A program made the translations under genes and the position numbers. Shown piece after piece: positions 1 to 64,000 of a stretch of 64,000 nucleotides of DNA. Location of the stretch: NCBI GenBank assembly GCA_021841865.1, contig JAKCDM010000004.1:1-64000 (forward strand), in the 5' to 3' direction. Under the pieces are notes generated by a model. That model was not told where the DNA came from. It saw only the letters and a list, made by a program, of their open reading frames with translations, and ran no database searches. This DNA comes from Pseudomonadota bacterium (GTDB taxonomy: Bacteria > Pseudomonadota > Gammaproteobacteria > Burkholderiales > Burkholderiaceae_C). Numbering within the stretch: position 1 is the stretch's first letter; the number at the start of each line of letters is the position of its first letter.

Positions 1-1029
1 GAGGCCGGCATGCAGCCCCATCCCGCCGACGCGCATCGCGTGGGGGTGTACGTCGGCGTGGGTTTCGGCGGCGCGTGTTCGCTGGACGCGATGTTCACGC
101 GCTATTTCCACCTGCTGCTCGGCGAGCAGGACGGGCGCCGGCGCGCCAGCGTGATGCACCCGCTGACCGTGCCGCGCCTGATGGCCAATGCGGCACAGGC
201 GCTGGTGTCCATGCGCTTCGGCCTGCTCGGCATGGGCAACACCTACTCGGTGGCCTGTTCGTCGTCGGCCATCGCCGCGGGCGAGGCGATGCGCGCGATC
301 CGTCATGGCTACCTCGACGCGGCGGTTGTCATCGGTACCGAGGCCATGCTGACGCCGGGCTCGCTGGTGGCGTGGAACGCGCTGCGCGTGCTGGCTCGCG
401 CGGCGGACGGCGACCCCGCCACCAGCTGCCGCCCCTTCGACCTGCGGCGCAACGGCTTCGTGCTCGGCGAGGGGGCCGCGGCCCTGGTGCTGGAAAGCGA
501 GCAGCGCGCCAGCTCGCGTGGCGCGCAGGCGCTGGCCGAGCTGGCCGGGTACGGCGCCAGCAGCGATGCCCACCATCTGACGGCTCCTTCCGTGGCCGGC
601 CAGGTCGCGGCGATGCGCCAGGCGCTGCAAAGCGCGGGTCTGCGCCCGCAGGACGTGGGCTATGTCAACGCGCACGGAACGGCCACGGAACTCGGCGACG
701 TGGTCGAGGCGCAGGCGCTGGTCGAGGTGTTCGGCCCGGCGCACCAGGGCCCCGCGGTCAGTTCGACCAAGGCCGTGCATGGACACCTGATCGGCGCCGG
801 TGGCGCCACCGAGCTGATCCTGGCGATCCAGGCCATGCGCAGCGGCACGCTGCCTTGCACGGCCAACCTGCTCGAGCCCGATCCGCGCTGTGCCGTCGAC
901 CTGGTCATCGGCCGCGCGCGCGCCGGCTGTCGCGTGGATGCGGTGATGTCCAACTCGTTCGCATTCGGCGGCAGCAACGCCAGCCTGGTGGCCCGTCGAG
1001 TGCATGCGGGCGCCGGAGACGGGTCGTGA
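1..1029 (+). CDS. beta-ketoacyl-ACP synthase (KAS II/FabF-like), 5' truncated by window edge
   Basis: Frame is open from base 1; active-site Cys in VACSSSA, His in NAHGTATELGD and GHLIGAGGATE, C-terminal SNSFAFGGSNAS. Confidence 0.93.
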   Translation, partial: EAGMQPHPADAHRVGVYVGVGFGGACSLDAMFTRYFHLLLGEQDGRRRASVMHPLTVPRLMANAAQALVSMRFGLLGMGNTYSVACSSSAIAAGEAMRAIRHGYLDAAVVIGTEAMLTPGSLVAWNALRVLARAADGDPATSCRPFDLRRNGFVLGEGAAALVLESEQRASSRGAQALAELAGYGASSDAHHLTAPSVAGQVAAMRQALQSAGLRPQDVGYVNAHGTATELGDVVEAQALVEVFGPAHQGPAVSSTKAVHGHLIGAGGATELILAIQAMRSGTLPCTANLLEPDPRCAVDLVIGRARAGCRVDAVMSNSFAFGGSNASLVARRVHAGAGDGS

Positions 1030-1739
1030 CGCGGGCCGCGACGCGAGCCGTCTCGCAATCGGTCCCGGCGCGGCGCATCGGGCGCGCGCTGCGCTCCCAC
1101 GGCGCGCTCAAGGGCATCGGCATCACGCTGATCATGAGCCTGTTCTTCAGCGCATACTTCTACCTGCTGCACCATCCGGACGGCCCCGTGACCACCATGC
1201 CGCTGACGGCTGCGGATCGCTGGATCGGATTCGAGCCCTGGGCGCTGGCGCCCTACCTTTCGCTGTGGGCCTATGTGTGCCTGCCGGCCGTGCTGATGCA
1301 TTCGCGACGTGAACTGCTGCGCTTCGGGCTGGGCATCAGCGCCGTGTGCCTGGCCGGCCTGCTGATCTTCCTGGTCTGGCCCACGCGCGTGCCGTCGATG
1401 GCGGCCTACTATGTCGGGCACCCAGATTTCCGCCTGCTGCGGGGAATCGACGCCGCCGGCAACGCCTGCCCGTCGCTGCACGTGGCGTCCGCCGTGTTCG
1501 CCGCGCTGTGGTTCGAGCGCGTGCTGCCGGGCCTCGGGCTGGGCCGGCGCACGCGCCTGTTCAGCTGGCTGTGGTGCGCGCTGATCGTCTACTCGACCAT
1601 GGCGGTCAAGCAGCATGTGCTGGTCGACGTGCTGAGCGGCGCGCTGCTGGGCGCGACCGGCGCGCTGCTGGCGCGCGGCCTGCCGCGCGCGTCGACGCTG
1701 GCGCCGGCGGCCGTCGGCGCGGACCCCGGCGGGCTATGA
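1026..1739 (+). CDS. PAP2-family phosphatase/inositolphosphotransferase-like membrane protein
   Basis: GTG start overlapping previous stop; several hydrophobic segments; CPSLHVASAVF and KQHVLVDVLSG PAP2 motifs. Confidence 0.75.
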   Translation: MTRAATRAVSQSVPARRIGRALRSHGALKGIGITLIMSLFFSAYFYLLHHPDGPVTTMPLTAADRWIGFEPWALAPYLSLWAYVCLPAVLMHSRRELLRFGLGISAVCLAGLLIFLVWPTRVPSMAAYYVGHPDFRLLRGIDAAGNACPSLHVASAVFAALWFERVLPGLGLGRRTRLFSWLWCALIVYSTMAVKQHVLVDVLSGALLGATGALLARGLPRASTLAPAAVGADPGGL

Positions 1740-1780
1740 TTCCGGCGTGATTTCGTAGTGTTCTGGGACATCCCGCCGTC

Positions 1781-2071
1781 ATGTCGACCCCCTCTGTCAT
1801 GCCGCCCGACGTCGACCCGGAGTTCGTCCGGGAAGTCGGCCAGCTCATCATTCAATCCCTGGACCTGGAGCTCTCGGCCGACGCCATCGACCCCGATGCC
1901 CCGCTGTATGGCGACGGTCTGGGCCTCGACTCCATCGACATCCTGGAGGTCGCGCTGGTGCTGTCCAAGAAATACGGCGTGCAACTGCGTGCAGATGATG
2001 CCGACAACCATCGCATCTTCAGTTCCCTGCGGCAGCTCGCCGGGCATGTCGCGGGGCTGCGCGCGACGTGA
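1781..2071 (+). CDS. acyl carrier protein
   Basis: 96 aa; GLGLDSIDILEVAL phosphopantetheine attachment motif (DSID). Confidence 0.9.
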   Translation: MSTPSVMPPDVDPEFVREVGQLIIQSLDLELSADAIDPDAPLYGDGLGLDSIDILEVALVLSKKYGVQLRADDADNHRIFSSLRQLAGHVAGLRAT

Positions 2072-2736
2072 AATCCCCGCGCTGCAGTCGCGTGCTGCGC
2101 ACGCTGGCCACGGCTGCGTGCATCGCCTGCCCGCTGCTGGCCTACGCCGCGGGCGGGCGCGCGCAGCCCGGGCTGCCCGCGGTCGCGCTGACCTGGGGGC
2201 CGCTGGCGCTGCTGGGCGCCTGGTGGATCTGGCGCAGCCGGCTGCGGGCTTGGCTGGGGCTGCTGGCGGCGTTGCTGCTGCTCGGGCTGTGGCAAGAGCG
2301 CGCGCTGTGGCTCGGCCACCTGGGCGTGGCCTACCTGCTGGAACATGCCGGCAGCCTGAGCCTGCTGGGCCTGATGTTCGGCGGCACGCTGCGCCGTGGC
2401 CAGGTGCCGCTGGTCACGCGCTTCGCCGCCGGCGCGCATCCGGCGATGTCGGCTTCGCTGCGCGCGTACACGCGCGGCGTGACCGTGGCCTGGACCGGGT
2501 TTTTCGGCGCGATGGCCTGCACGTCGGCGCTGGTGTTCGCGCTGCGCCCGCTTCGCGACTGGGCGCTGTTCGCCAGTGTCTGGACTCCCGCGCTGGTGGT
2601 GCTGATGTTCGTGGCCGAATACGCGGCGCGCATGGTGCTCGTCGCCCCCGCCGAACGCTCCGGGCCCTGGGAGGCGGTGCGCGCCTACCTGCGCTACGCG
2701 GCGGCCCGCGACGGCGCCGGCGAGGCGCGGCAGTGA
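2068..2736 (+). CDS. COG4648-type integral membrane protein of APE clusters (ApeG-like)
   Basis: 222 aa, multiple TM segments; position between ACP and AMP-ligase as in known APE clusters. Confidence 0.65.
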   Translation: MKSPRCSRVLRTLATAACIACPLLAYAAGGRAQPGLPAVALTWGPLALLGAWWIWRSRLRAWLGLLAALLLLGLWQERALWLGHLGVAYLLEHAGSLSLLGLMFGGTLRRGQVPLVTRFAAGAHPAMSASLRAYTRGVTVAWTGFFGAMACTSALVFALRPLRDWALFASVWTPALVVLMFVAEYAARMVLVAPAERSGPWEAVRAYLRYAAARDGAGEARQ

Positions 2737-4118
2737 GCACCGGGCGCGGCAGCCAGCCGCACAGCGCGGCGCTGCCCCTGCTGTCGCGCAGCGAAGCGCA
2801 CGAGGTGTTCGCCTGGCGCCATGGGCGCCCGGTACGCGTGGGCGAGTTCCTGGCCGACGTGGCACGCGTGGCGGAGGCCATGCCGGCGGGCGCGCATGTG
2901 CTCAACGTGTGCCAGGACCGCTACCACGTCGCCGTGGGCTTTGCCGCCGCCATGCTGCGTGGCAAGCTCAGCCTGCTGCCCCCGACCCGCACCGAGGACA
3001 TGCTGCGGCGCCTGCGCGAGCAGGCACCCGACCTGTTCTGCCTGGTCGACGGGCCCTGCGAGCTGGCGCTTCCGCAGATGCCCTATCCGCGCTCGGCGCC
3101 GGCAGCCGCGGCGGCGTCGCGGGCGCTGCCGTGGATCCCGGCCGACCAGGTGGTCGCCCGCGTGTACACGTCGGGCTCTACCGGAGCGGCGCTGCCGCAC
3201 GACAAGACCTGGGGCGCTCTGGTCGCATGCATTCGCGCCGGCGCGTCGCGGCTCGGACTGCCGCCGGCAGCCACGCTGGTCGCCACCGTGCCGGCGCAGC
3301 ACATGTACGGGCTGGAGTCGTCGTTGTTGATGGCCCTGCACGGCGGCGTAGCGTTGAGCGCCGCGCACCCGTTCTACCCCGCCGACATCGTCGAGCAGCT
3401 GGCGCGCGTGCCGGCGCCGCGGGTGCTGGTGTCGACCCCGGTGCATCTGCGCGCCCTGCTGGCCGCGGGCCTCGAGCTGCCTGCGCTGTGCCTGGTGCTC
3501 AGCGCCACCGCCCCGCTCGATGCCGAGCTCGCGCATGCGGTGGAACAGCGCACGGGCGCTGCGCTGCTGGAGATCTACGGGTCCACGGAAACCGGCCAGA
3601 TCGCGACCCGGCGCACCACGCAGGGGCAGGAGTTCACGCTGCTCGACGGCGTCGAGCTGCTGCCGCAGCCCGAGGGTTTCGCGATGGCGCGCGGCGGGCA
3701 CCTCGCGGCGCCGACCCCCGTGCACGACATCATCGAAACCGTCGGTGCGGGGCGCTTCCGGCTGCACGGGCGCAGCGCCGACATGGTCAACGTGGCCGGC
3801 AAGCGCAGCTCGCTGGCGCATCTGAACCACCAGTTGTGCGCGATCCCCGGGGTGCTCGACGGCGTGTTCTTCGCACCGGAACACGACTGCGCCGACGGCG
3901 TCGCGCGCCTGATGGCCTTTGCCGTCGCGCCGGGGCTCGACGCCACCGTGCTGCGCGCCGCGCTGCGCGAGCGCATCGACCCGGCCTTCATGCCGCGCCC
4001 GCTGGTGCTGCTCGAGCGCCTGCCGCGCAACAGCACGGGCAAGCTGGCGCGAGCTCGACTCGCCGAGCTCGCCGGTGCCCATGTTCCCTTCCCGCAGGCG
4101 GACGACGATGGACCTTGA
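2733..4118 (+). CDS. AMP-dependent acyl-ACP/acyl-CoA synthetase (ApeH-like)
   Basis: VYTSGSTGAALPHDKTW P-loop-like motif, IYGSTETGQIATR, C-terminal LPRNSTGKLARARL; GTG start overlapping upstream stop. Confidence 0.85.
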   Translation: MSTGRGSQPHSAALPLLSRSEAHEVFAWRHGRPVRVGEFLADVARVAEAMPAGAHVLNVCQDRYHVAVGFAAAMLRGKLSLLPPTRTEDMLRRLREQAPDLFCLVDGPCELALPQMPYPRSAPAAAAASRALPWIPADQVVARVYTSGSTGAALPHDKTWGALVACIRAGASRLGLPPAATLVATVPAQHMYGLESSLLMALHGGVALSAAHPFYPADIVEQLARVPAPRVLVSTPVHLRALLAAGLELPALCLVLSATAPLDAELAHAVEQRTGAALLEIYGSTETGQIATRRTTQGQEFTLLDGVELLPQPEGFAMARGGHLAAPTPVHDIIETVGAGRFRLHGRSADMVNVAGKRSSLAHLNHQLCAIPGVLDGVFFAPEHDCADGVARLMAFAVAPGLDATVLRAALRERIDPAFMPRPLVLLERLPRNSTGKLARARLAELAGAHVPFPQADDDGP

Positions 4119-4410
4119 GGCCGAGCTCGGCGCCTACGCTGCGCAGCACCCGGCCTTGGCCGGGCATTTCCCGGGCAACCCGATCGTGCCCGGGGTGCTG
4201 CTGCTCGATGCCGCGCTGCACGCGCTGGGCCTGCCCGGCGCGCAGCCGCAGGCGCCGTTGCGAATCGATCAGGTCAAGTTCCTCGGCGTGGTGCGCCCCG
4301 GCGACGCGCTGACCCTGCGCGCCCGGGAGCATGGCGCGACGCTGCGCCTGGGCCTGCGCCATGGCGAGCGCGACGTGGCCAGCGCCACGCTGGCGGTGCC
4401 ACGGCGATGA
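4108..4410 (+). CDS. hotdog-fold 3-hydroxyacyl-ACP dehydratase (ApeI/FabZ-like)
   Basis: HFPGNPIVPGVLLLDAALHALG is typical of FabA/FabZ-like hotdog proteins. Confidence 0.85.
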   Translation: MDLEAELGAYAAQHPALAGHFPGNPIVPGVLLLDAALHALGLPGAQPQAPLRIDQVKFLGVVRPGDALTLRAREHGATLRLGLRHGERDVASATLAVPRR

Positions 4411-5393
4411 GCGCCGCGCGCCGGGACCCGGGTGCGGGCGCCGCGCAGCAGCAGGCGCCAGGCGCGGCGCGCCGCGCCGCGTGGGCGCGCGACGGCGAGC
4501 GCAGCAACGCGTTCATGCTGCGCCTGATGACCTGGATCTCGCTGCGCCTGGGGCGTCGTGCGGCGCGCCTGGTGCTGCTGGGAATCAGCGCGTACTTCCT
4601 GGCCTGCGCTCCGAAGGCACGCCGCGCCTCGCGTGACTACCTGCGCCGGGCGCTCGGTCGCCAGCCGACGTGGCGCGAGCGTTTCTCGCATATCCACGCC
4701 TTCGCGTCGACCGTGCACGACCGCGTGTTCCTGCTCAACGACCGCGCCGACCTGTTCGACATCCGGGTGCGCGACCGCGAGCCCATCGAAGCCTTGCTGG
4801 CGGGCGGGCGCGGCGCGCTGCTGCTGGGGGCGCATTTCGGCAGTTTCGAGGTGCTGCGCGTGGCGGGCCGCCTGCGCGGCGGACTGCGCATGTCCCTGCT
4901 CATGTACCCGGACAACGCGCGCAAGATCAACGCTGCGCTGCACGCCATCAACCCTGATGCGCAGCAGGACATCATTGCCCTCGGCCGCCCCGACTCGATG
5001 TTGCGACTGGGCCAGGCGCTGGATGCCGGCGGCGTGGTCGGCATGCTGGCCGACCGCTCGCTGCACGAGCATGCACCGGGGCGCCGGCGCTTTCTCGGCG
5101 CCGATGCGTCGTGGCCGCTCGGGCCGCTTCGCATCGCCGCGCTGCTCAGGCGCCCGGTGCTGTTCATGGCCGGCGTGTACCTGGGTGAAAACCGCTACGA
5201 GCTCGTGTTCGAGCCGCTGGCCGACTTCAGCGACCTGGGCCGCGACGAACGCGCGGCGGCGCTGGACGCGGCGCTCACGCGCTATGTCGGGCTGCTCGAG
5301 CAGCACTGTCGCGCGGCGCCTTGCAACTGGTTCAATTTCTACGATTTCTGGGCCGATGCGGGCGGCGCGGGCGCCGCGGCGCGTTCGTCCTGA
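4407..5393 (+). CDS. lipid A biosynthesis-type (LpxL/HtrB-like) acyltransferase
   Basis: LLLGAHFGSFEVLRV (HX4E-like) and ADRSLHEHAPGRRRFLGADASWPLGPLRIA; 328 aa. Confidence 0.85.
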   Translation: MSAARRDPGAGAAQQQAPGAARRAAWARDGERSNAFMLRLMTWISLRLGRRAARLVLLGISAYFLACAPKARRASRDYLRRALGRQPTWRERFSHIHAFASTVHDRVFLLNDRADLFDIRVRDREPIEALLAGGRGALLLGAHFGSFEVLRVAGRLRGGLRMSLLMYPDNARKINAALHAINPDAQQDIIALGRPDSMLRLGQALDAGGVVGMLADRSLHEHAPGRRRFLGADASWPLGPLRIAALLRRPVLFMAGVYLGENRYELVFEPLADFSDLGRDERAAALDAALTRYVGLLEQHCRAAPCNWFNFYDFWADAGGAGAAARSS

Positions 5394-5406
5394 GCAGCGA
5401 CCGCCG

Positions 5407-6039
5407 ATGCCTTGCCGAAACCCAGCTCCCGCTCCCGGCCCGGTGGTCGGCAGACGTCGGCGCGCGCTGGCCGGGCTCGCCGCCTGCCTGCTGGGCCTGG
5501 CCGCGGCGCAGTTGCCGGCGCTGGCGCAGGACTGGACCCTGCAGGCGCTGATGCGCGAGCTGGCGGCGCGCAAGTCGGGACGCGCGCGATTCCAGGAAAC
5601 CAGGACCCTGGCCATGCTCGACGCGCCGATCCACTCGTCGGGCGTGTTGCTGTTCGCGGCACCCGATCGGCTCGAGGTGCGCACCACATCGCCGAAGCCG
5701 CAGACCGTGCTGGTGCGAGGCAGCCGGGTCATCGTGGAAGCCGACGGCGCGCGCCACGAATTCGAACTCTCCGAGCATGCGCAGGTGGCCGCGATGGTCG
5801 ACGGCATCCGCGCCACGCTCGACGGAGACCTGGACGCGCTGCGCAAGGCCTACGCCGTGCGCCTGCGCGGCGATCGCGCGACCTGGAGCCTCGAGCTGGT
5901 TCCGCGCCTGCCCGCGGCGCGCGCGCGCATCAGTGAAATCGACGTCGGCGGATCGGGTGCCACGGTGCGCAGCATCGCGATCTTCCAGCCCGACGGCGAC
6001 CATTCGCTGATGGTGCTGCACGAGATGTCCGGGCCGTGA
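5407..6039 (+). CDS. LolA-like outer-membrane lipoprotein carrier protein
   Basis: Signal-like N terminus, ARFQETRTLAMLDAPIHSSGVLLFAAPDRLEVRT LolA-like segment; genomic position in APE cluster. Confidence 0.75.
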   Translation: MPCRNPAPAPGPVVGRRRRALAGLAACLLGLAAAQLPALAQDWTLQALMRELAARKSGRARFQETRTLAMLDAPIHSSGVLLFAAPDRLEVRTTSPKPQTVLVRGSRVIVEADGARHEFELSEHAQVAAMVDGIRATLDGDLDALRKAYAVRLRGDRATWSLELVPRLPAARARISEIDVGGSGATVRSIAIFQPDGDHSLMVLHEMSGP

Positions 6040-8399
6040 CCCGACGTTCGATCAGCGTGCTGCTGCTCTGGCTCGCGGTGCTCGCCGGCGCCGCGCTGCT
6101 GGTGGCACGCGCGCGCTTCAGCGCCGACATGTCGGCCTTTCTTCCCAGAGCGCCCGACGCGCAGCAACGCGTGCTGGTCGAGCAGTTGCGCGACGGCCTG
6201 GTGTCGCGCGTCGTGATGGTGGGCATCGACGGGGCCACGCCGCGCCTGCGCGCGGCGCTGTCGAAGGCCATGGCGTCGCGGCTGCGCGCTTCGGCTGCCT
6301 TTGCGTCGGTGCAGAACGGCGGCTCCGGCGCCGACTCGAGGGACTTCGCGTTCGCCTTCGCCCATCGCTACGTGCTCGGCGCCGGGACCACGCCGCAGGC
6401 CTTCAGCGGGCAGGCACTGCACCACTCCATCGCCGATGCCATCGCGCGCCTGGCTTCTCCGATGAGCGAGGGCCTGCAGCATCTGCTGCCGACGGATCCG
6501 ACCGGCGCGACGCTGCGATTCCTGGGCAGCGTCGCGCCGTCGTCGCAGCCCCGCATGGTCGACGGTGCGTGGGCCTCGCCCGACGGCTCGCGCGCCCTGC
6601 TGCTGCTCATCACCCGCGCACGCGGCACCGACACCGACGCGCAGCAGCAAGCGCTCGCCGAGGTGCGCGCGGCCTTCGACGCGGCGCGCGCCGCCGGCGG
6701 CGCGCCGGCCCATGCCGCCACGCTGGTGCTCGGTGGCCCGCCGGTGTTCGCGGTGTACTCGCGTCATGCCATCGAGCGCGGCGTGGCCCGTGTGAGCGTG
6801 CTCGGCGGCGTGCTGATCGTCGCGCTGCTGCTGCTGGTGTACCGCTCGCCGTGGGTGCTCTTGCTCGGGCTGCTGCCGGTGTTGAGCGGCATTCTGGTCG
6901 CCACCGCGGTGGTCGGCCTGGGCTTCGGCGTCGTGCAGGGAGTCACGCTGGGCTTCGGCATCACGCTGATGGGCGAGGCGGTGGACTATTCCATCTACTG
7001 GTTCGTGCAGTCGGCCGACTTCGCCGACGTCAGCGACGGCGTGTCGCCGCGCCGGCAATGGCTGCGCGAGTCGTGGCCGACGGTCCGCCTGGGCATGCTG
7101 ACCTCGCTGGTCGGATTCGCCTTCCTGCTGTTGTCGGACTTCCCGGGCCTGGCGCAGATCGGGGCCTTCTCGATGGCCGGCCTGCTCGCCGCGGCGCTGG
7201 CCACGCGTTTCGTGCTGCCGCTGCTGGCGCCGCGCGGCGCGGCCGTGCGAGACCTGTCGCGCGTCGGCGGCTGGCTGCTGCGCGCTGCTGCGCGGCTGCG
7301 CGGCCTGCGCTGGCTGCCGGGCGTGCTGGTGCTGGCCTCGGCAGCGTTGCTGCTGGTGCAGCGCCACCATGTCTGGAACGACCGCCTCGGCGCGCTCAGC
7401 CCGATGCCGCGGGCGCTGCTCGACACCGACGCGGCGCTGCGACGCCAGCTCGGCGCGCCCGATGGCAGCGAAATGGTGGCGTTGCACGGCGCCACCCGGC
7501 AGGCGGTGCTGCAAGGCGCCGAGGCGCTGGCCCCGCGCCTGCGCCTGCTGCAGCGCGACGGCGCGATCGGCGGCTTCGACAGTCCCGCTCGCTACCTGCC
7601 CAGCGAGCGCACGCAGCGCGAGCGCCGGCGCGCGCTGCCCGACCCCACGCAGCTGCGCTCGGCGCTGCGCGACGCCGTCGTCGGACTGCCGGTGCGCGCC
7701 AGCCTGTTCGAGCCCTTCGTCGGCGACGTGGCCGCCGCGCGCGCCGCGCCGCCGCTGCGCGAGCAGGACTTCGCGCATACCTCGTTCGCGCTGGCACTCG
7801 ACGCCATGCTGCTGCGCGGCTCGGACGGCCGCTGGACGGTGCTGATGCCGCTGCGCGCGCCGCCGCGCGGCACCATCGACGTGGCCGCGGTGCGGCTCGC
7901 CCTGCGCGGCACCGCCGCCCGTTTCGTCGACCTCGGGGCGACCAGCAACGCGCTGTACCGCGGCTACCTGCACACGGCGATCGGGCTGTGCCTGGGCGGC
8001 GTGGCCGCGATGAGCCTGCTGCTGTTGCTGGCGCTGGGTTCGGCGCGACGCGCCGCGCGCGTGCTGGCCCCGCTGCTGGCCGCCGTGCTGGTCGTGGCGG
8101 CGACGCTGGTGCTGCTCGGACAGGCGCTGACCCTGCTGCACCTGGTGGGCATGATGCTGGTCGTCGCCGTCGGCTCCAACTACGCGCTGTTCTTCGATCG
8201 CGGCGAATCGCGCGGCGGTATCGCCGGGCAGACCCTGGCCTCGCTGGTGTTCGCCAACCTGAGCACGGTGGCCGGCTTCGGGCCGCTGCTCGTCGCCGGC
8301 GTCCCGGTGCTCGCCGCGCTGGGGGCCACGGTGGGCCCCGGTGCGCTGCTGGCGCTGCTGTTCTCGGCCATGCTGTCGGCTCCGGCCGACGAGGCCTGA
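6036..8399 (+). CDS. MMPL/RND-family exporter
   Basis: 787 aa with two repeated TM blocks (GVTLGFGITLMGEAVDYSIYW; VGSNYALFFDRGE). Confidence 0.87.
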   Translation: MTRRSISVLLLWLAVLAGAALLVARARFSADMSAFLPRAPDAQQRVLVEQLRDGLVSRVVMVGIDGATPRLRAALSKAMASRLRASAAFASVQNGGSGADSRDFAFAFAHRYVLGAGTTPQAFSGQALHHSIADAIARLASPMSEGLQHLLPTDPTGATLRFLGSVAPSSQPRMVDGAWASPDGSRALLLLITRARGTDTDAQQQALAEVRAAFDAARAAGGAPAHAATLVLGGPPVFAVYSRHAIERGVARVSVLGGVLIVALLLLVYRSPWVLLLGLLPVLSGILVATAVVGLGFGVVQGVTLGFGITLMGEAVDYSIYWFVQSADFADVSDGVSPRRQWLRESWPTVRLGMLTSLVGFAFLLLSDFPGLAQIGAFSMAGLLAAALATRFVLPLLAPRGAAVRDLSRVGGWLLRAAARLRGLRWLPGVLVLASAALLLVQRHHVWNDRLGALSPMPRALLDTDAALRRQLGAPDGSEMVALHGATRQAVLQGAEALAPRLRLLQRDGAIGGFDSPARYLPSERTQRERRRALPDPTQLRSALRDAVVGLPVRASLFEPFVGDVAAARAAPPLREQDFAHTSFALALDAMLLRGSDGRWTVLMPLRAPPRGTIDVAAVRLALRGTAARFVDLGATSNALYRGYLHTAIGLCLGGVAAMSLLLLLALGSARRAARVLAPLLAAVLVVAATLVLLGQALTLLHLVGMMLVVAVGSNYALFFDRGESRGGIAGQTLASLVFANLSTVAGFGPLLVAGVPVLAALGATVGPGALLALLFSAMLSAPADEA

Positions 8400-8406
8400 C
8401 CCGCGC

Positions 8407-9243
8407 ATGGACAGGCACACGCATGATCCTGCCGGCGCGCTCCCGCGCGGTCGCCTGCCCGGGGCGTTGCGGGTCGTCGCCGGGGTGCACCTGCTCGCGC
8501 TGTGCGCGGTGCTGGCCATGCCGCGCGCCTGGCCCTGGGCCCTGGCGGCCGCGCTGCTCAGCCACGCCGCTGTCGCCGTGCTCAGCCTGATTCCGCGCAC
8601 CCGTCTGCTCGGCCCCAACCTGTTGCGCCTGCCGGCGGCGCACGCCGGGCGCGGCGAGGTCGCCATCACCATCGACGACGGGCCCGATCCCCGCACCACT
8701 GCGGCCGTGCTCGACCTGCTGGACGCGCATGGTGCGCGTGCCAGCTTTTTCTGCATCGGCGAGCGCGTCGAGCGCTATCCGGAACTGGTCCGCGACATCG
8801 TGCGACGCGGGCACCGCGTGGAAAACCATACGGCGCGCCATCGCCTGGACTTCGCGCTGCTCGGGCCCCGGGGCTGCCTCGCCGAGGTGGCCGCGGGCCA
8901 GGCGAGCATCCTGCAGGTGACCGGCGTGGCGCCGTGCTACCTGCGCGCGCCCGCCGGATTTCGCAACCCCTGGTGCTGGACCGCGCTCGAGCGTTGCGGG
9001 CTGCGCCTGGCGTCGTGGACCCGTCGCGGCTTCGACACCCGCGACGGCAACCCCGAGCGCGTGCTGGCGCGACTGACACGCGGCCTCGGCGCCGGGGACA
9101 TCCTGCTGCTGCACGACGGCCATTGCGCGCTCGATGCGCGCGGCGAGCCGGTGATCCTGGCGGTGCTCGGGTCGTTGCTGCCGCTGCTGCGGGAGCGCTC
9201 GCTGCGCGCCGTGCCGCTGCCGCTGCCGGGGGATCGCGAATGA
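8407..9243 (+). CDS. polysaccharide deacetylase family protein (NodB-like, CE4)
   Basis: VAITIDDGPDPRTTAAVLDLLDAHGARASFFCIGERVERYPELVRDIVRRGHRVENHTARH motifs 1 and 2. Confidence 0.9.
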   Translation: MDRHTHDPAGALPRGRLPGALRVVAGVHLLALCAVLAMPRAWPWALAAALLSHAAVAVLSLIPRTRLLGPNLLRLPAAHAGRGEVAITIDDGPDPRTTAAVLDLLDAHGARASFFCIGERVERYPELVRDIVRRGHRVENHTARHRLDFALLGPRGCLAEVAAGQASILQVTGVAPCYLRAPAGFRNPWCWTALERCGLRLASWTRRGFDTRDGNPERVLARLTRGLGAGDILLLHDGHCALDARGEPVILAVLGSLLPLLRERSLRAVPLPLPGDRE

Positions 9244-9312
9244 GCCGCGTGTCGCTTGTGCCGACCGCTGGCGGGCGCGCCCGCGCGGCCTGCTTACGGT
9301 AGGCTGCGCACC

Positions 9313-10554
9313 ATGGTTTCGATGCCATCCTGCCTGCCCGCGCTGCGTCTGGCCCGGGCCACCGTCACCAGCTGCCTGGGCACCGGGCTCGGCGTGCACC
9401 GCGAAGCGTTGCGTAGCGGGCGCAGCGGCCTGTCGCGCTGCGCATTCGACCTGTGCGACCTCGACACCTGGATCGGCGAGGTCGACGGCGTCGACGCGAC
9501 CCGGCTGCCCGGCGCGCTGGCCGAGTTCGACTGCCGCAACAACCGGCTGGCCGAACTGGCGCTGCGCCAGGACGGCTTCGAGCAGGCAGTGGCGCAGGCC
9601 GTGGCGCGCCACGGAGCGGACCGCGTGGGATTGTTCGTCGGCACCAGCACGTCGGGAATCCTGCAGACCGAACAGGCCTACCGACGGCGCGATGCGCAAG
9701 GCGCGCTGCCGGCCGATTTCCACTACGCCGGCACGCACAGCACGGCCTCGCTGGCCGCCTACCTGAGCCGCCGCCTGGGCCTGCAGGGGCCGGCGTGCGT
9801 GATCTCGTCGGCCTGCTCGTCGAGCGCCAAGGTGTTCGCCACCGCGCAGCGCATGCTGGCGGCGGGGGTCGTGGACTGCGCCGTCGTGGGCGGCGTGGAC
9901 AGCCTGTGCCTGACCACGCTGTACGGCTTCCATTCCCTCGAGCTGTTGTCGCGCGCGCCCTGCCGACCGTACGACGCCGCGCGCGACGGGCTGTCGCTGG
10001 GCGAAGCCGCGGCGCTGGTCCTGCTCGAGCGCGCCGGCGACCAGCCGCTGCCCGACGACGTGCTGCTGCTGGGGGCCGGCGAGTCCAGCGATGCCCACCA
10101 CATGTCGGCACCGCACCCCGAGGGCCTGGGCGCGCGCCTGGCGATGCAGCAGGCGCTGCTCCAGGCCGGGCTGCAGCCACGCGATATCGACTACATCAAC
10201 CTGCACGGCACCGCCACGCCCAGCAACGACGCCGCCGAGGGCAGGGCGGTGGCGGAGCTGTTCGGCGCCGGCGTCGCGTGCAACTCCACCAAGGGAGCGA
10301 CCGGGCACACGCTGGGCGCCGCCGGCGGGCTCGAGGCGGTGCTGTGCCTGCTCGCGCTGCGCGACGGGCTGCGGCCCGCCAGCCCCGGCACCCGCGACGT
10401 CGACCCCGCGCTGGCCGGGGCCGGGCGGCTGGACTATCGCCTCGACTCCGGGCCTGCGCGCATCGGTTTCGCGATGAGCAACTCCTTCGGCTTCGGAGGT
10501 ACCAACTGCAGCCTGGTGCTGGGGCGTGGCGACGCCTGGAGTTCGACGCGATGA
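9313..10554 (+). CDS. beta-ketoacyl-ACP synthase
   Basis: VISSACSSSAKVF (Cys), NLHGTATPSND (His), GATGHTLGAAGGLE (His), SNSFGFGGTNCSLVL. Confidence 0.93.
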   Translation: MVSMPSCLPALRLARATVTSCLGTGLGVHREALRSGRSGLSRCAFDLCDLDTWIGEVDGVDATRLPGALAEFDCRNNRLAELALRQDGFEQAVAQAVARHGADRVGLFVGTSTSGILQTEQAYRRRDAQGALPADFHYAGTHSTASLAAYLSRRLGLQGPACVISSACSSSAKVFATAQRMLAAGVVDCAVVGGVDSLCLTTLYGFHSLELLSRAPCRPYDAARDGLSLGEAAALVLLERAGDQPLPDDVLLLGAGESSDAHHMSAPHPEGLGARLAMQQALLQAGLQPRDIDYINLHGTATPSNDAAEGRAVAELFGAGVACNSTKGATGHTLGAAGGLEAVLCLLALRDGLRPASPGTRDVDPALAGAGRLDYRLDSGPARIGFAMSNSFGFGGTNCSLVLGRGDAWSSTR

Positions 10555-11390
10555 GCGCGACGTCCACGGGCCCGACGGCAGGCGCGCTGAGCGCGTTCAT
10601 CGACGGCATCGGTCTGCTCGGTCCCGGCCTGCCCGACTGGCCCGCGGCGGCTGCGGTGCTGCGTTCGCCCGAGCGCTACCAGCCCGCGCGCACCGAACTG
10701 CCGGCGCCGCAGAGCCTGCCGCCGGCGGAGCGCCGGCGCGCCACGGCCTCGGTGAAACTGACCCTGGCGACGGGACGCGAGGCGCTGGCAATGTCCGCGC
10801 GCGCCGCAGACGGCCTGCGCACGGTGTTCGCCGGCTCGGGTGGGGATGGTCTGAACTGCCATGTGCTGTGCGAGGCGCTGGCGTCGTCGGACCGGCTGAT
10901 CTCGCCCACGCGTTTCCACAACTCGGTGCACAACGCCCCCTCCGGGTACTGGGGCATCGCGATGCACGCGATGGCCGCGTCGACGGTGCTGTGCGCCCCG
11001 CACGACGGCAGCTTCGCCGCCGGACTGCTCGATGCGCTGGTGCAGGTTCGCACCAGTGGCGCCGACGTGCTGCTGCTGGTGTACGACACCGATTACCCGG
11101 AGCCCCTGCGCAGCGCGCGGCCGATTCCCGACAGCTTCGGCGTCGCGCTGCTGCTGGCGCCGCGGCCCGCCGCCACCAGCGTCGCCCGCATCGCGCTCGA
11201 CCCTTCGGCGGCATGCCCTGCGGCACCCGCCGACGGCCTCGGGCAGCCCGGGCTGGAAGCCCTGCGCGCGGCCGTTCCCGCGGCCCGCTCGCTGGTGCTG
11301 CTGGAAAGAGTGGCGCGCGCAGCGGCCGCTCGCGTGCGCCTGGACTACCTGCCCGGGCGGCCCCTCGAAGTGGACGTGTCGCCATGCTGA
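10551..11390 (+). CDS. beta-ketoacyl synthase N-terminal-like/chain-length-factor-like protein (ApeC-like)
   Basis: FHNSVHNAPSGYWGIAMHAMAASTVLCAPHDGSFAAGLLDAL; KS fold relative without the CSSS catalytic Cys; follows KS with 4-nt overlap. Confidence 0.75.
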   Translation: MSATSTGPTAGALSAFIDGIGLLGPGLPDWPAAAAVLRSPERYQPARTELPAPQSLPPAERRRATASVKLTLATGREALAMSARAADGLRTVFAGSGGDGLNCHVLCEALASSDRLISPTRFHNSVHNAPSGYWGIAMHAMAASTVLCAPHDGSFAAGLLDALVQVRTSGADVLLLVYDTDYPEPLRSARPIPDSFGVALLLAPRPAATSVARIALDPSAACPAAPADGLGQPGLEALRAAVPAARSLVLLERVARAAAARVRLDYLPGRPLEVDVSPC

Positions 11391-11863
11391 GCCAGCCGCC
11401 GGGCCGCATCGGGCGCGACTGGATCGCCGCGCATGTGCCGCATGCCGCGAGCATGTGCCTGCTCGACGCGGTGCTCGACTGGGGAGCCGGGCATGTGCTG
11501 TGCGAGGCCGACAACCACCGTCGGGCGGACCACCCGTTGCGCCAGTACGGGCGCCTCGGCGCGGCCTGCGGGCTCGAATACGCGGCGCAGGCCATGGCCG
11601 TGCACGCGGCGCTGACGGCACCGCCGCTGGAGCCGACGCAGGCGCGGCCCGGCATGCTGGTCAGCGCGCGCGGGCTCACGCTGCACGTGTCGCGCCTGGA
11701 CGACGTGGAGGCGCCATTGCAGGTGCGCGCCGAGCGCCTCGGCGCCGGGCCCGACATGCTGCTGTATGAATTCAACGTGCACGCCGGCGGGCGCCTGCTG
11801 GTCGACGGGCGGGCGTCGATCCTGCTCGGCGGCGCGCCCTTCACGGAGGCGATCACCCGATGA
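11384..11863 (+). CDS. hotdog-fold dehydratase (ApeP-like)
   Basis: HVPHAASMCLLDAVLDW ... LGAACGLEYAAQAMAVHAAL; position before FabG-like gene. Confidence 0.75.
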   Translation: MLSQPPGRIGRDWIAAHVPHAASMCLLDAVLDWGAGHVLCEADNHRRADHPLRQYGRLGAACGLEYAAQAMAVHAALTAPPLEPTQARPGMLVSARGLTLHVSRLDDVEAPLQVRAERLGAGPDMLLYEFNVHAGGRLLVDGRASILLGGAPFTEAITR

Positions 11864-12612
11864 GTCCCATGACATCAGGCGGCCTGCCCGCTCCACGCCG
11901 GGCCCTGGTCACCGGCGGCAGCGGCGGCATCGGCGCGGCGATCTGCCGCGCGCTGGCGCAGTCGGGGCTGCACGTGATCGTGCACGCCAACGGCCGGCTC
12001 GAACAGGCGCGGGCACTGGTCGACAGCCTGCGCGAGCAGGGGCACCAAGCCGAAGCGCTGGGCTTCGACCTGCGCGACGCCGAGGCCACCTCGGCCGCGC
12101 TGGCCGGCGTGCTCGAAGGCGGCGCGGTGCAGGTGCTGGTGAACAACGCCGGGGTGCACGACGATGCGGTGTTCCCGGGCATGCGCGACGAGCAATGGCA
12201 GCGCGTGATCGACGTCGGGGTCAACGGCTTCTACCGCGTCACGCAGCCGCTGATGCTGCCGATGATCCGCACCCGCTGGGGGCGCATCATCAACATCACA
12301 TCGGTGGCCGCGATCACCGGCAACCGCGGGCAGGTCAACTATGCGGCGGCCAAGGGCGCGCTGCACGCGGCGACCAAGTCCCTGGCGCTGGAGGTGGCCA
12401 GTCGCGGGATCACGGTCAACGCCGTGGCGCCGGGAATCATCGACACGCCGATGATCGACGGCAGCTTCGATGCCGCGGCGATCGCCCGCCTGGTGCCGGC
12501 CCAGCGCGCCGGCAGGCCCGACGAGGTGGCCGACCTGGTGGCCTTCCTGGCCTCGGATCGCGCCGCGTACATCACCGGGCAGGTGATCTCGATCAACGGC
12601 GGCATGATCTGA
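11860..12612 (+). CDS. 3-oxoacyl-ACP reductase, SDR family (FabG/ApeQ-like)
   Basis: TGGSGGIGAAI Rossmann motif, NNAGVHDD, YAAAKGALHAATKSLA (YxxxK), INGGMI C terminus. Confidence 0.93.
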   Translation: MSPMTSGGLPAPRRALVTGGSGGIGAAICRALAQSGLHVIVHANGRLEQARALVDSLREQGHQAEALGFDLRDAEATSAALAGVLEGGAVQVLVNNAGVHDDAVFPGMRDEQWQRVIDVGVNGFYRVTQPLMLPMIRTRWGRIINITSVAAITGNRGQVNYAAAKGALHAATKSLALEVASRGITVNAVAPGIIDTPMIDGSFDAAAIARLVPAQRAGRPDEVADLVAFLASDRAAYITGQVISINGGMI

Positions 12613-13408
12613 GGCCAAGCCGGCGCGCCAGCCGCAGCGGCAGGCGCGCGAGCAAGCCCAGCACCAGGCGCAAGTGCATCCAGGTCAGCAGCAGGTTGTC
12701 GCGCAGGTAGTTGAAGTGCGACACGCCGCCTTCGCCGGCGTGCAGGTAGCGAACCGGCGCCGGCAGGTTGATCGCGGGCACGCCGGCCCAGCTCAGTCGA
12801 ACGACGGCCTCGGGGTCGAAATCGAACCTGCGCATCCAGCGCTGGCCTCGCATGAGCTGGCGCAGCGCCGCGACGGGGTAGACGCGAAAACCGTACAGCG
12901 AATCTCCGATGCCCGCGCCGAAGGTCTCGAGCCGGGCCCACGCATTGGAGATCTTGCGCCCCTGCACGCGCAGTTGCGGCGCGTCGGCGTCGAACACCGG
13001 CCTGCCCAGGATCATCGCGCGCGGATGGGCTTGCGACTCGGCCATGAAGCGGGCGATGCTGGCGGCGGGGTGCTGGCCATCCGAGTCCATGGTCAGGGCA
13101 TGGCTGAAGCCCGCGGCGTGGGCCGCGTCGAGTCCGGCCAGCACCGCCGCGCCCTTGCCGCGATTGGTCGGCAGCACGATGACGCGCAGCTGCGGGTCCC
13201 GGCTCGCCATGTCGACCAGGCCCTGCGCGCTGCCGTCGTCGCTGCCGTCCACCACCACCCATACCGGCGCCCATGCGGCGCGCGCCGCGCGCACCGTGTC
13301 GTACACCGCGGGCCCGGGGTTGTAGCTCGGGATCAGCACCAGGTGGGTGCTGCTGGGCGGCGCCGGCGTGGTGGTCGGGTCGTGTGCGTCAGGCGTCTTC
13401 TCGGGCAT
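12593..13408 (-). CDS. glycosyltransferase family 2 protein
   Basis: HLVLIPSYNPGPAVYDTV ... VVVDGSDDGSAQGL ... LTMDSDGQHPAASIARFM. Confidence 0.9.
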   Translation of the reverse strand: MPEKTPDAHDPTTTPAPPSSTHLVLIPSYNPGPAVYDTVRAARAAWAPVWVVVDGSDDGSAQGLVDMASRDPQLRVIVLPTNRGKGAAVLAGLDAAHAAGFSHALTMDSDGQHPAASIARFMAESQAHPRAMILGRPVFDADAPQLRVQGRKISNAWARLETFGAGIGDSLYGFRVYPVAALRQLMRGQRWMRRFDFDPEAVVRLSWAGVPAINLPAPVRYLHAGEGGVSHFNYLRDNLLLTWMHLRLVLGLLARLPLRLARRLGLRSCRR

Positions 13409-14168
13409 GGGCAGGCTCGCGCAGCGCGCGTCGGAAGTGGGCGTCGAGCTCGGCGACGAATTCCTGGGCGTCGGCGGGCGCGTCCAGGCGCGGGCCGAGG
13501 CGCACGCGATAGCGGATCGGCAGGCGCGGGATCCGGGCGGGGCGCCAGGTCTTGCCGAGGAAGTCCGAGTCGGTCTCGATCAGCACCACCTGCACCGGCA
13601 CCGCGGCGCGCTTGGCGATCAGGCCCACCATGCCCTTGACCGGACCGATCGGCGCGGCGTCGCTGCGGGTGCCTTCGGGAAACAGCAGCAGCTGCCGGCC
13701 CTGGCGCAGTTCGTCGACGGCGAGGTCGACCATGCGCAGCAGGTTGCCGTTGTCGATGTAGCCTGCCAGGCGGGCCCCTGCGCCGAGCGCCGCCTGTCCG
13801 AGGACGCTCGACTTGACCACGCAGGCCGATGCGGGAAGTCTCGACAGCACGAGCAGCGCATCGATCAGCGATGGATGGTTGGGCGCGATGACCATCGGCC
13901 CCTGTCCGCGCAGCGCGTCCAGCGCGCCCAGTTCGAAGCGGCAGGCGCCGATGGCCGTGAGCAGGCGCAGGTAGGCGCGGAAGCCGGCGCCGATCAGCCG
14001 GCGCCCGAGGCGCCGCGCCAGCGCTTGGGGCAGCAGCGCGTCGAGTACCAGCGCGAAGGGCGTCCACAGCAGGCCCATCATGCCGAACAGCGCCAGCCCG
14101 AGGTAGGTGCGCAGCGCGTCGCGCGCAAGGCGCGGGCGCCAACGTCGCGACGCATGCATGCTGCTCAT
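13389..14168 (-). CDS. 1-acyl-sn-glycerol-3-phosphate acyltransferase-like (PlsC) protein
   Basis: APNHPSLIDALLVLSR (NHxxxxD) and LFPEGTRSDAAP acyltransferase motifs. Confidence 0.88.
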   Translation of the reverse strand: MSSMHASRRWRPRLARDALRTYLGLALFGMMGLLWTPFALVLDALLPQALARRLGRRLIGAGFRAYLRLLTAIGACRFELGALDALRGQGPMVIAPNHPSLIDALLVLSRLPASACVVKSSVLGQAALGAGARLAGYIDNGNLLRMVDLAVDELRQGRQLLLFPEGTRSDAAPIGPVKGMVGLIAKRAAVPVQVVLIETDSDFLGKTWRPARIPRLPIRYRVRLGPRLDAPADAQEFVAELDAHFRRALREPAHAREDA

Positions 14169-15502
14169 CGGCTGGCAGCGCCGTCGGGTCCGCCGCGCGG
14201 GTCGATCTGCCTGCGACGCAACACCATCGCGCGCAGGCTGCGCCGCAGGTGCCGCAGCGCGTCGAGGTAGAAGATGGCCTTGAGCACGCGAAGGGAACCC
14301 CAGATCGGGGTGCTGCCGAACACGTCCCCGGCCAGCACCGACAGCAGTGCCTCCTGGACCCTGAACACGTTGCGCGGGGCCATGAACATGTCGCGCAGGC
14401 TCGGGTGATTGACCCGGTAGATGAACCAGCTGAAGGCCCGCGGCCCGCGGCGCATCGCGCGGTCGAAGGCCTTCATCGCACGGGCTTCGGTACTCGGCTC
14501 GCGCAGGCTGGCGAGCAGCGCCTCGGCGGCGAAGACGCCGCCCTGCATCGCGAACATCACGCCGGAAGAGAACACCGGGTCGATGAAGGTGAAGGCGTCG
14601 CCGACCAGCAGGTAGCCGGGCCCGTGCGTGCGCTCGCAACGGTAGGAATAGTTGCCGGTGGCCTGCACCGGCGACACGCGCGTGGCGCCGGCCAGTCGGG
14701 CCGACAGGCCGGGGCACAGCGCGATGGTGTCGGCGAAGAAATCCTCCAGCGCCTTGTCGCGGGTCTTGAAGTAGTAGGGCCAGGCCACCGCGCCGACGCT
14801 GGTGGTGCCGTCGGCCAGCGGGATGAACCAGAACCAGCCGTGGTCGAACCAGAAGATGGAGATATGCCCTGCGTCCCTGCCCGGCAGGCGCGTGGCCCCG
14901 GTGAAATGGGCGAACATGGCCGCGCTGTTGTGCCGTCGGTCGCGCTGCTTGGCCTTCAGGCGCGCGCCGAGGAAGGTGTCGCGCCCCGACGCATCGACCA
15001 CGTAGCGGGCGTGCCAGCTGCTTCGCGTGGCGTCGTCGTGCAAGGCCTCGATCAGCGCGCCGGCTCCGTCGGGCTCGAAGTGCACGTCGCGCGCTTCGCA
15101 GCCCTGCACCACGCGCACGCCGAGACCTTCGGCGTTGCGCAGCAGGATGTCGTCGAACTCGGAGCGCCGCACCTGGTAGGCCATCGGCATCGATCGGTTC
15201 CAGGCGTCGGCGAAGGCGAAGCTCTGGGTCTTGCGCGCATGCCAGGGCGAAACGAACTCCGCGCCCCACTTGGGCATGCCGATGGCGCGAACCTGGTCGG
15301 CCACGCCGAGCTGCTCGAACAGCGCCAGGTTCGCCGGCAGCAGCGATTCCCCGATGTGGAAACGCGGGTGCCGCGCCTTCTCCAGCAAGGCCACGCGAAT
15401 ACCGCGTCGCGCCAGCAGCGCCGCCGTGGTCGATCCGGCGGGGCCGCCGCCGATGACCAGTACGTCGTACCGTGCCTGCGCGTCGAGTCGGGTGGGTGCC
15501 AT
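14165..15502 (-). CDS. NAD(P)/FAD-dependent oxidoreductase, flavin-dependent halogenase-like
   Basis: VLVIGGGPAGSTTAALLARRG (GxGxxG), GESLLPANLALFEQLG, GWFWFIPLADGT (WxWxIP), GDAFTFIDPVFSSGV. Confidence 0.85.
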   Translation of the reverse strand: MAPTRLDAQARYDVLVIGGGPAGSTTAALLARRGIRVALLEKARHPRFHIGESLLPANLALFEQLGVADQVRAIGMPKWGAEFVSPWHARKTQSFAFADAWNRSMPMAYQVRRSEFDDILLRNAEGLGVRVVQGCEARDVHFEPDGAGALIEALHDDATRSSWHARYVVDASGRDTFLGARLKAKQRDRRHNSAAMFAHFTGATRLPGRDAGHISIFWFDHGWFWFIPLADGTTSVGAVAWPYYFKTRDKALEDFFADTIALCPGLSARLAGATRVSPVQATGNYSYRCERTHGPGYLLVGDAFTFIDPVFSSGVMFAMQGGVFAAEALLASLREPSTEARAMKAFDRAMRRGPRAFSWFIYRVNHPSLRDMFMAPRNVFRVQEALLSVLAGDVFGSTPIWGSLRVLKAIFYLDALRHLRRSLRAMVLRRRQIDPRGGPDGAASR

Positions 15503-15653
15503 GGGTCTGCTGCAGCGCCTCCGGGCCGGCCGGACACGGGCTTCGCGGGAAGCGCCTGCGAACGCGGCCGCCGCATCGGCGGTGCCAGCATCTTAGTGTC
15601 CTGTTCCTCGAATACCTGGCAGTTGCTTCATCGGCCTGCGGGAGCGATCGGCG

Positions 15654-16286
15654 TCAGGCCGCCTGCCCGTGGAAGCGCACCTGGTTGCGCCCGGCGGCCT
15701 TGGCGCGGTACATGGCCTCGTCGGCGCAGCGCAGCAGGGCCTGCGCGTCGCCGGCATCGTCCGGGCAGGTCGCCACACCGATGCTCGCGGCCGGGCCGAA
15801 CAGCTGCCGCGCCATCTCGTTGGCGAACAGCACCACGCCGTTGGCGTCGAACCGCGCGACGATGTCGGACTGGCCGTCGGCGAAGCTTCGCCACCGTGCT
15901 TCGCTGCGCTCAACGCGCCGCAGCGCGTCCGCGGCGTCCCGGGTCGCGTTGCGCAGCGTGCGCATCACCAGCCCGATGGTGCCCATGGACAGCACGTGGC
16001 ACAGCGTGGCAGCGACCGACGCCGGCGTGCCTGCCCACGAGCCCCGCGGCGGGTAGGACCAGTACCAGCCGGCGAGCGCGCTGAGTGCCAGCGCCGACAG
16101 CCCCGGGCCGGTGCCGCAGAGGTAGAACACCAGCACCGTCACCGGGCAAAGGGCGATGAAACCGACCGCGGAGCCCGGCGGCAGCAGTGCGAGGCGCAAC
16201 GCGAAGGCCGCGGCCATGCTCGCAACCGCGATCGCGTAGCGCAGCACGGCGAGGCGCTCCAGGAGGGTGAGTCGACGCAGGGGCAT
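15654..16286 (-). pseudogene. truncated sensor diguanylate cyclase: DUF4118-like TM sensor + partial PAS + only the C-terminal tail of GGDEF
   Basis: TM region (ALCPVTVLVFYLCGTGPGLSALALSALAGWYWSYPP) then PAS start (SFADGQSDIVARFDANGVVLFANEMARQLFGPA) fused directly to ASIGVATCPDDAGDAQALLRCADEAMYRAKAAGRNQVRFH; no GGDEF motif. Confidence 0.7.
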
Positions 16287-16420
16287 GCTGTCGCCCGTTC
16301 GGGGTCCCATACGATTGTGCTGCGTGCCTTCCCGGTTCGCAACCGCGACCCCATGGGACCCCATGAAACGACCCATCGCCTTGTTCGGCGCCCGCGCGAC
16401 GTCGCCCCACGTAGCTCGAG

Positions 16421-17374
16421 GTGCCGATGACCCTTCCTGATACCCTTTTGGTCGCGTTGGCGCTGGCCTTCGCGTGGAGCATGGGCGCGCATTACACCGG
16501 GGCCTGCATGGGCATGCCGGTGGCCACGCGCAGCATCGGCACGCGCGCAGCGCTGTGGACCATGGCGCCGTTCGCGCTGGTCGGGGCTACCTGGTTCAGC
16601 CATGCCGTGCTGCGGCATGTCGGCCACGACATCCTGGTCGGGCAGCGCCTGGGCAGCGGCGCGGCGATCGCGGTGATCGGCGCGGCCTTCGCGCTGACCA
16701 CCTGGTTCACGCAACGGCGCATCCCGACCTCGACCATCCAGATCCTGGTGTTCAGCATCGTCGGCGCCGGGCAGGCGCTCGGCCTGGCCATACGCTGGGA
16801 CACCATCGCGCGCCTGGCAGTGCTGTGGGTGCTGGCTCCGTTCGCCGCCTTCGCGCTCGGCTACGCCCTCACCCGGCTGCTCGACGCCGTGCCCGCGCTG
16901 GCCCATGCGCGCGGCCTGGCGCTTGCCGGGCGCGCGCTGGTGCTGGTCGGCGCGCTGGCGAGCCTGGCCATGGGTGCCAACGACGTATCCAACGCGACCG
17001 CGGTGTTCCTGTCCACGGGGCTTTGCGGTCCGCTGCTCGCCGGGCTGCTCGGCGGCATCGGACTGGCCGTCGGCGTGCTGACCTGGGGGCGCCCGCTGCT
17101 CGAGCGCGTGGCCTTCGGCATGGTGCGCCTGGATGCGCCGATGGCCGTGGCCGCACAACTGGTCCAGGCGCTGGTCGTGCTGGGCGCGGTCGCCGGCGGC
17201 CTGTTCACGTCGATGAACCAGGCGCTGATCGGCGCGATGGCCGGAGCCGGCCTGGCCCGCGGACGCGAAACCATCGACGCCAGGGTCGTGCTGGGCGTTC
17301 TGCGCGGCTGGTTGCTCGGGCCCGCCGCCGGCGCCGCGCTGGGTTACGCGCTCGCCGCGCTGACGCGCCTGTAG
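16421..17374 (+). CDS. PiT-family inorganic phosphate transporter-like protein
   Basis: Polytopic membrane protein; C-half GANDVSNATAVFLSTG signature; N-half GAHYTGACMGMPVATRSI. Confidence 0.8.
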   Translation: MPMTLPDTLLVALALAFAWSMGAHYTGACMGMPVATRSIGTRAALWTMAPFALVGATWFSHAVLRHVGHDILVGQRLGSGAAIAVIGAAFALTTWFTQRRIPTSTIQILVFSIVGAGQALGLAIRWDTIARLAVLWVLAPFAAFALGYALTRLLDAVPALAHARGLALAGRALVLVGALASLAMGANDVSNATAVFLSTGLCGPLLAGLLGGIGLAVGVLTWGRPLLERVAFGMVRLDAPMAVAAQLVQALVVLGAVAGGLFTSMNQALIGAMAGAGLARGRETIDARVVLGVLRGWLLGPAAGAALGYALAALTRL

Positions 17375-17458
17375 CCGCGCACTGCACGATTGGCGACGGC
17401 GCACTAGAGTGTCGATTGCGTCACGGCGCGCCCCGCTTGCGGGCGCCGCAGCAAGCCC

Positions 17459-18778
17459 ATGTCCTCCTCCACGCTCTTCTCGCAGACCGCGGCCGCGTAC
17501 CGTGCCCGGCTGCGTCGCACCTTCGTCTCGCTGCGCGGCTACAACTACCGCCTGTGGGCGCTCGGCTCGCTGGTGTCGAACATCGGCACCTGGATGCAGC
17601 GAATCGCCCAGGACTGGCTGGTGCTGGTCGAGCTCACCCACCACAGCGCCACCGCCGTGGGCGTGGTGATGTCGCTGCAGTTCGGGCCGCCGATCCTGCT
17701 CATGCCGCTGGCCGGCATGGCCGCCGACCATTGCGACCGGCGTCGCCTGCTCATGTTCACGCAGTCGGCGATGGGCCTGCTGGCGCTGGGCCTGGGCCTG
17801 CTCGTGCTCAGCGGCAGCGTCACCCTGTGGGAGGTGTATGGATTCGCCGGCGTCATGGGCTGCGTCAGCGCCTTCGACGCCCCGGCGCGCCAGACCTTCG
17901 TCGCCGAGCTGGTCGGCGACGACGCGCTGCCCAACGCCGTGGCGCTGAATTCCACGCTGTTCAACGGCGCGCGCCTGATCGGCCCGGCCGTGGCGGGGCT
18001 GATGATCGCGGCCGTCGGCACCGCGTGGGTGTTCCTGATCAACGCGGCTTCGTTCCTGGCCGTGATCGGCGCGCTGGCATCGATGCGCACCGCGCAACTG
18101 CAGCGCGCCGCCCGCGCCGGCGGTCGTCCGTCGGGAATCGTCGAAGGCTTTCGCTACCTGCGCGGGCGCCCCGACCTGATCGTCGCGCTGAGCATGTTGT
18201 TCCTGGTCGGAACCTACGGTCTGAACTTCCCGATTTTCGTGTCCACCATGTCGGTCGGCGTGTTCCACGGCGGCCCGAGCCTGTACGGCACGTTGTCGTC
18301 GGCGATGGCCGTGGGTTCGGTGGTCGGCGCCTTGCTGATGGCCGGACGCAAGGCCCCGCACCTGGTGCTGTTGCGGGTCAGCGCGTTGAGCTTCGGGCTG
18401 GCTTGCGCGCTGGCCGCGCTCATGCCCGGTGCCTGGAGCTTCGGTGCCGTGCTGGCGCTGGTCGGCGCGCTGGCGCAGACCTTCACCACGTCGACCAACA
18501 GCCTCGTGCAGTTGTCGACCGAGCCGGCCATGCGCGGGCGCGTGATGGCCATCTACATGGGGATCTTTCTCGGCTGCACGCCGCTCGGGGCGCCGCTGGT
18601 CGGCTGGGTCGCCGACGCCTTCGGCCCGCGCTGGGCGCTGGGCGTCGGCGCCGCATCGGGTTTCGCCGCTGCCATGCTCGCCACCTGGTACCTGCAGCGC
18701 GTCAAGCGCAGGCGCGGCGGCGCGGGCGGCGCCGGCGGTGCCGGGCCGGTCCAGGCCGACCCGGGCGCGGCGGGTTGA
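17459..18778 (+). CDS. MFS transporter (EntS/MFS_3-like)
   Basis: FVSLRGYNYRLWALGSLVSNIGTWMQRIAQDWLVLVLT-type N terminus, 12-TM-like hydrophobicity. Confidence 0.9.
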   Translation: MSSSTLFSQTAAAYRARLRRTFVSLRGYNYRLWALGSLVSNIGTWMQRIAQDWLVLVELTHHSATAVGVVMSLQFGPPILLMPLAGMAADHCDRRRLLMFTQSAMGLLALGLGLLVLSGSVTLWEVYGFAGVMGCVSAFDAPARQTFVAELVGDDALPNAVALNSTLFNGARLIGPAVAGLMIAAVGTAWVFLINAASFLAVIGALASMRTAQLQRAARAGGRPSGIVEGFRYLRGRPDLIVALSMLFLVGTYGLNFPIFVSTMSVGVFHGGPSLYGTLSSAMAVGSVVGALLMAGRKAPHLVLLRVSALSFGLACALAALMPGAWSFGAVLALVGALAQTFTTSTNSLVQLSTEPAMRGRVMAIYMGIFLGCTPLGAPLVGWVADAFGPRWALGVGAASGFAAAMLATWYLQRVKRRRGGAGGAGGAGPVQADPGAAG

Positions 18779-18823
18779 CGCTGCGGGCGTCGCGAGCCCT
18801 GCAGCCCTGCTAACCTGGGTGCG

Positions 18824-20485
18824 ATGAGCGACACCTGCCTGAGCGAATCGACGCGGCGCCCGGCGCGGCCCGGCGCGCCGCTGGCCCAACTCGAGGACCG
18901 CAAGCTGCAGCGCAGGCTGGGCTTCTGGTCCCTGCTGGCCGCCGGCGTCGGCAGCGTGATCGGCTCGGGCTGGCTGTTCGCGGCGATGTACGCGGCGCGC
19001 GCCGCCGGTCCGGCGGCGCTGCTGTCGTGGGTGGTAGGCGGCGTGCTGATGCTGCTGGTCGCGCTGGTCTATGCCGAGCTCGGCATGGCGCTTCCCGAAA
19101 GCGGGGGGCTGGTGCGCTATCCGCTGTATTCCAACGGACGCCTGGCGGCCACCGTGATCGGCATCGCGATGTGGCTGTGCTACGTCGGCAACCCGCCGAC
19201 CGAGGCCGCCGGCGTGGTGCAGTACGCGGCAGCCTGGCTGCCCGGCGTGTACGACGCCCGCGCCGGCGTGCTGACCGCGCCGGGCGTGGCCCTCGCCATG
19301 CTGCTGATGGGCGGCTTCGTGCTGCTGAACTATTTCGGCGTCGCGTTGTTCGCCAGGTCGAACAACCTGCTCACCGCGATCAAGGTGCTGGTGCCCGCGC
19401 TGACCATGGCGCTGCTGATCGCCAGTGGCTTCGATCATCGCAGCGCGGCCGGCGGCGCTGCGAACCTGCTGGCGCATGGCGGCCTCGCGCCGATGGGGTA
19501 CGGCGCGGCGCTGGGCGCGGTGGCATCGGCCGGTCTGATCTTCTCGTACACGGGCTTTCGCAACATCGTCGAGCTGTCGGGAGAGGCCGTCGACCCGCGA
19601 CGCGACGTTCCGCGGGCGCTGGTCGCCACCATGCTGCTGACCATCGCGCTGTACCTGGGCCTGCAGGTGGCCTTCCTGGTGGCGCTGCCGCCGGGCCTGC
19701 TGGCGGGCGGCTGGCAGGGCGTGAACCTGAAGTCACCGTTCGCCGACCTGGCGCGCCTGCTCGGGCTGGGCTGGTTGTACTGGGTGCTCATCGCCGACTC
19801 GATGATCTCCCCGTCGGGCTCGGCGATCATTTTCACGTCGGCCAACGCGCGCAACCTGTTCGGCATCGCCAAGAACGGCCTGCTGCCTGCGGCATTGATG
19901 CGGGTGCACGCGGGCTCGGGAATTCCGCGTCGCGCGCTGTTGATCAACTACGTGGTCGGCGCCGCCTTCCTGCTGCCGCTGCCGAGCTGGCATGCCATCG
20001 TGCGCCCGCTCAGCGCGTTGATCGTGTTCACCTTTTCGATCGGCGCGGTGGCCCTGCCGGTGTTTCGCACCGAGGGGCTCGGCGAGCCCGGCGCGCGCCT
20101 GCGAGGCATGGCCGTGGTCGCCCCGCTGGCCTTCGTGGTCAGCTCGCTGGTGATCTACTGGGCAGGCTGGGCGGTGCTGCGTCCCACGCTGCCGGTGATG
20201 CTGGTGGCGCTGGCCTGGTACGCGGTGGTGCGCCTGCGCAGCGCGCGCCGGGGCGCGGTGTCCGCCGCGGCGGCGCTGCGCGTCGGCAGGGCCGACTGGC
20301 AGGGCGGCGCCTGGTTGCTGGTGTACCTGGCGCTGACCTACGCGCTGTCCTTCGCCAGCACCCGCGCCGGCGCTGGCTGGTTCGGCGAGCTCCCTGGTAC
20401 CCTTTGCACCGTGCTGGTGTCGCTGATCTGCTACCGATGGGGCGTGCTTTCGGGACGCCGATACATGCGCGCCATGCGCGGGTGA
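18824..20485 (+). CDS. APC-family amino acid permease
   Basis: LGFWSLLAAGVGSVIGSGWLFA and FSYTGFRNIVELSGEAVDPRRDVPRALV permease motifs. Confidence 0.9.
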   Translation: MSDTCLSESTRRPARPGAPLAQLEDRKLQRRLGFWSLLAAGVGSVIGSGWLFAAMYAARAAGPAALLSWVVGGVLMLLVALVYAELGMALPESGGLVRYPLYSNGRLAATVIGIAMWLCYVGNPPTEAAGVVQYAAAWLPGVYDARAGVLTAPGVALAMLLMGGFVLLNYFGVALFARSNNLLTAIKVLVPALTMALLIASGFDHRSAAGGAANLLAHGGLAPMGYGAALGAVASAGLIFSYTGFRNIVELSGEAVDPRRDVPRALVATMLLTIALYLGLQVAFLVALPPGLLAGGWQGVNLKSPFADLARLLGLGWLYWVLIADSMISPSGSAIIFTSANARNLFGIAKNGLLPAALMRVHAGSGIPRRALLINYVVGAAFLLPLPSWHAIVRPLSALIVFTFSIGAVALPVFRTEGLGEPGARLRGMAVVAPLAFVVSSLVIYWAGWAVLRPTLPVMLVALAWYAVVRLRSARRGAVSAAAALRVGRADWQGGAWLLVYLALTYALSFASTRAGAGWFGELPGTLCTVLVSLICYRWGVLSGRRYMRAMRG

Positions 20486-20522
20486 AGCGAACCCCGCGCG
20501 CCGCTTCGAAAGCCTGTCCGAC

Positions 20523-21686
20523 ATGTCCTCCACCAAGCCGCCGTTGCACACCCAGCCGAACATCAACGTGCCGCTGTTCTGGCCGGCCTTGATGGCCCAG
20601 GACATGGCGCGCCAGGGTCTCGAGCTGGTCGCGCGCAACGTCCGCTTCCTGGAGGAGGAGACTCGCCTGCACGGAGGCATCAAGCCGCGCCTGGCGAGCG
20701 CGCACGAGGTGCGGCTGAAGCTTCGCACCCTGAGCCTGTGCGACTACTCCGACGCCGGCGCCGCTGGCCTGCCCACGCTGGTCGTGGCGCCCTACGCCGG
20801 GCACACGTCGATGATCGCCGACTATCAGCAGGGCCAGAGCCTGATGCAGACCCTGCGCGCCGGCGGCGTGCGCCGCTTGCTGCTCACCGACTGGCACAGC
20901 GCGACGCTCGACATGAAGGACTTCGATGTCGACCAGTACCTGGCCGAGTTGCTCGCCTGCATCGACGATCTCGGCGGACGCGTGAACCTGGTGGGGCTGT
21001 GCCAGGGCGGCTGGATCTCGGCCATGCTGGCCGCGCGCTTTCCCGACAAGGTGCAGGCCCTGGTGCTGGCCGGCTCACCCATCGACACCCACGCCGGGCA
21101 CGGTCCGTTGCTGCGCATGGTGCACGACAGCCCGATGAGCTTCTACGAAGAGCTGGTCGCCAGCGCAGGCGGGCTGATGCCCGGGCGCTACATGCTGGCG
21201 GGCTGGAAGAACATGCACCCGGAGCAGCACTACGTGCAGGAGCACATCGACCTGTACGAACACATCGACGACCCGGCCTGGCTGCGCAAGGCCGAGGCCT
21301 TCGACCGCTGGTACGAGAACCCGCTCGACCTGCCCGGTCGCTGGTACCTGCAGGTCATCGAGCAGTTGTTCAAGCACAACGCGCTGGCCAACGGGCATTT
21401 CGTCGGCCTCGGCCGGCGCCTGCAACTGCGCGACATCTCCTGCCCGCTGTACCTGCTGGCCGGCGAGGCCGACGACATCACTCCGCACGAGCAGGTGTTC
21501 GCGGCCGAGGGCCTGACGGCCTCCCGGCAGGTGCGCAAGCGCATCGTCCCAGGCGGGCACGTGGGCCTGTTCATGGGCGCGCGCACCCTGGAACAGGCGT
21601 GGCCGGAAATCGCCGCGTGGCTGGCCGGGCAGGCCGCGCTCAGCCCGCAGCGCCCAGCGGCTGCCGCAGCCCCGGGCGCGGCTTGA
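20523..21686 (+). CDS. alpha/beta-fold hydrolase, PHA synthase/depolymerase-like
   Basis: NLVGLCQGGWISAMLAARFP (GxCxGG box), LAGEADDITPHEQV, VPGGHVGLFMG. Confidence 0.8.
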   Translation: MSSTKPPLHTQPNINVPLFWPALMAQDMARQGLELVARNVRFLEEETRLHGGIKPRLASAHEVRLKLRTLSLCDYSDAGAAGLPTLVVAPYAGHTSMIADYQQGQSLMQTLRAGGVRRLLLTDWHSATLDMKDFDVDQYLAELLACIDDLGGRVNLVGLCQGGWISAMLAARFPDKVQALVLAGSPIDTHAGHGPLLRMVHDSPMSFYEELVASAGGLMPGRYMLAGWKNMHPEQHYVQEHIDLYEHIDDPAWLRKAEAFDRWYENPLDLPGRWYLQVIEQLFKHNALANGHFVGLGRRLQLRDISCPLYLLAGEADDITPHEQVFAAEGLTASRQVRKRIVPGGHVGLFMGARTLEQAWPEIAAWLAGQAALSPQRPAAAAAPGAA

Positions 21687-22041
21687 CGCCGCCCGGCGCG
21701 CCACGCGGCAACGAAGCCTGACGCGCTCGCGCGTCGCGTGCCTGCGCAAGGGCTTCGGCCGCTTCGCCGGGAGCCGCCACGCGAACCTGCAGCGAACCCC
21801 ATGCGGTGGCCACGACCAGGCCGCGGCCGCGCAGCACATGGCACTCGCCCGGCGCCAGGAAGACATCGTCCGCATAGCCTTCCTCGGTGACCCACAGAAG
21901 TCCCGGCCCGTCGTCCGGCCGGGCCTCTGCGTACACGTGCAGCTGGCTGCCGGCGCGTCCGCGCAGATACAGGCTGTCGCCGTCCAGCAGCGCGATTCGC
22001 TGGCGCTGCACGCGCACTTGTTCGTCATTCGTGAAGATCAT
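21640..22041 (-). CDS. DUF2917 domain-containing protein
   Basis: About 133 aa; ALLDGDSLYLRGRAGSQLHVYAEA ... PGECHVLRGRGLVVATAWGSLQVRV; divergent from a LysR gene. Confidence 0.7.
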   Translation of the reverse strand: MIFTNDEQVRVQRQRIALLDGDSLYLRGRAGSQLHVYAEARPDDGPGLLWVTEEGYADDVFLAPGECHVLRGRGLVVATAWGSLQVRVAAPGEAAEALAQARDARARQASLPRGAPGGVKPRPGLRQPLGAAG

Positions 22042-22202
22042 GTTGACCTCCTTGGTGGGGATCACCACAAAACCTTTGCAACATAGCGGGAATGCTTGTT
22101 TTCCAAAGGATTTGCAGGGAGATATTAGAAGTAACCCGTAACCCTACAAAGCGAATTTTGGGCATTGCTACCATGCGTGTAGTGCATGATGGAACGCAGG
22201 CC

Positions 22203-23192
22203 ATGACCAGGCATTTCGCGGGCTCGCCGACCCCTCCGACGCGGCGCATCGACACCGGATTCCTGCGCGCCTTCGACGCCGCCGCGCGCCTGGGCAGCTT
22301 CACCGCGGCGGCGCGCGAGCTGTCCGTGACCCAGTCGGCGCTGAGCCGGCAGATCCAGTCCATCGAGTACGAGGTCGGGCTGCGCCTGTTCGAGCGCGAC
22401 GGCCCGCGGGTGCGCCTGTCCGCGGCCGGCGAGCGCCTGGCCGCGGCGTTGCGACCGGCGCTGGCATCGCTGGATGCCACCGTCGAGGAACTGCGCCAGT
22501 CGCTGCGGCGCCCCAAGGTGCGCATCACCACCTTCGCTTCGTTCGCCAGCCTGTGGTTGATGCCGCGGCTGCCGCTGTTCCAGGCGGAGCACCCCGAGGT
22601 CGATATCGCCGTGGAGGCATCGGACCAGATCGTCGACCTCGACGCCACCGAGCAGGACATCGCACTGCGCCTGGCGCATCCGGAGCATCCGGCGGTCCGC
22701 GGCGCGCAAGCCCAGGCGCTGTTCGAGGAGCGCATCGTGCCGGTGTGCAGCCCGCGCCTGCTGGCCGAGTTGCAGCGCCGCGGCGCAGGCTTGCAGGCCC
22801 CCGGCGACCTGCGCCACACCACGCTGATCGCCGAGGTCGGCCCCAGCGGCACGCCGCCTCGCACGCTTGCCTATCTGCGGGAGCTGTCGTGGGACGCGTG
22901 GTTTCGCATCGTCGGCCACCGCGACGTGCAGCCGCTGAGCTGGCTGGAGCTGAACTTCACGCACCAGACGGTGCAGGCCGCGCAGGCCGGCATGGGCGTG
23001 GCGATGGGCCAGATGTCGTTGATCCGCCCGCTGCTGGCCGACGGCAGCCTGTTGATGCCGCTGGGCGCGCCGCAGCGCACCGGAGTCTTCTACTACATGG
23101 TGCTGCGCGAGCAGGCGCGCATGCGGCCCGAGGTCCAGGCGCTGGTGGACTGGCTGCGCGCGCAGCTGCTGCGCGAGCGCGCGCTGCCCTGA
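22203..23192 (+). CDS. LysR-family transcriptional regulator (GcvA-like)
   Basis: FDAAARLGSFTAAARELSVTQSALSRQIQSIEYEVGLRLFER HTH; substrate-binding domain downstream. Confidence 0.93.
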   Translation: MTRHFAGSPTPPTRRIDTGFLRAFDAAARLGSFTAAARELSVTQSALSRQIQSIEYEVGLRLFERDGPRVRLSAAGERLAAALRPALASLDATVEELRQSLRRPKVRITTFASFASLWLMPRLPLFQAEHPEVDIAVEASDQIVDLDATEQDIALRLAHPEHPAVRGAQAQALFEERIVPVCSPRLLAELQRRGAGLQAPGDLRHTTLIAEVGPSGTPPRTLAYLRELSWDAWFRIVGHRDVQPLSWLELNFTHQTVQAAQAGMGVAMGQMSLIRPLLADGSLLMPLGAPQRTGVFYYMVLREQARMRPEVQALVDWLRAQLLRERALP

Positions 23193-23660
23193 TCAGCGCT
23201 TGCGCGCGCTGCGCTGTTCGGGAACCTGCGGCGGCAGCGGCTCAGGTGGTGCCGGGTCCGTGGGCTGCGGCGGGGTTTGCGGGTCGGCGCGCCGCTGTGC
23301 GTGGCGCGGGCCGTGGCCGCCGTGACGCGGCCGGTCCGCTGCGCCGTGGCCGCCAGGCCGCGCGCTCGACGGCGACGCGGGGTGCCCCGGCTCGCCGGGT
23401 TCGGCGGGCGCGAGCTGCGGGTCTCGCACCGGGAAGGTGCCCTCGGGCGTGACCGCCAGCGGGTCGCTGGCCGGAAAGGATTCGACCAGCGCGTGGTCGA
23501 GCTGCTGCTCGACACGGCGATTGCGTTCGAGCTGCCGGCGCTCGTAGTCCAGGCGTTCCTTGCGCGCTGCCGGGTCGGGGGCCGGCCGTGGCTCGCGCTT
23601 CGGGCTTTCGGCCGCCTCGGCCTCGCGCAGCGGGCGCGATGGATCGGAGTGTTCCCTCAT
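23193..23660 (-). CDS. hypothetical low-complexity protein with SFPASDPLA motif
   Basis: LDHALVESFPASDPLAVTPEG followed by Pro/His/Arg-rich tail. Confidence 0.55.
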   Translation of the reverse strand: MREHSDPSRPLREAEAAESPKREPRPAPDPAARKERLDYERRQLERNRRVEQQLDHALVESFPASDPLAVTPEGTFPVRDPQLAPAEPGEPGHPASPSSARPGGHGAADRPRHGGHGPRHAQRRADPQTPPQPTDPAPPEPLPPQVPEQRSARKR

Positions 23661-23842
23661 CGATGGCTCCTGTCGGGCTCGGCACGCCGCGTGACGTTGC
23701 GGCGATGCCTCGGTCGCCCTGACGGCCAATGTAGGCGGCCCGGCCAGGTCCATGCAGCGGCGCGCGCCTTGTCCGCGCCGGCCAATGCGCCTTTGCGTGG
23801 AAGGGTTGGACTGCCGGCGCGTGGTGGTTCAGGGCTGGCGCA

Positions 23843-24703
23843 TCAGGCCTGGCGACGCGCCGCGGCCACGCACAGCACCACGGCCACCGTGGTGCCGAGC
23901 ATCGCCGGGGTGACGGTTTCGCGCAGCAGCGCGGCGGCCAGCAGCAGCCCGAAGAAGGGCTGCAGCAGCTGGAGCTGGCTGACCGCGGCGACGCCCCCCA
24001 GCGCCAGGCCTCGGTACCAGAAGAAAAATCCCACCAGCATGCTGATGATGGTGACGTAGCCGAGCCCCAGCCAGGCCGCGAGCGGCTTGTCGAGCAAGTG
24101 GGCCGGCCATTGCATGAGCGCCAGCGGCAGTGTCACCGGCAGCGACACCACCAGGGCCCAGCAGATCACGGCCCAACCGCCGAGGCTGCGCGAAAGCCGC
24201 GCGCCCTCGGCGTAGCCCAGGCCGCACACCAGGATGGCCGCCAGCATCAACCCGTCGGCATGGCTGGTGCCGCTGCCTCCGGCGTGCAGTGCGTAGGCGC
24301 CCACGAGCAGCGCGCCAGCGCCGGCGAACAACCAGAAGGCCGGGCGCGGACGCTCGCCGCCGAGCAGCACCGCGAAGCCGGCGGTGGTCAGCGGCAGCAG
24401 GCCGATGAACACCAGCGAATGCGCTGCGCTGACCTGACGCAGCGCCAGCGCGGTGAGCAGCGGAAAGCCGGCGACGACGCCGCCGGCGACCCACGCCAGC
24501 AGCCACCACTGCCTGCCGCGCGGCCGCGGCGGGCGCGCCACCAGCAACAGCAGCAAGGCCAGCAGCCCGGCGCCGCTGGCGCGCGCCGCGGTGACGAACA
24601 GGGGGTCGAATCCGCGCACGGCGGCACGCGTGGCCGGCAGCGATCCGCTGAACATCAGCATGCCGATGAAGCCGTGCATCCACGCACGGGTCTTGCTATG
24701 CAT
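23843..24703 (-). CDS. DMT/EamA-family transporter
   Basis: 10-TM-like protein; GFIGMLMFSGSLPATRAAVRGFDPLFVTAARASGAG, YVTIISMLVGFFFWYRGLALGG. Confidence 0.88.
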   Translation of the reverse strand: MHSKTRAWMHGFIGMLMFSGSLPATRAAVRGFDPLFVTAARASGAGLLALLLLLVARPPRPRGRQWWLLAWVAGGVVAGFPLLTALALRQVSAAHSLVFIGLLPLTTAGFAVLLGGERPRPAFWLFAGAGALLVGAYALHAGGSGTSHADGLMLAAILVCGLGYAEGARLSRSLGGWAVICWALVVSLPVTLPLALMQWPAHLLDKPLAAWLGLGYVTIISMLVGFFFWYRGLALGGVAAVSQLQLLQPFFGLLLAAALLRETVTPAMLGTTVAVVLCVAAARRQA

Positions 24704-24858
24704 CACGCGCTCCGCGGCTGGGGCAATGCACCAGCATAGGGCATGCCGCGCGCGGCATGCCCGCCCAGGCCGGCGCCGGCGTCCTTCGCCGCGTTAGGCT
24801 GGACGCTCGCGGGCGCGTCGCCGCGCGCCTCCCGACTTGTTGGTCACAGGAGCCGATC

Positions 24859-25692
24859 ATGTGCGAATTGTTCGCTGTCAGCAGTGCCAGGCCCGCGCGC
24901 GTGCGCCTGCGCTTTGCCGAATTCGCCACCCACGGAGCCCCGGTTGAGCCGGTGAGCGGGGTTCCAGGCAACCCCGATGGCTGGGGCGCGGCGTATTTCG
25001 ACGGACCCGACGCCCATGTGCTGCGCGAGCCGGTGCCGGCGGTGCGCAGCGTGTTCGCGCAGGTGCTGGAGCATCACGACTTCCACAGTCCGCTGGTGCT
25101 CGCGCATGTGCGTCGGGCGTCACGCGGACCGGTCAGCCTGGCCAACACCCAACCCTTCGTGCGCGAACTCGGCGGGCGTGTGCACGTGTTCGCGCACAAC
25201 GGCGACCTGCCCGAGGTGCAGCAGCGCTGGCCGCTGGGAGCCGACGTGGCGGCGCTGCCGTCTCGTCCGGTGGGCCAGACCGATTCGGAGCATGTGTTCT
25301 GTCAACTGCTGGGCATGCTCGAGCCCTTGTGGCGCGACCCCGCTCACGCTCCGGGCCGGCAGGCCCGCCTGCGCGTGGTCGAGGGCTTCGCCGAGCGCGT
25401 GCGCGAGCTGGGGCCGGCCAATTTCCTCTACAGCGACGGCGAATGCCTGTTCGCCCATGCCCATCGACGGCGCCAGGCCGACGGCGTGGTGCGCGAGCCG
25501 GGGATGTACCTGTGGTTGCGCGAGCCGGCGACCGCGCACGAGCACGAGGTCGCCGGGCTGCAGCTGCGGGGCAGCCACGAGCAGGCGCACCGCCTGGCCA
25601 TGTTGGCCAGCGTGCCGCTGGGGGCCGGGGACTGGCGCGCGTTGCCGGCCGGGACCGTGGTCGGGCTGGCCCACGGCGAGCGCTTCGCCTGA
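24859..25692 (+). CDS. class II glutamine amidotransferase (YafJ-like)
   Basis: N-terminal MCELFAVSS (Cys2 nucleophile), NPDGWGAAYFD, HVRRASRGPVSLANTQPF, HNGDLPE. Confidence 0.92.
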   Translation: MCELFAVSSARPARVRLRFAEFATHGAPVEPVSGVPGNPDGWGAAYFDGPDAHVLREPVPAVRSVFAQVLEHHDFHSPLVLAHVRRASRGPVSLANTQPFVRELGGRVHVFAHNGDLPEVQQRWPLGADVAALPSRPVGQTDSEHVFCQLLGMLEPLWRDPAHAPGRQARLRVVEGFAERVRELGPANFLYSDGECLFAHAHRRRQADGVVREPGMYLWLREPATAHEHEVAGLQLRGSHEQAHRLAMLASVPLGAGDWRALPAGTVVGLAHGERFA

Positions 25693-25766
25693 GCTGCTGC
25701 TCGGTGTCGCAGGGGTCGCGCCGTTAGGGTTTCGTGATTCGTCGGCTGCGCGTCGGGCTTCGGCGA

Positions 25767-25793
25767 CAAAACCCCTATTCGTGGGGTGTTTTG
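25767..25793. terminator. hairpin CAAAACCCC-tattcgt-GGGGTGTTTTG
   Basis: Near-complementary arms with a 2-nt bulge, downstream of the amidotransferase gene; short T-run. Confidence 0.45.
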
Positions 25794-25933
25794 CTCGACA
25801 AAAACGTTAAGATTTACTGCGCAACCTCTTGGATTTACGCAGTATTTGCACAAAGGCTGCGGCGAGGCGCCGTGACGGGCCGAGCCGGCGGCCCCTGCGT
25901 CGAGGTTCCCCGGACCCCCGCCCTCGCCCCGCC

Positions 25934-26992
25934 ATGCCAGCCAGCGCCCTGAGTACCCAGCACACCGTCGAGCAAGCCAAGGCCCTGGCGTTCCGGGCCG
26001 TCGACTTCCTGGTCGAGCACGACGTTCCACCCATTCCACTGAGCTACGGGGTGGCCTACGAATACCTCAGCGGCGGCAGCCCGGAGCTGTGCCGCACGCT
26101 GGACGAATACCTGCACAGCGGACGCCAGATCGACGCGTTCCTGCTGCGCGACCTGCACGAGCGCCACCTCGCGGTCGACCGCTCGACCCCGCTGCGCGGC
26201 GTGGGCAACGACCTGCAGCAGCTGCTCGGCGACCTGACCCACGACATCGAGGAGGCCGGGCGAGGGGCCGAGGAGTTCGGGCAGGCGCTGGACAGCACGC
26301 TGGGGCACCTGACGGACGACCGCGACGCGCAGTCCCTGCGCGACATCGCGTCGGGCATGCTGGTGGCCACGCAGCAGGCGCGGCAGCGCAACCATCACCT
26401 GCAGCAACGCCTGCAGATCACTCTGGCGGAAAGCGAGAAACTCAAGGTCGAGCTCGAGCGGCATCGGCGCGAGGCGCTGATCGATCCCCTCACCGGACTG
26501 TGGAACCGGCGCGCTCTCGATCATGAGCTCGACGAGCTCATGGCCGTCGAGCCGGATGCGCCGCTGAGCCTGCTGATGCTGGACGTGGACCACTTCAAGC
26601 GCATCAACGACACGCATGGCCACGCGCTCGGCGATGCCGTGCTGCGCCATGTCGCCGAGGCCATTCGCAAATGCCTGCGCAGCGAGGACCACGCGGTTCG
26701 CTACGGTGGCGAGGAGTTCCTCGTGCTGCTGCCGCGCACGCCGCTGCTGGAAGCTGCGCAGGTGGCCGAGAACATTCGTGCCCGCGTGGCTTCGCTGCGC
26801 CTGCGACGCCGCAGCGACAACCTGGTGCTCGACCCCTTCACGGTGTCGCTGGGCGTGGCCAGCCGCAGGCCGGGAGACACGCGCGAAACCCTGCTGCGGC
26901 GCACCGACCACGCGATGTACCGCTCCAAGGGCATGGGGCGCAATCGCGTCAGCCTCGACGTCGACCAGGGCCTGTCGCCAGGCCACGCCTGA
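25934..26992 (+). CDS. diguanylate cyclase (GGEEF)
   Basis: LIDPLTGLWNRRALDHEL, LDVDHFKRINDTHGHALGD, RYGGEEFLVLLP, RSED I-site, DHAMYRSKGMGRNRV. Confidence 0.95.
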   Translation: MPASALSTQHTVEQAKALAFRAVDFLVEHDVPPIPLSYGVAYEYLSGGSPELCRTLDEYLHSGRQIDAFLLRDLHERHLAVDRSTPLRGVGNDLQQLLGDLTHDIEEAGRGAEEFGQALDSTLGHLTDDRDAQSLRDIASGMLVATQQARQRNHHLQQRLQITLAESEKLKVELERHRREALIDPLTGLWNRRALDHELDELMAVEPDAPLSLLMLDVDHFKRINDTHGHALGDAVLRHVAEAIRKCLRSEDHAVRYGGEEFLVLLPRTPLLEAAQVAENIRARVASLRLRRRSDNLVLDPFTVSLGVASRRPGDTRETLLRRTDHAMYRSKGMGRNRVSLDVDQGLSPGHA

Positions 26993-27022
26993 CGCCGCGA
27001 TCGGCCGGGCGTACGCGGCCGG

Positions 27023-28639
27023 TCAATGCGCGCCGGCGGCCTCCGCCGACGCGCCGCCTGGCGTGCCCGGACGCACCAGCCAGACCATCACGATCATGCC
27101 CAGGAACAGCCACGCGCTGAGCCGGAACATCTCGTCCACCGAAATGGTCGAAGCCTGCACGTCGATCAGGCGGTTGATCAGGCCCAGCGCCTGCTCGTGC
27201 GTCAGGCCGCCGGCCTGCAGCATGCGCAGCACGGCCGCCGACGGCGCGTGCCCGGCCGTGATGTGCATGGCCAGCTGCTCGTGGTGCAGGCTTGCGCGGT
27301 TGTCCCACAGCGTGGTGTAGATCGACGCGCCGAACGAGCCGGCGGTGATGCGGGCGAAGTTCGACAGCCCGGCGGCCGAGGCCACGCGCGTGGGCGCCAG
27401 GCCACCGAGGATGATGGCCAGCAGCGGGATGAAGAAGGTCGCGGTGGCGATTCCCTGCACCAGCGTGGGCAGCGAGTACTGCCAGTAGGTGTCGCCCGCG
27501 GTGAAGCGCGAGCGCATCCAGAACACCAGCGCGAACACCAGGAAGGAGAACGAGGTCACCCAGCGTGTATCGACGCGGTGCGAGTAGCGCCCGACGAAGG
27601 GCATGAACACGAGCGCGAACAGCCCGACCCACGCGAGCACGCCGCCGGCCTCGGTGGCCGTGTAGCCGACGTACTCCTGAAGCCACAGCGGCAACAGCAC
27701 CAGCGAGCCGAAGTACATGCCGTAGGCCAGCGCCAGCATGACCGTTCCGAGGGTGAAGTTGGGCAGCGCGAACAGGGTCAGGTCGACCACCGGATGGGTG
27801 TCGTGAAGTTCCCAGATCAGGAACAGCACGAAGCCCACCACCGCGGCCACGGCGAGCGCGACGATGGTGGTCGAGCCGAACCAGTCGAGTTCCTGCCCCT
27901 TGTCGAGCATGACCTGCAGCGAGCCGACCCAGATCACCAGCAGCGCCAGCCCGGTCCAGTCGATGGGCAGCTTGCGCGTGGGCGTCTCGCGCTCGCGGTA
28001 GATGGCCAGCGTGATCAGGCTGCACACCAAGCCGACTGGAACGTTGATGTAGAAGATCCAGGGCCAGGAGATGTTGTCGGTGATCCAGCCGCCGAGCAGC
28101 GGCCCGGCGATCGGGGCCACCAGCGTGGTCATCGACCACATCGCCAGCGCCATGCCGGCTCGCTCGGTGCGGTAGCTCGACAGCAGCAGGGTCTGCGACA
28201 GCGGGATCATCGGCCCGGCCGACGCGCCCTGCAGCACGCGGAACAGGATCAGCACGCTCAGGGTCGGCGCCTGGCCGCACAGGAACGAGAACAGCGTGAA
28301 CAGCGCGATGCTGGCCAGGAATGTGCGCACGGCGCCGAAGCGCTGGGTGAGAAAGCCGGTCAGCGGCACCGCGATGGCGTTGGCCACGCCGAAGGAGGTG
28401 ATCACCCACGTGCCCTGGGACGCGCTGACCCCCATGTCGCCGGCGATCGACGGGATCGACACGTTGGCGATCGACGTGTCGAGCACGTTCATGAACGTGG
28501 CCAGGCTCAGCGCGATGGTGCCCACGACCAGCGCGCCGCCCTGCAGCGGGCGAAGGTGTGCGGGAGTCGCCTGGGCAGGCGCGGGACGGGGACTGTCTGG
28601 CTCGCCCGCGGGGGCGTCGGCCGGAGGGTTCGGGTTCAT
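27023..28639 (-). CDS. DHA2-family MFS multidrug transporter (EmrB-like)
   Basis: LATFMNVLDTSIANVSIPSIAGDMGVSASQGTWVITSFGVANAIAVPLTGFLTQRFG; 14-TM-like. Confidence 0.94.
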   Translation of the reverse strand: MNPNPPADAPAGEPDSPRPAPAQATPAHLRPLQGGALVVGTIALSLATFMNVLDTSIANVSIPSIAGDMGVSASQGTWVITSFGVANAIAVPLTGFLTQRFGAVRTFLASIALFTLFSFLCGQAPTLSVLILFRVLQGASAGPMIPLSQTLLLSSYRTERAGMALAMWSMTTLVAPIAGPLLGGWITDNISWPWIFYINVPVGLVCSLITLAIYRERETPTRKLPIDWTGLALLVIWVGSLQVMLDKGQELDWFGSTTIVALAVAAVVGFVLFLIWELHDTHPVVDLTLFALPNFTLGTVMLALAYGMYFGSLVLLPLWLQEYVGYTATEAGGVLAWVGLFALVFMPFVGRYSHRVDTRWVTSFSFLVFALVFWMRSRFTAGDTYWQYSLPTLVQGIATATFFIPLLAIILGGLAPTRVASAAGLSNFARITAGSFGASIYTTLWDNRASLHHEQLAMHITAGHAPSAAVLRMLQAGGLTHEQALGLINRLIDVQASTISVDEMFRLSAWLFLGMIVMVWLVRPGTPGGASAEAAGAH

Positions 28640-28661
28640 CGGGATGGGGAGGTATTTATAT

Positions 28662-28682
28662 CAAATGTTATCATCACGTTTG
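28662..28682. promoter_or_regulatory. 21-bp operator-like palindrome CAAATGTTATCATCACGTTTG
   Basis: 8 of 10 half-site positions symmetric; lies in the AT-rich divergent gap between emrB-like and marR-like genes. Confidence 0.65.
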
Positions 28683-28687
28683 TTTTC

Positions 28688-29206
28688 ATGCCGTCGGGCC
28701 CGGGCCCGGCGCGCTCCGCACAGCCGCCGATGGACCGCCAGCGCAATTTCGGATTTCTGCTCGCCGAGCTCAACCGGCGCTACGTGCGCCTGTTCGAGCA
28801 GCTTGCGCAGGGCACCGGGCTGAACCTGACCACCTGCCGGGTGCTCGCCTACCTGGAGCGTCACCAGGGCATCAGCCAGACGCGCCTGGCCGAGCTCGCG
28901 GCCATCGAGCCCATGTCCCTGGTGCGCGTGCTCGACCGCCTGCAGGCCGAGGGCCTCGTGCGGCGGCGCCGCGACCCCGCCGATCGGCGCGCGCATCGCC
29001 TCGAGCTGTGCGCGCCCGCGCAACCGGTGCTGGAGCGAATTCGTGAACTGTCACGGCGCGCGCGCGAGCAGGTCTTCGCCGGCGTCGAGCCGGCCGAGCG
29101 TGACGCCTTCCTGGGCCTGCTCGAGAAACTGTGCGACAACCTCGACGCCAGCCGCCTGTCGGAGCCGGTCCGACGCGCCCGCGGCGAAGCCGGCGCCGGC
29201 CGCTGA
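28688..29206 (+). CDS. MarR-family transcriptional regulator
   Basis: TTCRVLAYLERHQGISQTRLAELAAIEPMSLVRVLDRLQAEGLVRRRRDPADRRAHRLEL wHTH. Confidence 0.92.
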   Translation: MPSGPGPARSAQPPMDRQRNFGFLLAELNRRYVRLFEQLAQGTGLNLTTCRVLAYLERHQGISQTRLAELAAIEPMSLVRVLDRLQAEGLVRRRRDPADRRAHRLELCAPAQPVLERIRELSRRAREQVFAGVEPAERDAFLGLLEKLCDNLDASRLSEPVRRARGEAGAGR

Positions 29207-29329
29207 CGGGCGCCGCGCGGCGTGGCGTAGCATGGCAAGCGCGCCGTGTCCCGGCTGCGCACGCGCGTGCCGGCCCGGCGCGCGCCGACGCAGCCGCGTT
29301 GCCCGTTTCGGCGCCCTGTCGCATTTGCC

Positions 29330-30202
29330 ATGAACCTGCTCCATCGCCGTTTCGCCCGGCTGTGTGCCGTACTGGCCGCGTGCCTCGTCTGCAGCCTCGC
29401 GGTCGCCGCGGCACCCGCAGCGCAGGCAGCGACGGTGTATACGGTCGCCGTGGTGCCGCAGTTCGCCCCCGTGCGGGTGTACGAGGATTGGCGTCCGTTT
29501 CTCGATGCACTGCAGAAGGCCACGGGACTTACGTTTCATCTGCTGACCTACTCGAGCATCCCGAAGTTCGAAGCTGCGTATGTCAAGGGCACGCCTGATT
29601 TCGCCTTCATGAATCCCTACGACGTGGTCGTCGCGCATCGTGCACGCGGCTACCGGCCGCTGGTGCGTGACACCAGGCCGCTGAGCGGAATCCTGGTCGT
29701 GCGTGCCGACTCGGGAATCCACGAGCTGGCGCAGCTGGCCGGCAAGCAGGTGGGCTTCCCGGCACCCAATGCCTTCGGTGCGTCGCTGTACATGCGCGCG
29801 CTGCTGCAGCGCCAGGGCGTGCGCATCGACCCGGTCTATCTCGGCACGCACCAGAACGTGTACCGCGCGGTGGCGCGCGGCGACGTCGTGGCCGGTGGCG
29901 CAGTGCACGCCACGCTGATGCGCGAGCCGCTCGCCTTGCGCCAGTTGCTGCGCGTGATCTACGTCACGCCGAGTACCCCGCCCCACGCGCTGGCCGTCAA
30001 CCCGCGCGTACCCGACGCGGTCGCCAGGCGCGTGCAGCAGGCCATCCTCGGCATGGCCGGGCGTGCCGCGGACGCCACGCTGTTGCTGCACGCGCAGATG
30101 CCGCATCCGGTGCCGGCGAACTACCGGCGCGACTACGCGCCGCTGGAGCGCCTGCACCTGGAGCGTTTCTATGTGCGCCCGCAAGGCGGCGGCGCGGGCT
30201 GA
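29330..30202 (+). CDS. PhnD-like phosphate/phosphonate-type periplasmic binding protein
   Basis: Signal peptide; YTVAVVPQFAPVRVYEDWRPFLDALQKATGLTFHLLTYSSIPKFEAAYVKGTPDFAFMNPYDVVVAH. Confidence 0.88.
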   Translation: MNLLHRRFARLCAVLAACLVCSLAVAAAPAAQAATVYTVAVVPQFAPVRVYEDWRPFLDALQKATGLTFHLLTYSSIPKFEAAYVKGTPDFAFMNPYDVVVAHRARGYRPLVRDTRPLSGILVVRADSGIHELAQLAGKQVGFPAPNAFGASLYMRALLQRQGVRIDPVYLGTHQNVYRAVARGDVVAGGAVHATLMREPLALRQLLRVIYVTPSTPPHALAVNPRVPDAVARRVQQAILGMAGRAADATLLLHAQMPHPVPANYRRDYAPLERLHLERFYVRPQGGGAG

Positions 30203-30214
30203 GCCGGGCGATCG

Positions 30215-33292
<3,078 letters not shown>

Positions 33293-33293
33293 G

Positions 33294-35921
33294 TCAGCTC
33301 GGCGCGCTTGCCCCAAGCTGCTGTTGCACGCGCTGCGCGCAGGCTTGCACCGGCTGCAGCCAGGCCAGGGTCTGCGCCGCCTCGGCTGGCCTGCCCGCAT
33401 GGTCGCGCGCCTGGCGCTCGAGTTGGTCGCAGGCCAGGCCCAGCGCCGCGGCTCCCACGGTGCGTGACGAGGACTTGAGCCGGTGCGCCAGTTCACCGAG
33501 TCGCGCCGGGTCGGCCGCTTCGGCGGCTTGCTGCATGCACTGCAGCGCAGTGCGCAGTTCGTCGGCGTACTGGGCCAGCAGCGAGTCGACCACCCGCGGG
33601 TCGTCGCCCACCAGCATGCGCAGCTGCGCCAGGTCCAGGCAGCTCGCCTGCGGCTCGAGCGCCGCGCCCTCGCCGGGCCGGCGCGCGAGCAGCGCGTGCA
33701 GCGTCGCGCGCAGCGCGTCGAGCGCGACCGGCTTGGTCAGGTGCACGTCCATGCCGCTGGCCAGCGCGCGCTCGAGTTCGTCGGCATGCGCCGCCGCGGT
33801 GAGGGCGATGATCGGGGTGGCAGGGCGCTGCGCGGCTCGCTCGCGGCGGCGGATTTCGCGCGCCAGCTCGAAGCCGTCCATGTCCGGCATGTGCAGGTCG
33901 GTGAGCACGGCTGCGAAGGGCTCGTGCTCCCACAGGCTCAGCGCGGCCCGCCCGTCCGGCGCGATGCGGGCTCGCAGGCCCAGGTGGCGCAATTGCAGCC
34001 CGATGACCTCGCGATTGGTCGGATTGTCCTCGGCCACCAGCACCGGCAGTTCGCCGGGCAGCGGTTGCGTCGCGGGTGCGGCCGGCGCTGCCGGCGCCGG
34101 CGACGGCGACGGCGCCTGTCGGGCCTCGCGCAACGCGAGCGTCACGTCCAGGCGGCTGCCCATGCCGGGGCGGCTGCGCGCGCGGATGCTGCCTCCCATC
34201 GCCGCCACCAGCTCGCGGCTGATCGCCAGCCCCAGCCCGGTCCCGGTCTGGCGCGGGGCATTCGCGCCCTGCGCCTGCTCGAAGGGGCGGAACAGTCGCG
34301 CCAGCGTGGAGGCTTCCATGCCCACGCCGTTGTCGCGCACGCTGATGCCCAGGCGCGGCGCGTGCGCGTGGCCACCGAGGCGGCGCACATGCACCCGTAC
34401 CTCGCCGTGGCGGGTCAGGCCGCTGGAGAACTTCACCGCGTTCGACACCAGGTTCGACAGCACCTGGCGCAGCCGTCCGGCATCGCCCCGGATATGCCGA
34501 GGCACGTCGGGCTCGATGTGCATGCTCAGCGAACACCCGCCGCGCGCGGCCGCGTCGGCGTACAACTCGGTCACGTCGGCCAGCAGCGCCTGCAGGTCCA
34601 CCACCTCGTCCACCAGTTCGAGCCTGCCTGCCTCGATCTTGGAGAAATCCAGCAGGTCGTTGACGATGCCCAGCAGCGAGACCGCCGAGCGATGGCTGAC
34701 CTCGGCCATGCGTCGCTGGGCCGGCTGCAGGGAACTGCGCAGCAGCAGCTCCAGCATGCCCACGACCCCGTTCAGGGGCGTGCGCACCTCGTGGCTGACC
34801 TTGGCCACGAAGCGCGACTTGGCATCGTCGGCGCGCTGCGCGACGATGCGCCGGGTCTCGCTGTCGCGCACCAGTTCCACCTGGCGCATCAGCAGCAGCA
34901 CCAGCAGCGTGGCCAGCAGCACCGCGCCGAACACCACGCGGGCCTCGTTTCCCGGCCCGAGCGGGTGGGCAGCATAGGCGAGCACGCGCCACTGGCGCTG
35001 CCCGATGTCGAACACCCGCTGGTAGGACACGGCGCCGCGCAGCAGCTCGGAGGGGCTGCTGCGCAGTCCGCGCGGGTACAGCACCTGCGCGGGCCGCCCC
35101 GGTGACGCGCCGGTCTGGTCGAACACCGCCAGGCGCGGCGCGGCGCTTCCCGGCCGCGCCGCGCCGTCGCTGCCCTGGAGCAGCGAGCCGATGCTGAACA
35201 CCCCGAGCACGAAGCCGCGCAGCGCGCCGTGCCGCCCCGCGCGCTGCGCGTCGAACACCGGGTAGAACACCAGGAAGCCGTATTGCCCGTCGGGGTCCTG
35301 GACCAGGGCCACGCGTGCCGTGGCCACCATCTTCCCGCTGGCGGCGGCGCGCTCCAGCGCCAGGCGACGCACCGGATTGGAGTTGAGGTCGAAGCCGAGT
35401 GCCGCGCGATTGCCGTGCAGGGGCTCGACGTAGTAGACGGGGAAATATTCGTCGCGCGCGGCTTCCGGGCGCATGGCGCCGTCGGGCGAGCGCGCTGTGA
35501 TGTGGAAGCCCGGGGCGCCGTCTGCATGGGCCCGGGCCTCGAGCGCGGCGCGTCCCGCGCCGTCGACACGCGGGATCCACTCCAGCGCACGGATCGACGG
35601 GTTGCGCCGCAGCAGCGGGTCGCAGAATGCCTGGAACTGGGCGCGGCGCACATGCGACGCGACATCCATGAAGGCGCGCAGCGCGACCAGATCGTTCAAC
35701 GCCGCGTTGAGTCGCGCGTCGACCTGCAGCACGCGCTGCTGGGCCACCTGCTCGAACTGACCCTGCATCCGCGAGGACTCGGCCTTGCGCAGCGAGTCCG
35801 CGAGGGCCCAGGCGACCGCCAATCCTGCCAGCGCGACCACCAGGTAAGGCAGCCAGGACCTGGCATGATCGAGGCCGGGCCGGGCAGCACCCGGCCGGTC
35901 CGCGGGATCAGGCTCGGGCAT
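33294..35921 (-). CDS. CHASE-domain hybrid sensor histidine kinase (CHASE-HisKA-HATPase-REC-Hpt)
   Basis: ALEWIPRVDGAGRAALEARAHADG ... YFPVYYVEPLHGNRAALGFDLNSNP (CHASE), VSHEVRTPLNGVVGMLELLL, TDLHMPDMDGFE, AHRLKSSSRTVGA. Confidence 0.94.
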   Translation of the reverse strand: MPEPDPADRPGAARPGLDHARSWLPYLVVALAGLAVAWALADSLRKAESSRMQGQFEQVAQQRVLQVDARLNAALNDLVALRAFMDVASHVRRAQFQAFCDPLLRRNPSIRALEWIPRVDGAGRAALEARAHADGAPGFHITARSPDGAMRPEAARDEYFPVYYVEPLHGNRAALGFDLNSNPVRRLALERAAASGKMVATARVALVQDPDGQYGFLVFYPVFDAQRAGRHGALRGFVLGVFSIGSLLQGSDGAARPGSAAPRLAVFDQTGASPGRPAQVLYPRGLRSSPSELLRGAVSYQRVFDIGQRQWRVLAYAAHPLGPGNEARVVFGAVLLATLLVLLLMRQVELVRDSETRRIVAQRADDAKSRFVAKVSHEVRTPLNGVVGMLELLLRSSLQPAQRRMAEVSHRSAVSLLGIVNDLLDFSKIEAGRLELVDEVVDLQALLADVTELYADAAARGGCSLSMHIEPDVPRHIRGDAGRLRQVLSNLVSNAVKFSSGLTRHGEVRVHVRRLGGHAHAPRLGISVRDNGVGMEASTLARLFRPFEQAQGANAPRQTGTGLGLAISRELVAAMGGSIRARSRPGMGSRLDVTLALREARQAPSPSPAPAAPAAPATQPLPGELPVLVAEDNPTNREVIGLQLRHLGLRARIAPDGRAALSLWEHEPFAAVLTDLHMPDMDGFELAREIRRRERAAQRPATPIIALTAAAHADELERALASGMDVHLTKPVALDALRATLHALLARRPGEGAALEPQASCLDLAQLRMLVGDDPRVVDSLLAQYADELRTALQCMQQAAEAADPARLGELAHRLKSSSRTVGAAALGLACDQLERQARDHAGRPAEAAQTLAWLQPVQACAQRVQQQLGASAPS

Positions 35922-37215
35922 GGTCGGGCCGTTCGCTGCCGCCGCCGTCGGGCGCCGTCAGGCCGAGTTCCAGCACGCGCTCGCGCCAGAGCTCGTGCCA
36001 GCGCGGCAACTGCTCCCCGGCCAGCGGACGCGAGATGAAATAGCCTTGCGCCAGGTGCACGCCGTGGCAGCGACAGAAATCCCAGTCGAGCCGGTCCTCG
36101 ATGCCCTCGGCGACGACCCGCATGCCCAGGGCCTGGCCGAGCTGGGTGCACGAGTCGAACAGCACCGTGCCGCGCAGCGACGCGTGCGCGGCGTGGGTGA
36201 AGTCACGATCGATCTTGATCTCGTCGAACACCGCGTCGCGCAGCTTGGACAGCGTCGAGTAGCCGCTGCCGAAGTCGTCGATGGACAACGCGAAGCGTCG
36301 CAGCCGCAGACGGCTCATGATCTCGACCAGCAGGCGCGGGTCGTCGCCCAGTCCGCTTTCCGTGACCTCGATGACCAGGTCCTCGGGTTGCGTGCCATGG
36401 TGCCGCGCGCGCTCGCTGACCAGCTCGGCGAAGCCCAGGTCCCCCAGGTCCTGCGCCGACGCGTTCACCGACATCGACAGCGCCAGGCCCTGTGCGCGCC
36501 ATCGCGCCTGCTGCGCCAGTGCGGTCTCGAGCACGCTGCGCGTCAGCTCCCTGATCGCACCGCAGGATTCCGCCAGTGGCACGAAACGCGCCGGCGAGAT
36601 CAGCCCATGCGCGGCATGCCGCCAGCGCGCGAGGGACTCGACGCCGACCAGGCGGCCGTCGCGCAGGTCGACCTTCGGCTGGTACATGCAGCCGATGTCG
36701 CCGCGGGCCAGCGCCTGGCGCAGCGCCTGTTCATCGGGCTGCCAGCCGCCGTCAGCCCCGGCGCTCGTCGCACGCGCATCGGCACAGCCCCACGGCAGCG
36801 CCTGCAGCTGTTCGAGGCGCGGCGGCTTGCCCAGCGTGCCCGGCACGTTCAGTCCGTGCGAGCGCGCCAGTTGCATCACCGACTCCAGCACTTCCGGCGC
36901 CTCGCCGCTGAACGGAACGACGCAGCCCGCGTATCCGATGTCGGCCAGGTGGCGAAAAAAAGCCATGCCGTCGATGCCGGGCATGTTCAGGTCCACGACG
37001 ATGCCGTCGAACTCGCACGCGCGCTCACGCAGCCGCTGCAGCGCTGCCGCCGGGTCGGTCTCGCCGACCGCTTCGAAGGGGCCTATGCGGCCGAGCATCA
37101 CGCCCAGCAGCGTGGCCATGAACGGATCGTCGTCGACGATCAGCACCCGCGCCGCCTGCGCCGCCTCGCCCGCGCTGGTGGCGCGCTCGGGCGATGGCGG
37201 GGTGGTCGTGGGCAT
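35908..37215 (-). CDS. REC-EAL response regulator (c-di-GMP phosphodiesterase, VieA-like)
   Basis: VLIVDDDPFM ... VVDLNMPGIDG (REC); VGVESLARWRH, MSVNASAQDL, VIEVTESGL, SIDDFGSGYSTL, AEGIEDRLDWDF, QGYFISRPL (EAL). Confidence 0.93.
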   Translation of the reverse strand: MPTTTPPSPERATSAGEAAQAARVLIVDDDPFMATLLGVMLGRIGPFEAVGETDPAAALQRLRERACEFDGIVVDLNMPGIDGMAFFRHLADIGYAGCVVPFSGEAPEVLESVMQLARSHGLNVPGTLGKPPRLEQLQALPWGCADARATSAGADGGWQPDEQALRQALARGDIGCMYQPKVDLRDGRLVGVESLARWRHAAHGLISPARFVPLAESCGAIRELTRSVLETALAQQARWRAQGLALSMSVNASAQDLGDLGFAELVSERARHHGTQPEDLVIEVTESGLGDDPRLLVEIMSRLRLRRFALSIDDFGSGYSTLSKLRDAVFDEIKIDRDFTHAAHASLRGTVLFDSCTQLGQALGMRVVAEGIEDRLDWDFCRCHGVHLAQGYFISRPLAGEQLPRWHELWRERVLELGLTAPDGGGSERPDHARA

Positions 37216-37385
37216 GGGTGGCGCGAGCGGGGCATCGTTCGCGCAATGAGCACGCGCGAAGATGGACTTTCGCCGAAGCTTACGCTAACGCGGTCTTGCC
37301 GGGCCTCGGCGATCGCCAAGTCAACTCGAAGTCCAGTGCACTATTGCACAGGTTCGGGGAATTTTCGGCTCACGTTCACACCTTC

Positions 37386-40300
37386 TCAGGCCTGCACGTG
37401 GCGTCGCGCGGGGTCGGCCTCGTTGGCCGCTTCCTCCGCATCGCCCCGGTCGTCGCCGGCGGCGCCCATGCTCCAGCTGAGCTGGTGCAGCGCGCGCACC
37501 AGGCGGTCGGACGCGCGGTCCAGCGCGCCCGCGCCCAGGCTGGCCAGCACCTGTTCGCGGCGGTCCGTCTCCTGCGCCTCGCGCAGCAGGTCCCCGGCCT
37601 GCCGGTGGAACTCCGTGTGCAGGTGCCGCGCACGCTGAAAGGCCGTTCGCGTGGCGGGCCAGATGGTGTCGGCGTGGCGGCGCATCCAGCGTCCCAGCAG
37701 GCAGGCATCGTCGCGGCACACCACGCGCCACTGCAGCGCCGAGCCCTCGCCGCGCAGGCTGCGCATCAAGGTGTCGCGGTACTGCTGGTGGGACACGATG
37801 ATGCGCTGCCAGTCCAGCGGCGCGATGTCCCGGCTGTACAGCAGCGCCTGGCGCCCCAGCGCGGTGTCGGGGCTGCCTGCATCGAGTTCCCAATGCCAGG
37901 TCTGCAGCCATGCCGCGAGTTTCTCGGCCGGCATCGGGCGGGCCAGCGCATAGCCCTGGCCGCGCTCGACCCCCAGCGCCAGCGCCATCTCGACCAGCTC
38001 GGGGCTTTCCAGGCCTTCCATGGTCACCTGCATGTTCAGGCCCTGCGCCATGCGCACCAGCGCGCCGACGAAGGAGATGGTCTTCACCGGCTCCTCCTGC
38101 GCCTGCTGCACGATGTGCTGGTCGATCTTCACCGTGTGGAAAGGCAGGCTGCGCATGCGCCGCAGGCTGCTGTAGCCCGAACCCAGGTCGTCCATGATCA
38201 GGCGCACGCCCAGGCGCGAAAGGCTGGCGATGGCCTCGTCGCGGCGCTGGCTGTCGAACTGGTCCTCGTGGGTCTCCAGCAGCTCAAGGTGCAGGCGCGA
38301 GGCGTCGATGCGGCTGTGCTCGAGGGCCTGCGCGATCCACTGCGGGCACTCCGGGTCCATCAGCACGCTGGGCGGCAGGTTCAGGCTGGCGCCCAGGCGC
38401 AGGCCCTGCGCGTCCCAGGCGCGCAGCCAGTGCAGGGTCAGCTCGAGCCCCTTGCGGAACAGGATGCGCAATTCGTGGTTGCCGAAGGCTTCCAGGAAGG
38501 CGCCGGGATGCAGCACCGTGTCGCCGTCCTGCAGGCGCGCCAGCACCTCGACCTCGTCGGGCTGGCCGGTCAGCAGGTTGACCAGCGGCTGCACGTGCAG
38601 GCGCAGGCCTCCGCCGTACAGCAGGTCGTGCAGGCGGCTGCGCCGGGTGGCCGCGATCGGATGCTGGGTCGGGCCTCCGAGAGCGCGCTGGAACGCCGGT
38701 CCCAGGTGATGCTGCGCCGATTCGAGCCACATGCGCATGCCCGGGGCCTCGAATTGCCCGGGATGGCGTCCGAGCAGCGTGATCACCTGGTGCACGTGGC
38801 CGTGGCGGTCGAGCAGCGGAATCGCCGCGGCGCTGCGCACGCCGAATCGGCTCGCGATGGGCCCGTAGCCGTCCATCGCCGATTCGTTGGCGTCGGTGGC
38901 GATCACGCCGCTGCTCCACGCGCGCTGCGTGGCTCCCGGACGCTCCAGCGCACCGCGCCGGAAGTCGGGGTCGAGCCCGGCGTCGCGCAGCGCCTGCAGG
39001 TAGGCCTGGGCCTCGCCGAACCCGAACTCCAGCACATAGCGGTTGTCGGCATCGGGCCTGCCGCAGGCCACGCCGCACACTCCAGGCAGCTCGCCCAGGT
39101 GGGCCACCACGTGGCGCGGCAACTGCCCCGACTGTTCCCAGGCGCCCAGGCGCAGTTCCATGGCCGCCAGGTGCGCCTGGCGCTGGTGCTGGACCTCCAG
39201 CGCGCCGCGTTGCGCCGCCTGCAGGTCGAGCGCCACGCGCTGCTGCAGCAGGGTCTGCAGGCGAACGCGGGCATCCAGGCGAAGCGGAAGGCGCTGCGTG
39301 GCGCGCTGCAGCGCGGCACCGTACTGGCTGAGCGCGGCCATCGATGCCGCGCCATCGACGCCGATCATCGCGTGCACGCGCCCCAGGCGCAGCGCGGCAA
39401 GCTCCTGCTCGTGGCGCTGCAGCCGCGGCTGCAGCAGGCGCCGCAGATGCCGCTGCTGGTGCTGCTTGAGACCCTGCACCTCCGGGGCGGTGAGCATCGC
39501 CAGGATGCGTGCGTTGGCGCTGTCCGGCGCAAGCTGGCGCCAGTAGGACTCGACGAACTCCTCGTCCACCGCGACCAGCTCGGCCTGCACCTTGTCGAGC
39601 AGCTCCGCGGCCGCCTCGCCGTACGGGTCGAGCTCGTCCTCCTGCGCGTCGTCGACCTGCTCGCCGCTGAGCAGCCACCAGCGCTGACGCCGCGCCTTGG
39701 CCGCCTTGGTCGCGTACAACGCGCCGTCGGCCTGGCGCAGCAGCGTGTCGGGCTCCTCGCCATGCTCGGGGTACAGCGCCAGGCCCATGCTCATGCCGAC
39801 CTCGGCCAGCACCCCGGGGCCGAGCTCGAAGGGCTCCTCGACCGCACGGTGCAGGCGCGCCAGCACGGTGGCCAGCACCTGGCGCGGGTGCGCGGCGTCG
39901 AGCTCGTCGAGCACCAGCACGAATTCATCGCCACCCAGGCGAGCCAGCAGGTCCGATTCGCGCAACTGGGCCTGCAGGCGCGTGCCGAGCTGTTGCAGCA
40001 GGCGGTCGCCGGCGGCGTGTCCGTAGGTGTCGTTGACAGGCTTGAAGTCGTCCAGGTCGAGCACGCCGATGGCCAGCTGGTGCCCGCCGCGGCGCGCGCG
40101 CGCCATCGCATGCGGCAGGTGCTGCTCGAGCGCCAGCCGGTTGGCCAGCCCGGTCAGTGCGTCGTGGCGCGCCAGATGTGCCTGCTCCGACTCGCGCGCC
40201 TGCAGCATCTGCTTGAGGTCGATCTCGGTCAGCGCCTGGCTGATCAGCTCCGCTGTGCGTACCAGCGTGTCCTGCACGATGGCGTCGAGGTCGGCGCTGT

Positions 40301-42302
40301 CGTTGGCCACCAGCACCAGCATCGCCCACAGGCGCCCGGAGCGGCGCAGCGGCAGGGTCATCGCCTCCTGCGTGCAGCCGGCAAGCGCGTAGGCCTGCCA
40401 GGGCTGGATGAGCACCGAATCGGGGTCGGTCTCGATGGCGCGCACCGCGTCGCGCCAGGTGCGCGACATCGCGTCCGTGCCGTCGCGCCGGACCTGCAGC
40501 GGCAGCGGCTCGAGGGTTTCGCGGGCATGGCCGGCGGCCGCCACGACGCGCAGGCGCCCCTGTTCGTCGGGCTGGCCGATCCACGCCGCGGCGAACAGGC
40601 CGCCTTCGAGCAGGCGCGTGCACGCGGTCTCCAGCAGCTCGCTCTCGCTGCGCGACGCGATCAGCACGTCGATCTGCGAGAACACCGTGCGCATCAGCTC
40701 GCCCTGGCGCTCGTGGGCCCGCAATGCGTCCTGTTGCGCGGCCACCAGGTCGACGCGCTCCAGTCCGCGCCCGATGTATTCGCCCATGTCGCCCAGCAGG
40801 TTGGCGAACTCCGGGTCGAAGTCCAGTGCCTCGTCCCAGTACAGCGACAGCACCGCGTCGAGCCGGCCGTGACGCCGGATGGGCAGCGCGGCGCAGGCGT
40901 GCAGCGCATGGGCTTCGGCATGCGCGCTCCAGGGCCGTCCGGCGCGCGCGAGATCATCGTGGAACTGCGCGCTGGCGCTGCGCCACACCGCGCCGAACGG
41001 GCCCGCCGCGTCGGCCGGGGCACCGAGCTCGCCGCGCGTGCCGCGCAGGTAATCGGTGACTCCGGCGCTGGCGAGGACCTGCTCGCGCTGCGCGGCGTCG
41101 GCGCGCCCGATCCAGGCCAGGCGAACTCCGCACAGGTCCACCGCGGCCTGGCAGATGCCCTGCAGCAGGTCGTCCTCGTTCGCAGCGGCGGCGATCAATT
41201 CGTGGGTCCTGGCGCGAAACGACTGCATGCGCGACAGGCGCTGCAGCGTTCGCAGCGCCTGCGCGCTCGCACGTTGCAGCCGGCGCGCGCGGCGCTCGCT
41301 CGCGGCGAGCAGCCCGGCGCCGAGCACGAGCGCCAACGCGAGCAACGCGACGTAGGGCAGCAGTGCGCGACCCCACGCGACGAGCAGGGTGCGTTGCGGC
41401 ACGGCCGCGATGATCACATAGGGCAGGCCGTCCACGCGCACCCAGGCCCCCAGCGCTCGCTGCGCCACGTCGCCCACGGTGCCGTGGAACGAGCCGCTAC
41501 CCGAGCCCAGCAGCGAGCGCAGCGGAAGGTCCAGGCGTTGCGGTCGCCCGAACGGCGTCATGCTCACCGGGTAGCCTGCCTGCGGCAGGCCGTCGACATC
41601 GCGCACGACGGTCAGGCTGGCGCTGGGGTAATGGGCCAGCAGCGCGCGCAGCGCCGCGGACAGCTGGTGCGGGTGCGTCACCACCAGCCAGCGCCCGCCG
41701 CCGACCCGCAGCATCTCCCCGCTCAGCCAGCTTCCGGTGCCCGTGGGGCCGGGCACCGGCGGCAGCGCGCAGCGCGCGGCGCCGCCCGCGCAGCCCGACC
41801 AGGCCTGGCGCGTGCTCGGCGCCAGCGACGCATCGTTCGCCGGATAGGGCGGCGCATCGCGTGCCGCGGCCAGCACCTGCCCGGAGTCGTCGAGCAGCAG
41901 CAGGTTGGTGTTGCCGGGCCACAGCGCCAGCGCATGACGCAGTTCGGCAGCCGGGTCGGTCCTTCCGTCCAGATCGGCTGCGATCTGGCGCAGGTGCGAC
42001 ACTCGCGTGTCGAGTTCGTTGCGCATGTCCTGCGCGTATACGTCGGCACCGGCGCGCAGCGTGGCGAGCGCGCGCTGGCGCGTCGCCGTCCATTGCTGCC
42101 AGGCGAAACCTGCGGCGGCCACGACCAGCACCAGCACGAACACGAACGCGGCCCTGGCGCGCACGGGCTGCGGGTCCATCACGGGCGTGCGGGAGGGTGT
42201 TCGGGCTGGCGGCTGGGGCATCGCGGCTTCGTACGGATCACGGCCCCGGCGTGGCGACAACGGGCCGATGCAACTCCGGAGCCGGGCTCCGGGTGCATAC
42301 AC
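37386..42302 (-). CDS. multi-sensor GGDEF-EAL protein: periplasmic cache-like sensor, GAF-like regions, GGDEF, globin-like, GAF-like, EAL, CZB-like
   Basis: RESDLLARLGGDEFVLVL; EVLARL, LNLPPSVL, MDDLGSGYSSL, VKIDQ, MEGLES, GQGYALARP; HLRRLLQPRLQRHEQELAALRLGRVHAMIGVD; DDACLLGRWMRRH...FHRQAGDLL. Alternative start MPQPPA at 42221. Confidence 0.9.
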   Translation of the reverse strand: MYAPGARLRSCIGPLSPRRGRDPYEAAMPQPPARTPSRTPVMDPQPVRARAAFVFVLVLVVAAAGFAWQQWTATRQRALATLRAGADVYAQDMRNELDTRVSHLRQIAADLDGRTDPAAELRHALALWPGNTNLLLLDDSGQVLAAARDAPPYPANDASLAPSTRQAWSGCAGGAARCALPPVPGPTGTGSWLSGEMLRVGGGRWLVVTHPHQLSAALRALLAHYPSASLTVVRDVDGLPQAGYPVSMTPFGRPQRLDLPLRSLLGSGSGSFHGTVGDVAQRALGAWVRVDGLPYVIIAAVPQRTLLVAWGRALLPYVALLALALVLGAGLLAASERRARRLQRASAQALRTLQRLSRMQSFRARTHELIAAAANEDDLLQGICQAAVDLCGVRLAWIGRADAAQREQVLASAGVTDYLRGTRGELGAPADAAGPFGAVWRSASAQFHDDLARAGRPWSAHAEAHALHACAALPIRRHGRLDAVLSLYWDEALDFDPEFANLLGDMGEYIGRGLERVDLVAAQQDALRAHERQGELMRTVFSQIDVLIASRSESELLETACTRLLEGGLFAAAWIGQPDEQGRLRVVAAAGHARETLEPLPLQVRRDGTDAMSRTWRDAVRAIETDPDSVLIQPWQAYALAGCTQEAMTLPLRRSGRLWAMLVLVANDSADLDAIVQDTLVRTAELISQALTEIDLKQMLQARESEQAHLARHDALTGLANRLALEQHLPHAMARARRGGHQLAIGVLDLDDFKPVNDTYGHAAGDRLLQQLGTRLQAQLRESDLLARLGGDEFVLVLDELDAAHPRQVLATVLARLHRAVEEPFELGPGVLAEVGMSMGLALYPEHGEEPDTLLRQADGALYATKAAKARRQRWWLLSGEQVDDAQEDELDPYGEAAAELLDKVQAELVAVDEEFVESYWRQLAPDSANARILAMLTAPEVQGLKQHQQRHLRRLLQPRLQRHEQELAALRLGRVHAMIGVDGAASMAALSQYGAALQRATQRLPLRLDARVRLQTLLQQRVALDLQAAQRGALEVQHQRQAHLAAMELRLGAWEQSGQLPRHVVAHLGELPGVCGVACGRPDADNRYVLEFGFGEAQAYLQALRDAGLDPDFRRGALERPGATQRAWSSGVIATDANESAMDGYGPIASRFGVRSAAAIPLLDRHGHVHQVITLLGRHPGQFEAPGMRMWLESAQHHLGPAFQRALGGPTQHPIAATRRSRLHDLLYGGGLRLHVQPLVNLLTGQPDEVEVLARLQDGDTVLHPGAFLEAFGNHELRILFRKGLELTLHWLRAWDAQGLRLGASLNLPPSVLMDPECPQWIAQALEHSRIDASRLHLELLETHEDQFDSQRRDEAIASLSRLGVRLIMDDLGSGYSSLRRMRSLPFHTVKIDQHIVQQAQEEPVKTISFVGALVRMAQGLNMQVTMEGLESPELVEMALALGVERGQGYALARPMPAEKLAAWLQTWHWELDAGSPDTALGRQALLYSRDIAPLDWQRIIVSHQQYRDTLMRSLRGEGSALQWRVVCRDDACLLGRWMRRHADTIWPATRTAFQRARHLHTEFHRQAGDLLREAQETDRREQVLASLGAGALDRASDRLVRALHQLSWSMGAAGDDRGDAEEAANEADPARRHVQA

Positions 42303-42389
42303 CCTCGCATTGTGACAGTGCTTACGCTCGCGCGGAGCAAACGCCGACCCCGGGTTTCGGGGGGATTCGCGCGGCTCGCCCGGGGGCCG

Positions 42390-43175
42390 TCAATAGAACA
42401 CGAAGGTCGCCTGGGTCGGGCTGTTGATCGTGTTGTAGGCGCTGGTGTAGTCGGCCGACAGCGTGGCCAGCGCGCCGGTGTTCCAGGTCAGCAGGTTCGC
42501 CGCATTGGGGTCGTCGACCACGCTCTGCCCACTCACCAGGTACTGCTCGACGCCGCGCAGCACCAGGTCCTGCGGGTCGCCGGAGTTCGGCGCCGACGTG
42601 ATCTGCGTGGCGCCGAGCTGGAACTCGCCGGCGACGCGCGAGGCCGCCAGCGCGTAGTTGCTCATGCTCAATCCACCCGCCATGGCCTGCGCCATCGACG
42701 TCGCGATGGTCGTCAGCGGAGTGACCAGCACGTTCACGGTGCCGCCGCCGCCGATGAAGGCCACCGCCTGCAGCGCGGCGTTGGTGGCGCTGAGCGCGTT
42801 CAGCGACACGGTCGTTCCCGACGCGCGATTCGCGTAGCTTCCCCCGGTGATCTGCACCAGCACCGGGCCGTAGAAGTTCGGCAGCGCCTGCGAGAACTGA
42901 CCCTGGGAGTCCGTGCTGATGCACGATGTGGTGAGCAGGGTCCCGGTATTGGCCGGCGGGCTGACCGTCGTGTTGAGCGGGTTGCCCTGGCCGTTCGCGA
43001 TCGCGTACAGGCAGACGTTGTAGGAACCGGTGACCGGCGCCGCGGCGTCCATCAGCACCTGCCCATCGAGCGTGGACCCCGAGTACTTGTTGCTGGTGCC
43101 GCCTCCGCAGGCGGCGAGCACGAGGCTCAGGCTCAGTGCGGCAAGGGTCGCACCGCGGCGCAATGGGCAAGACAT
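42390..43175 (-). CDS. putative secreted lipoprotein of unknown function
   Basis: Signal peptide with lipobox LVLAACGGG; Ser/Thr/Ala-rich remainder. Confidence 0.7.
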   Translation of the reverse strand: MSCPLRRGATLAALSLSLVLAACGGGTSNKYSGSTLDGQVLMDAAAPVTGSYNVCLYAIANGQGNPLNTTVSPPANTGTLLTTSCISTDSQGQFSQALPNFYGPVLVQITGGSYANRASGTTVSLNALSATNAALQAVAFIGGGGTVNVLVTPLTTIATSMAQAMAGGLSMSNYALAASRVAGEFQLGATQITSAPNSGDPQDLVLRGVEQYLVSGQSVVDDPNAANLLTWNTGALATLSADYTSAYNTINSPTQATFVFY

Positions 43176-43201
43176 GGGTGACAGCTCCGGGCTGGGGGGC
43201 T

Positions 43202-43678
43202 TCAATGCACGACGCGGTCGGTGGCTTCGACGAACAGTTCGTCGAGGATCAACGCATCCGGCTCCTCGTCCAGGCGCCAGAACACCATGAGCACGATGGT
43301 CTTGAGCTGCTCCACCGGGAGCTGCTTGATCCCGGTGGCCACCGCGCGTTCGATGACCAGTTCGCGCAGATGGGGCTTGATCGTTCCCGCCGATTCGAGG
43401 AAGTTCAGGTACCCGACGGCATCCACGCCGAGGCATTCGAGTTCGCCGGCCTCGTACAGGCGGATGCTTCCGTCCGTCGGTGCGTTGGCCAGGCGACTGT
43501 CGGCGACGGCGAGGTCCAGGCCATGCAGCCAGTCCAGCGCATCGCTGATTTCCTCGGTCTCGAAACCTGCCGCGCTGAGCTTGCGCGACAACTGTCCCGG
43601 CTCCGGGCAAGCCTCGGGGTGCCAGTAGGTCTCGTAGACGTACATCAGAATATCGAACATGGTCGGCATTCTATGCAT
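43202..43678 (-). CDS. smg: DUF494 family protein Smg
   Basis: MFDILMYVYETYWH ... CLGVDAVGYLNFLESAGTI ... EQLKTIVLMVFW; adjacent to dprA. Confidence 0.9.
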   Translation of the reverse strand: MHRMPTMFDILMYVYETYWHPEACPEPGQLSRKLSAAGFETEEISDALDWLHGLDLAVADSRLANAPTDGSIRLYEAGELECLGVDAVGYLNFLESAGTIKPHLRELVIERAVATGIKQLPVEQLKTIVLMVFWRLDEEPDALILDELFVEATDRVVH

Positions 43679-43724
43679 AAGCGCCCCTCGCGGCCCTGGT
43701 GTGGATTTCCCGTCGAGGCGGGCT

Positions 43725-44879
43725 TCAACCCCGTCCGATGCGCTGCAGGCGCCCGCCGGGAAGGCGCTGCACCCGACCGAGCAGCTCCAGCTCGAGCAGT
43801 TGTTCGAGCAGCCAGGGCGTCGCGCGCCCGCTTCGCGCCTGCAGCTGGTCGAAGCCGATGGCGTCGAAGCCCATGCAGTCGAGCACTTGCCGGGCCGCCG
43901 AACCCGGCGGCGGGTCTTCGGCGCGCCGCTGCGGCGCCGTGTCGCCGCCGGCCGCCGGGGCCTGCCAGCCGAGCTCGTCGAACACGTCGTCGATGCTCTC
44001 GACCAGGCGCGCGCCGTCGCGCAGCAGGCGATGACATCCTCGCGCCGTGGGGTTGTGGATGGAGCCCGGCAACGCGAACACCTCGCGGCCCTGCTCGGCC
44101 GCCAGGCGCGCGGTGATCAGCGAGCCGGAGCGCAGCGCTGCCTCGGTGACCAGCACGCCTGCCGACAGGCCGCTGATGATGCGATTGCGCCGCGGGAAAT
44201 GCGCGGGCAACGCGGCCTGGCCCAGCGCGAATTCCGATACCAGCAAGCCATCGCGGGCCAATTCGCGGGCCAGGCCCCGATTCGCGGCCGGGTACACGCG
44301 ATCGCAGCCGGTTCCCAGCACGGCCACGGTCGAGCCGCCCTGCGCGCCGGCATCGAGCGCGCCGCGGTGCGCCTGCGCGTCGACGCCGCCGGCCAGGCCC
44401 GACACCACGGTCACCCCCGCCCGCGCCAGCGAGCCCGCGAACTCCCTCGCGTCGCGCGCGCCCTGCGCGCTGGGGTTGCGCGTGCCGACCACGGCCAGCA
44501 TGCGCGGCCTGCCCAGCAAGGCCGGGTCGCCGCGGGCCCACAGCAGCGGGGGCGGGTCGTGGATCTCGAGCAGCTGACGTGGATAGCAGGGGTCGGCCAG
44601 CGTCAGCAGATGGTGTCCCGGTTCGGCGAGCCAGTCGACGGCGCGCGCCAGCAGCTCCCGCAGTGCGGCAGGCGGCTCGCCCAGCAGCGCGTCGATGGCC
44701 GCCGGCGCGAGCAGGCCACGCAGCCTGCTGGCGTCACATTGCAGGACCTGCTGCGGCAGGCCGAAGCTTCGCAGCAGCCTGCGCAGCGCGACCGGGCCGA
44801 TCCCGGGGCTGTAGACCAGGCGCAGCCATGCGCGCGTGTCGGCGGCGTCGCCTGGATCGCGCGGTGGCTCGGGATTCAC
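43725..44879 (-). CDS. dprA: DNA-processing protein DprA
   Basis: LAVVGTRNPSAQGARDAREFA, VVSGLAGGVDAQAHRGAL, GTGCDRVYPAANRGL, GREVFALPGSIHNPTARGCHRLLRDGARLV. Confidence 0.96.
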   Translation of the reverse strand: MNPEPPRDPGDAADTRAWLRLVYSPGIGPVALRRLLRSFGLPQQVLQCDASRLRGLLAPAAIDALLGEPPAALRELLARAVDWLAEPGHHLLTLADPCYPRQLLEIHDPPPLLWARGDPALLGRPRMLAVVGTRNPSAQGARDAREFAGSLARAGVTVVSGLAGGVDAQAHRGALDAGAQGGSTVAVLGTGCDRVYPAANRGLARELARDGLLVSEFALGQAALPAHFPRRNRIISGLSAGVLVTEAALRSGSLITARLAAEQGREVFALPGSIHNPTARGCHRLLRDGARLVESIDDVFDELGWQAPAAGGDTAPQRRAEDPPPGSAARQVLDCMGFDAIGFDQLQARSGRATPWLLEQLLELELLGRVQRLPGGRLQRIGRG

Positions 44880-44901
44880 GCCGGCGCGCCTGGTCAGCGG
44901 G

Positions 44902-46056
44902 TCAGGGCTGGGTCACGGTGTCGGGGACTTCCACCTCGCTGCTGCCGCTGAGCACCAGCCCGAAGCTGACGTGGTGGAAGGTGCGGAACACCATCATCAG
45001 GCCGTCGCGCCGGGAGGGCAGCACGATGCGCTGGTCCTTCGGCGTGGTGGTGTCGACCACCTCGCGCGCCAGCTTGCGGATCGCCAGCACGTCGCCACGA
45101 CGAAGCCCGTCGGCGCTGCCCAGGTTGATGGCGACGACGTTGCCGTTGCCGGCCATCTGCATGCCGTCGTAGATGGAAATGATGCTTCCGCGGACCGGAT
45201 GCTCAGGCGCCTTGGGGGTGAAATTCAGATACTGGCGCGGGGGAATCGCGATCAGCCTGTCCCCGACGACCATCTCGCGGTGCATGGTCAACGGTTCCAC
45301 GGTCGAGACGGCGTCGGGCCCCTGGGGCCCATGCACGACCTGCACGGTTCCGACGTAGTCCGATTCGTAGGCGATGATCTTGTGCGTGGCAGGGTCGCGC
45401 AGCGGCTTCGCCGGGCGGTAGACGTCGAAGCGGGTGTGGCCGGCGACGTCGCCGCGCACGTAGGCCACGCTGGCCTGGGTGAGCATGACATGGCCCGGCG
45501 CCAGCGCGACGATTCGCGGCGACTTGGCGAGTTGCGACGGCTCGACGATCAGCGGGCGGGTCAGGAAGGGGTCGATGAGCGCCGGATCGAGCGTGGGGAT
45601 GCCGCTCGGCGGCAGCGCCTTGTACTGCACGCCCGGTTCGACGCGCACCGTCGGGATCTCGCCCTGCCCCTGCAGGCTCAGCATGGCCCGTCCGTTCGAG
45701 ATGGTCAGCACCAGGACCTGGCCGGGGAAGATCCAGTGGGGGTTTCGGATGCGCTGCAGGTTCATGCCCCACAGATCCGGCCAGTTCCACGGCCGCTTGA
45801 GGTAGACGCCGGCGATGTGCCACAGCGTGTCGCCCTTGCGAACCTCGTAGCGCGCCGGCGCGCCGGCGGCCAGTTCGCTGACCGGTACGCCGCTCTCGGC
45901 AGTCGACTGGGCACGCTCGCGCTGCTGCGCCGGCACCGGGTAGTCGGGCAGGCCGTTGAGCGGCGGCGCTCCGGTGGCCCAAGCCTGCGCAGCGGCCGTG
46001 CCCAACCAGAACACCAATCCGAGCGTGCTGGCGTGGCCAAAGAACTTGCGTTGCAT
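44902..46056 (-). CDS. LysM peptidoglycan-binding domain protein
   Basis: Signal peptide; YEVRKGDTLWHIAGVYLKRPWNWPDLWGMNLQRIRNPHWIFPGQVLVL. Confidence 0.9.
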   Translation of the reverse strand: MQRKFFGHASTLGLVFWLGTAAAQAWATGAPPLNGLPDYPVPAQQRERAQSTAESGVPVSELAAGAPARYEVRKGDTLWHIAGVYLKRPWNWPDLWGMNLQRIRNPHWIFPGQVLVLTISNGRAMLSLQGQGEIPTVRVEPGVQYKALPPSGIPTLDPALIDPFLTRPLIVEPSQLAKSPRIVALAPGHVMLTQASVAYVRGDVAGHTRFDVYRPAKPLRDPATHKIIAYESDYVGTVQVVHGPQGPDAVSTVEPLTMHREMVVGDRLIAIPPRQYLNFTPKAPEHPVRGSIISIYDGMQMAGNGNVVAINLGSADGLRRGDVLAIRKLAREVVDTTTPKDQRIVLPSRRDGLMMVFRTFHHVSFGLVLSGSSEVEVPDTVTQP

Positions 46057-46448
46057 GAAAGGGCCCCCAAGAAAGACAATACAGGTTGAAAGACGACAAT
46101 CCGCTCGGCGCCGTGGCGGATGGCGGATTTTGGCATCTGCCGCAGCCCGGCGCGAGCGTACCCGTCCGGCCGGGGGATTTTCGCGGCATCGTGCCGGCGT
46201 GAGCCGGCGACGTGCCTTGGCGTGAGCGCCCTTGCGCGGTCGCCGTGCAGCCCCCATATATATGCAGGGTAAGCCTCGTCGCTGCGTGGTCAATCCCTCG
46301 GCAGGCAAAACCTCGAATGCTTGTTACATTGTCTCCATAAATCCGCGAACGTCGCAATCAAATTCCCGATTCGAACCTGCGCGAAGTTGCATGAATGCCG
46401 CGTGCCAGCCCGGTTTGCCGCGGGGCATTTGACGCTTCGGAGTTCTCC

Positions 46449-46961
46449 ATGGCCCTACTCGATATCCTTCAATATCCCGACCCTCGCCTGCACAAGGTGG
46501 CCAAGCCGGTGGCGGCGGTCGACGAGCGCGTGCGCAGCATCGTGGCGGACATGTTCGAGACCATGTACGCCGCCAAGGGCGTGGGTCTGGCCGCCACGCA
46601 GGTGGACATCCACGAGCGAATCATCGTGGTCGACACCTCCGAGCAGCGCGACCAGCCGATGGTGCTGATCAACCCGGAAATCGTGCAGCGAAGCACCGAC
46701 TGCAAGGAATGGGAGGAAGGCTGCCTGTCCTTGCCCGGCATCTATGACAAGGTCACGCGACCCGACACGATCGTCGTGCGCGCGCTCGACGCGCGCGGCG
46801 AGGCCTTCGAGATCGAGGCCGACGGCTTGCTGTCGGTCTGCGTGCAGCACGAAATGGACCACCTCGAAGGCAAGGTCTTCGTGGATCATCTGTCGGCGTT
46901 GAAGCGCAACCGCATCAAGTCGCGCATGCGCAAGCGCCAGCGCGACGTGCAGCCTGCCTGA
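46449..46961 (+). CDS. def: peptide deformylase
   Basis: [38 protein letters not shown] motifs. Confidence 0.97.
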
Positions 46962-46985
46962 ACTGCCGCCGAGGGTTGCGCGACC

Positions 46986-48008
46986 TTGAATCCGAGCCTC
47001 GACACCTCCGCCGCCGCGCCGCTGCGCGTGGCGTACGCGGGAACCCCCGAGTTCGCCGCGGTGGCGCTGCGCGCGCTGCTGCAGGCCGGGTACGACGTGC
47101 CGCTGGTGCTGACCCAGCCGGACCGTCCGGCCGGCCGTGGCCTGCGCGAGCAGCCCAGCGCGGTCAAGCAGCTGGCCCTGCGGCACGGCCTTGAGCTGGC
47201 CCAGCCTTTCGGGCTGCGCCTGGACGGACGCTTCGCCGACGATGCCCGGCGCGCGCGCGCGGCGCTGGAGGCGGCCGCGCCGGACGTGCTGGTGGTGGCG
47301 GCCTACGGCTTGATCCTGCCGCAGTGGGTGCTCGACCTGCCGCGCATGGGTTGCCTGAACATCCACGCTTCGCTGCTGCCGCGCTGGCGCGGCGCGGCGC
47401 CCATCCAGCGCGCGCTGGAGGCCGGCGACGCGGTCACCGGCGTCAGCATCATGCGCATGGACGCCGGGCTGGACACCGGGCCGGTGTACCGCATGGAAGA
47501 GCTGGCGATCCGCGCCGACGACACCTCGCAGACCCTGCATGATCGCCTGGCCGGGCTGGGCGCCGATCTGCTGCTGCGCGTGCTGCAGGATCTGCGGGAC
47601 GACATCGCCGAGCCCACGGCGCAGCCCAATGACGGGGTCACCTACGCGCAAAAGATCGACAAGTCCGAGACCTGGCTGGATTTCGCGCGACCGGCCGTCG
47701 AGCTCGAACGCCGCGTGCGCGCATTCGCACCGCACCCCGGCACGCGAACCCGCCTGGACGCGCTGCAACTCAAGGTGCACGCCGCGCATCCGGGCAGCGC
47801 TGGCTCCCGAGGCGAGCCGGGCCGCGTGCTGCGCGCCGACGCCGCAGGCATCGAGGTGGCGTGCGGCGACGGCACGCTGGTGCTGACCCGCGTGCAACGC
47901 GCCGGCGGCGCCCACGCGGTGGACGCCGGCGCCTTGCTGCGCGGCCTGCCGATCCAGCCCGGCCAAAGCTTCGCCAGCGGACCGCCCGACGCCCTCGCGG
48001 GCGCCTGA
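46986..48008 (+). CDS. fmt: methionyl-tRNA formyltransferase
   Basis: RVAYAGTPEFAAVALRALL, NIHASLLPRWRGAAPIQRAL, GVSIMRMDAGLDTGPV. Confidence 0.97.
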   Translation: MNPSLDTSAAAPLRVAYAGTPEFAAVALRALLQAGYDVPLVLTQPDRPAGRGLREQPSAVKQLALRHGLELAQPFGLRLDGRFADDARRARAALEAAAPDVLVVAAYGLILPQWVLDLPRMGCLNIHASLLPRWRGAAPIQRALEAGDAVTGVSIMRMDAGLDTGPVYRMEELAIRADDTSQTLHDRLAGLGADLLLRVLQDLRDDIAEPTAQPNDGVTYAQKIDKSETWLDFARPAVELERRVRAFAPHPGTRTRLDALQLKVHAAHPGSAGSRGEPGRVLRADAAGIEVACGDGTLVLTRVQRAGGAHAVDAGALLRGLPIQPGQSFASGPPDALAGA

Positions 48009-48166
48009 TTGCGCGAATTGTCCATCGGCAGGCGCCCTTGTCCGCGGCGCCCGGCCAGCACGGCCCGCCGCGCGCGTGGGAGTCCCCGAGAGACCCTGCG
48101 CCTCCATGGGTTACCATTGTTTCAAAAGGTAATTTCTGGAAAGGCGTGCTGCCGCTCCTCCGATCG

Positions 48167-49015
48167 ATGCCCAACTTCTTGCGCACCCTGTTGCTGCTGG
48201 GTGGCGTTGCAGTGCCGGCCGCCATGGTCGGCTGGATGGCAGGCGGCGCCGCCGGGGCCCTGCCGGGCGCCCTGCTGGGCGCCGGCGCGGGCGTGCTGGT
48301 GTGCCTGCTCGGCGAGCGCGTGGTGTTGCGCCTGTACGGCGCGCGCGAGGTCGACGCGCAAGGCGCTCCGCACCTGCTGGCGATGGTGCGTGAAATGGCC
48401 GCGCTTGCCGGACTTCCCGCGCCACGCGTGTTCCTGCTCGACGCCGACGCGGCCAACGCCTTCACCGTCGGGCGTGGCCGCGCGCGCGCCGCGCTGGTGC
48501 TGACCAGCGGCATCCTGCGCCTGCTCGACGAGCGCGAGCTGCGCGCGGTGCTGGCGCACGAGCTCGCGCATGTGCTGCGCGGCGATGTGTTGCCCGGCAC
48601 CTTGGCCGCGGCCTTGGGGGGAGTGCTCGCCGCGGCGTCGCAGACCGGCCTCGGCGCCCCGCTGGACGAACGCGCCCGGCCGGCTCCGGCCTGGCAGACT
48701 CCGCTGTGGCTGCTACTGGCGCCGCTGGCCGCGCTGCTCGCGCAGCTTGGCGCGGCCGCGAGGCGCGAACTGGCCGCCGATCGTCTGGCGGCCCGGCTGT
48801 GCGGGGATCCGCTGGCGCTCGCCGGGGCGCTGCAGCGCCTGCAGGCCCATGCCGATGAGCGCCACGGCTTCACGCAGGCGCGGCGCTATCCGGCCGGGGC
48901 CCAGATGATGGTTTGCAATCCGCTGGGCTGCGCTGGCATCCAGCGATGGTTCGCTTGCCACCCGTCGATGCAGCGACGCATCCAGGCGCTGCGTGCGTCG
49001 AGCCGTCGCGCCTGA
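48167..49015 (+). CDS. htpX: M48-family zinc metalloprotease (HtpX-like)
   Basis: AVLAHELAHVLRGD (HExxH), N-terminal TM pair, HPSMQRRIQAL. Confidence 0.88.
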   Translation: MPNFLRTLLLLGGVAVPAAMVGWMAGGAAGALPGALLGAGAGVLVCLLGERVVLRLYGAREVDAQGAPHLLAMVREMAALAGLPAPRVFLLDADAANAFTVGRGRARAALVLTSGILRLLDERELRAVLAHELAHVLRGDVLPGTLAAALGGVLAAASQTGLGAPLDERARPAPAWQTPLWLLLAPLAALLAQLGAAARRELAADRLAARLCGDPLALAGALQRLQAHADERHGFTQARRYPAGAQMMVCNPLGCAGIQRWFACHPSMQRRIQALRASSRRA

Positions 49016-49022
49016 GCGTCCG

Positions 49023-49385
49023 CTAGCGCCGGCCCGAGTCGAAAACCCCCTCGAGGGCCGAATCGATCAGCAGCCCGGCGATGCTGTAGAGCAGCGAGCC
49101 GACCAGCGCCGCACCGAAGCTGCGGACCTCGAAGCCCGCGCTCAGTCCGGAGGCTGCGTAGAACATCAGCGCGTTGATCACGAAAAAGAACAACCCCAGC
49201 GTGACTACCGTGATCGGCAGGGTCAGCACCAGCAATACCGGGCGAACCAGGCTGTTGAGCAGGCCGATGATCAGCGCGGCCCACAGTGCGGCGGCGAAGC
49301 CCGACAGCTCCACCCCGCTGTACAGATAGGCCACCGCCATCAGTGCGGTGGCCGACAGCAGCCACTTGAGCAGGATCTTGGCCAT
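49023..49385 (-). CDS. phage holin family (DUF360/YvlD-like) membrane protein
   Basis: 120 aa, about 4 TM; LWAALIIGLLNSLVRPVLLVLTLPITVVTLGLFFFVINALMFYAAS. Confidence 0.85.
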   Translation of the reverse strand: MAKILLKWLLSATALMAVAYLYSGVELSGFAAALWAALIIGLLNSLVRPVLLVLTLPITVVTLGLFFFVINALMFYAASGLSAGFEVRSFGAALVGSLLYSIAGLLIDSALEGVFDSGRR

Positions 49386-49445
49386 GCGCGCAACTCCTCA
49401 AGCCATGCCGCACGCGCCAACGACCCGGGCCGGCGCGGACGATTT

Positions 49446-49480
49446 GCGGGAGCTGGCGCCGGCCCGGCGCCAGCTCCCGC
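49446..49480. terminator. 15-bp perfect inverted repeat GCGGGAGCTGGCGCC-GGCCC-GGCGCCAGCTCCCGC
   Basis: Perfect arms, 5-nt loop, located just downstream of purB (minus strand); no long U-tract. Confidence 0.55.
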
Positions 49481-49574
49481 GATGAACCTCCCACATTAAC
49501 GCAGTCGCGGCGTGCCTGCCCTGCGCTGCCGCAATGCGCATGCCGGCAGTGGGGTGCCGTGGGGTCACACCTTC

Positions 49575-51571
<1,997 letters not shown>

Positions 51572-51594
<23 letters not shown>

Positions 51595-52180
51595 GCAGCC
51601 ACAGATCGACGAAGGCCCAGGCGACAATGCCCACGCCCAGGGCCAGCAACGCGAGCAGCGCGGCGACGATGTCGTCGAGCATGATGCCGAGGCCGCCGCC
51701 GACCCTGCGGTCGACCCAGCCCACCGGCCCGCGCTTGACCGCATCGAACAGGCGGAACAACGCGAAGCAGGCGAGCTGCAGCAGCCAGGGCAGGGACTCG
51801 AGCCGCCCGCCGAGTGCCGCCATGCCGGCCTGTGCGGCCCACAGCACCAGCCACATCGCGACGATCTCGTCCCACACCACCGGCGATGGGTCGTGCAGCC
51901 CGAGGGCGCGCGCCGCGCGCTCGCAGATCCACACGCCGCCGGCGAAGCCCAGCACGAGCAGCAGCGGCCAGGCGGCCCACGGCAGCACGCGTTGCAGCAG
52001 CAGGTAGCTGGCCCAGCCGACCAGGCTGCCGGCGGTACCGGGGGCCACCGGCGACAGCCCGGATCCCAGTCCCAGGGCCAGGAAATGCCAGGGGCTGGAC
52101 AGCGCGAAGCGCAGGTCGGCCCGCGCCGGCTCCAGCGGCGTGGCGTGGGGAGCCCCGGGCTCGGATGGCGCTGGGTTCAT
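51572..52180 (-). CDS. pgpA: phosphatidylglycerophosphatase A
   Basis: LGSGLSPVAPGTAGSLVGW, WDEIVAMW, RLFDAVKRGPVGWVDRRVGGGLGIMLDDIVAALLAL. Confidence 0.95.
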
Positions 52181-53178
52181 GGTTGCAGGAAGTGGTCGAA
52201 CGAGGCGAATTCCATCGGCATGCTACGGCCTTGCGCGTCGCGCAGGCGCAGCCCCGGTTCGGCTTCGATGCAGCCGATGCGCGTGACGCGGACTCCCGCT
52301 TGCGCCGACGCGCGCAGGACTTCCTCGGAGTGTTGCGCAGGCGCAGTGAACAGCAGTTCGTAGTCGTCGCCGCCGGCGAGCTGGCAGGCGCGCCGGCGCG
52401 CGACGGGCTGTTGCGCCAGATCCGGCGCGGCGGGAACCGCGTCGACGTCGATCCGCGCGCCGACTGCGCTGGCCCGCAGCACGTGCAGCAGGTCGCCCAG
52501 CAGGCCGTCGGAGACGTCGATGGCGGCGTGCGCCACGCCGCGCAGGCTGTTGCCCAGCTGCACGCGGGGTTGCGGCTGTTCCAGGCGCGCGCGCACGCGC
52601 TCCAGCGCGGCCGGCGACAGCTCCCATTCGCCGCGCAGATGGCCCAGCGCCAGGCGGGCGTCGCCGGGCGTGCCCGACACCCAGATCTCGTCGCCGGCGC
52701 GCGCGGCGTCGCGGCGCAGCGCGAGTCCGCCAGGCACGAGGCCGAGCACGGTCAGGCACAGGTTCAGCGGGCCGCGCGTGGTGTCGCCACCGACGAGTTC
52801 GATGCCGTGCGCGTCGGCCAGCTCCAGCAGGCCGCTGCTGAAGGCCTGCAGCCACGCCGCGTCGGGCGCCGGCAGCGCCAGCGCGAGCAGGAAGGAGTGC
52901 GGCTGCGCCCCCATCGCCGCCAGGTCCGACAGGTTCACGGCCAGCGCCTTGTGCCCCAGGCGCCGGGGGTCGGTTCCGGCGAAGAAGTGCCGGCCCTCGA
53001 CGAGCATGTCGGTGGACACGGCCCATTGCTGGCCGGGCGCCGGCTGCAGCAGCGCGCAGTCGTCGCCGATGCCCAGTGCCGCGTGCGGCGCGGGGCGCCG
53101 GAAATAGCGCTCGATGATGTCGAATTCGCCAGGCATGGACGCCATGGTGGGGTTGCTTCGCGCAGTGTGGTTCGCCAT
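52177..53178 (-). CDS. thiL: thiamine-phosphate kinase
   Basis: GEFDIIERYF, LGIGDDCALLQPAPGQQWAVSTDMLVEGRHF, DVSDGLLGDLLHVL; a start at the internal MASMPGEF is also possible. Confidence 0.95.
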   Translation of the reverse strand: MANHTARSNPTMASMPGEFDIIERYFRRPAPHAALGIGDDCALLQPAPGQQWAVSTDMLVEGRHFFAGTDPRRLGHKALAVNLSDLAAMGAQPHSFLLALALPAPDAAWLQAFSSGLLELADAHGIELVGGDTTRGPLNLCLTVLGLVPGGLALRRDAARAGDEIWVSGTPGDARLALGHLRGEWELSPAALERVRARLEQPQPRVQLGNSLRGVAHAAIDVSDGLLGDLLHVLRASAVGARIDVDAVPAAPDLAQQPVARRRACQLAGGDDYELLFTAPAQHSEEVLRASAQAGVRVTRIGCIEAEPGLRLRDAQGRSMPMEFASFDHFLQP

Positions 53179-53353
53179 GCGGGTGATTGTCGCCGCAGCG
53201 CCAATGACCCCGCCCAGGCTCCTAGAATCCCGGGCAAGCCTGCAGTCGCGCCCATGGGGACGCGGCCGGCGTGCCCGCTCGCCCGCTCAAGCACGGTGCG
53301 AGCGCCGACGCGCCCGCATGCGCAACAGGCCACGGTTACCGGAGACCCCTTTC

Positions 53354-55651
<2,298 letters not shown>

Positions 55652-55662
55652 GGGGGGGTGAG

Positions 55663-55775
55663 TGCCCCCAGGGCTGGGCTGCGCCCAGCCCGCCCCCCTA
55701 TGGGGTCAAGGAAACTTGGGAGCGGCCCTGCGTTTCCTTGAGTGTGCCCCCAGGGCTGGGCTGCGCCCAGCCCGT
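55663..55775. repeat. tandem imperfect repeat (82-bp period) of TGCCCCCAGGGCTGGGCTGCGCCCAGCCCG, each copy containing a perfect 9-bp-arm hairpin
   Basis: GGGCTGGGC-TGC-GCCCAGCCC at 55671-55691 and 55753-55773; flanking CAAGGAAACTTGGG / CAGGGAAGCTTGGG also repeats. Confidence 0.75.
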
Positions 55776-56098
55776 TCCACCTCGCGGGCGCCAGGGAAGC
55801 TTGGGGCCTCGGGCGCGTCGGCGGCGCCAGCCCGAGCTTGCGCCGGCTCTTGAAGTGAACGCTTACTTCAGCGGCCGCTGTTGCACAAAAAATAGGCGTA
55901 AATCTTGCTATTTGCGGGGTTTTCCCATAGCATGAGCTTTTGGCCGACGGCTTTGCGCAGAGTGCGCTGCTCCGTGGCTGAACCGCCGACAACTCCACTG
56001 CCGTGTTCAGGCTCGACGCCCGTCACGAAAATCAGCTCAATTCGGGCTTCCAGGGCGTGACCACGCTGGCGGCTGGCGAGCCGGCACAGTCGCCGCTC

Positions 56099-56509
56099 GT
56101 GCGAATCCGGGCTGCGCGGTGGCTCCAGGGCCTTGTGCCCCGGGCGGCACAGGCCTTCGGCTTGGCGGTATGTTTGACATTCGGCAGCCCAGCGCATGCC
56201 GATCGGGTCCGGCCGGCCCCGGCAGGCGTCGAGCACGCGGCCCGGCTGGATCACCAGGCGCTACGAACTCTGCAACGGATCCGGGCCGGGGGCCCGTTCC
56301 CCTATGCCAAGGACGGAATCGTGTTCGGCAACTATGAGCACCAGTTGCCCGCTGCACCACGCGGATATTACCGCGAATACACCGTGCCCACTCCGGGCAG
56401 CCGCAACCGGGGGCCCAGGCGAATCGTTTGCGGTGGTGCCCCGCGCAGCCCCGATGTCTGCTACTACACCCATGATCACTACGCAAGTTTCCAATTCATT
56501 GCCCGTTGA
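56099..56509 (+). CDS. secreted microbial ribonuclease (RNase Sa / N1-T1 family)
   Basis: GGPFPYAKDGIVFGNYEHQLPAAPRGYYREYTVPTPGSRNRGPRRIVCGG...YYTHDHYASFQFI; catalytic Glu/Arg/His positions retained; GTG start gives signal-peptide-like AAQAFGLAVCLTFGSPAHA (ORF also open upstream to ATG 56003). Confidence 0.85.
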   Translation: MRIRAARWLQGLVPRAAQAFGLAVCLTFGSPAHADRVRPAPAGVEHAARLDHQALRTLQRIRAGGPFPYAKDGIVFGNYEHQLPAAPRGYYREYTVPTPGSRNRGPRRIVCGGAPRSPDVCYYTHDHYASFQFIAR

Positions 56510-56918
56510 GGTTGACGAAGGCGTCAATCTCAAGGCTTTGCGGCCGAACATCGTGCAGTCGATCCGCGCGTTCAGGGTGACCGAGCTGATGGCGGCCGCG
56601 CAAGAGGCCGGGCAGCATTTCCTGTACGCCAACCTGGCGCAGGCCGCGACCAAGCAGGAGGTCCTGGAAACCATCGCCAGGAACTTTCTGTTCCCCAAGC
56701 ATTTCGGCAAGAACTTCGATGCGCTGCGCGACTGCCTGACCGACATGATCGCCGCGGCCGGGGCCCAGCCCGGTTTCGTGATCGTGCTCGAGCAGCTGCC
56801 GATGACCCAGCGTTTCGACAAGGAGGCGCGGGAGACCCTGCTCGACGTGTTCCGCGACGCCGCCGACTTCTGGTACGAACAGGGGGTCGAGTTCCGGGTC
56901 TTCTACTCTTTTCTGTGA
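56472..56918 (+). CDS. barstar-family ribonuclease inhibitor
   Basis: KQEVLETIARNFLFPKHFGKNFDALRDCLTDM barstar motif; overlaps RNase gene end by 38 nt. Confidence 0.87.
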   Translation: MITTQVSNSLPVEVDEGVNLKALRPNIVQSIRAFRVTELMAAAQEAGQHFLYANLAQAATKQEVLETIARNFLFPKHFGKNFDALRDCLTDMIAAAGAQPGFVIVLEQLPMTQRFDKEARETLLDVFRDAADFWYEQGVEFRVFYSFL

Positions 56919-57093
56919 CCCGCGCGCCTGCCCGGGAGGCGTTGCGGGGTGATGTGGAACCGGGTTTCCGAGCCAGCCGTTCGGTACGCGCGCCGGCGGC
57001 GCCGTGGTACGGCACCTGGCTGGCGCAGGCCGCCTGAGCTGCCTGGCATCGAAGCCTGGCGCAACTGACGCGCCAGGTACCGTCGGCGGCCGC

Positions 57094-57894
57094 TCAGGCG
57101 GGCCGCAACTGGCGCGCCAGCGCCACGTATTCGTCGACGGCGACCTCCTCGGCGCGCCGCTGCAGATCGAAGCGCGCAGCGCATCCCCGCTGTTCCAGCC
57201 ACGGGCCGAGCGTGTGGCGCAGCAGCTTGCGGCGCTGCGAGAACGCTACCGCGCCCAGCGCCTGCAAGGTCGGGCTGTCCACCCCTTGAAGCTCGTCGAG
57301 CCGGCGAGGCTGCATGCGCACGACCGCCGAGTCGACGCGGGGCGCAGGGGTGAAGGCCTGCGGAGGAACCTCCAGGATCGGCCACATGCGGTAGCGCCAT
57401 TGCAGCATCACCGACAGGCGGCCGTAGGCGGCTGTCGAAGGTTCGGCCACCATGCGATCCACCACTTCCTTTTGCAGCATGAAGTGCTGGTCCTGCACAT
57501 GCGGCGCGCAGTCGAACAGGTGAAACAGCAGCGGACTTGAAATGTTGTAAGGCAGGTTGCCGAACAACCTGAGCCCGTCGCCCAGCGAGCCGAAATCCAG
57601 CGCCAGCGCGTCGGACTCGATCACCCGCACCCCGTCGGCGCCGCGCGCGCGCCAGCGCGCAGCCAGGTCCCGATCGAGCTCGACCACCGTCAACGCGCCG
57701 CAGCGAGCCAGGACCGGCAGGGTCAGCGCGCCCAGGCCGGGTCCGATCTCCACCAGGGCCTGCCCGGCGCGCGGGTCGAGCTCATCGACGATCTGCGAGA
57801 TCACCGACTGATCGGTCAGGAAATGCTGGCCGAAGCGCTTGCGCGCGGTGTGTCCGGCCAGCCGCGTGGGCGCCGTCGTGCGCGGGCCCTTCAC
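57094..57894 (-). CDS. rsmA: 16S rRNA (adenine1518/1519-N6) dimethyltransferase
   Basis: [51 protein letters not shown]. Confidence 0.97.
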
Positions 57895-59297
57895 GAGTCG
57901 TCGCCGGGAATGCGCACGTAGGTGCGCGCGCGCACGTCCTGCACCAGTTCGTCGAAGGCCTTGGCCTCCTTCTGGCGCAGCAGCATGCTTCGCACCACCG
58001 CGCGCTCCTGCCCGGGCGCCAGCGCATGCTCGCGGCGGTCCACCAGTTGCAGCAGCACCACCTTGCCGGGCAGCATCAGGGGTTGCGACACCTCACCAGG
58101 GTTGAGCCCGCCGATCGCGGCGTCGAGCGCGGCCGGCAGCTGGCCCGGCAGCACCCAGCCGAGATCGCCGCCCTGGCGCGCCGTGGCAAGGTCCTGGGAG
58201 ATTTCCCGGGCCTTGGCCGCGAAACCGACCTGCCCGGACTCCACCGCGCGACGCACAGCCTGCAGCTCGTGCACCGCGGACTTGCGCGACGCGTCGCTGT
58301 CGGCGTTGATCACGATCTCCCGCACATTCGCCTGCATCGCCGTCTGCGGCAGCGCGGCGGACTCCTGCCTCGACACCAGCTGCAGGATGTGAAATCCCGC
58401 GGGGCTGCGGATCACCCCGGTGACCTGGCCCGGCTGGAGATCGCTCACCGCGCGCACGAACAGGCTCGGCCACTGCGAAGCCGGACGAACGCCGAGATCG
58501 CCGCCCTTGGCGGCCTGCGGGCCCATCGAGAACTCGCTGGCCACGCTGGCGAAGACCCGCCCCTGGCGAAGCGCCGCGGCGGCATCGTCGATCACGGTGC
58601 GCGCGCCCTTGAGCTGCTCGGCGTTGGGGTGGTCGGGCAGCGGAACGAAGATCTGCGCCAGGTGCAGCTGCGCATCGGCCGCGAGCTGGCCCTGCCTGGC
58701 GCGCTGCGCGGCCAGGAAGTCGTCGATCTCCTGGTCGCTGACATGGACCTTGCCGGCGACGTCGCGCTGGCGCAGGCGCGCGATCAGGATTTCCCGCTCG
58801 ATCTGCGAGTGGAAGTCCTTCCAGCCCATGCCCTGGGCGCGCAGCTGTTCGCGCAACTGCTCGACGCTGACGTGGTTGTTCTCGGCGACCTGCTGCACCG
58901 CGCGCTGCACGGTGGCGTCCCCGACTTCCAGGCCCGTCTGCTTCGCGTACTCCGCCAGCGCGTATTCGTCGATCATCTCGCGCAGCACCTGCGGACGCAG
59001 CTCGGCTGCAGCCGGGGCCTGGCCGCCGTGTTGCCGCGCCAGCTGCTGCTGCAGGGTCTGCAGGCGAAGGTCGAGGTCGTAGCGCGTGATCACCTGATCG
59101 CCGACCACCGCCGCGATGCCGTCGGTGCTCGCGTCCCGCGGTACGGGCTGCGGCGCCGCCTGCGCGGCGCCGGTACCCGGCATGCGCAACCCGCTTTCGC
59201 CGGTCGCGGGCATCAGGGACTGCGCTTGCGCTCCCGCGCTCGCCAGCATGGCGACCGCGGCGGCCGGCAGCGCAATGCGCCACAGGGATCTATTCAT
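57891..59297 (-). CDS. surA: periplasmic chaperone/peptidyl-prolyl isomerase SurA
   Basis: Signal peptide; [22 protein letters not shown]; two parvulin repeats ([28 protein letters not shown]). Confidence 0.96.
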
Positions 59298-61617
59298 AGT
59301 TTTGATAGCGGCTCGGAGGAGCTGCGGGTTGGTGCACCAGTTGATAACCGGGGATATTTTGCTGCAGGGCCCCGAGAGGATTGTTGCCCAGTCGCGAGAA
59401 GCCCGAAAGCTCGAGCTGGAACAGCACGCGCGTGGTGGCGCTGAGGGTGGTCAGCGAATTGCGCTGCAAAACGATTCGTCCGACCCAGCATCCGCCGTCG
59501 TACTCGAAACCGAACAGGCTGTTGTTGAGCCGCTTGTCCAGGATGCTGTAGTCGGCCTGGCCGACCGAGTACCAGCGCCCCGAAAGGCGCCATTGCCACG
59601 CCGCGTTGACGTATTTGAGCGGAATCTGCGTGGCGGTTGCGCTTTGCGTCTGGTAGGAAAGGCTCAGGTTCTTGTAGTCGGCCACATGCCATTGCGCGCC
59701 GAAATTGCCCTGTGCCAGCTGTCGCAGGCGCTGGTTGTAGTCCAGTCCGGCATCGACGCTCCAGCGCGGATCGACGCTCAACGAGCCCAGGATGAAGGTG
59801 TCGGCCAGCCCGCTGGGAACCGGCGTGCCGCTCAGGGTCACGCGCTGCTGGCGCAGCAGCATGCGCTGGGCCACGGTCACGCTGGCGTACTCGGCCCCGG
59901 TGTCGGCGTCCAGCCATCGCGTGGTGGCCCCCGCCGTGACGTTGTCGGCGTCGGCGATGCGGTCCTGGCCGGAGAACACGTTGTCCGCGTAGATCGTGGC
60001 CAGGTTCAGGTCCAGGGTCGTGCTGTCGAAATTGGGCAGGTAGTCCTGCGCGCGATAGGGCGTGTAGAGGTAGTACAGGCGCGGTTCGAGGGTCTGCAGC
60101 AGATTGCGCCCGAACGCGTGGGTCGAGCGCTCGAACACCAGGCCGCTGTCCAGGCTGATGCTGGGCAGCACGCGCGTGGCCGACGCACTGCCGTCGGCCA
60201 TCAGCGTGTCGGTCGAATAGGTCGTGGCGTTCAGGCGCAGGGTCGGCGTGAAAAAGCCTTGCGGCGCCAGGAACGGACGGCTGATCGCGGGGGCGACGTA
60301 GCTGCGCTCGCCCGACAGCAGGCCGGGGGTGCTGTTGCTGAAGCGAGCCGTCGCGGCGCTGAGCTGCCATTGCAACCCGGTGTAGTTGGCGCTGTGCCAG
60401 CTGCCCAGCAACTGGTGTTGCACGTCGTACGGAATCGCCACCGGCGAGACCGGGTTCTGCAGGGTCTGCCAGGTGTTGAAGCTGGCCTGCACGTAGCCGT
60501 CGGGCTGGTTCCAGGTGACCGCGCCCTGCTGGGGCAGGATCCGGTTCGAGCCGATCACCGGGTCGACGCCTCCGTAGTCGAGCCACCAGTTGTTGTCCGA
60601 CACGCGCTGCAGGTTCAGGCCGTAGCTCACGTTGCTGGCCAGGCTTCCACTTTGCTGGAACACTGCCGCCCAGCGCGACGCGCCGCTGGCGCCACGGTCG
60701 TCGGGCAGCGCGTCGACGAGGGCCTGGCCCTGGTAGTCGGGCTGCAGCCAGCGCACGGCGGCACTGACCATCAGCCCGCGGCGCAGCAGCAGGCGCGGCG
60801 TCAGCGTGGCGTCGTAGTTCGGCGCGATGTTCCAGTAATAGGGCTGCGCCCATTCGAGGCCGTTCTTGCTGTCGAGGCCGATGGTGGGGGGCAGCAGGCC
60901 GGACTTGCGCGCCTCGCTGAGCGGGAAGCTCGCGTAGGGAAGGGGCAGGATGGTCACGCCCTTGAACTTCACCCTGCCGTCGCGCGCCACGCCGGTGTCG
61001 GAGCCGAAATCGAGATCCAGGTGCGCAGCCTGCAGCACCCAGTCGAGCGGCGATGCCGTGCAGGTGGAGTAGCTCGCCTGGTCGGCCTGCACGCGCTCGC
61101 GCCCGAGGAACCTGACCAGCTTCGCCTGGCCTCCTCCCTGGGTGCGGTTGAAGAAGTAATGCGCATCGGGCATGCGCCCGGTGTAGCTGTCCAGGTTGAA
61201 CTGCAGTTCCGGGCCGCTGAACAGGTTGCCGTCCTGCACGACCCGCACATGCCCCTGCGCGTCGACCTCGTTGGTGATCAGGTCGTCGTGCAGCGCATCG
61301 GACTTGAACACGACCGAGTGCCTGCGCAACTCGACGTTGCCCCGTGCGTCGAGCCGGATATCGGGTTGCATGCCGACTTCGCCGGCCTGCACGAACACCG
61401 GTTCGAGCGCGCGCACCTGGGGCGGCAGGCGCTCGAGCAGCCCGGGGCTGGATCGCAGCGACAACGCCGGCGCGGCCGCGTCGGATGCCGCGGCCGACGG
61501 TGCGGCCAGCGGGCCGGCCGCGGCCCAGCGGGCCAGCGCCAGGCCGAGCGCGGCGGCCAACAGGCGCGGCGCGGGCCGGCGCGGGACAGTGTGCGAGGGG
61601 TGCGGCTTGAGGGGCAC
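59290..61617 (-). CDS. lptD: LPS-assembly protein LptD
   Basis: OstA-like LDARGNVELRRHSVVFKSDALHDDLITNEVDAQGHVRVVQDGNLFSGPELQFNLDSYTG; C-terminal LQLELSGFSRLGNNPLGALQQNIPGY. Confidence 0.96.
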   Translation of the reverse strand: MPLKPHPSHTVPRRPAPRLLAAALGLALARWAAAGPLAAPSAAASDAAAPALSLRSSPGLLERLPPQVRALEPVFVQAGEVGMQPDIRLDARGNVELRRHSVVFKSDALHDDLITNEVDAQGHVRVVQDGNLFSGPELQFNLDSYTGRMPDAHYFFNRTQGGGQAKLVRFLGRERVQADQASYSTCTASPLDWVLQAAHLDLDFGSDTGVARDGRVKFKGVTILPLPYASFPLSEARKSGLLPPTIGLDSKNGLEWAQPYYWNIAPNYDATLTPRLLLRRGLMVSAAVRWLQPDYQGQALVDALPDDRGASGASRWAAVFQQSGSLASNVSYGLNLQRVSDNNWWLDYGGVDPVIGSNRILPQQGAVTWNQPDGYVQASFNTWQTLQNPVSPVAIPYDVQHQLLGSWHSANYTGLQWQLSAATARFSNSTPGLLSGERSYVAPAISRPFLAPQGFFTPTLRLNATTYSTDTLMADGSASATRVLPSISLDSGLVFERSTHAFGRNLLQTLEPRLYYLYTPYRAQDYLPNFDSTTLDLNLATIYADNVFSGQDRIADADNVTAGATTRWLDADTGAEYASVTVAQRMLLRQQRVTLSGTPVPSGLADTFILGSLSVDPRWSVDAGLDYNQRLRQLAQGNFGAQWHVADYKNLSLSYQTQSATATQIPLKYVNAAWQWRLSGRWYSVGQADYSILDKRLNNSLFGFEYDGGCWVGRIVLQRNSLTTLSATTRVLFQLELSGFSRLGNNPLGALQQNIPGYQLVHQPAAPPSRYQNYE

Positions 61618-61754
61618 TGGACGGTGAGGTTCGGGCCGGCGCGCGGCTGGCGCCGCGGGCCCTGCCGGCGGCCACGGTCCGCGGCCTCCTAGAATCGGCG
61701 CCGATTATAGGAACCCCCCGGCCGGTCGCCTCGGCGTGCCGGCCCCTGCCCGCC

Positions 61755-62861
61755 ATGCAAGTACCTCCTGTTTCATCGCGCCCCGCTCCGATCTCGCCCC
61801 TGCCCGAGGATCCGCGGCGCGACGCGCTGCTGGCCTGGCTGGCGACTTGCCCGGGCGGCATCCGCACGTCGCCCGAGAGCCTGCGCGCCGCGTCCGCCGA
61901 CGCCAGCTTCCGGCGCTATTTCCGCGTCGACGCGCGCCCGCGCGATGCCGGCTCCGCGGATGCCACGCTGATCGTCATGGACGCCCCGCCCGACAAGGAG
62001 GACGTGGGGCGGTTTTTCGACGTCGCGTCTGTGCTGCGCGCCGCCGGCCTGTCGGTGCCGAGGGTGTTGGCGGTCGATCGCGCCGCCGGGCTGATGCTGT
62101 TGTCCGACCTGGGCTCGACGACCTACCTGGACGCGCTGTCGCAGGCGCGCGAACAGGGCGACCATGCGCGCTGCGACGCGCTGATGCGCGACGCGCTGTC
62201 CGCGCTGGTCCGACTGCAGCGCGCCGACGCGGCCTGGCCCGCCTACGACGCTGCGCGCCTGCAGGCGGAAATGGAGCTATTTCCCGCGTGGTACGTGGCG
62301 CGGCACCTGCAAGCCGAACTCAGCCCGGCCGAGAAGCAGGGCCTGCGGCGCGTGATGGACGCGCTGCTGCGCAACGTGCTGGCGCAGCCGGTGGTGCCCG
62401 TGCATCGCGACTATCACAGCCGCAACCTGATGCTTCTCGCCGAAGGTGCCGAGTGCGGCAACCCCGGAGTGCTGGACTTCCAGGACGCGGTGCTCGGGCC
62501 GATCACCTACGACCTCGTGTCGCTGCTGCGCGACGCCTACATCGCGTGGCCGGAGCCGCAGCAGATCGACTGGGCGGTTCGCTACTGGGAAATGGCGCGC
62601 CGCGCCGGGCTGGCGGTGCAGGCCGATTTCGGCGAGTTCTATCGCGATTTCGAGTGGATGGGCCTGCAGCGCCAGCTCAAGGTCCTGGGCATCTTTGCGC
62701 GCCTGTACCACCGCGACGGCAAGTCGCAGTACCTGAACGACATGCCGCAGGTGCTGGGCTACGCGCGCGCGGTGGCCGCGCGCTACGACGAATTCGCTCC
62801 GCTGCTGCGCCTGCTGGACCGCCTGCACGGCGTGGCGCACGGTCATTCCTACACGTTCTGA
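61755..62861 (+). CDS. amgK: N-acetylmuramate/N-acetylglucosamine kinase (aminoglycoside phosphotransferase fold)
   Basis: ASADASFRRYFRV, LLLSDLGSTTYLD, VVPVHRDYHSRNLMLL, GVLDFQDAVLGPITYDLVSLLRDAYI; followed by murU-like gene. Confidence 0.9.
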   Translation: MQVPPVSSRPAPISPLPEDPRRDALLAWLATCPGGIRTSPESLRAASADASFRRYFRVDARPRDAGSADATLIVMDAPPDKEDVGRFFDVASVLRAAGLSVPRVLAVDRAAGLMLLSDLGSTTYLDALSQAREQGDHARCDALMRDALSALVRLQRADAAWPAYDAARLQAEMELFPAWYVARHLQAELSPAEKQGLRRVMDALLRNVLAQPVVPVHRDYHSRNLMLLAEGAECGNPGVLDFQDAVLGPITYDLVSLLRDAYIAWPEPQQIDWAVRYWEMARRAGLAVQADFGEFYRDFEWMGLQRQLKVLGIFARLYHRDGKSQYLNDMPQVLGYARAVAARYDEFAPLLRLLDRLHGVAHGHSYTF

Positions 62862-62874
62862 GCAGGCGACGTCG

Positions 62875-63606
62875 ATGCGCGCACTCCTGCTCGCGGCCGG
62901 ACGCGGCCAGCGCATGCGCCCGCTCAGCGATCGGCTGCCCAAGCCCTTGCTGAAGGTGGGGGGCAAGGCCCTGATCGAGTGGCAGATCGAGCGCCTGGCG
63001 CGCGCCGGCGTGGTCGAGCTGGTGGTCAACCTGGGGTGGCTGGGCGAGCGCCTGCCCGAGTCGCTGGGCGATGGCACGCGCTTCGGAGTGAGCATTCGCT
63101 ACTCACCGGAGCCCGAGCAGGCCTGGGAGACCGGCGGCGCGGTGGCCACCGCGCTGCCGTTGCTGGGCGGCGCGCAGGCCGCTCCCTTTGCCGTGCTCAG
63201 CGCGGACGTGTACACCGAATACGACTATGCGCGCCTGCACGAAGCGGCGGCGCGAATCGCGGCCGATCCGCAGGCCACGAGCGCGCATTTCGTGCTGGCC
63301 GACAACCCCCCGCACCATCCCGCGGGCGACATGGCGCTGGATTCGCTGGGCCGGGTGCGCCGCGTCGGCGAGATGCTCAACTACGGCAATATCGCGGTGT
63401 TCCATGCCGGCCTGTTCGCCGATCGGCCGGCGCGCCAGGCCTGGAAGCTGTTTCCGTGGTTGTACCGCGAAGTGGAGGCCGGCCGTGTCAGCGGCGAGCA
63501 CTGGCGCGGCGCCTGGTTCAACGTCGGCACGCCCGACGAGCTGGCCGCGCTGGACGCCCGCTTGCGCAGCGCCAGGCGCCAGCAGGATTCGGCGCCGGGG
63601 GCGTAA
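62875..63606 (+). CDS. murU: N-acetylmuramate alpha-1-phosphate uridylyltransferase (nucleotidyltransferase)
   Basis: MRALLLAAGRGQRMRPLSDRLPKPLLKVGGKALIEWQIERLARAGV. Confidence 0.93.
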   Translation: MRALLLAAGRGQRMRPLSDRLPKPLLKVGGKALIEWQIERLARAGVVELVVNLGWLGERLPESLGDGTRFGVSIRYSPEPEQAWETGGAVATALPLLGGAQAAPFAVLSADVYTEYDYARLHEAAARIAADPQATSAHFVLADNPPHHPAGDMALDSLGRVRRVGEMLNYGNIAVFHAGLFADRPARQAWKLFPWLYREVEAGRVSGEHWRGAWFNVGTPDELAALDARLRSARRQQDSAPGA

Positions 63607-63681
63607 GCTGCGGGTTCGCGCGCCAGCCGGCGCGCGCCTGACCGTTTGTGCCCGCTCCTTGCGGGCTGCCTGCCTGTGTCG

Positions 63682-64000
63682 ATGCCGATGTCCGCGATTG
63701 CCGAGTTGTCCCCCGCCACCGCCCCCGAAGCCCCCGATCCGCAACTGCTGCGGCGTTGCGCCGAGCGACGCGCCAGGCTGGCGCGCCGAATGGCCGACTC
63801 CGGTGGCGGCGTGGGCGTGCTGCCCACCGCGCCCGAGCGCATGCGCAACCGCGACGCGGATTACCCCTATCGTCACGACAGCTACTTCTACTACCTGAGC
63901 GGATTCGTCGAGCCGCAGAGCCTGCTGGTGCTCGAGGTCGAACGCGACGGGAGTTCGCGCAGCACCCTGTTGTGCCGTCCCCGCGACCCCGAGCGCGAGA
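63682..64000 (+). CDS. pepP: aminopeptidase P family protein, N-terminal part (3' truncated by window edge)
   Basis: LLRRCAERRARLARRMADSGGGVGVLPTAPERMRNRDADYPYRHDSYFYYLSGFVEPQSLLVL. Confidence 0.85.
   Translation, partial: MPMSAIAELSPATAPEAPDPQLLRRCAERRARLARRMADSGGGVGVLPTAPERMRNRDADYPYRHDSYFYYLSGFVEPQSLLVLEVERDGSSRSTLLCRPRDPERE

Follow-up and report, generated by a model that had tools for sequence, protein, structure and literature searches.

A predicted bifunctional c-di-GMP enzyme with an internal sensor globin and a C-terminal CZB-like domain

In the window, that is, the whole stretch of 64,000 nucleotides analysed here, we found a minus-strand gene for a predicted maker and destroyer of c-di-GMP whose catalytic residues are intact; the host is an acid-mine bacterium, probably a Thiomonas. 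The order of the domains is a transmembrane segment, a periplasmic domain, a second transmembrane segment, GAF, GAF, GGDEF, globin, GAF, EAL and CZB (Table 1). The globin precedes the GAF3–EAL output, yet within the protein as a whole it has an internal place, after GGDEF. On balance, we favor the view that this is a membrane-anchored bifunctional enzyme with two halves joined together, in which the globin sets mainly breakdown and the CZB domain tunes the phosphodiesterase. In the N-terminal half, the periplasmic domain and two GAF domains would control a diguanylate cyclase bearing a product-inhibition site, and signals to this half would come from the side of the membrane. In the C-terminal half, the ligand or redox state of a haem globin would be transmitted across a linker that hardly varies in length to the third GAF domain (GAF3), which would relay it to the EAL phosphodiesterase; the zinc site of the CZB domain would tune the same phosphodiesterase. 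The globin would govern mainly c-di-GMP breakdown and not synthesis. The binding of haem and of zinc, the nature of the signal (a gas or a redox state), the direction of each effect and the catalytic activity of the GGDEF domain are what we infer; the domain content and order, the conservation of catalytic and ligand residues, the recurrence and spacing of the cassette and the globin fold of the model were observed.

The open frame named in the original prediction is present and runs over 1638 codons from a GTG to the stop (37386–42302, minus strand). Its start was revised. Since the orthologs have the same methionine (M28) and the same sequence after it, and diverge upstream of it, translation most likely begins at the ATG at 42221; residue numbers nevertheless follow the frame from the GTG at 42302. 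Pfam matches on the whole protein were far beyond chance. Hydropathy analysis gave two transmembrane segments, and the stretch between them is therefore predicted to be periplasmic; it matched no Pfam family above cut-off. Every domain of the gene is under purifying selection (dN/dS 0.07–0.46). A pseudogene was rejected on the basis of this selection and of the intact frame in the orthologs, and a long plus-strand open reading frame over the same stretch (37194–43181) was rejected as a GC-rich shadow frame. A scan for promoters and terminators found none.

Table 1. Features of the gene and its neighbors (positions in the window; residues numbered from the GTG at 42302)
Feature	Residues	Position	Strand	Basis
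Whole gene		37386..42221	(-)	most likely 1611 aa from ATG 42221; Met kept in orthologs
Transmembrane segment 1	about 45-71	42090..42170	(-)	hydropathy
Predicted periplasmic domain	about 73-304	41391..42086	(-)	dN/dS 0.32-0.46
Transmembrane segment 2	about 305-337	41292..41390	(-)	hydropathy
GAF1	373-515	40758..41186	(-)	Pfam GAF_2
GAF2	545-690	40233..40670	(-)	Pfam
GGDEF diguanylate cyclase domain	711-870	39693..40172	(-)	Pfam, 5.7e-43
RxxD I-site (RESD)		39951-39962	(-)	sequence
GGDEF motif		39921-39935	(-)	sequence
Sensor globin	893-1032	39207..39626	(-)	Pfam, AF2 model, fold and profile matches
Trp at distal Tyr position (Tyr43 of DosC)	921	39540..39542	(-)	alignment with relatives
Candidate proximal haem ligand, His	977	39372..39374	(-)	74/77 relatives and solved-sensor alignment
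GAF3, between globin and EAL	1062-1212	38667..39119	(-)	comparison with relatives
EAL phosphodiesterase domain	1224-1462	37917..38633	(-)	Pfam
CZB zinc-binding domain (predicted)	1500-1575	37578..37805	(-)	Pfam and conserved ligands
Candidate CZB ligand, His	1505	37788-37790	(-)	invariant in orthologs
Candidate CZB ligand, Cys	1534	37701-37703	(-)	invariant in orthologs
Candidate CZB ligand, His	1562	37617-37619	(-)	invariant in orthologs
Candidate CZB ligand, His	1566	37605-37607	(-)	invariant in orthologs
REC-EAL response regulator, downstream neighbor		35908..37215	(-)	adjoins gene in 4 orthologous loci
CHASE hybrid histidine kinase with receiver and Hpt domains		33294..35921	(-)	open frame and domains

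The Pfam GAF_2 profile matched GAF1 and two further stretches of the whole protein. GAF-like sequence had been noted originally; the GAF domain between globin and EAL (GAF3) goes beyond that prediction. The GGDEF motif and its RESD I-site were found intact where they had been reported. The EAL domain (Pfam match at residues 1224–1456, 3.3e-43) had been described as having intact motifs; the catalytic residues are indeed conserved (E1252, N1308, E1340, E1343, D1371, D1372, K1392, E1429 and Q1449), including the glutamate of the signature, but the signature itself is spelled EVL.

A globin had been claimed at 39230–39620, and several lines of evidence agree with it. The Pfam Protoglobin profile matched residues 898–1030 with 26.3 bits on the whole protein and 31.7 bits on the isolated segment (cut-off 25). 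An AF2 model of residues 885–1062, built on a shallow alignment of eight rows (eight orthologs), had a pLDDT of 83.6. Comparison of this model with the PDB by Foldseek gave HemAT, AfGcHK and E. coli DosC, and then BpeGReg, as the best matches; the top ten had a probability of 1.00 and TM-scores of about 0.6 to 0.77, with modest E-values (about 0.007–0.02). A PDB search with the single sequence of the segment found nothing relevant and a profile was needed: a seven-member globin profile matched 2w31, AfGcHK, Tlr1989, a stressosome sensor and HemAT by sequence. In the profile alignments shown, His977 aligns on the proximal histidine of the solved sensors, and its codon is exactly the one proposed in the original prediction. 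Haem binding by this globin is predicted.

The C-terminal CZB assignment stood in part. The C-terminal Cys/His residues originally pointed out are the CZB set of three histidines and one cysteine, which is invariant in the orthologs, and all six members of the CZB alignment matched Pfam CZB (PF13682; best 5.3e-7). The window's protein itself scored 22 bits at residues 1505–1571 in the whole protein and 26.9 bits in a separate match to the profile, below the cut-off of 29.4, which one relative (L097) passed with 29.9 bits. The C-x-(L/F)-G-x-W-(Y/L) motif reads CLLGRWM here, with all defining positions kept except the last. The AF2 model of the domain (pLDDT 75, also on a shallow alignment) gave only unspecific helical bundles in the fold search and no CZB structure was matched. 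PDB searches with the CZB segment found nothing relevant by single sequence and nothing by CZB profile. The CZB assignment is supported by sequence, and the domain is a candidate zinc binder.

We gathered a family with a globin-GAF profile and assembled 77 proteins, 76 of them distinct. EAL follows the globin-GAF module directly in 74 of the 77. EAL was not part of the query, and its constant company is therefore no product of the search. The linker between globin and GAF is 42 residues long in 56 of the 77 relatives and 39 to 45 in all of them, a constancy that is partly selected for because a globin-GAF profile served to collect the family. The spacing from GAF to EAL is 20 to 25 residues in all but one, and the GGDEF–globin linker varies from 14 to 40. 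GGDEF is absent from 19 relatives. One relative has an N-terminal globin. From the position of EAL, the near-constant linker and the relatives that lack GGDEF, we conclude that the haem most likely acts on the phosphodiesterase. The original prediction had O2 or NO, zinc and an external ligand acting on both synthesis and hydrolysis; the anatomy of the family favors an action of globin-GAF on EAL rather than on both activities. Two GGDEF-globin-GAF proteins (L005, in the window's own genome, and L103) end before any EAL; they speak against this reading, since they show that globin-GAF can occur without a phosphodiesterase.

A single branch of the tree (support 100/99) has the whole CZB group on one of its sides, and the absence of GGDEF needs at least four changes. 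It is conceivable, although we hold this only tentatively, that globin-GAF-EAL is a distinct gas-to-phosphodiesterase cassette that was joined behind GGDEF in scattered Proteobacteria and has multiplied in this genus, that a Tyr-to-Trp change in the pocket shifted the signal in the window's clade, and that, together with the zinc site, separate sensors set synthesis and breakdown. It has long been asked what decides between synthesis and degradation of c-di-GMP in proteins that have both GGDEF and EAL. Here, a globin inside the protein keeps a near-constant distance to the EAL that follows it, whether or not GGDEF or CZB is present in the relative, and this offers a natural series for assigning sensors to activities.

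The distal pocket bears on what the globin could sense. The distal tyrosine, which is usual but not universal in globin-coupled sensors, stabilises bound O2 in studied sensors (PMC5549716, PMC10882959). It is replaced by Trp921 in the window's protein; hence, O2 sensing cannot be assumed, and among the signals claimed originally O2 is the least secure. The residue is Trp in all 12 close orthologs, whereas the position holds Tyr in 52 of the 77 family members, as well as in five orthologs (L154–L158) that share the architecture but are more divergent. The change is confined to the window's subclade, and within close orthologs it amounts to a built-in test of ligand choice. These observations give real weight, if somewhat short of an even chance, to a globin whose fold was kept for something other than sensing O2: it could report NO, CO or the redox state of the haem, or hold haem without gas signalling. 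His977 is kept, however, and the indole N–H of Trp921 could still hydrogen-bond O2. A more extreme possibility is that the domain no longer binds haem and serves only as a structural or dimerisation spacer. The non-haem globin-like sporulation inhibitor 3pmc was among the Foldseek matches of the model, and a shorter, divergent relative that keeps the architecture (L159) carries Gln where the proximal His would stand (GRIQALVGL), making it a natural haem-less candidate. Nevertheless, with His977 present in 74 of the 77 relatives and in every one of the 12 close orthologs, a haem-free spacer is very improbable.

The output can also be read differently. In several studied GGDEF-EAL proteins, the GGDEF domain binds GTP and activates EAL allosterically. 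If this held here, the protein would in practice be a phosphodiesterase: its GGDEF domain would mainly bind GTP, little c-di-GMP would be made and all sensors would converge on breakdown. The catalytic residues of EAL are invariant in 75 of 75 relatives, whereas the GGDEF motif is matched exactly by 50 of 58 and departs from the consensus in eight, and the relatives without GGDEF point the same way. In the window's protein, however, both GGDEF and the I-site are intact, and GGDEF is, alongside EAL, the most conserved domain; we regard this reading as less likely than the main one. We also considered that the C-terminal domain might sense oxidants through its zinc-bound cysteine and not zinc itself. 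The ligand set and the C-x-L-G-x-W motif are as in DgcZ and TlpD, in which the CZB cysteine reacts with HOCl (PMC8262984). These two proteins come from host-associated bacteria, HOCl would be no obvious signal in mine drainage, and in acid water rich in zinc, metal sensing is no less plausible; we regard oxidant sensing as rather unlikely. Our preferred reading remains the enzyme of two halves, with globin and CZB acting mainly on breakdown.

Several known systems share parts of this architecture. Protoglobin-GGDEF-EAL-CZB proteins of Acidithiobacillus (AFE_1712 and related) have already been reported (PMC6416229, PMC4331095); they unite the same four signature domains in one protein of acidophilic sulfur or iron oxidisers. 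Judged by printed description only, their globin stands before GGDEF, whereas it lies between GGDEF and EAL here, and the GAF behind the globin and the membrane-anchored periplasmic half are features of the window's protein. DcpG of Paenibacillus dendritiformis likewise combines a haem globin with both GGDEF and EAL, and its ligand decides between synthesis and breakdown; in the part of PMC10882959 covered here, it is a globin-coupled sensor of the usual kind, described without CZB, GAF or a membrane part, in contrast to the internal globin and distal Trp found here. DosC/YddV, BpeGReg, AfGcHK and HemAT have the globin fold and the proximal His in common with our protein but carry an N-terminal globin and the distal Tyr. 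CZB domains have been surveyed on EAL and GGDEF-EAL proteins, with globin listed among the accompanying domains (PMC8262984); DgcZ and other CZB proteins share the ligand set and motif, but in DgcZ, CZB is N-terminal to a GGDEF that is the sole other domain, whereas here it is C-terminal to EAL. In PMC10882959, haem gas sensors are presented as N-terminal, and a search covering part of the literature found no account of a globin that lies between GGDEF and EAL. The component domains are known, the order and the pocket residue are unusual, and what appears to be new is the internal position of the globin and its Trp pocket.

The globin-GAF profile matched in 10 of 301 genomes of the family, 13 of 369 of the class and 1 of 399 of the phylum, with the window's own genome counted each time; copy numbers per genome are minimum values, since few candidates were scored in each. 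The CZB profile matched in 24 of 28 genomes of the genus, in 22 of them within a frame of 1120 aa or more. Among those 22 are three shorter GGDEF-globin-GAF-EAL-CZB proteins without the membrane half. By these matches, the architecture appears to be kept across the genus. A search of plasmids gave one distant globin-GAF-EAL protein from Caballeronia, annotated only as EAL domain-containing; a Cupriavidus plasmid match was rejected, as it covered EAL alone in an unannotated stretch.

The REC-EAL response regulator gene adjoins the gene on the same strand, and the CHASE kinase gene overlaps the REC-EAL gene by 14 bases. The two (33294–37215, minus strand) probably form another circuit for c-di-GMP breakdown. 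We rejected a conserved operon that would include the REC-EAL gene, given a gap of 170 bases and a neighbor found in only four orthologous loci.

One relative, L121, has the order globin-GAF-GAF-GGDEF-EAL with a CZB-like tail and sits on a long branch in the tree; its order is close to one printed for an A. caldus protein (PMC6416229). Among 62 relatives without a full CZB domain, 16 carry a short H...C-x-L-(G/T)...HxxxH segment at the C-terminal end after EAL (L081, L087, L090–L092, L095, L096, L098, L099, L101, L104, L105, L108, L112, L114 and L121), by a motif that was defined after looking at the tails. The cysteine and the HxxxH line up with ligands of CZB (hhalign E 6e-4, with a probability of only 28%), and Pfam CZB matched 2 of 13. 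This segment may be a shortened zinc domain. Two small proteins, L162 (own genome, C25:3052-3402) and L163, consist of a stand-alone CZB; in L162, the first His ligand is seemingly lost, with Gln in its place.

The window's own genome (3.4 Mb) encodes eight protoglobin domains (L001–L008), seven of them in globin-GAF modules that are mostly followed by EAL, and its c-di-GMP network appears unusually globin-rich. Five of these Thiomonas paralogs (L001–L004 and L006) contain the same cassette, with 31–36% identity over about 500 to 630 aa, but are without GGDEF, the periplasmic half or a full CZB domain.
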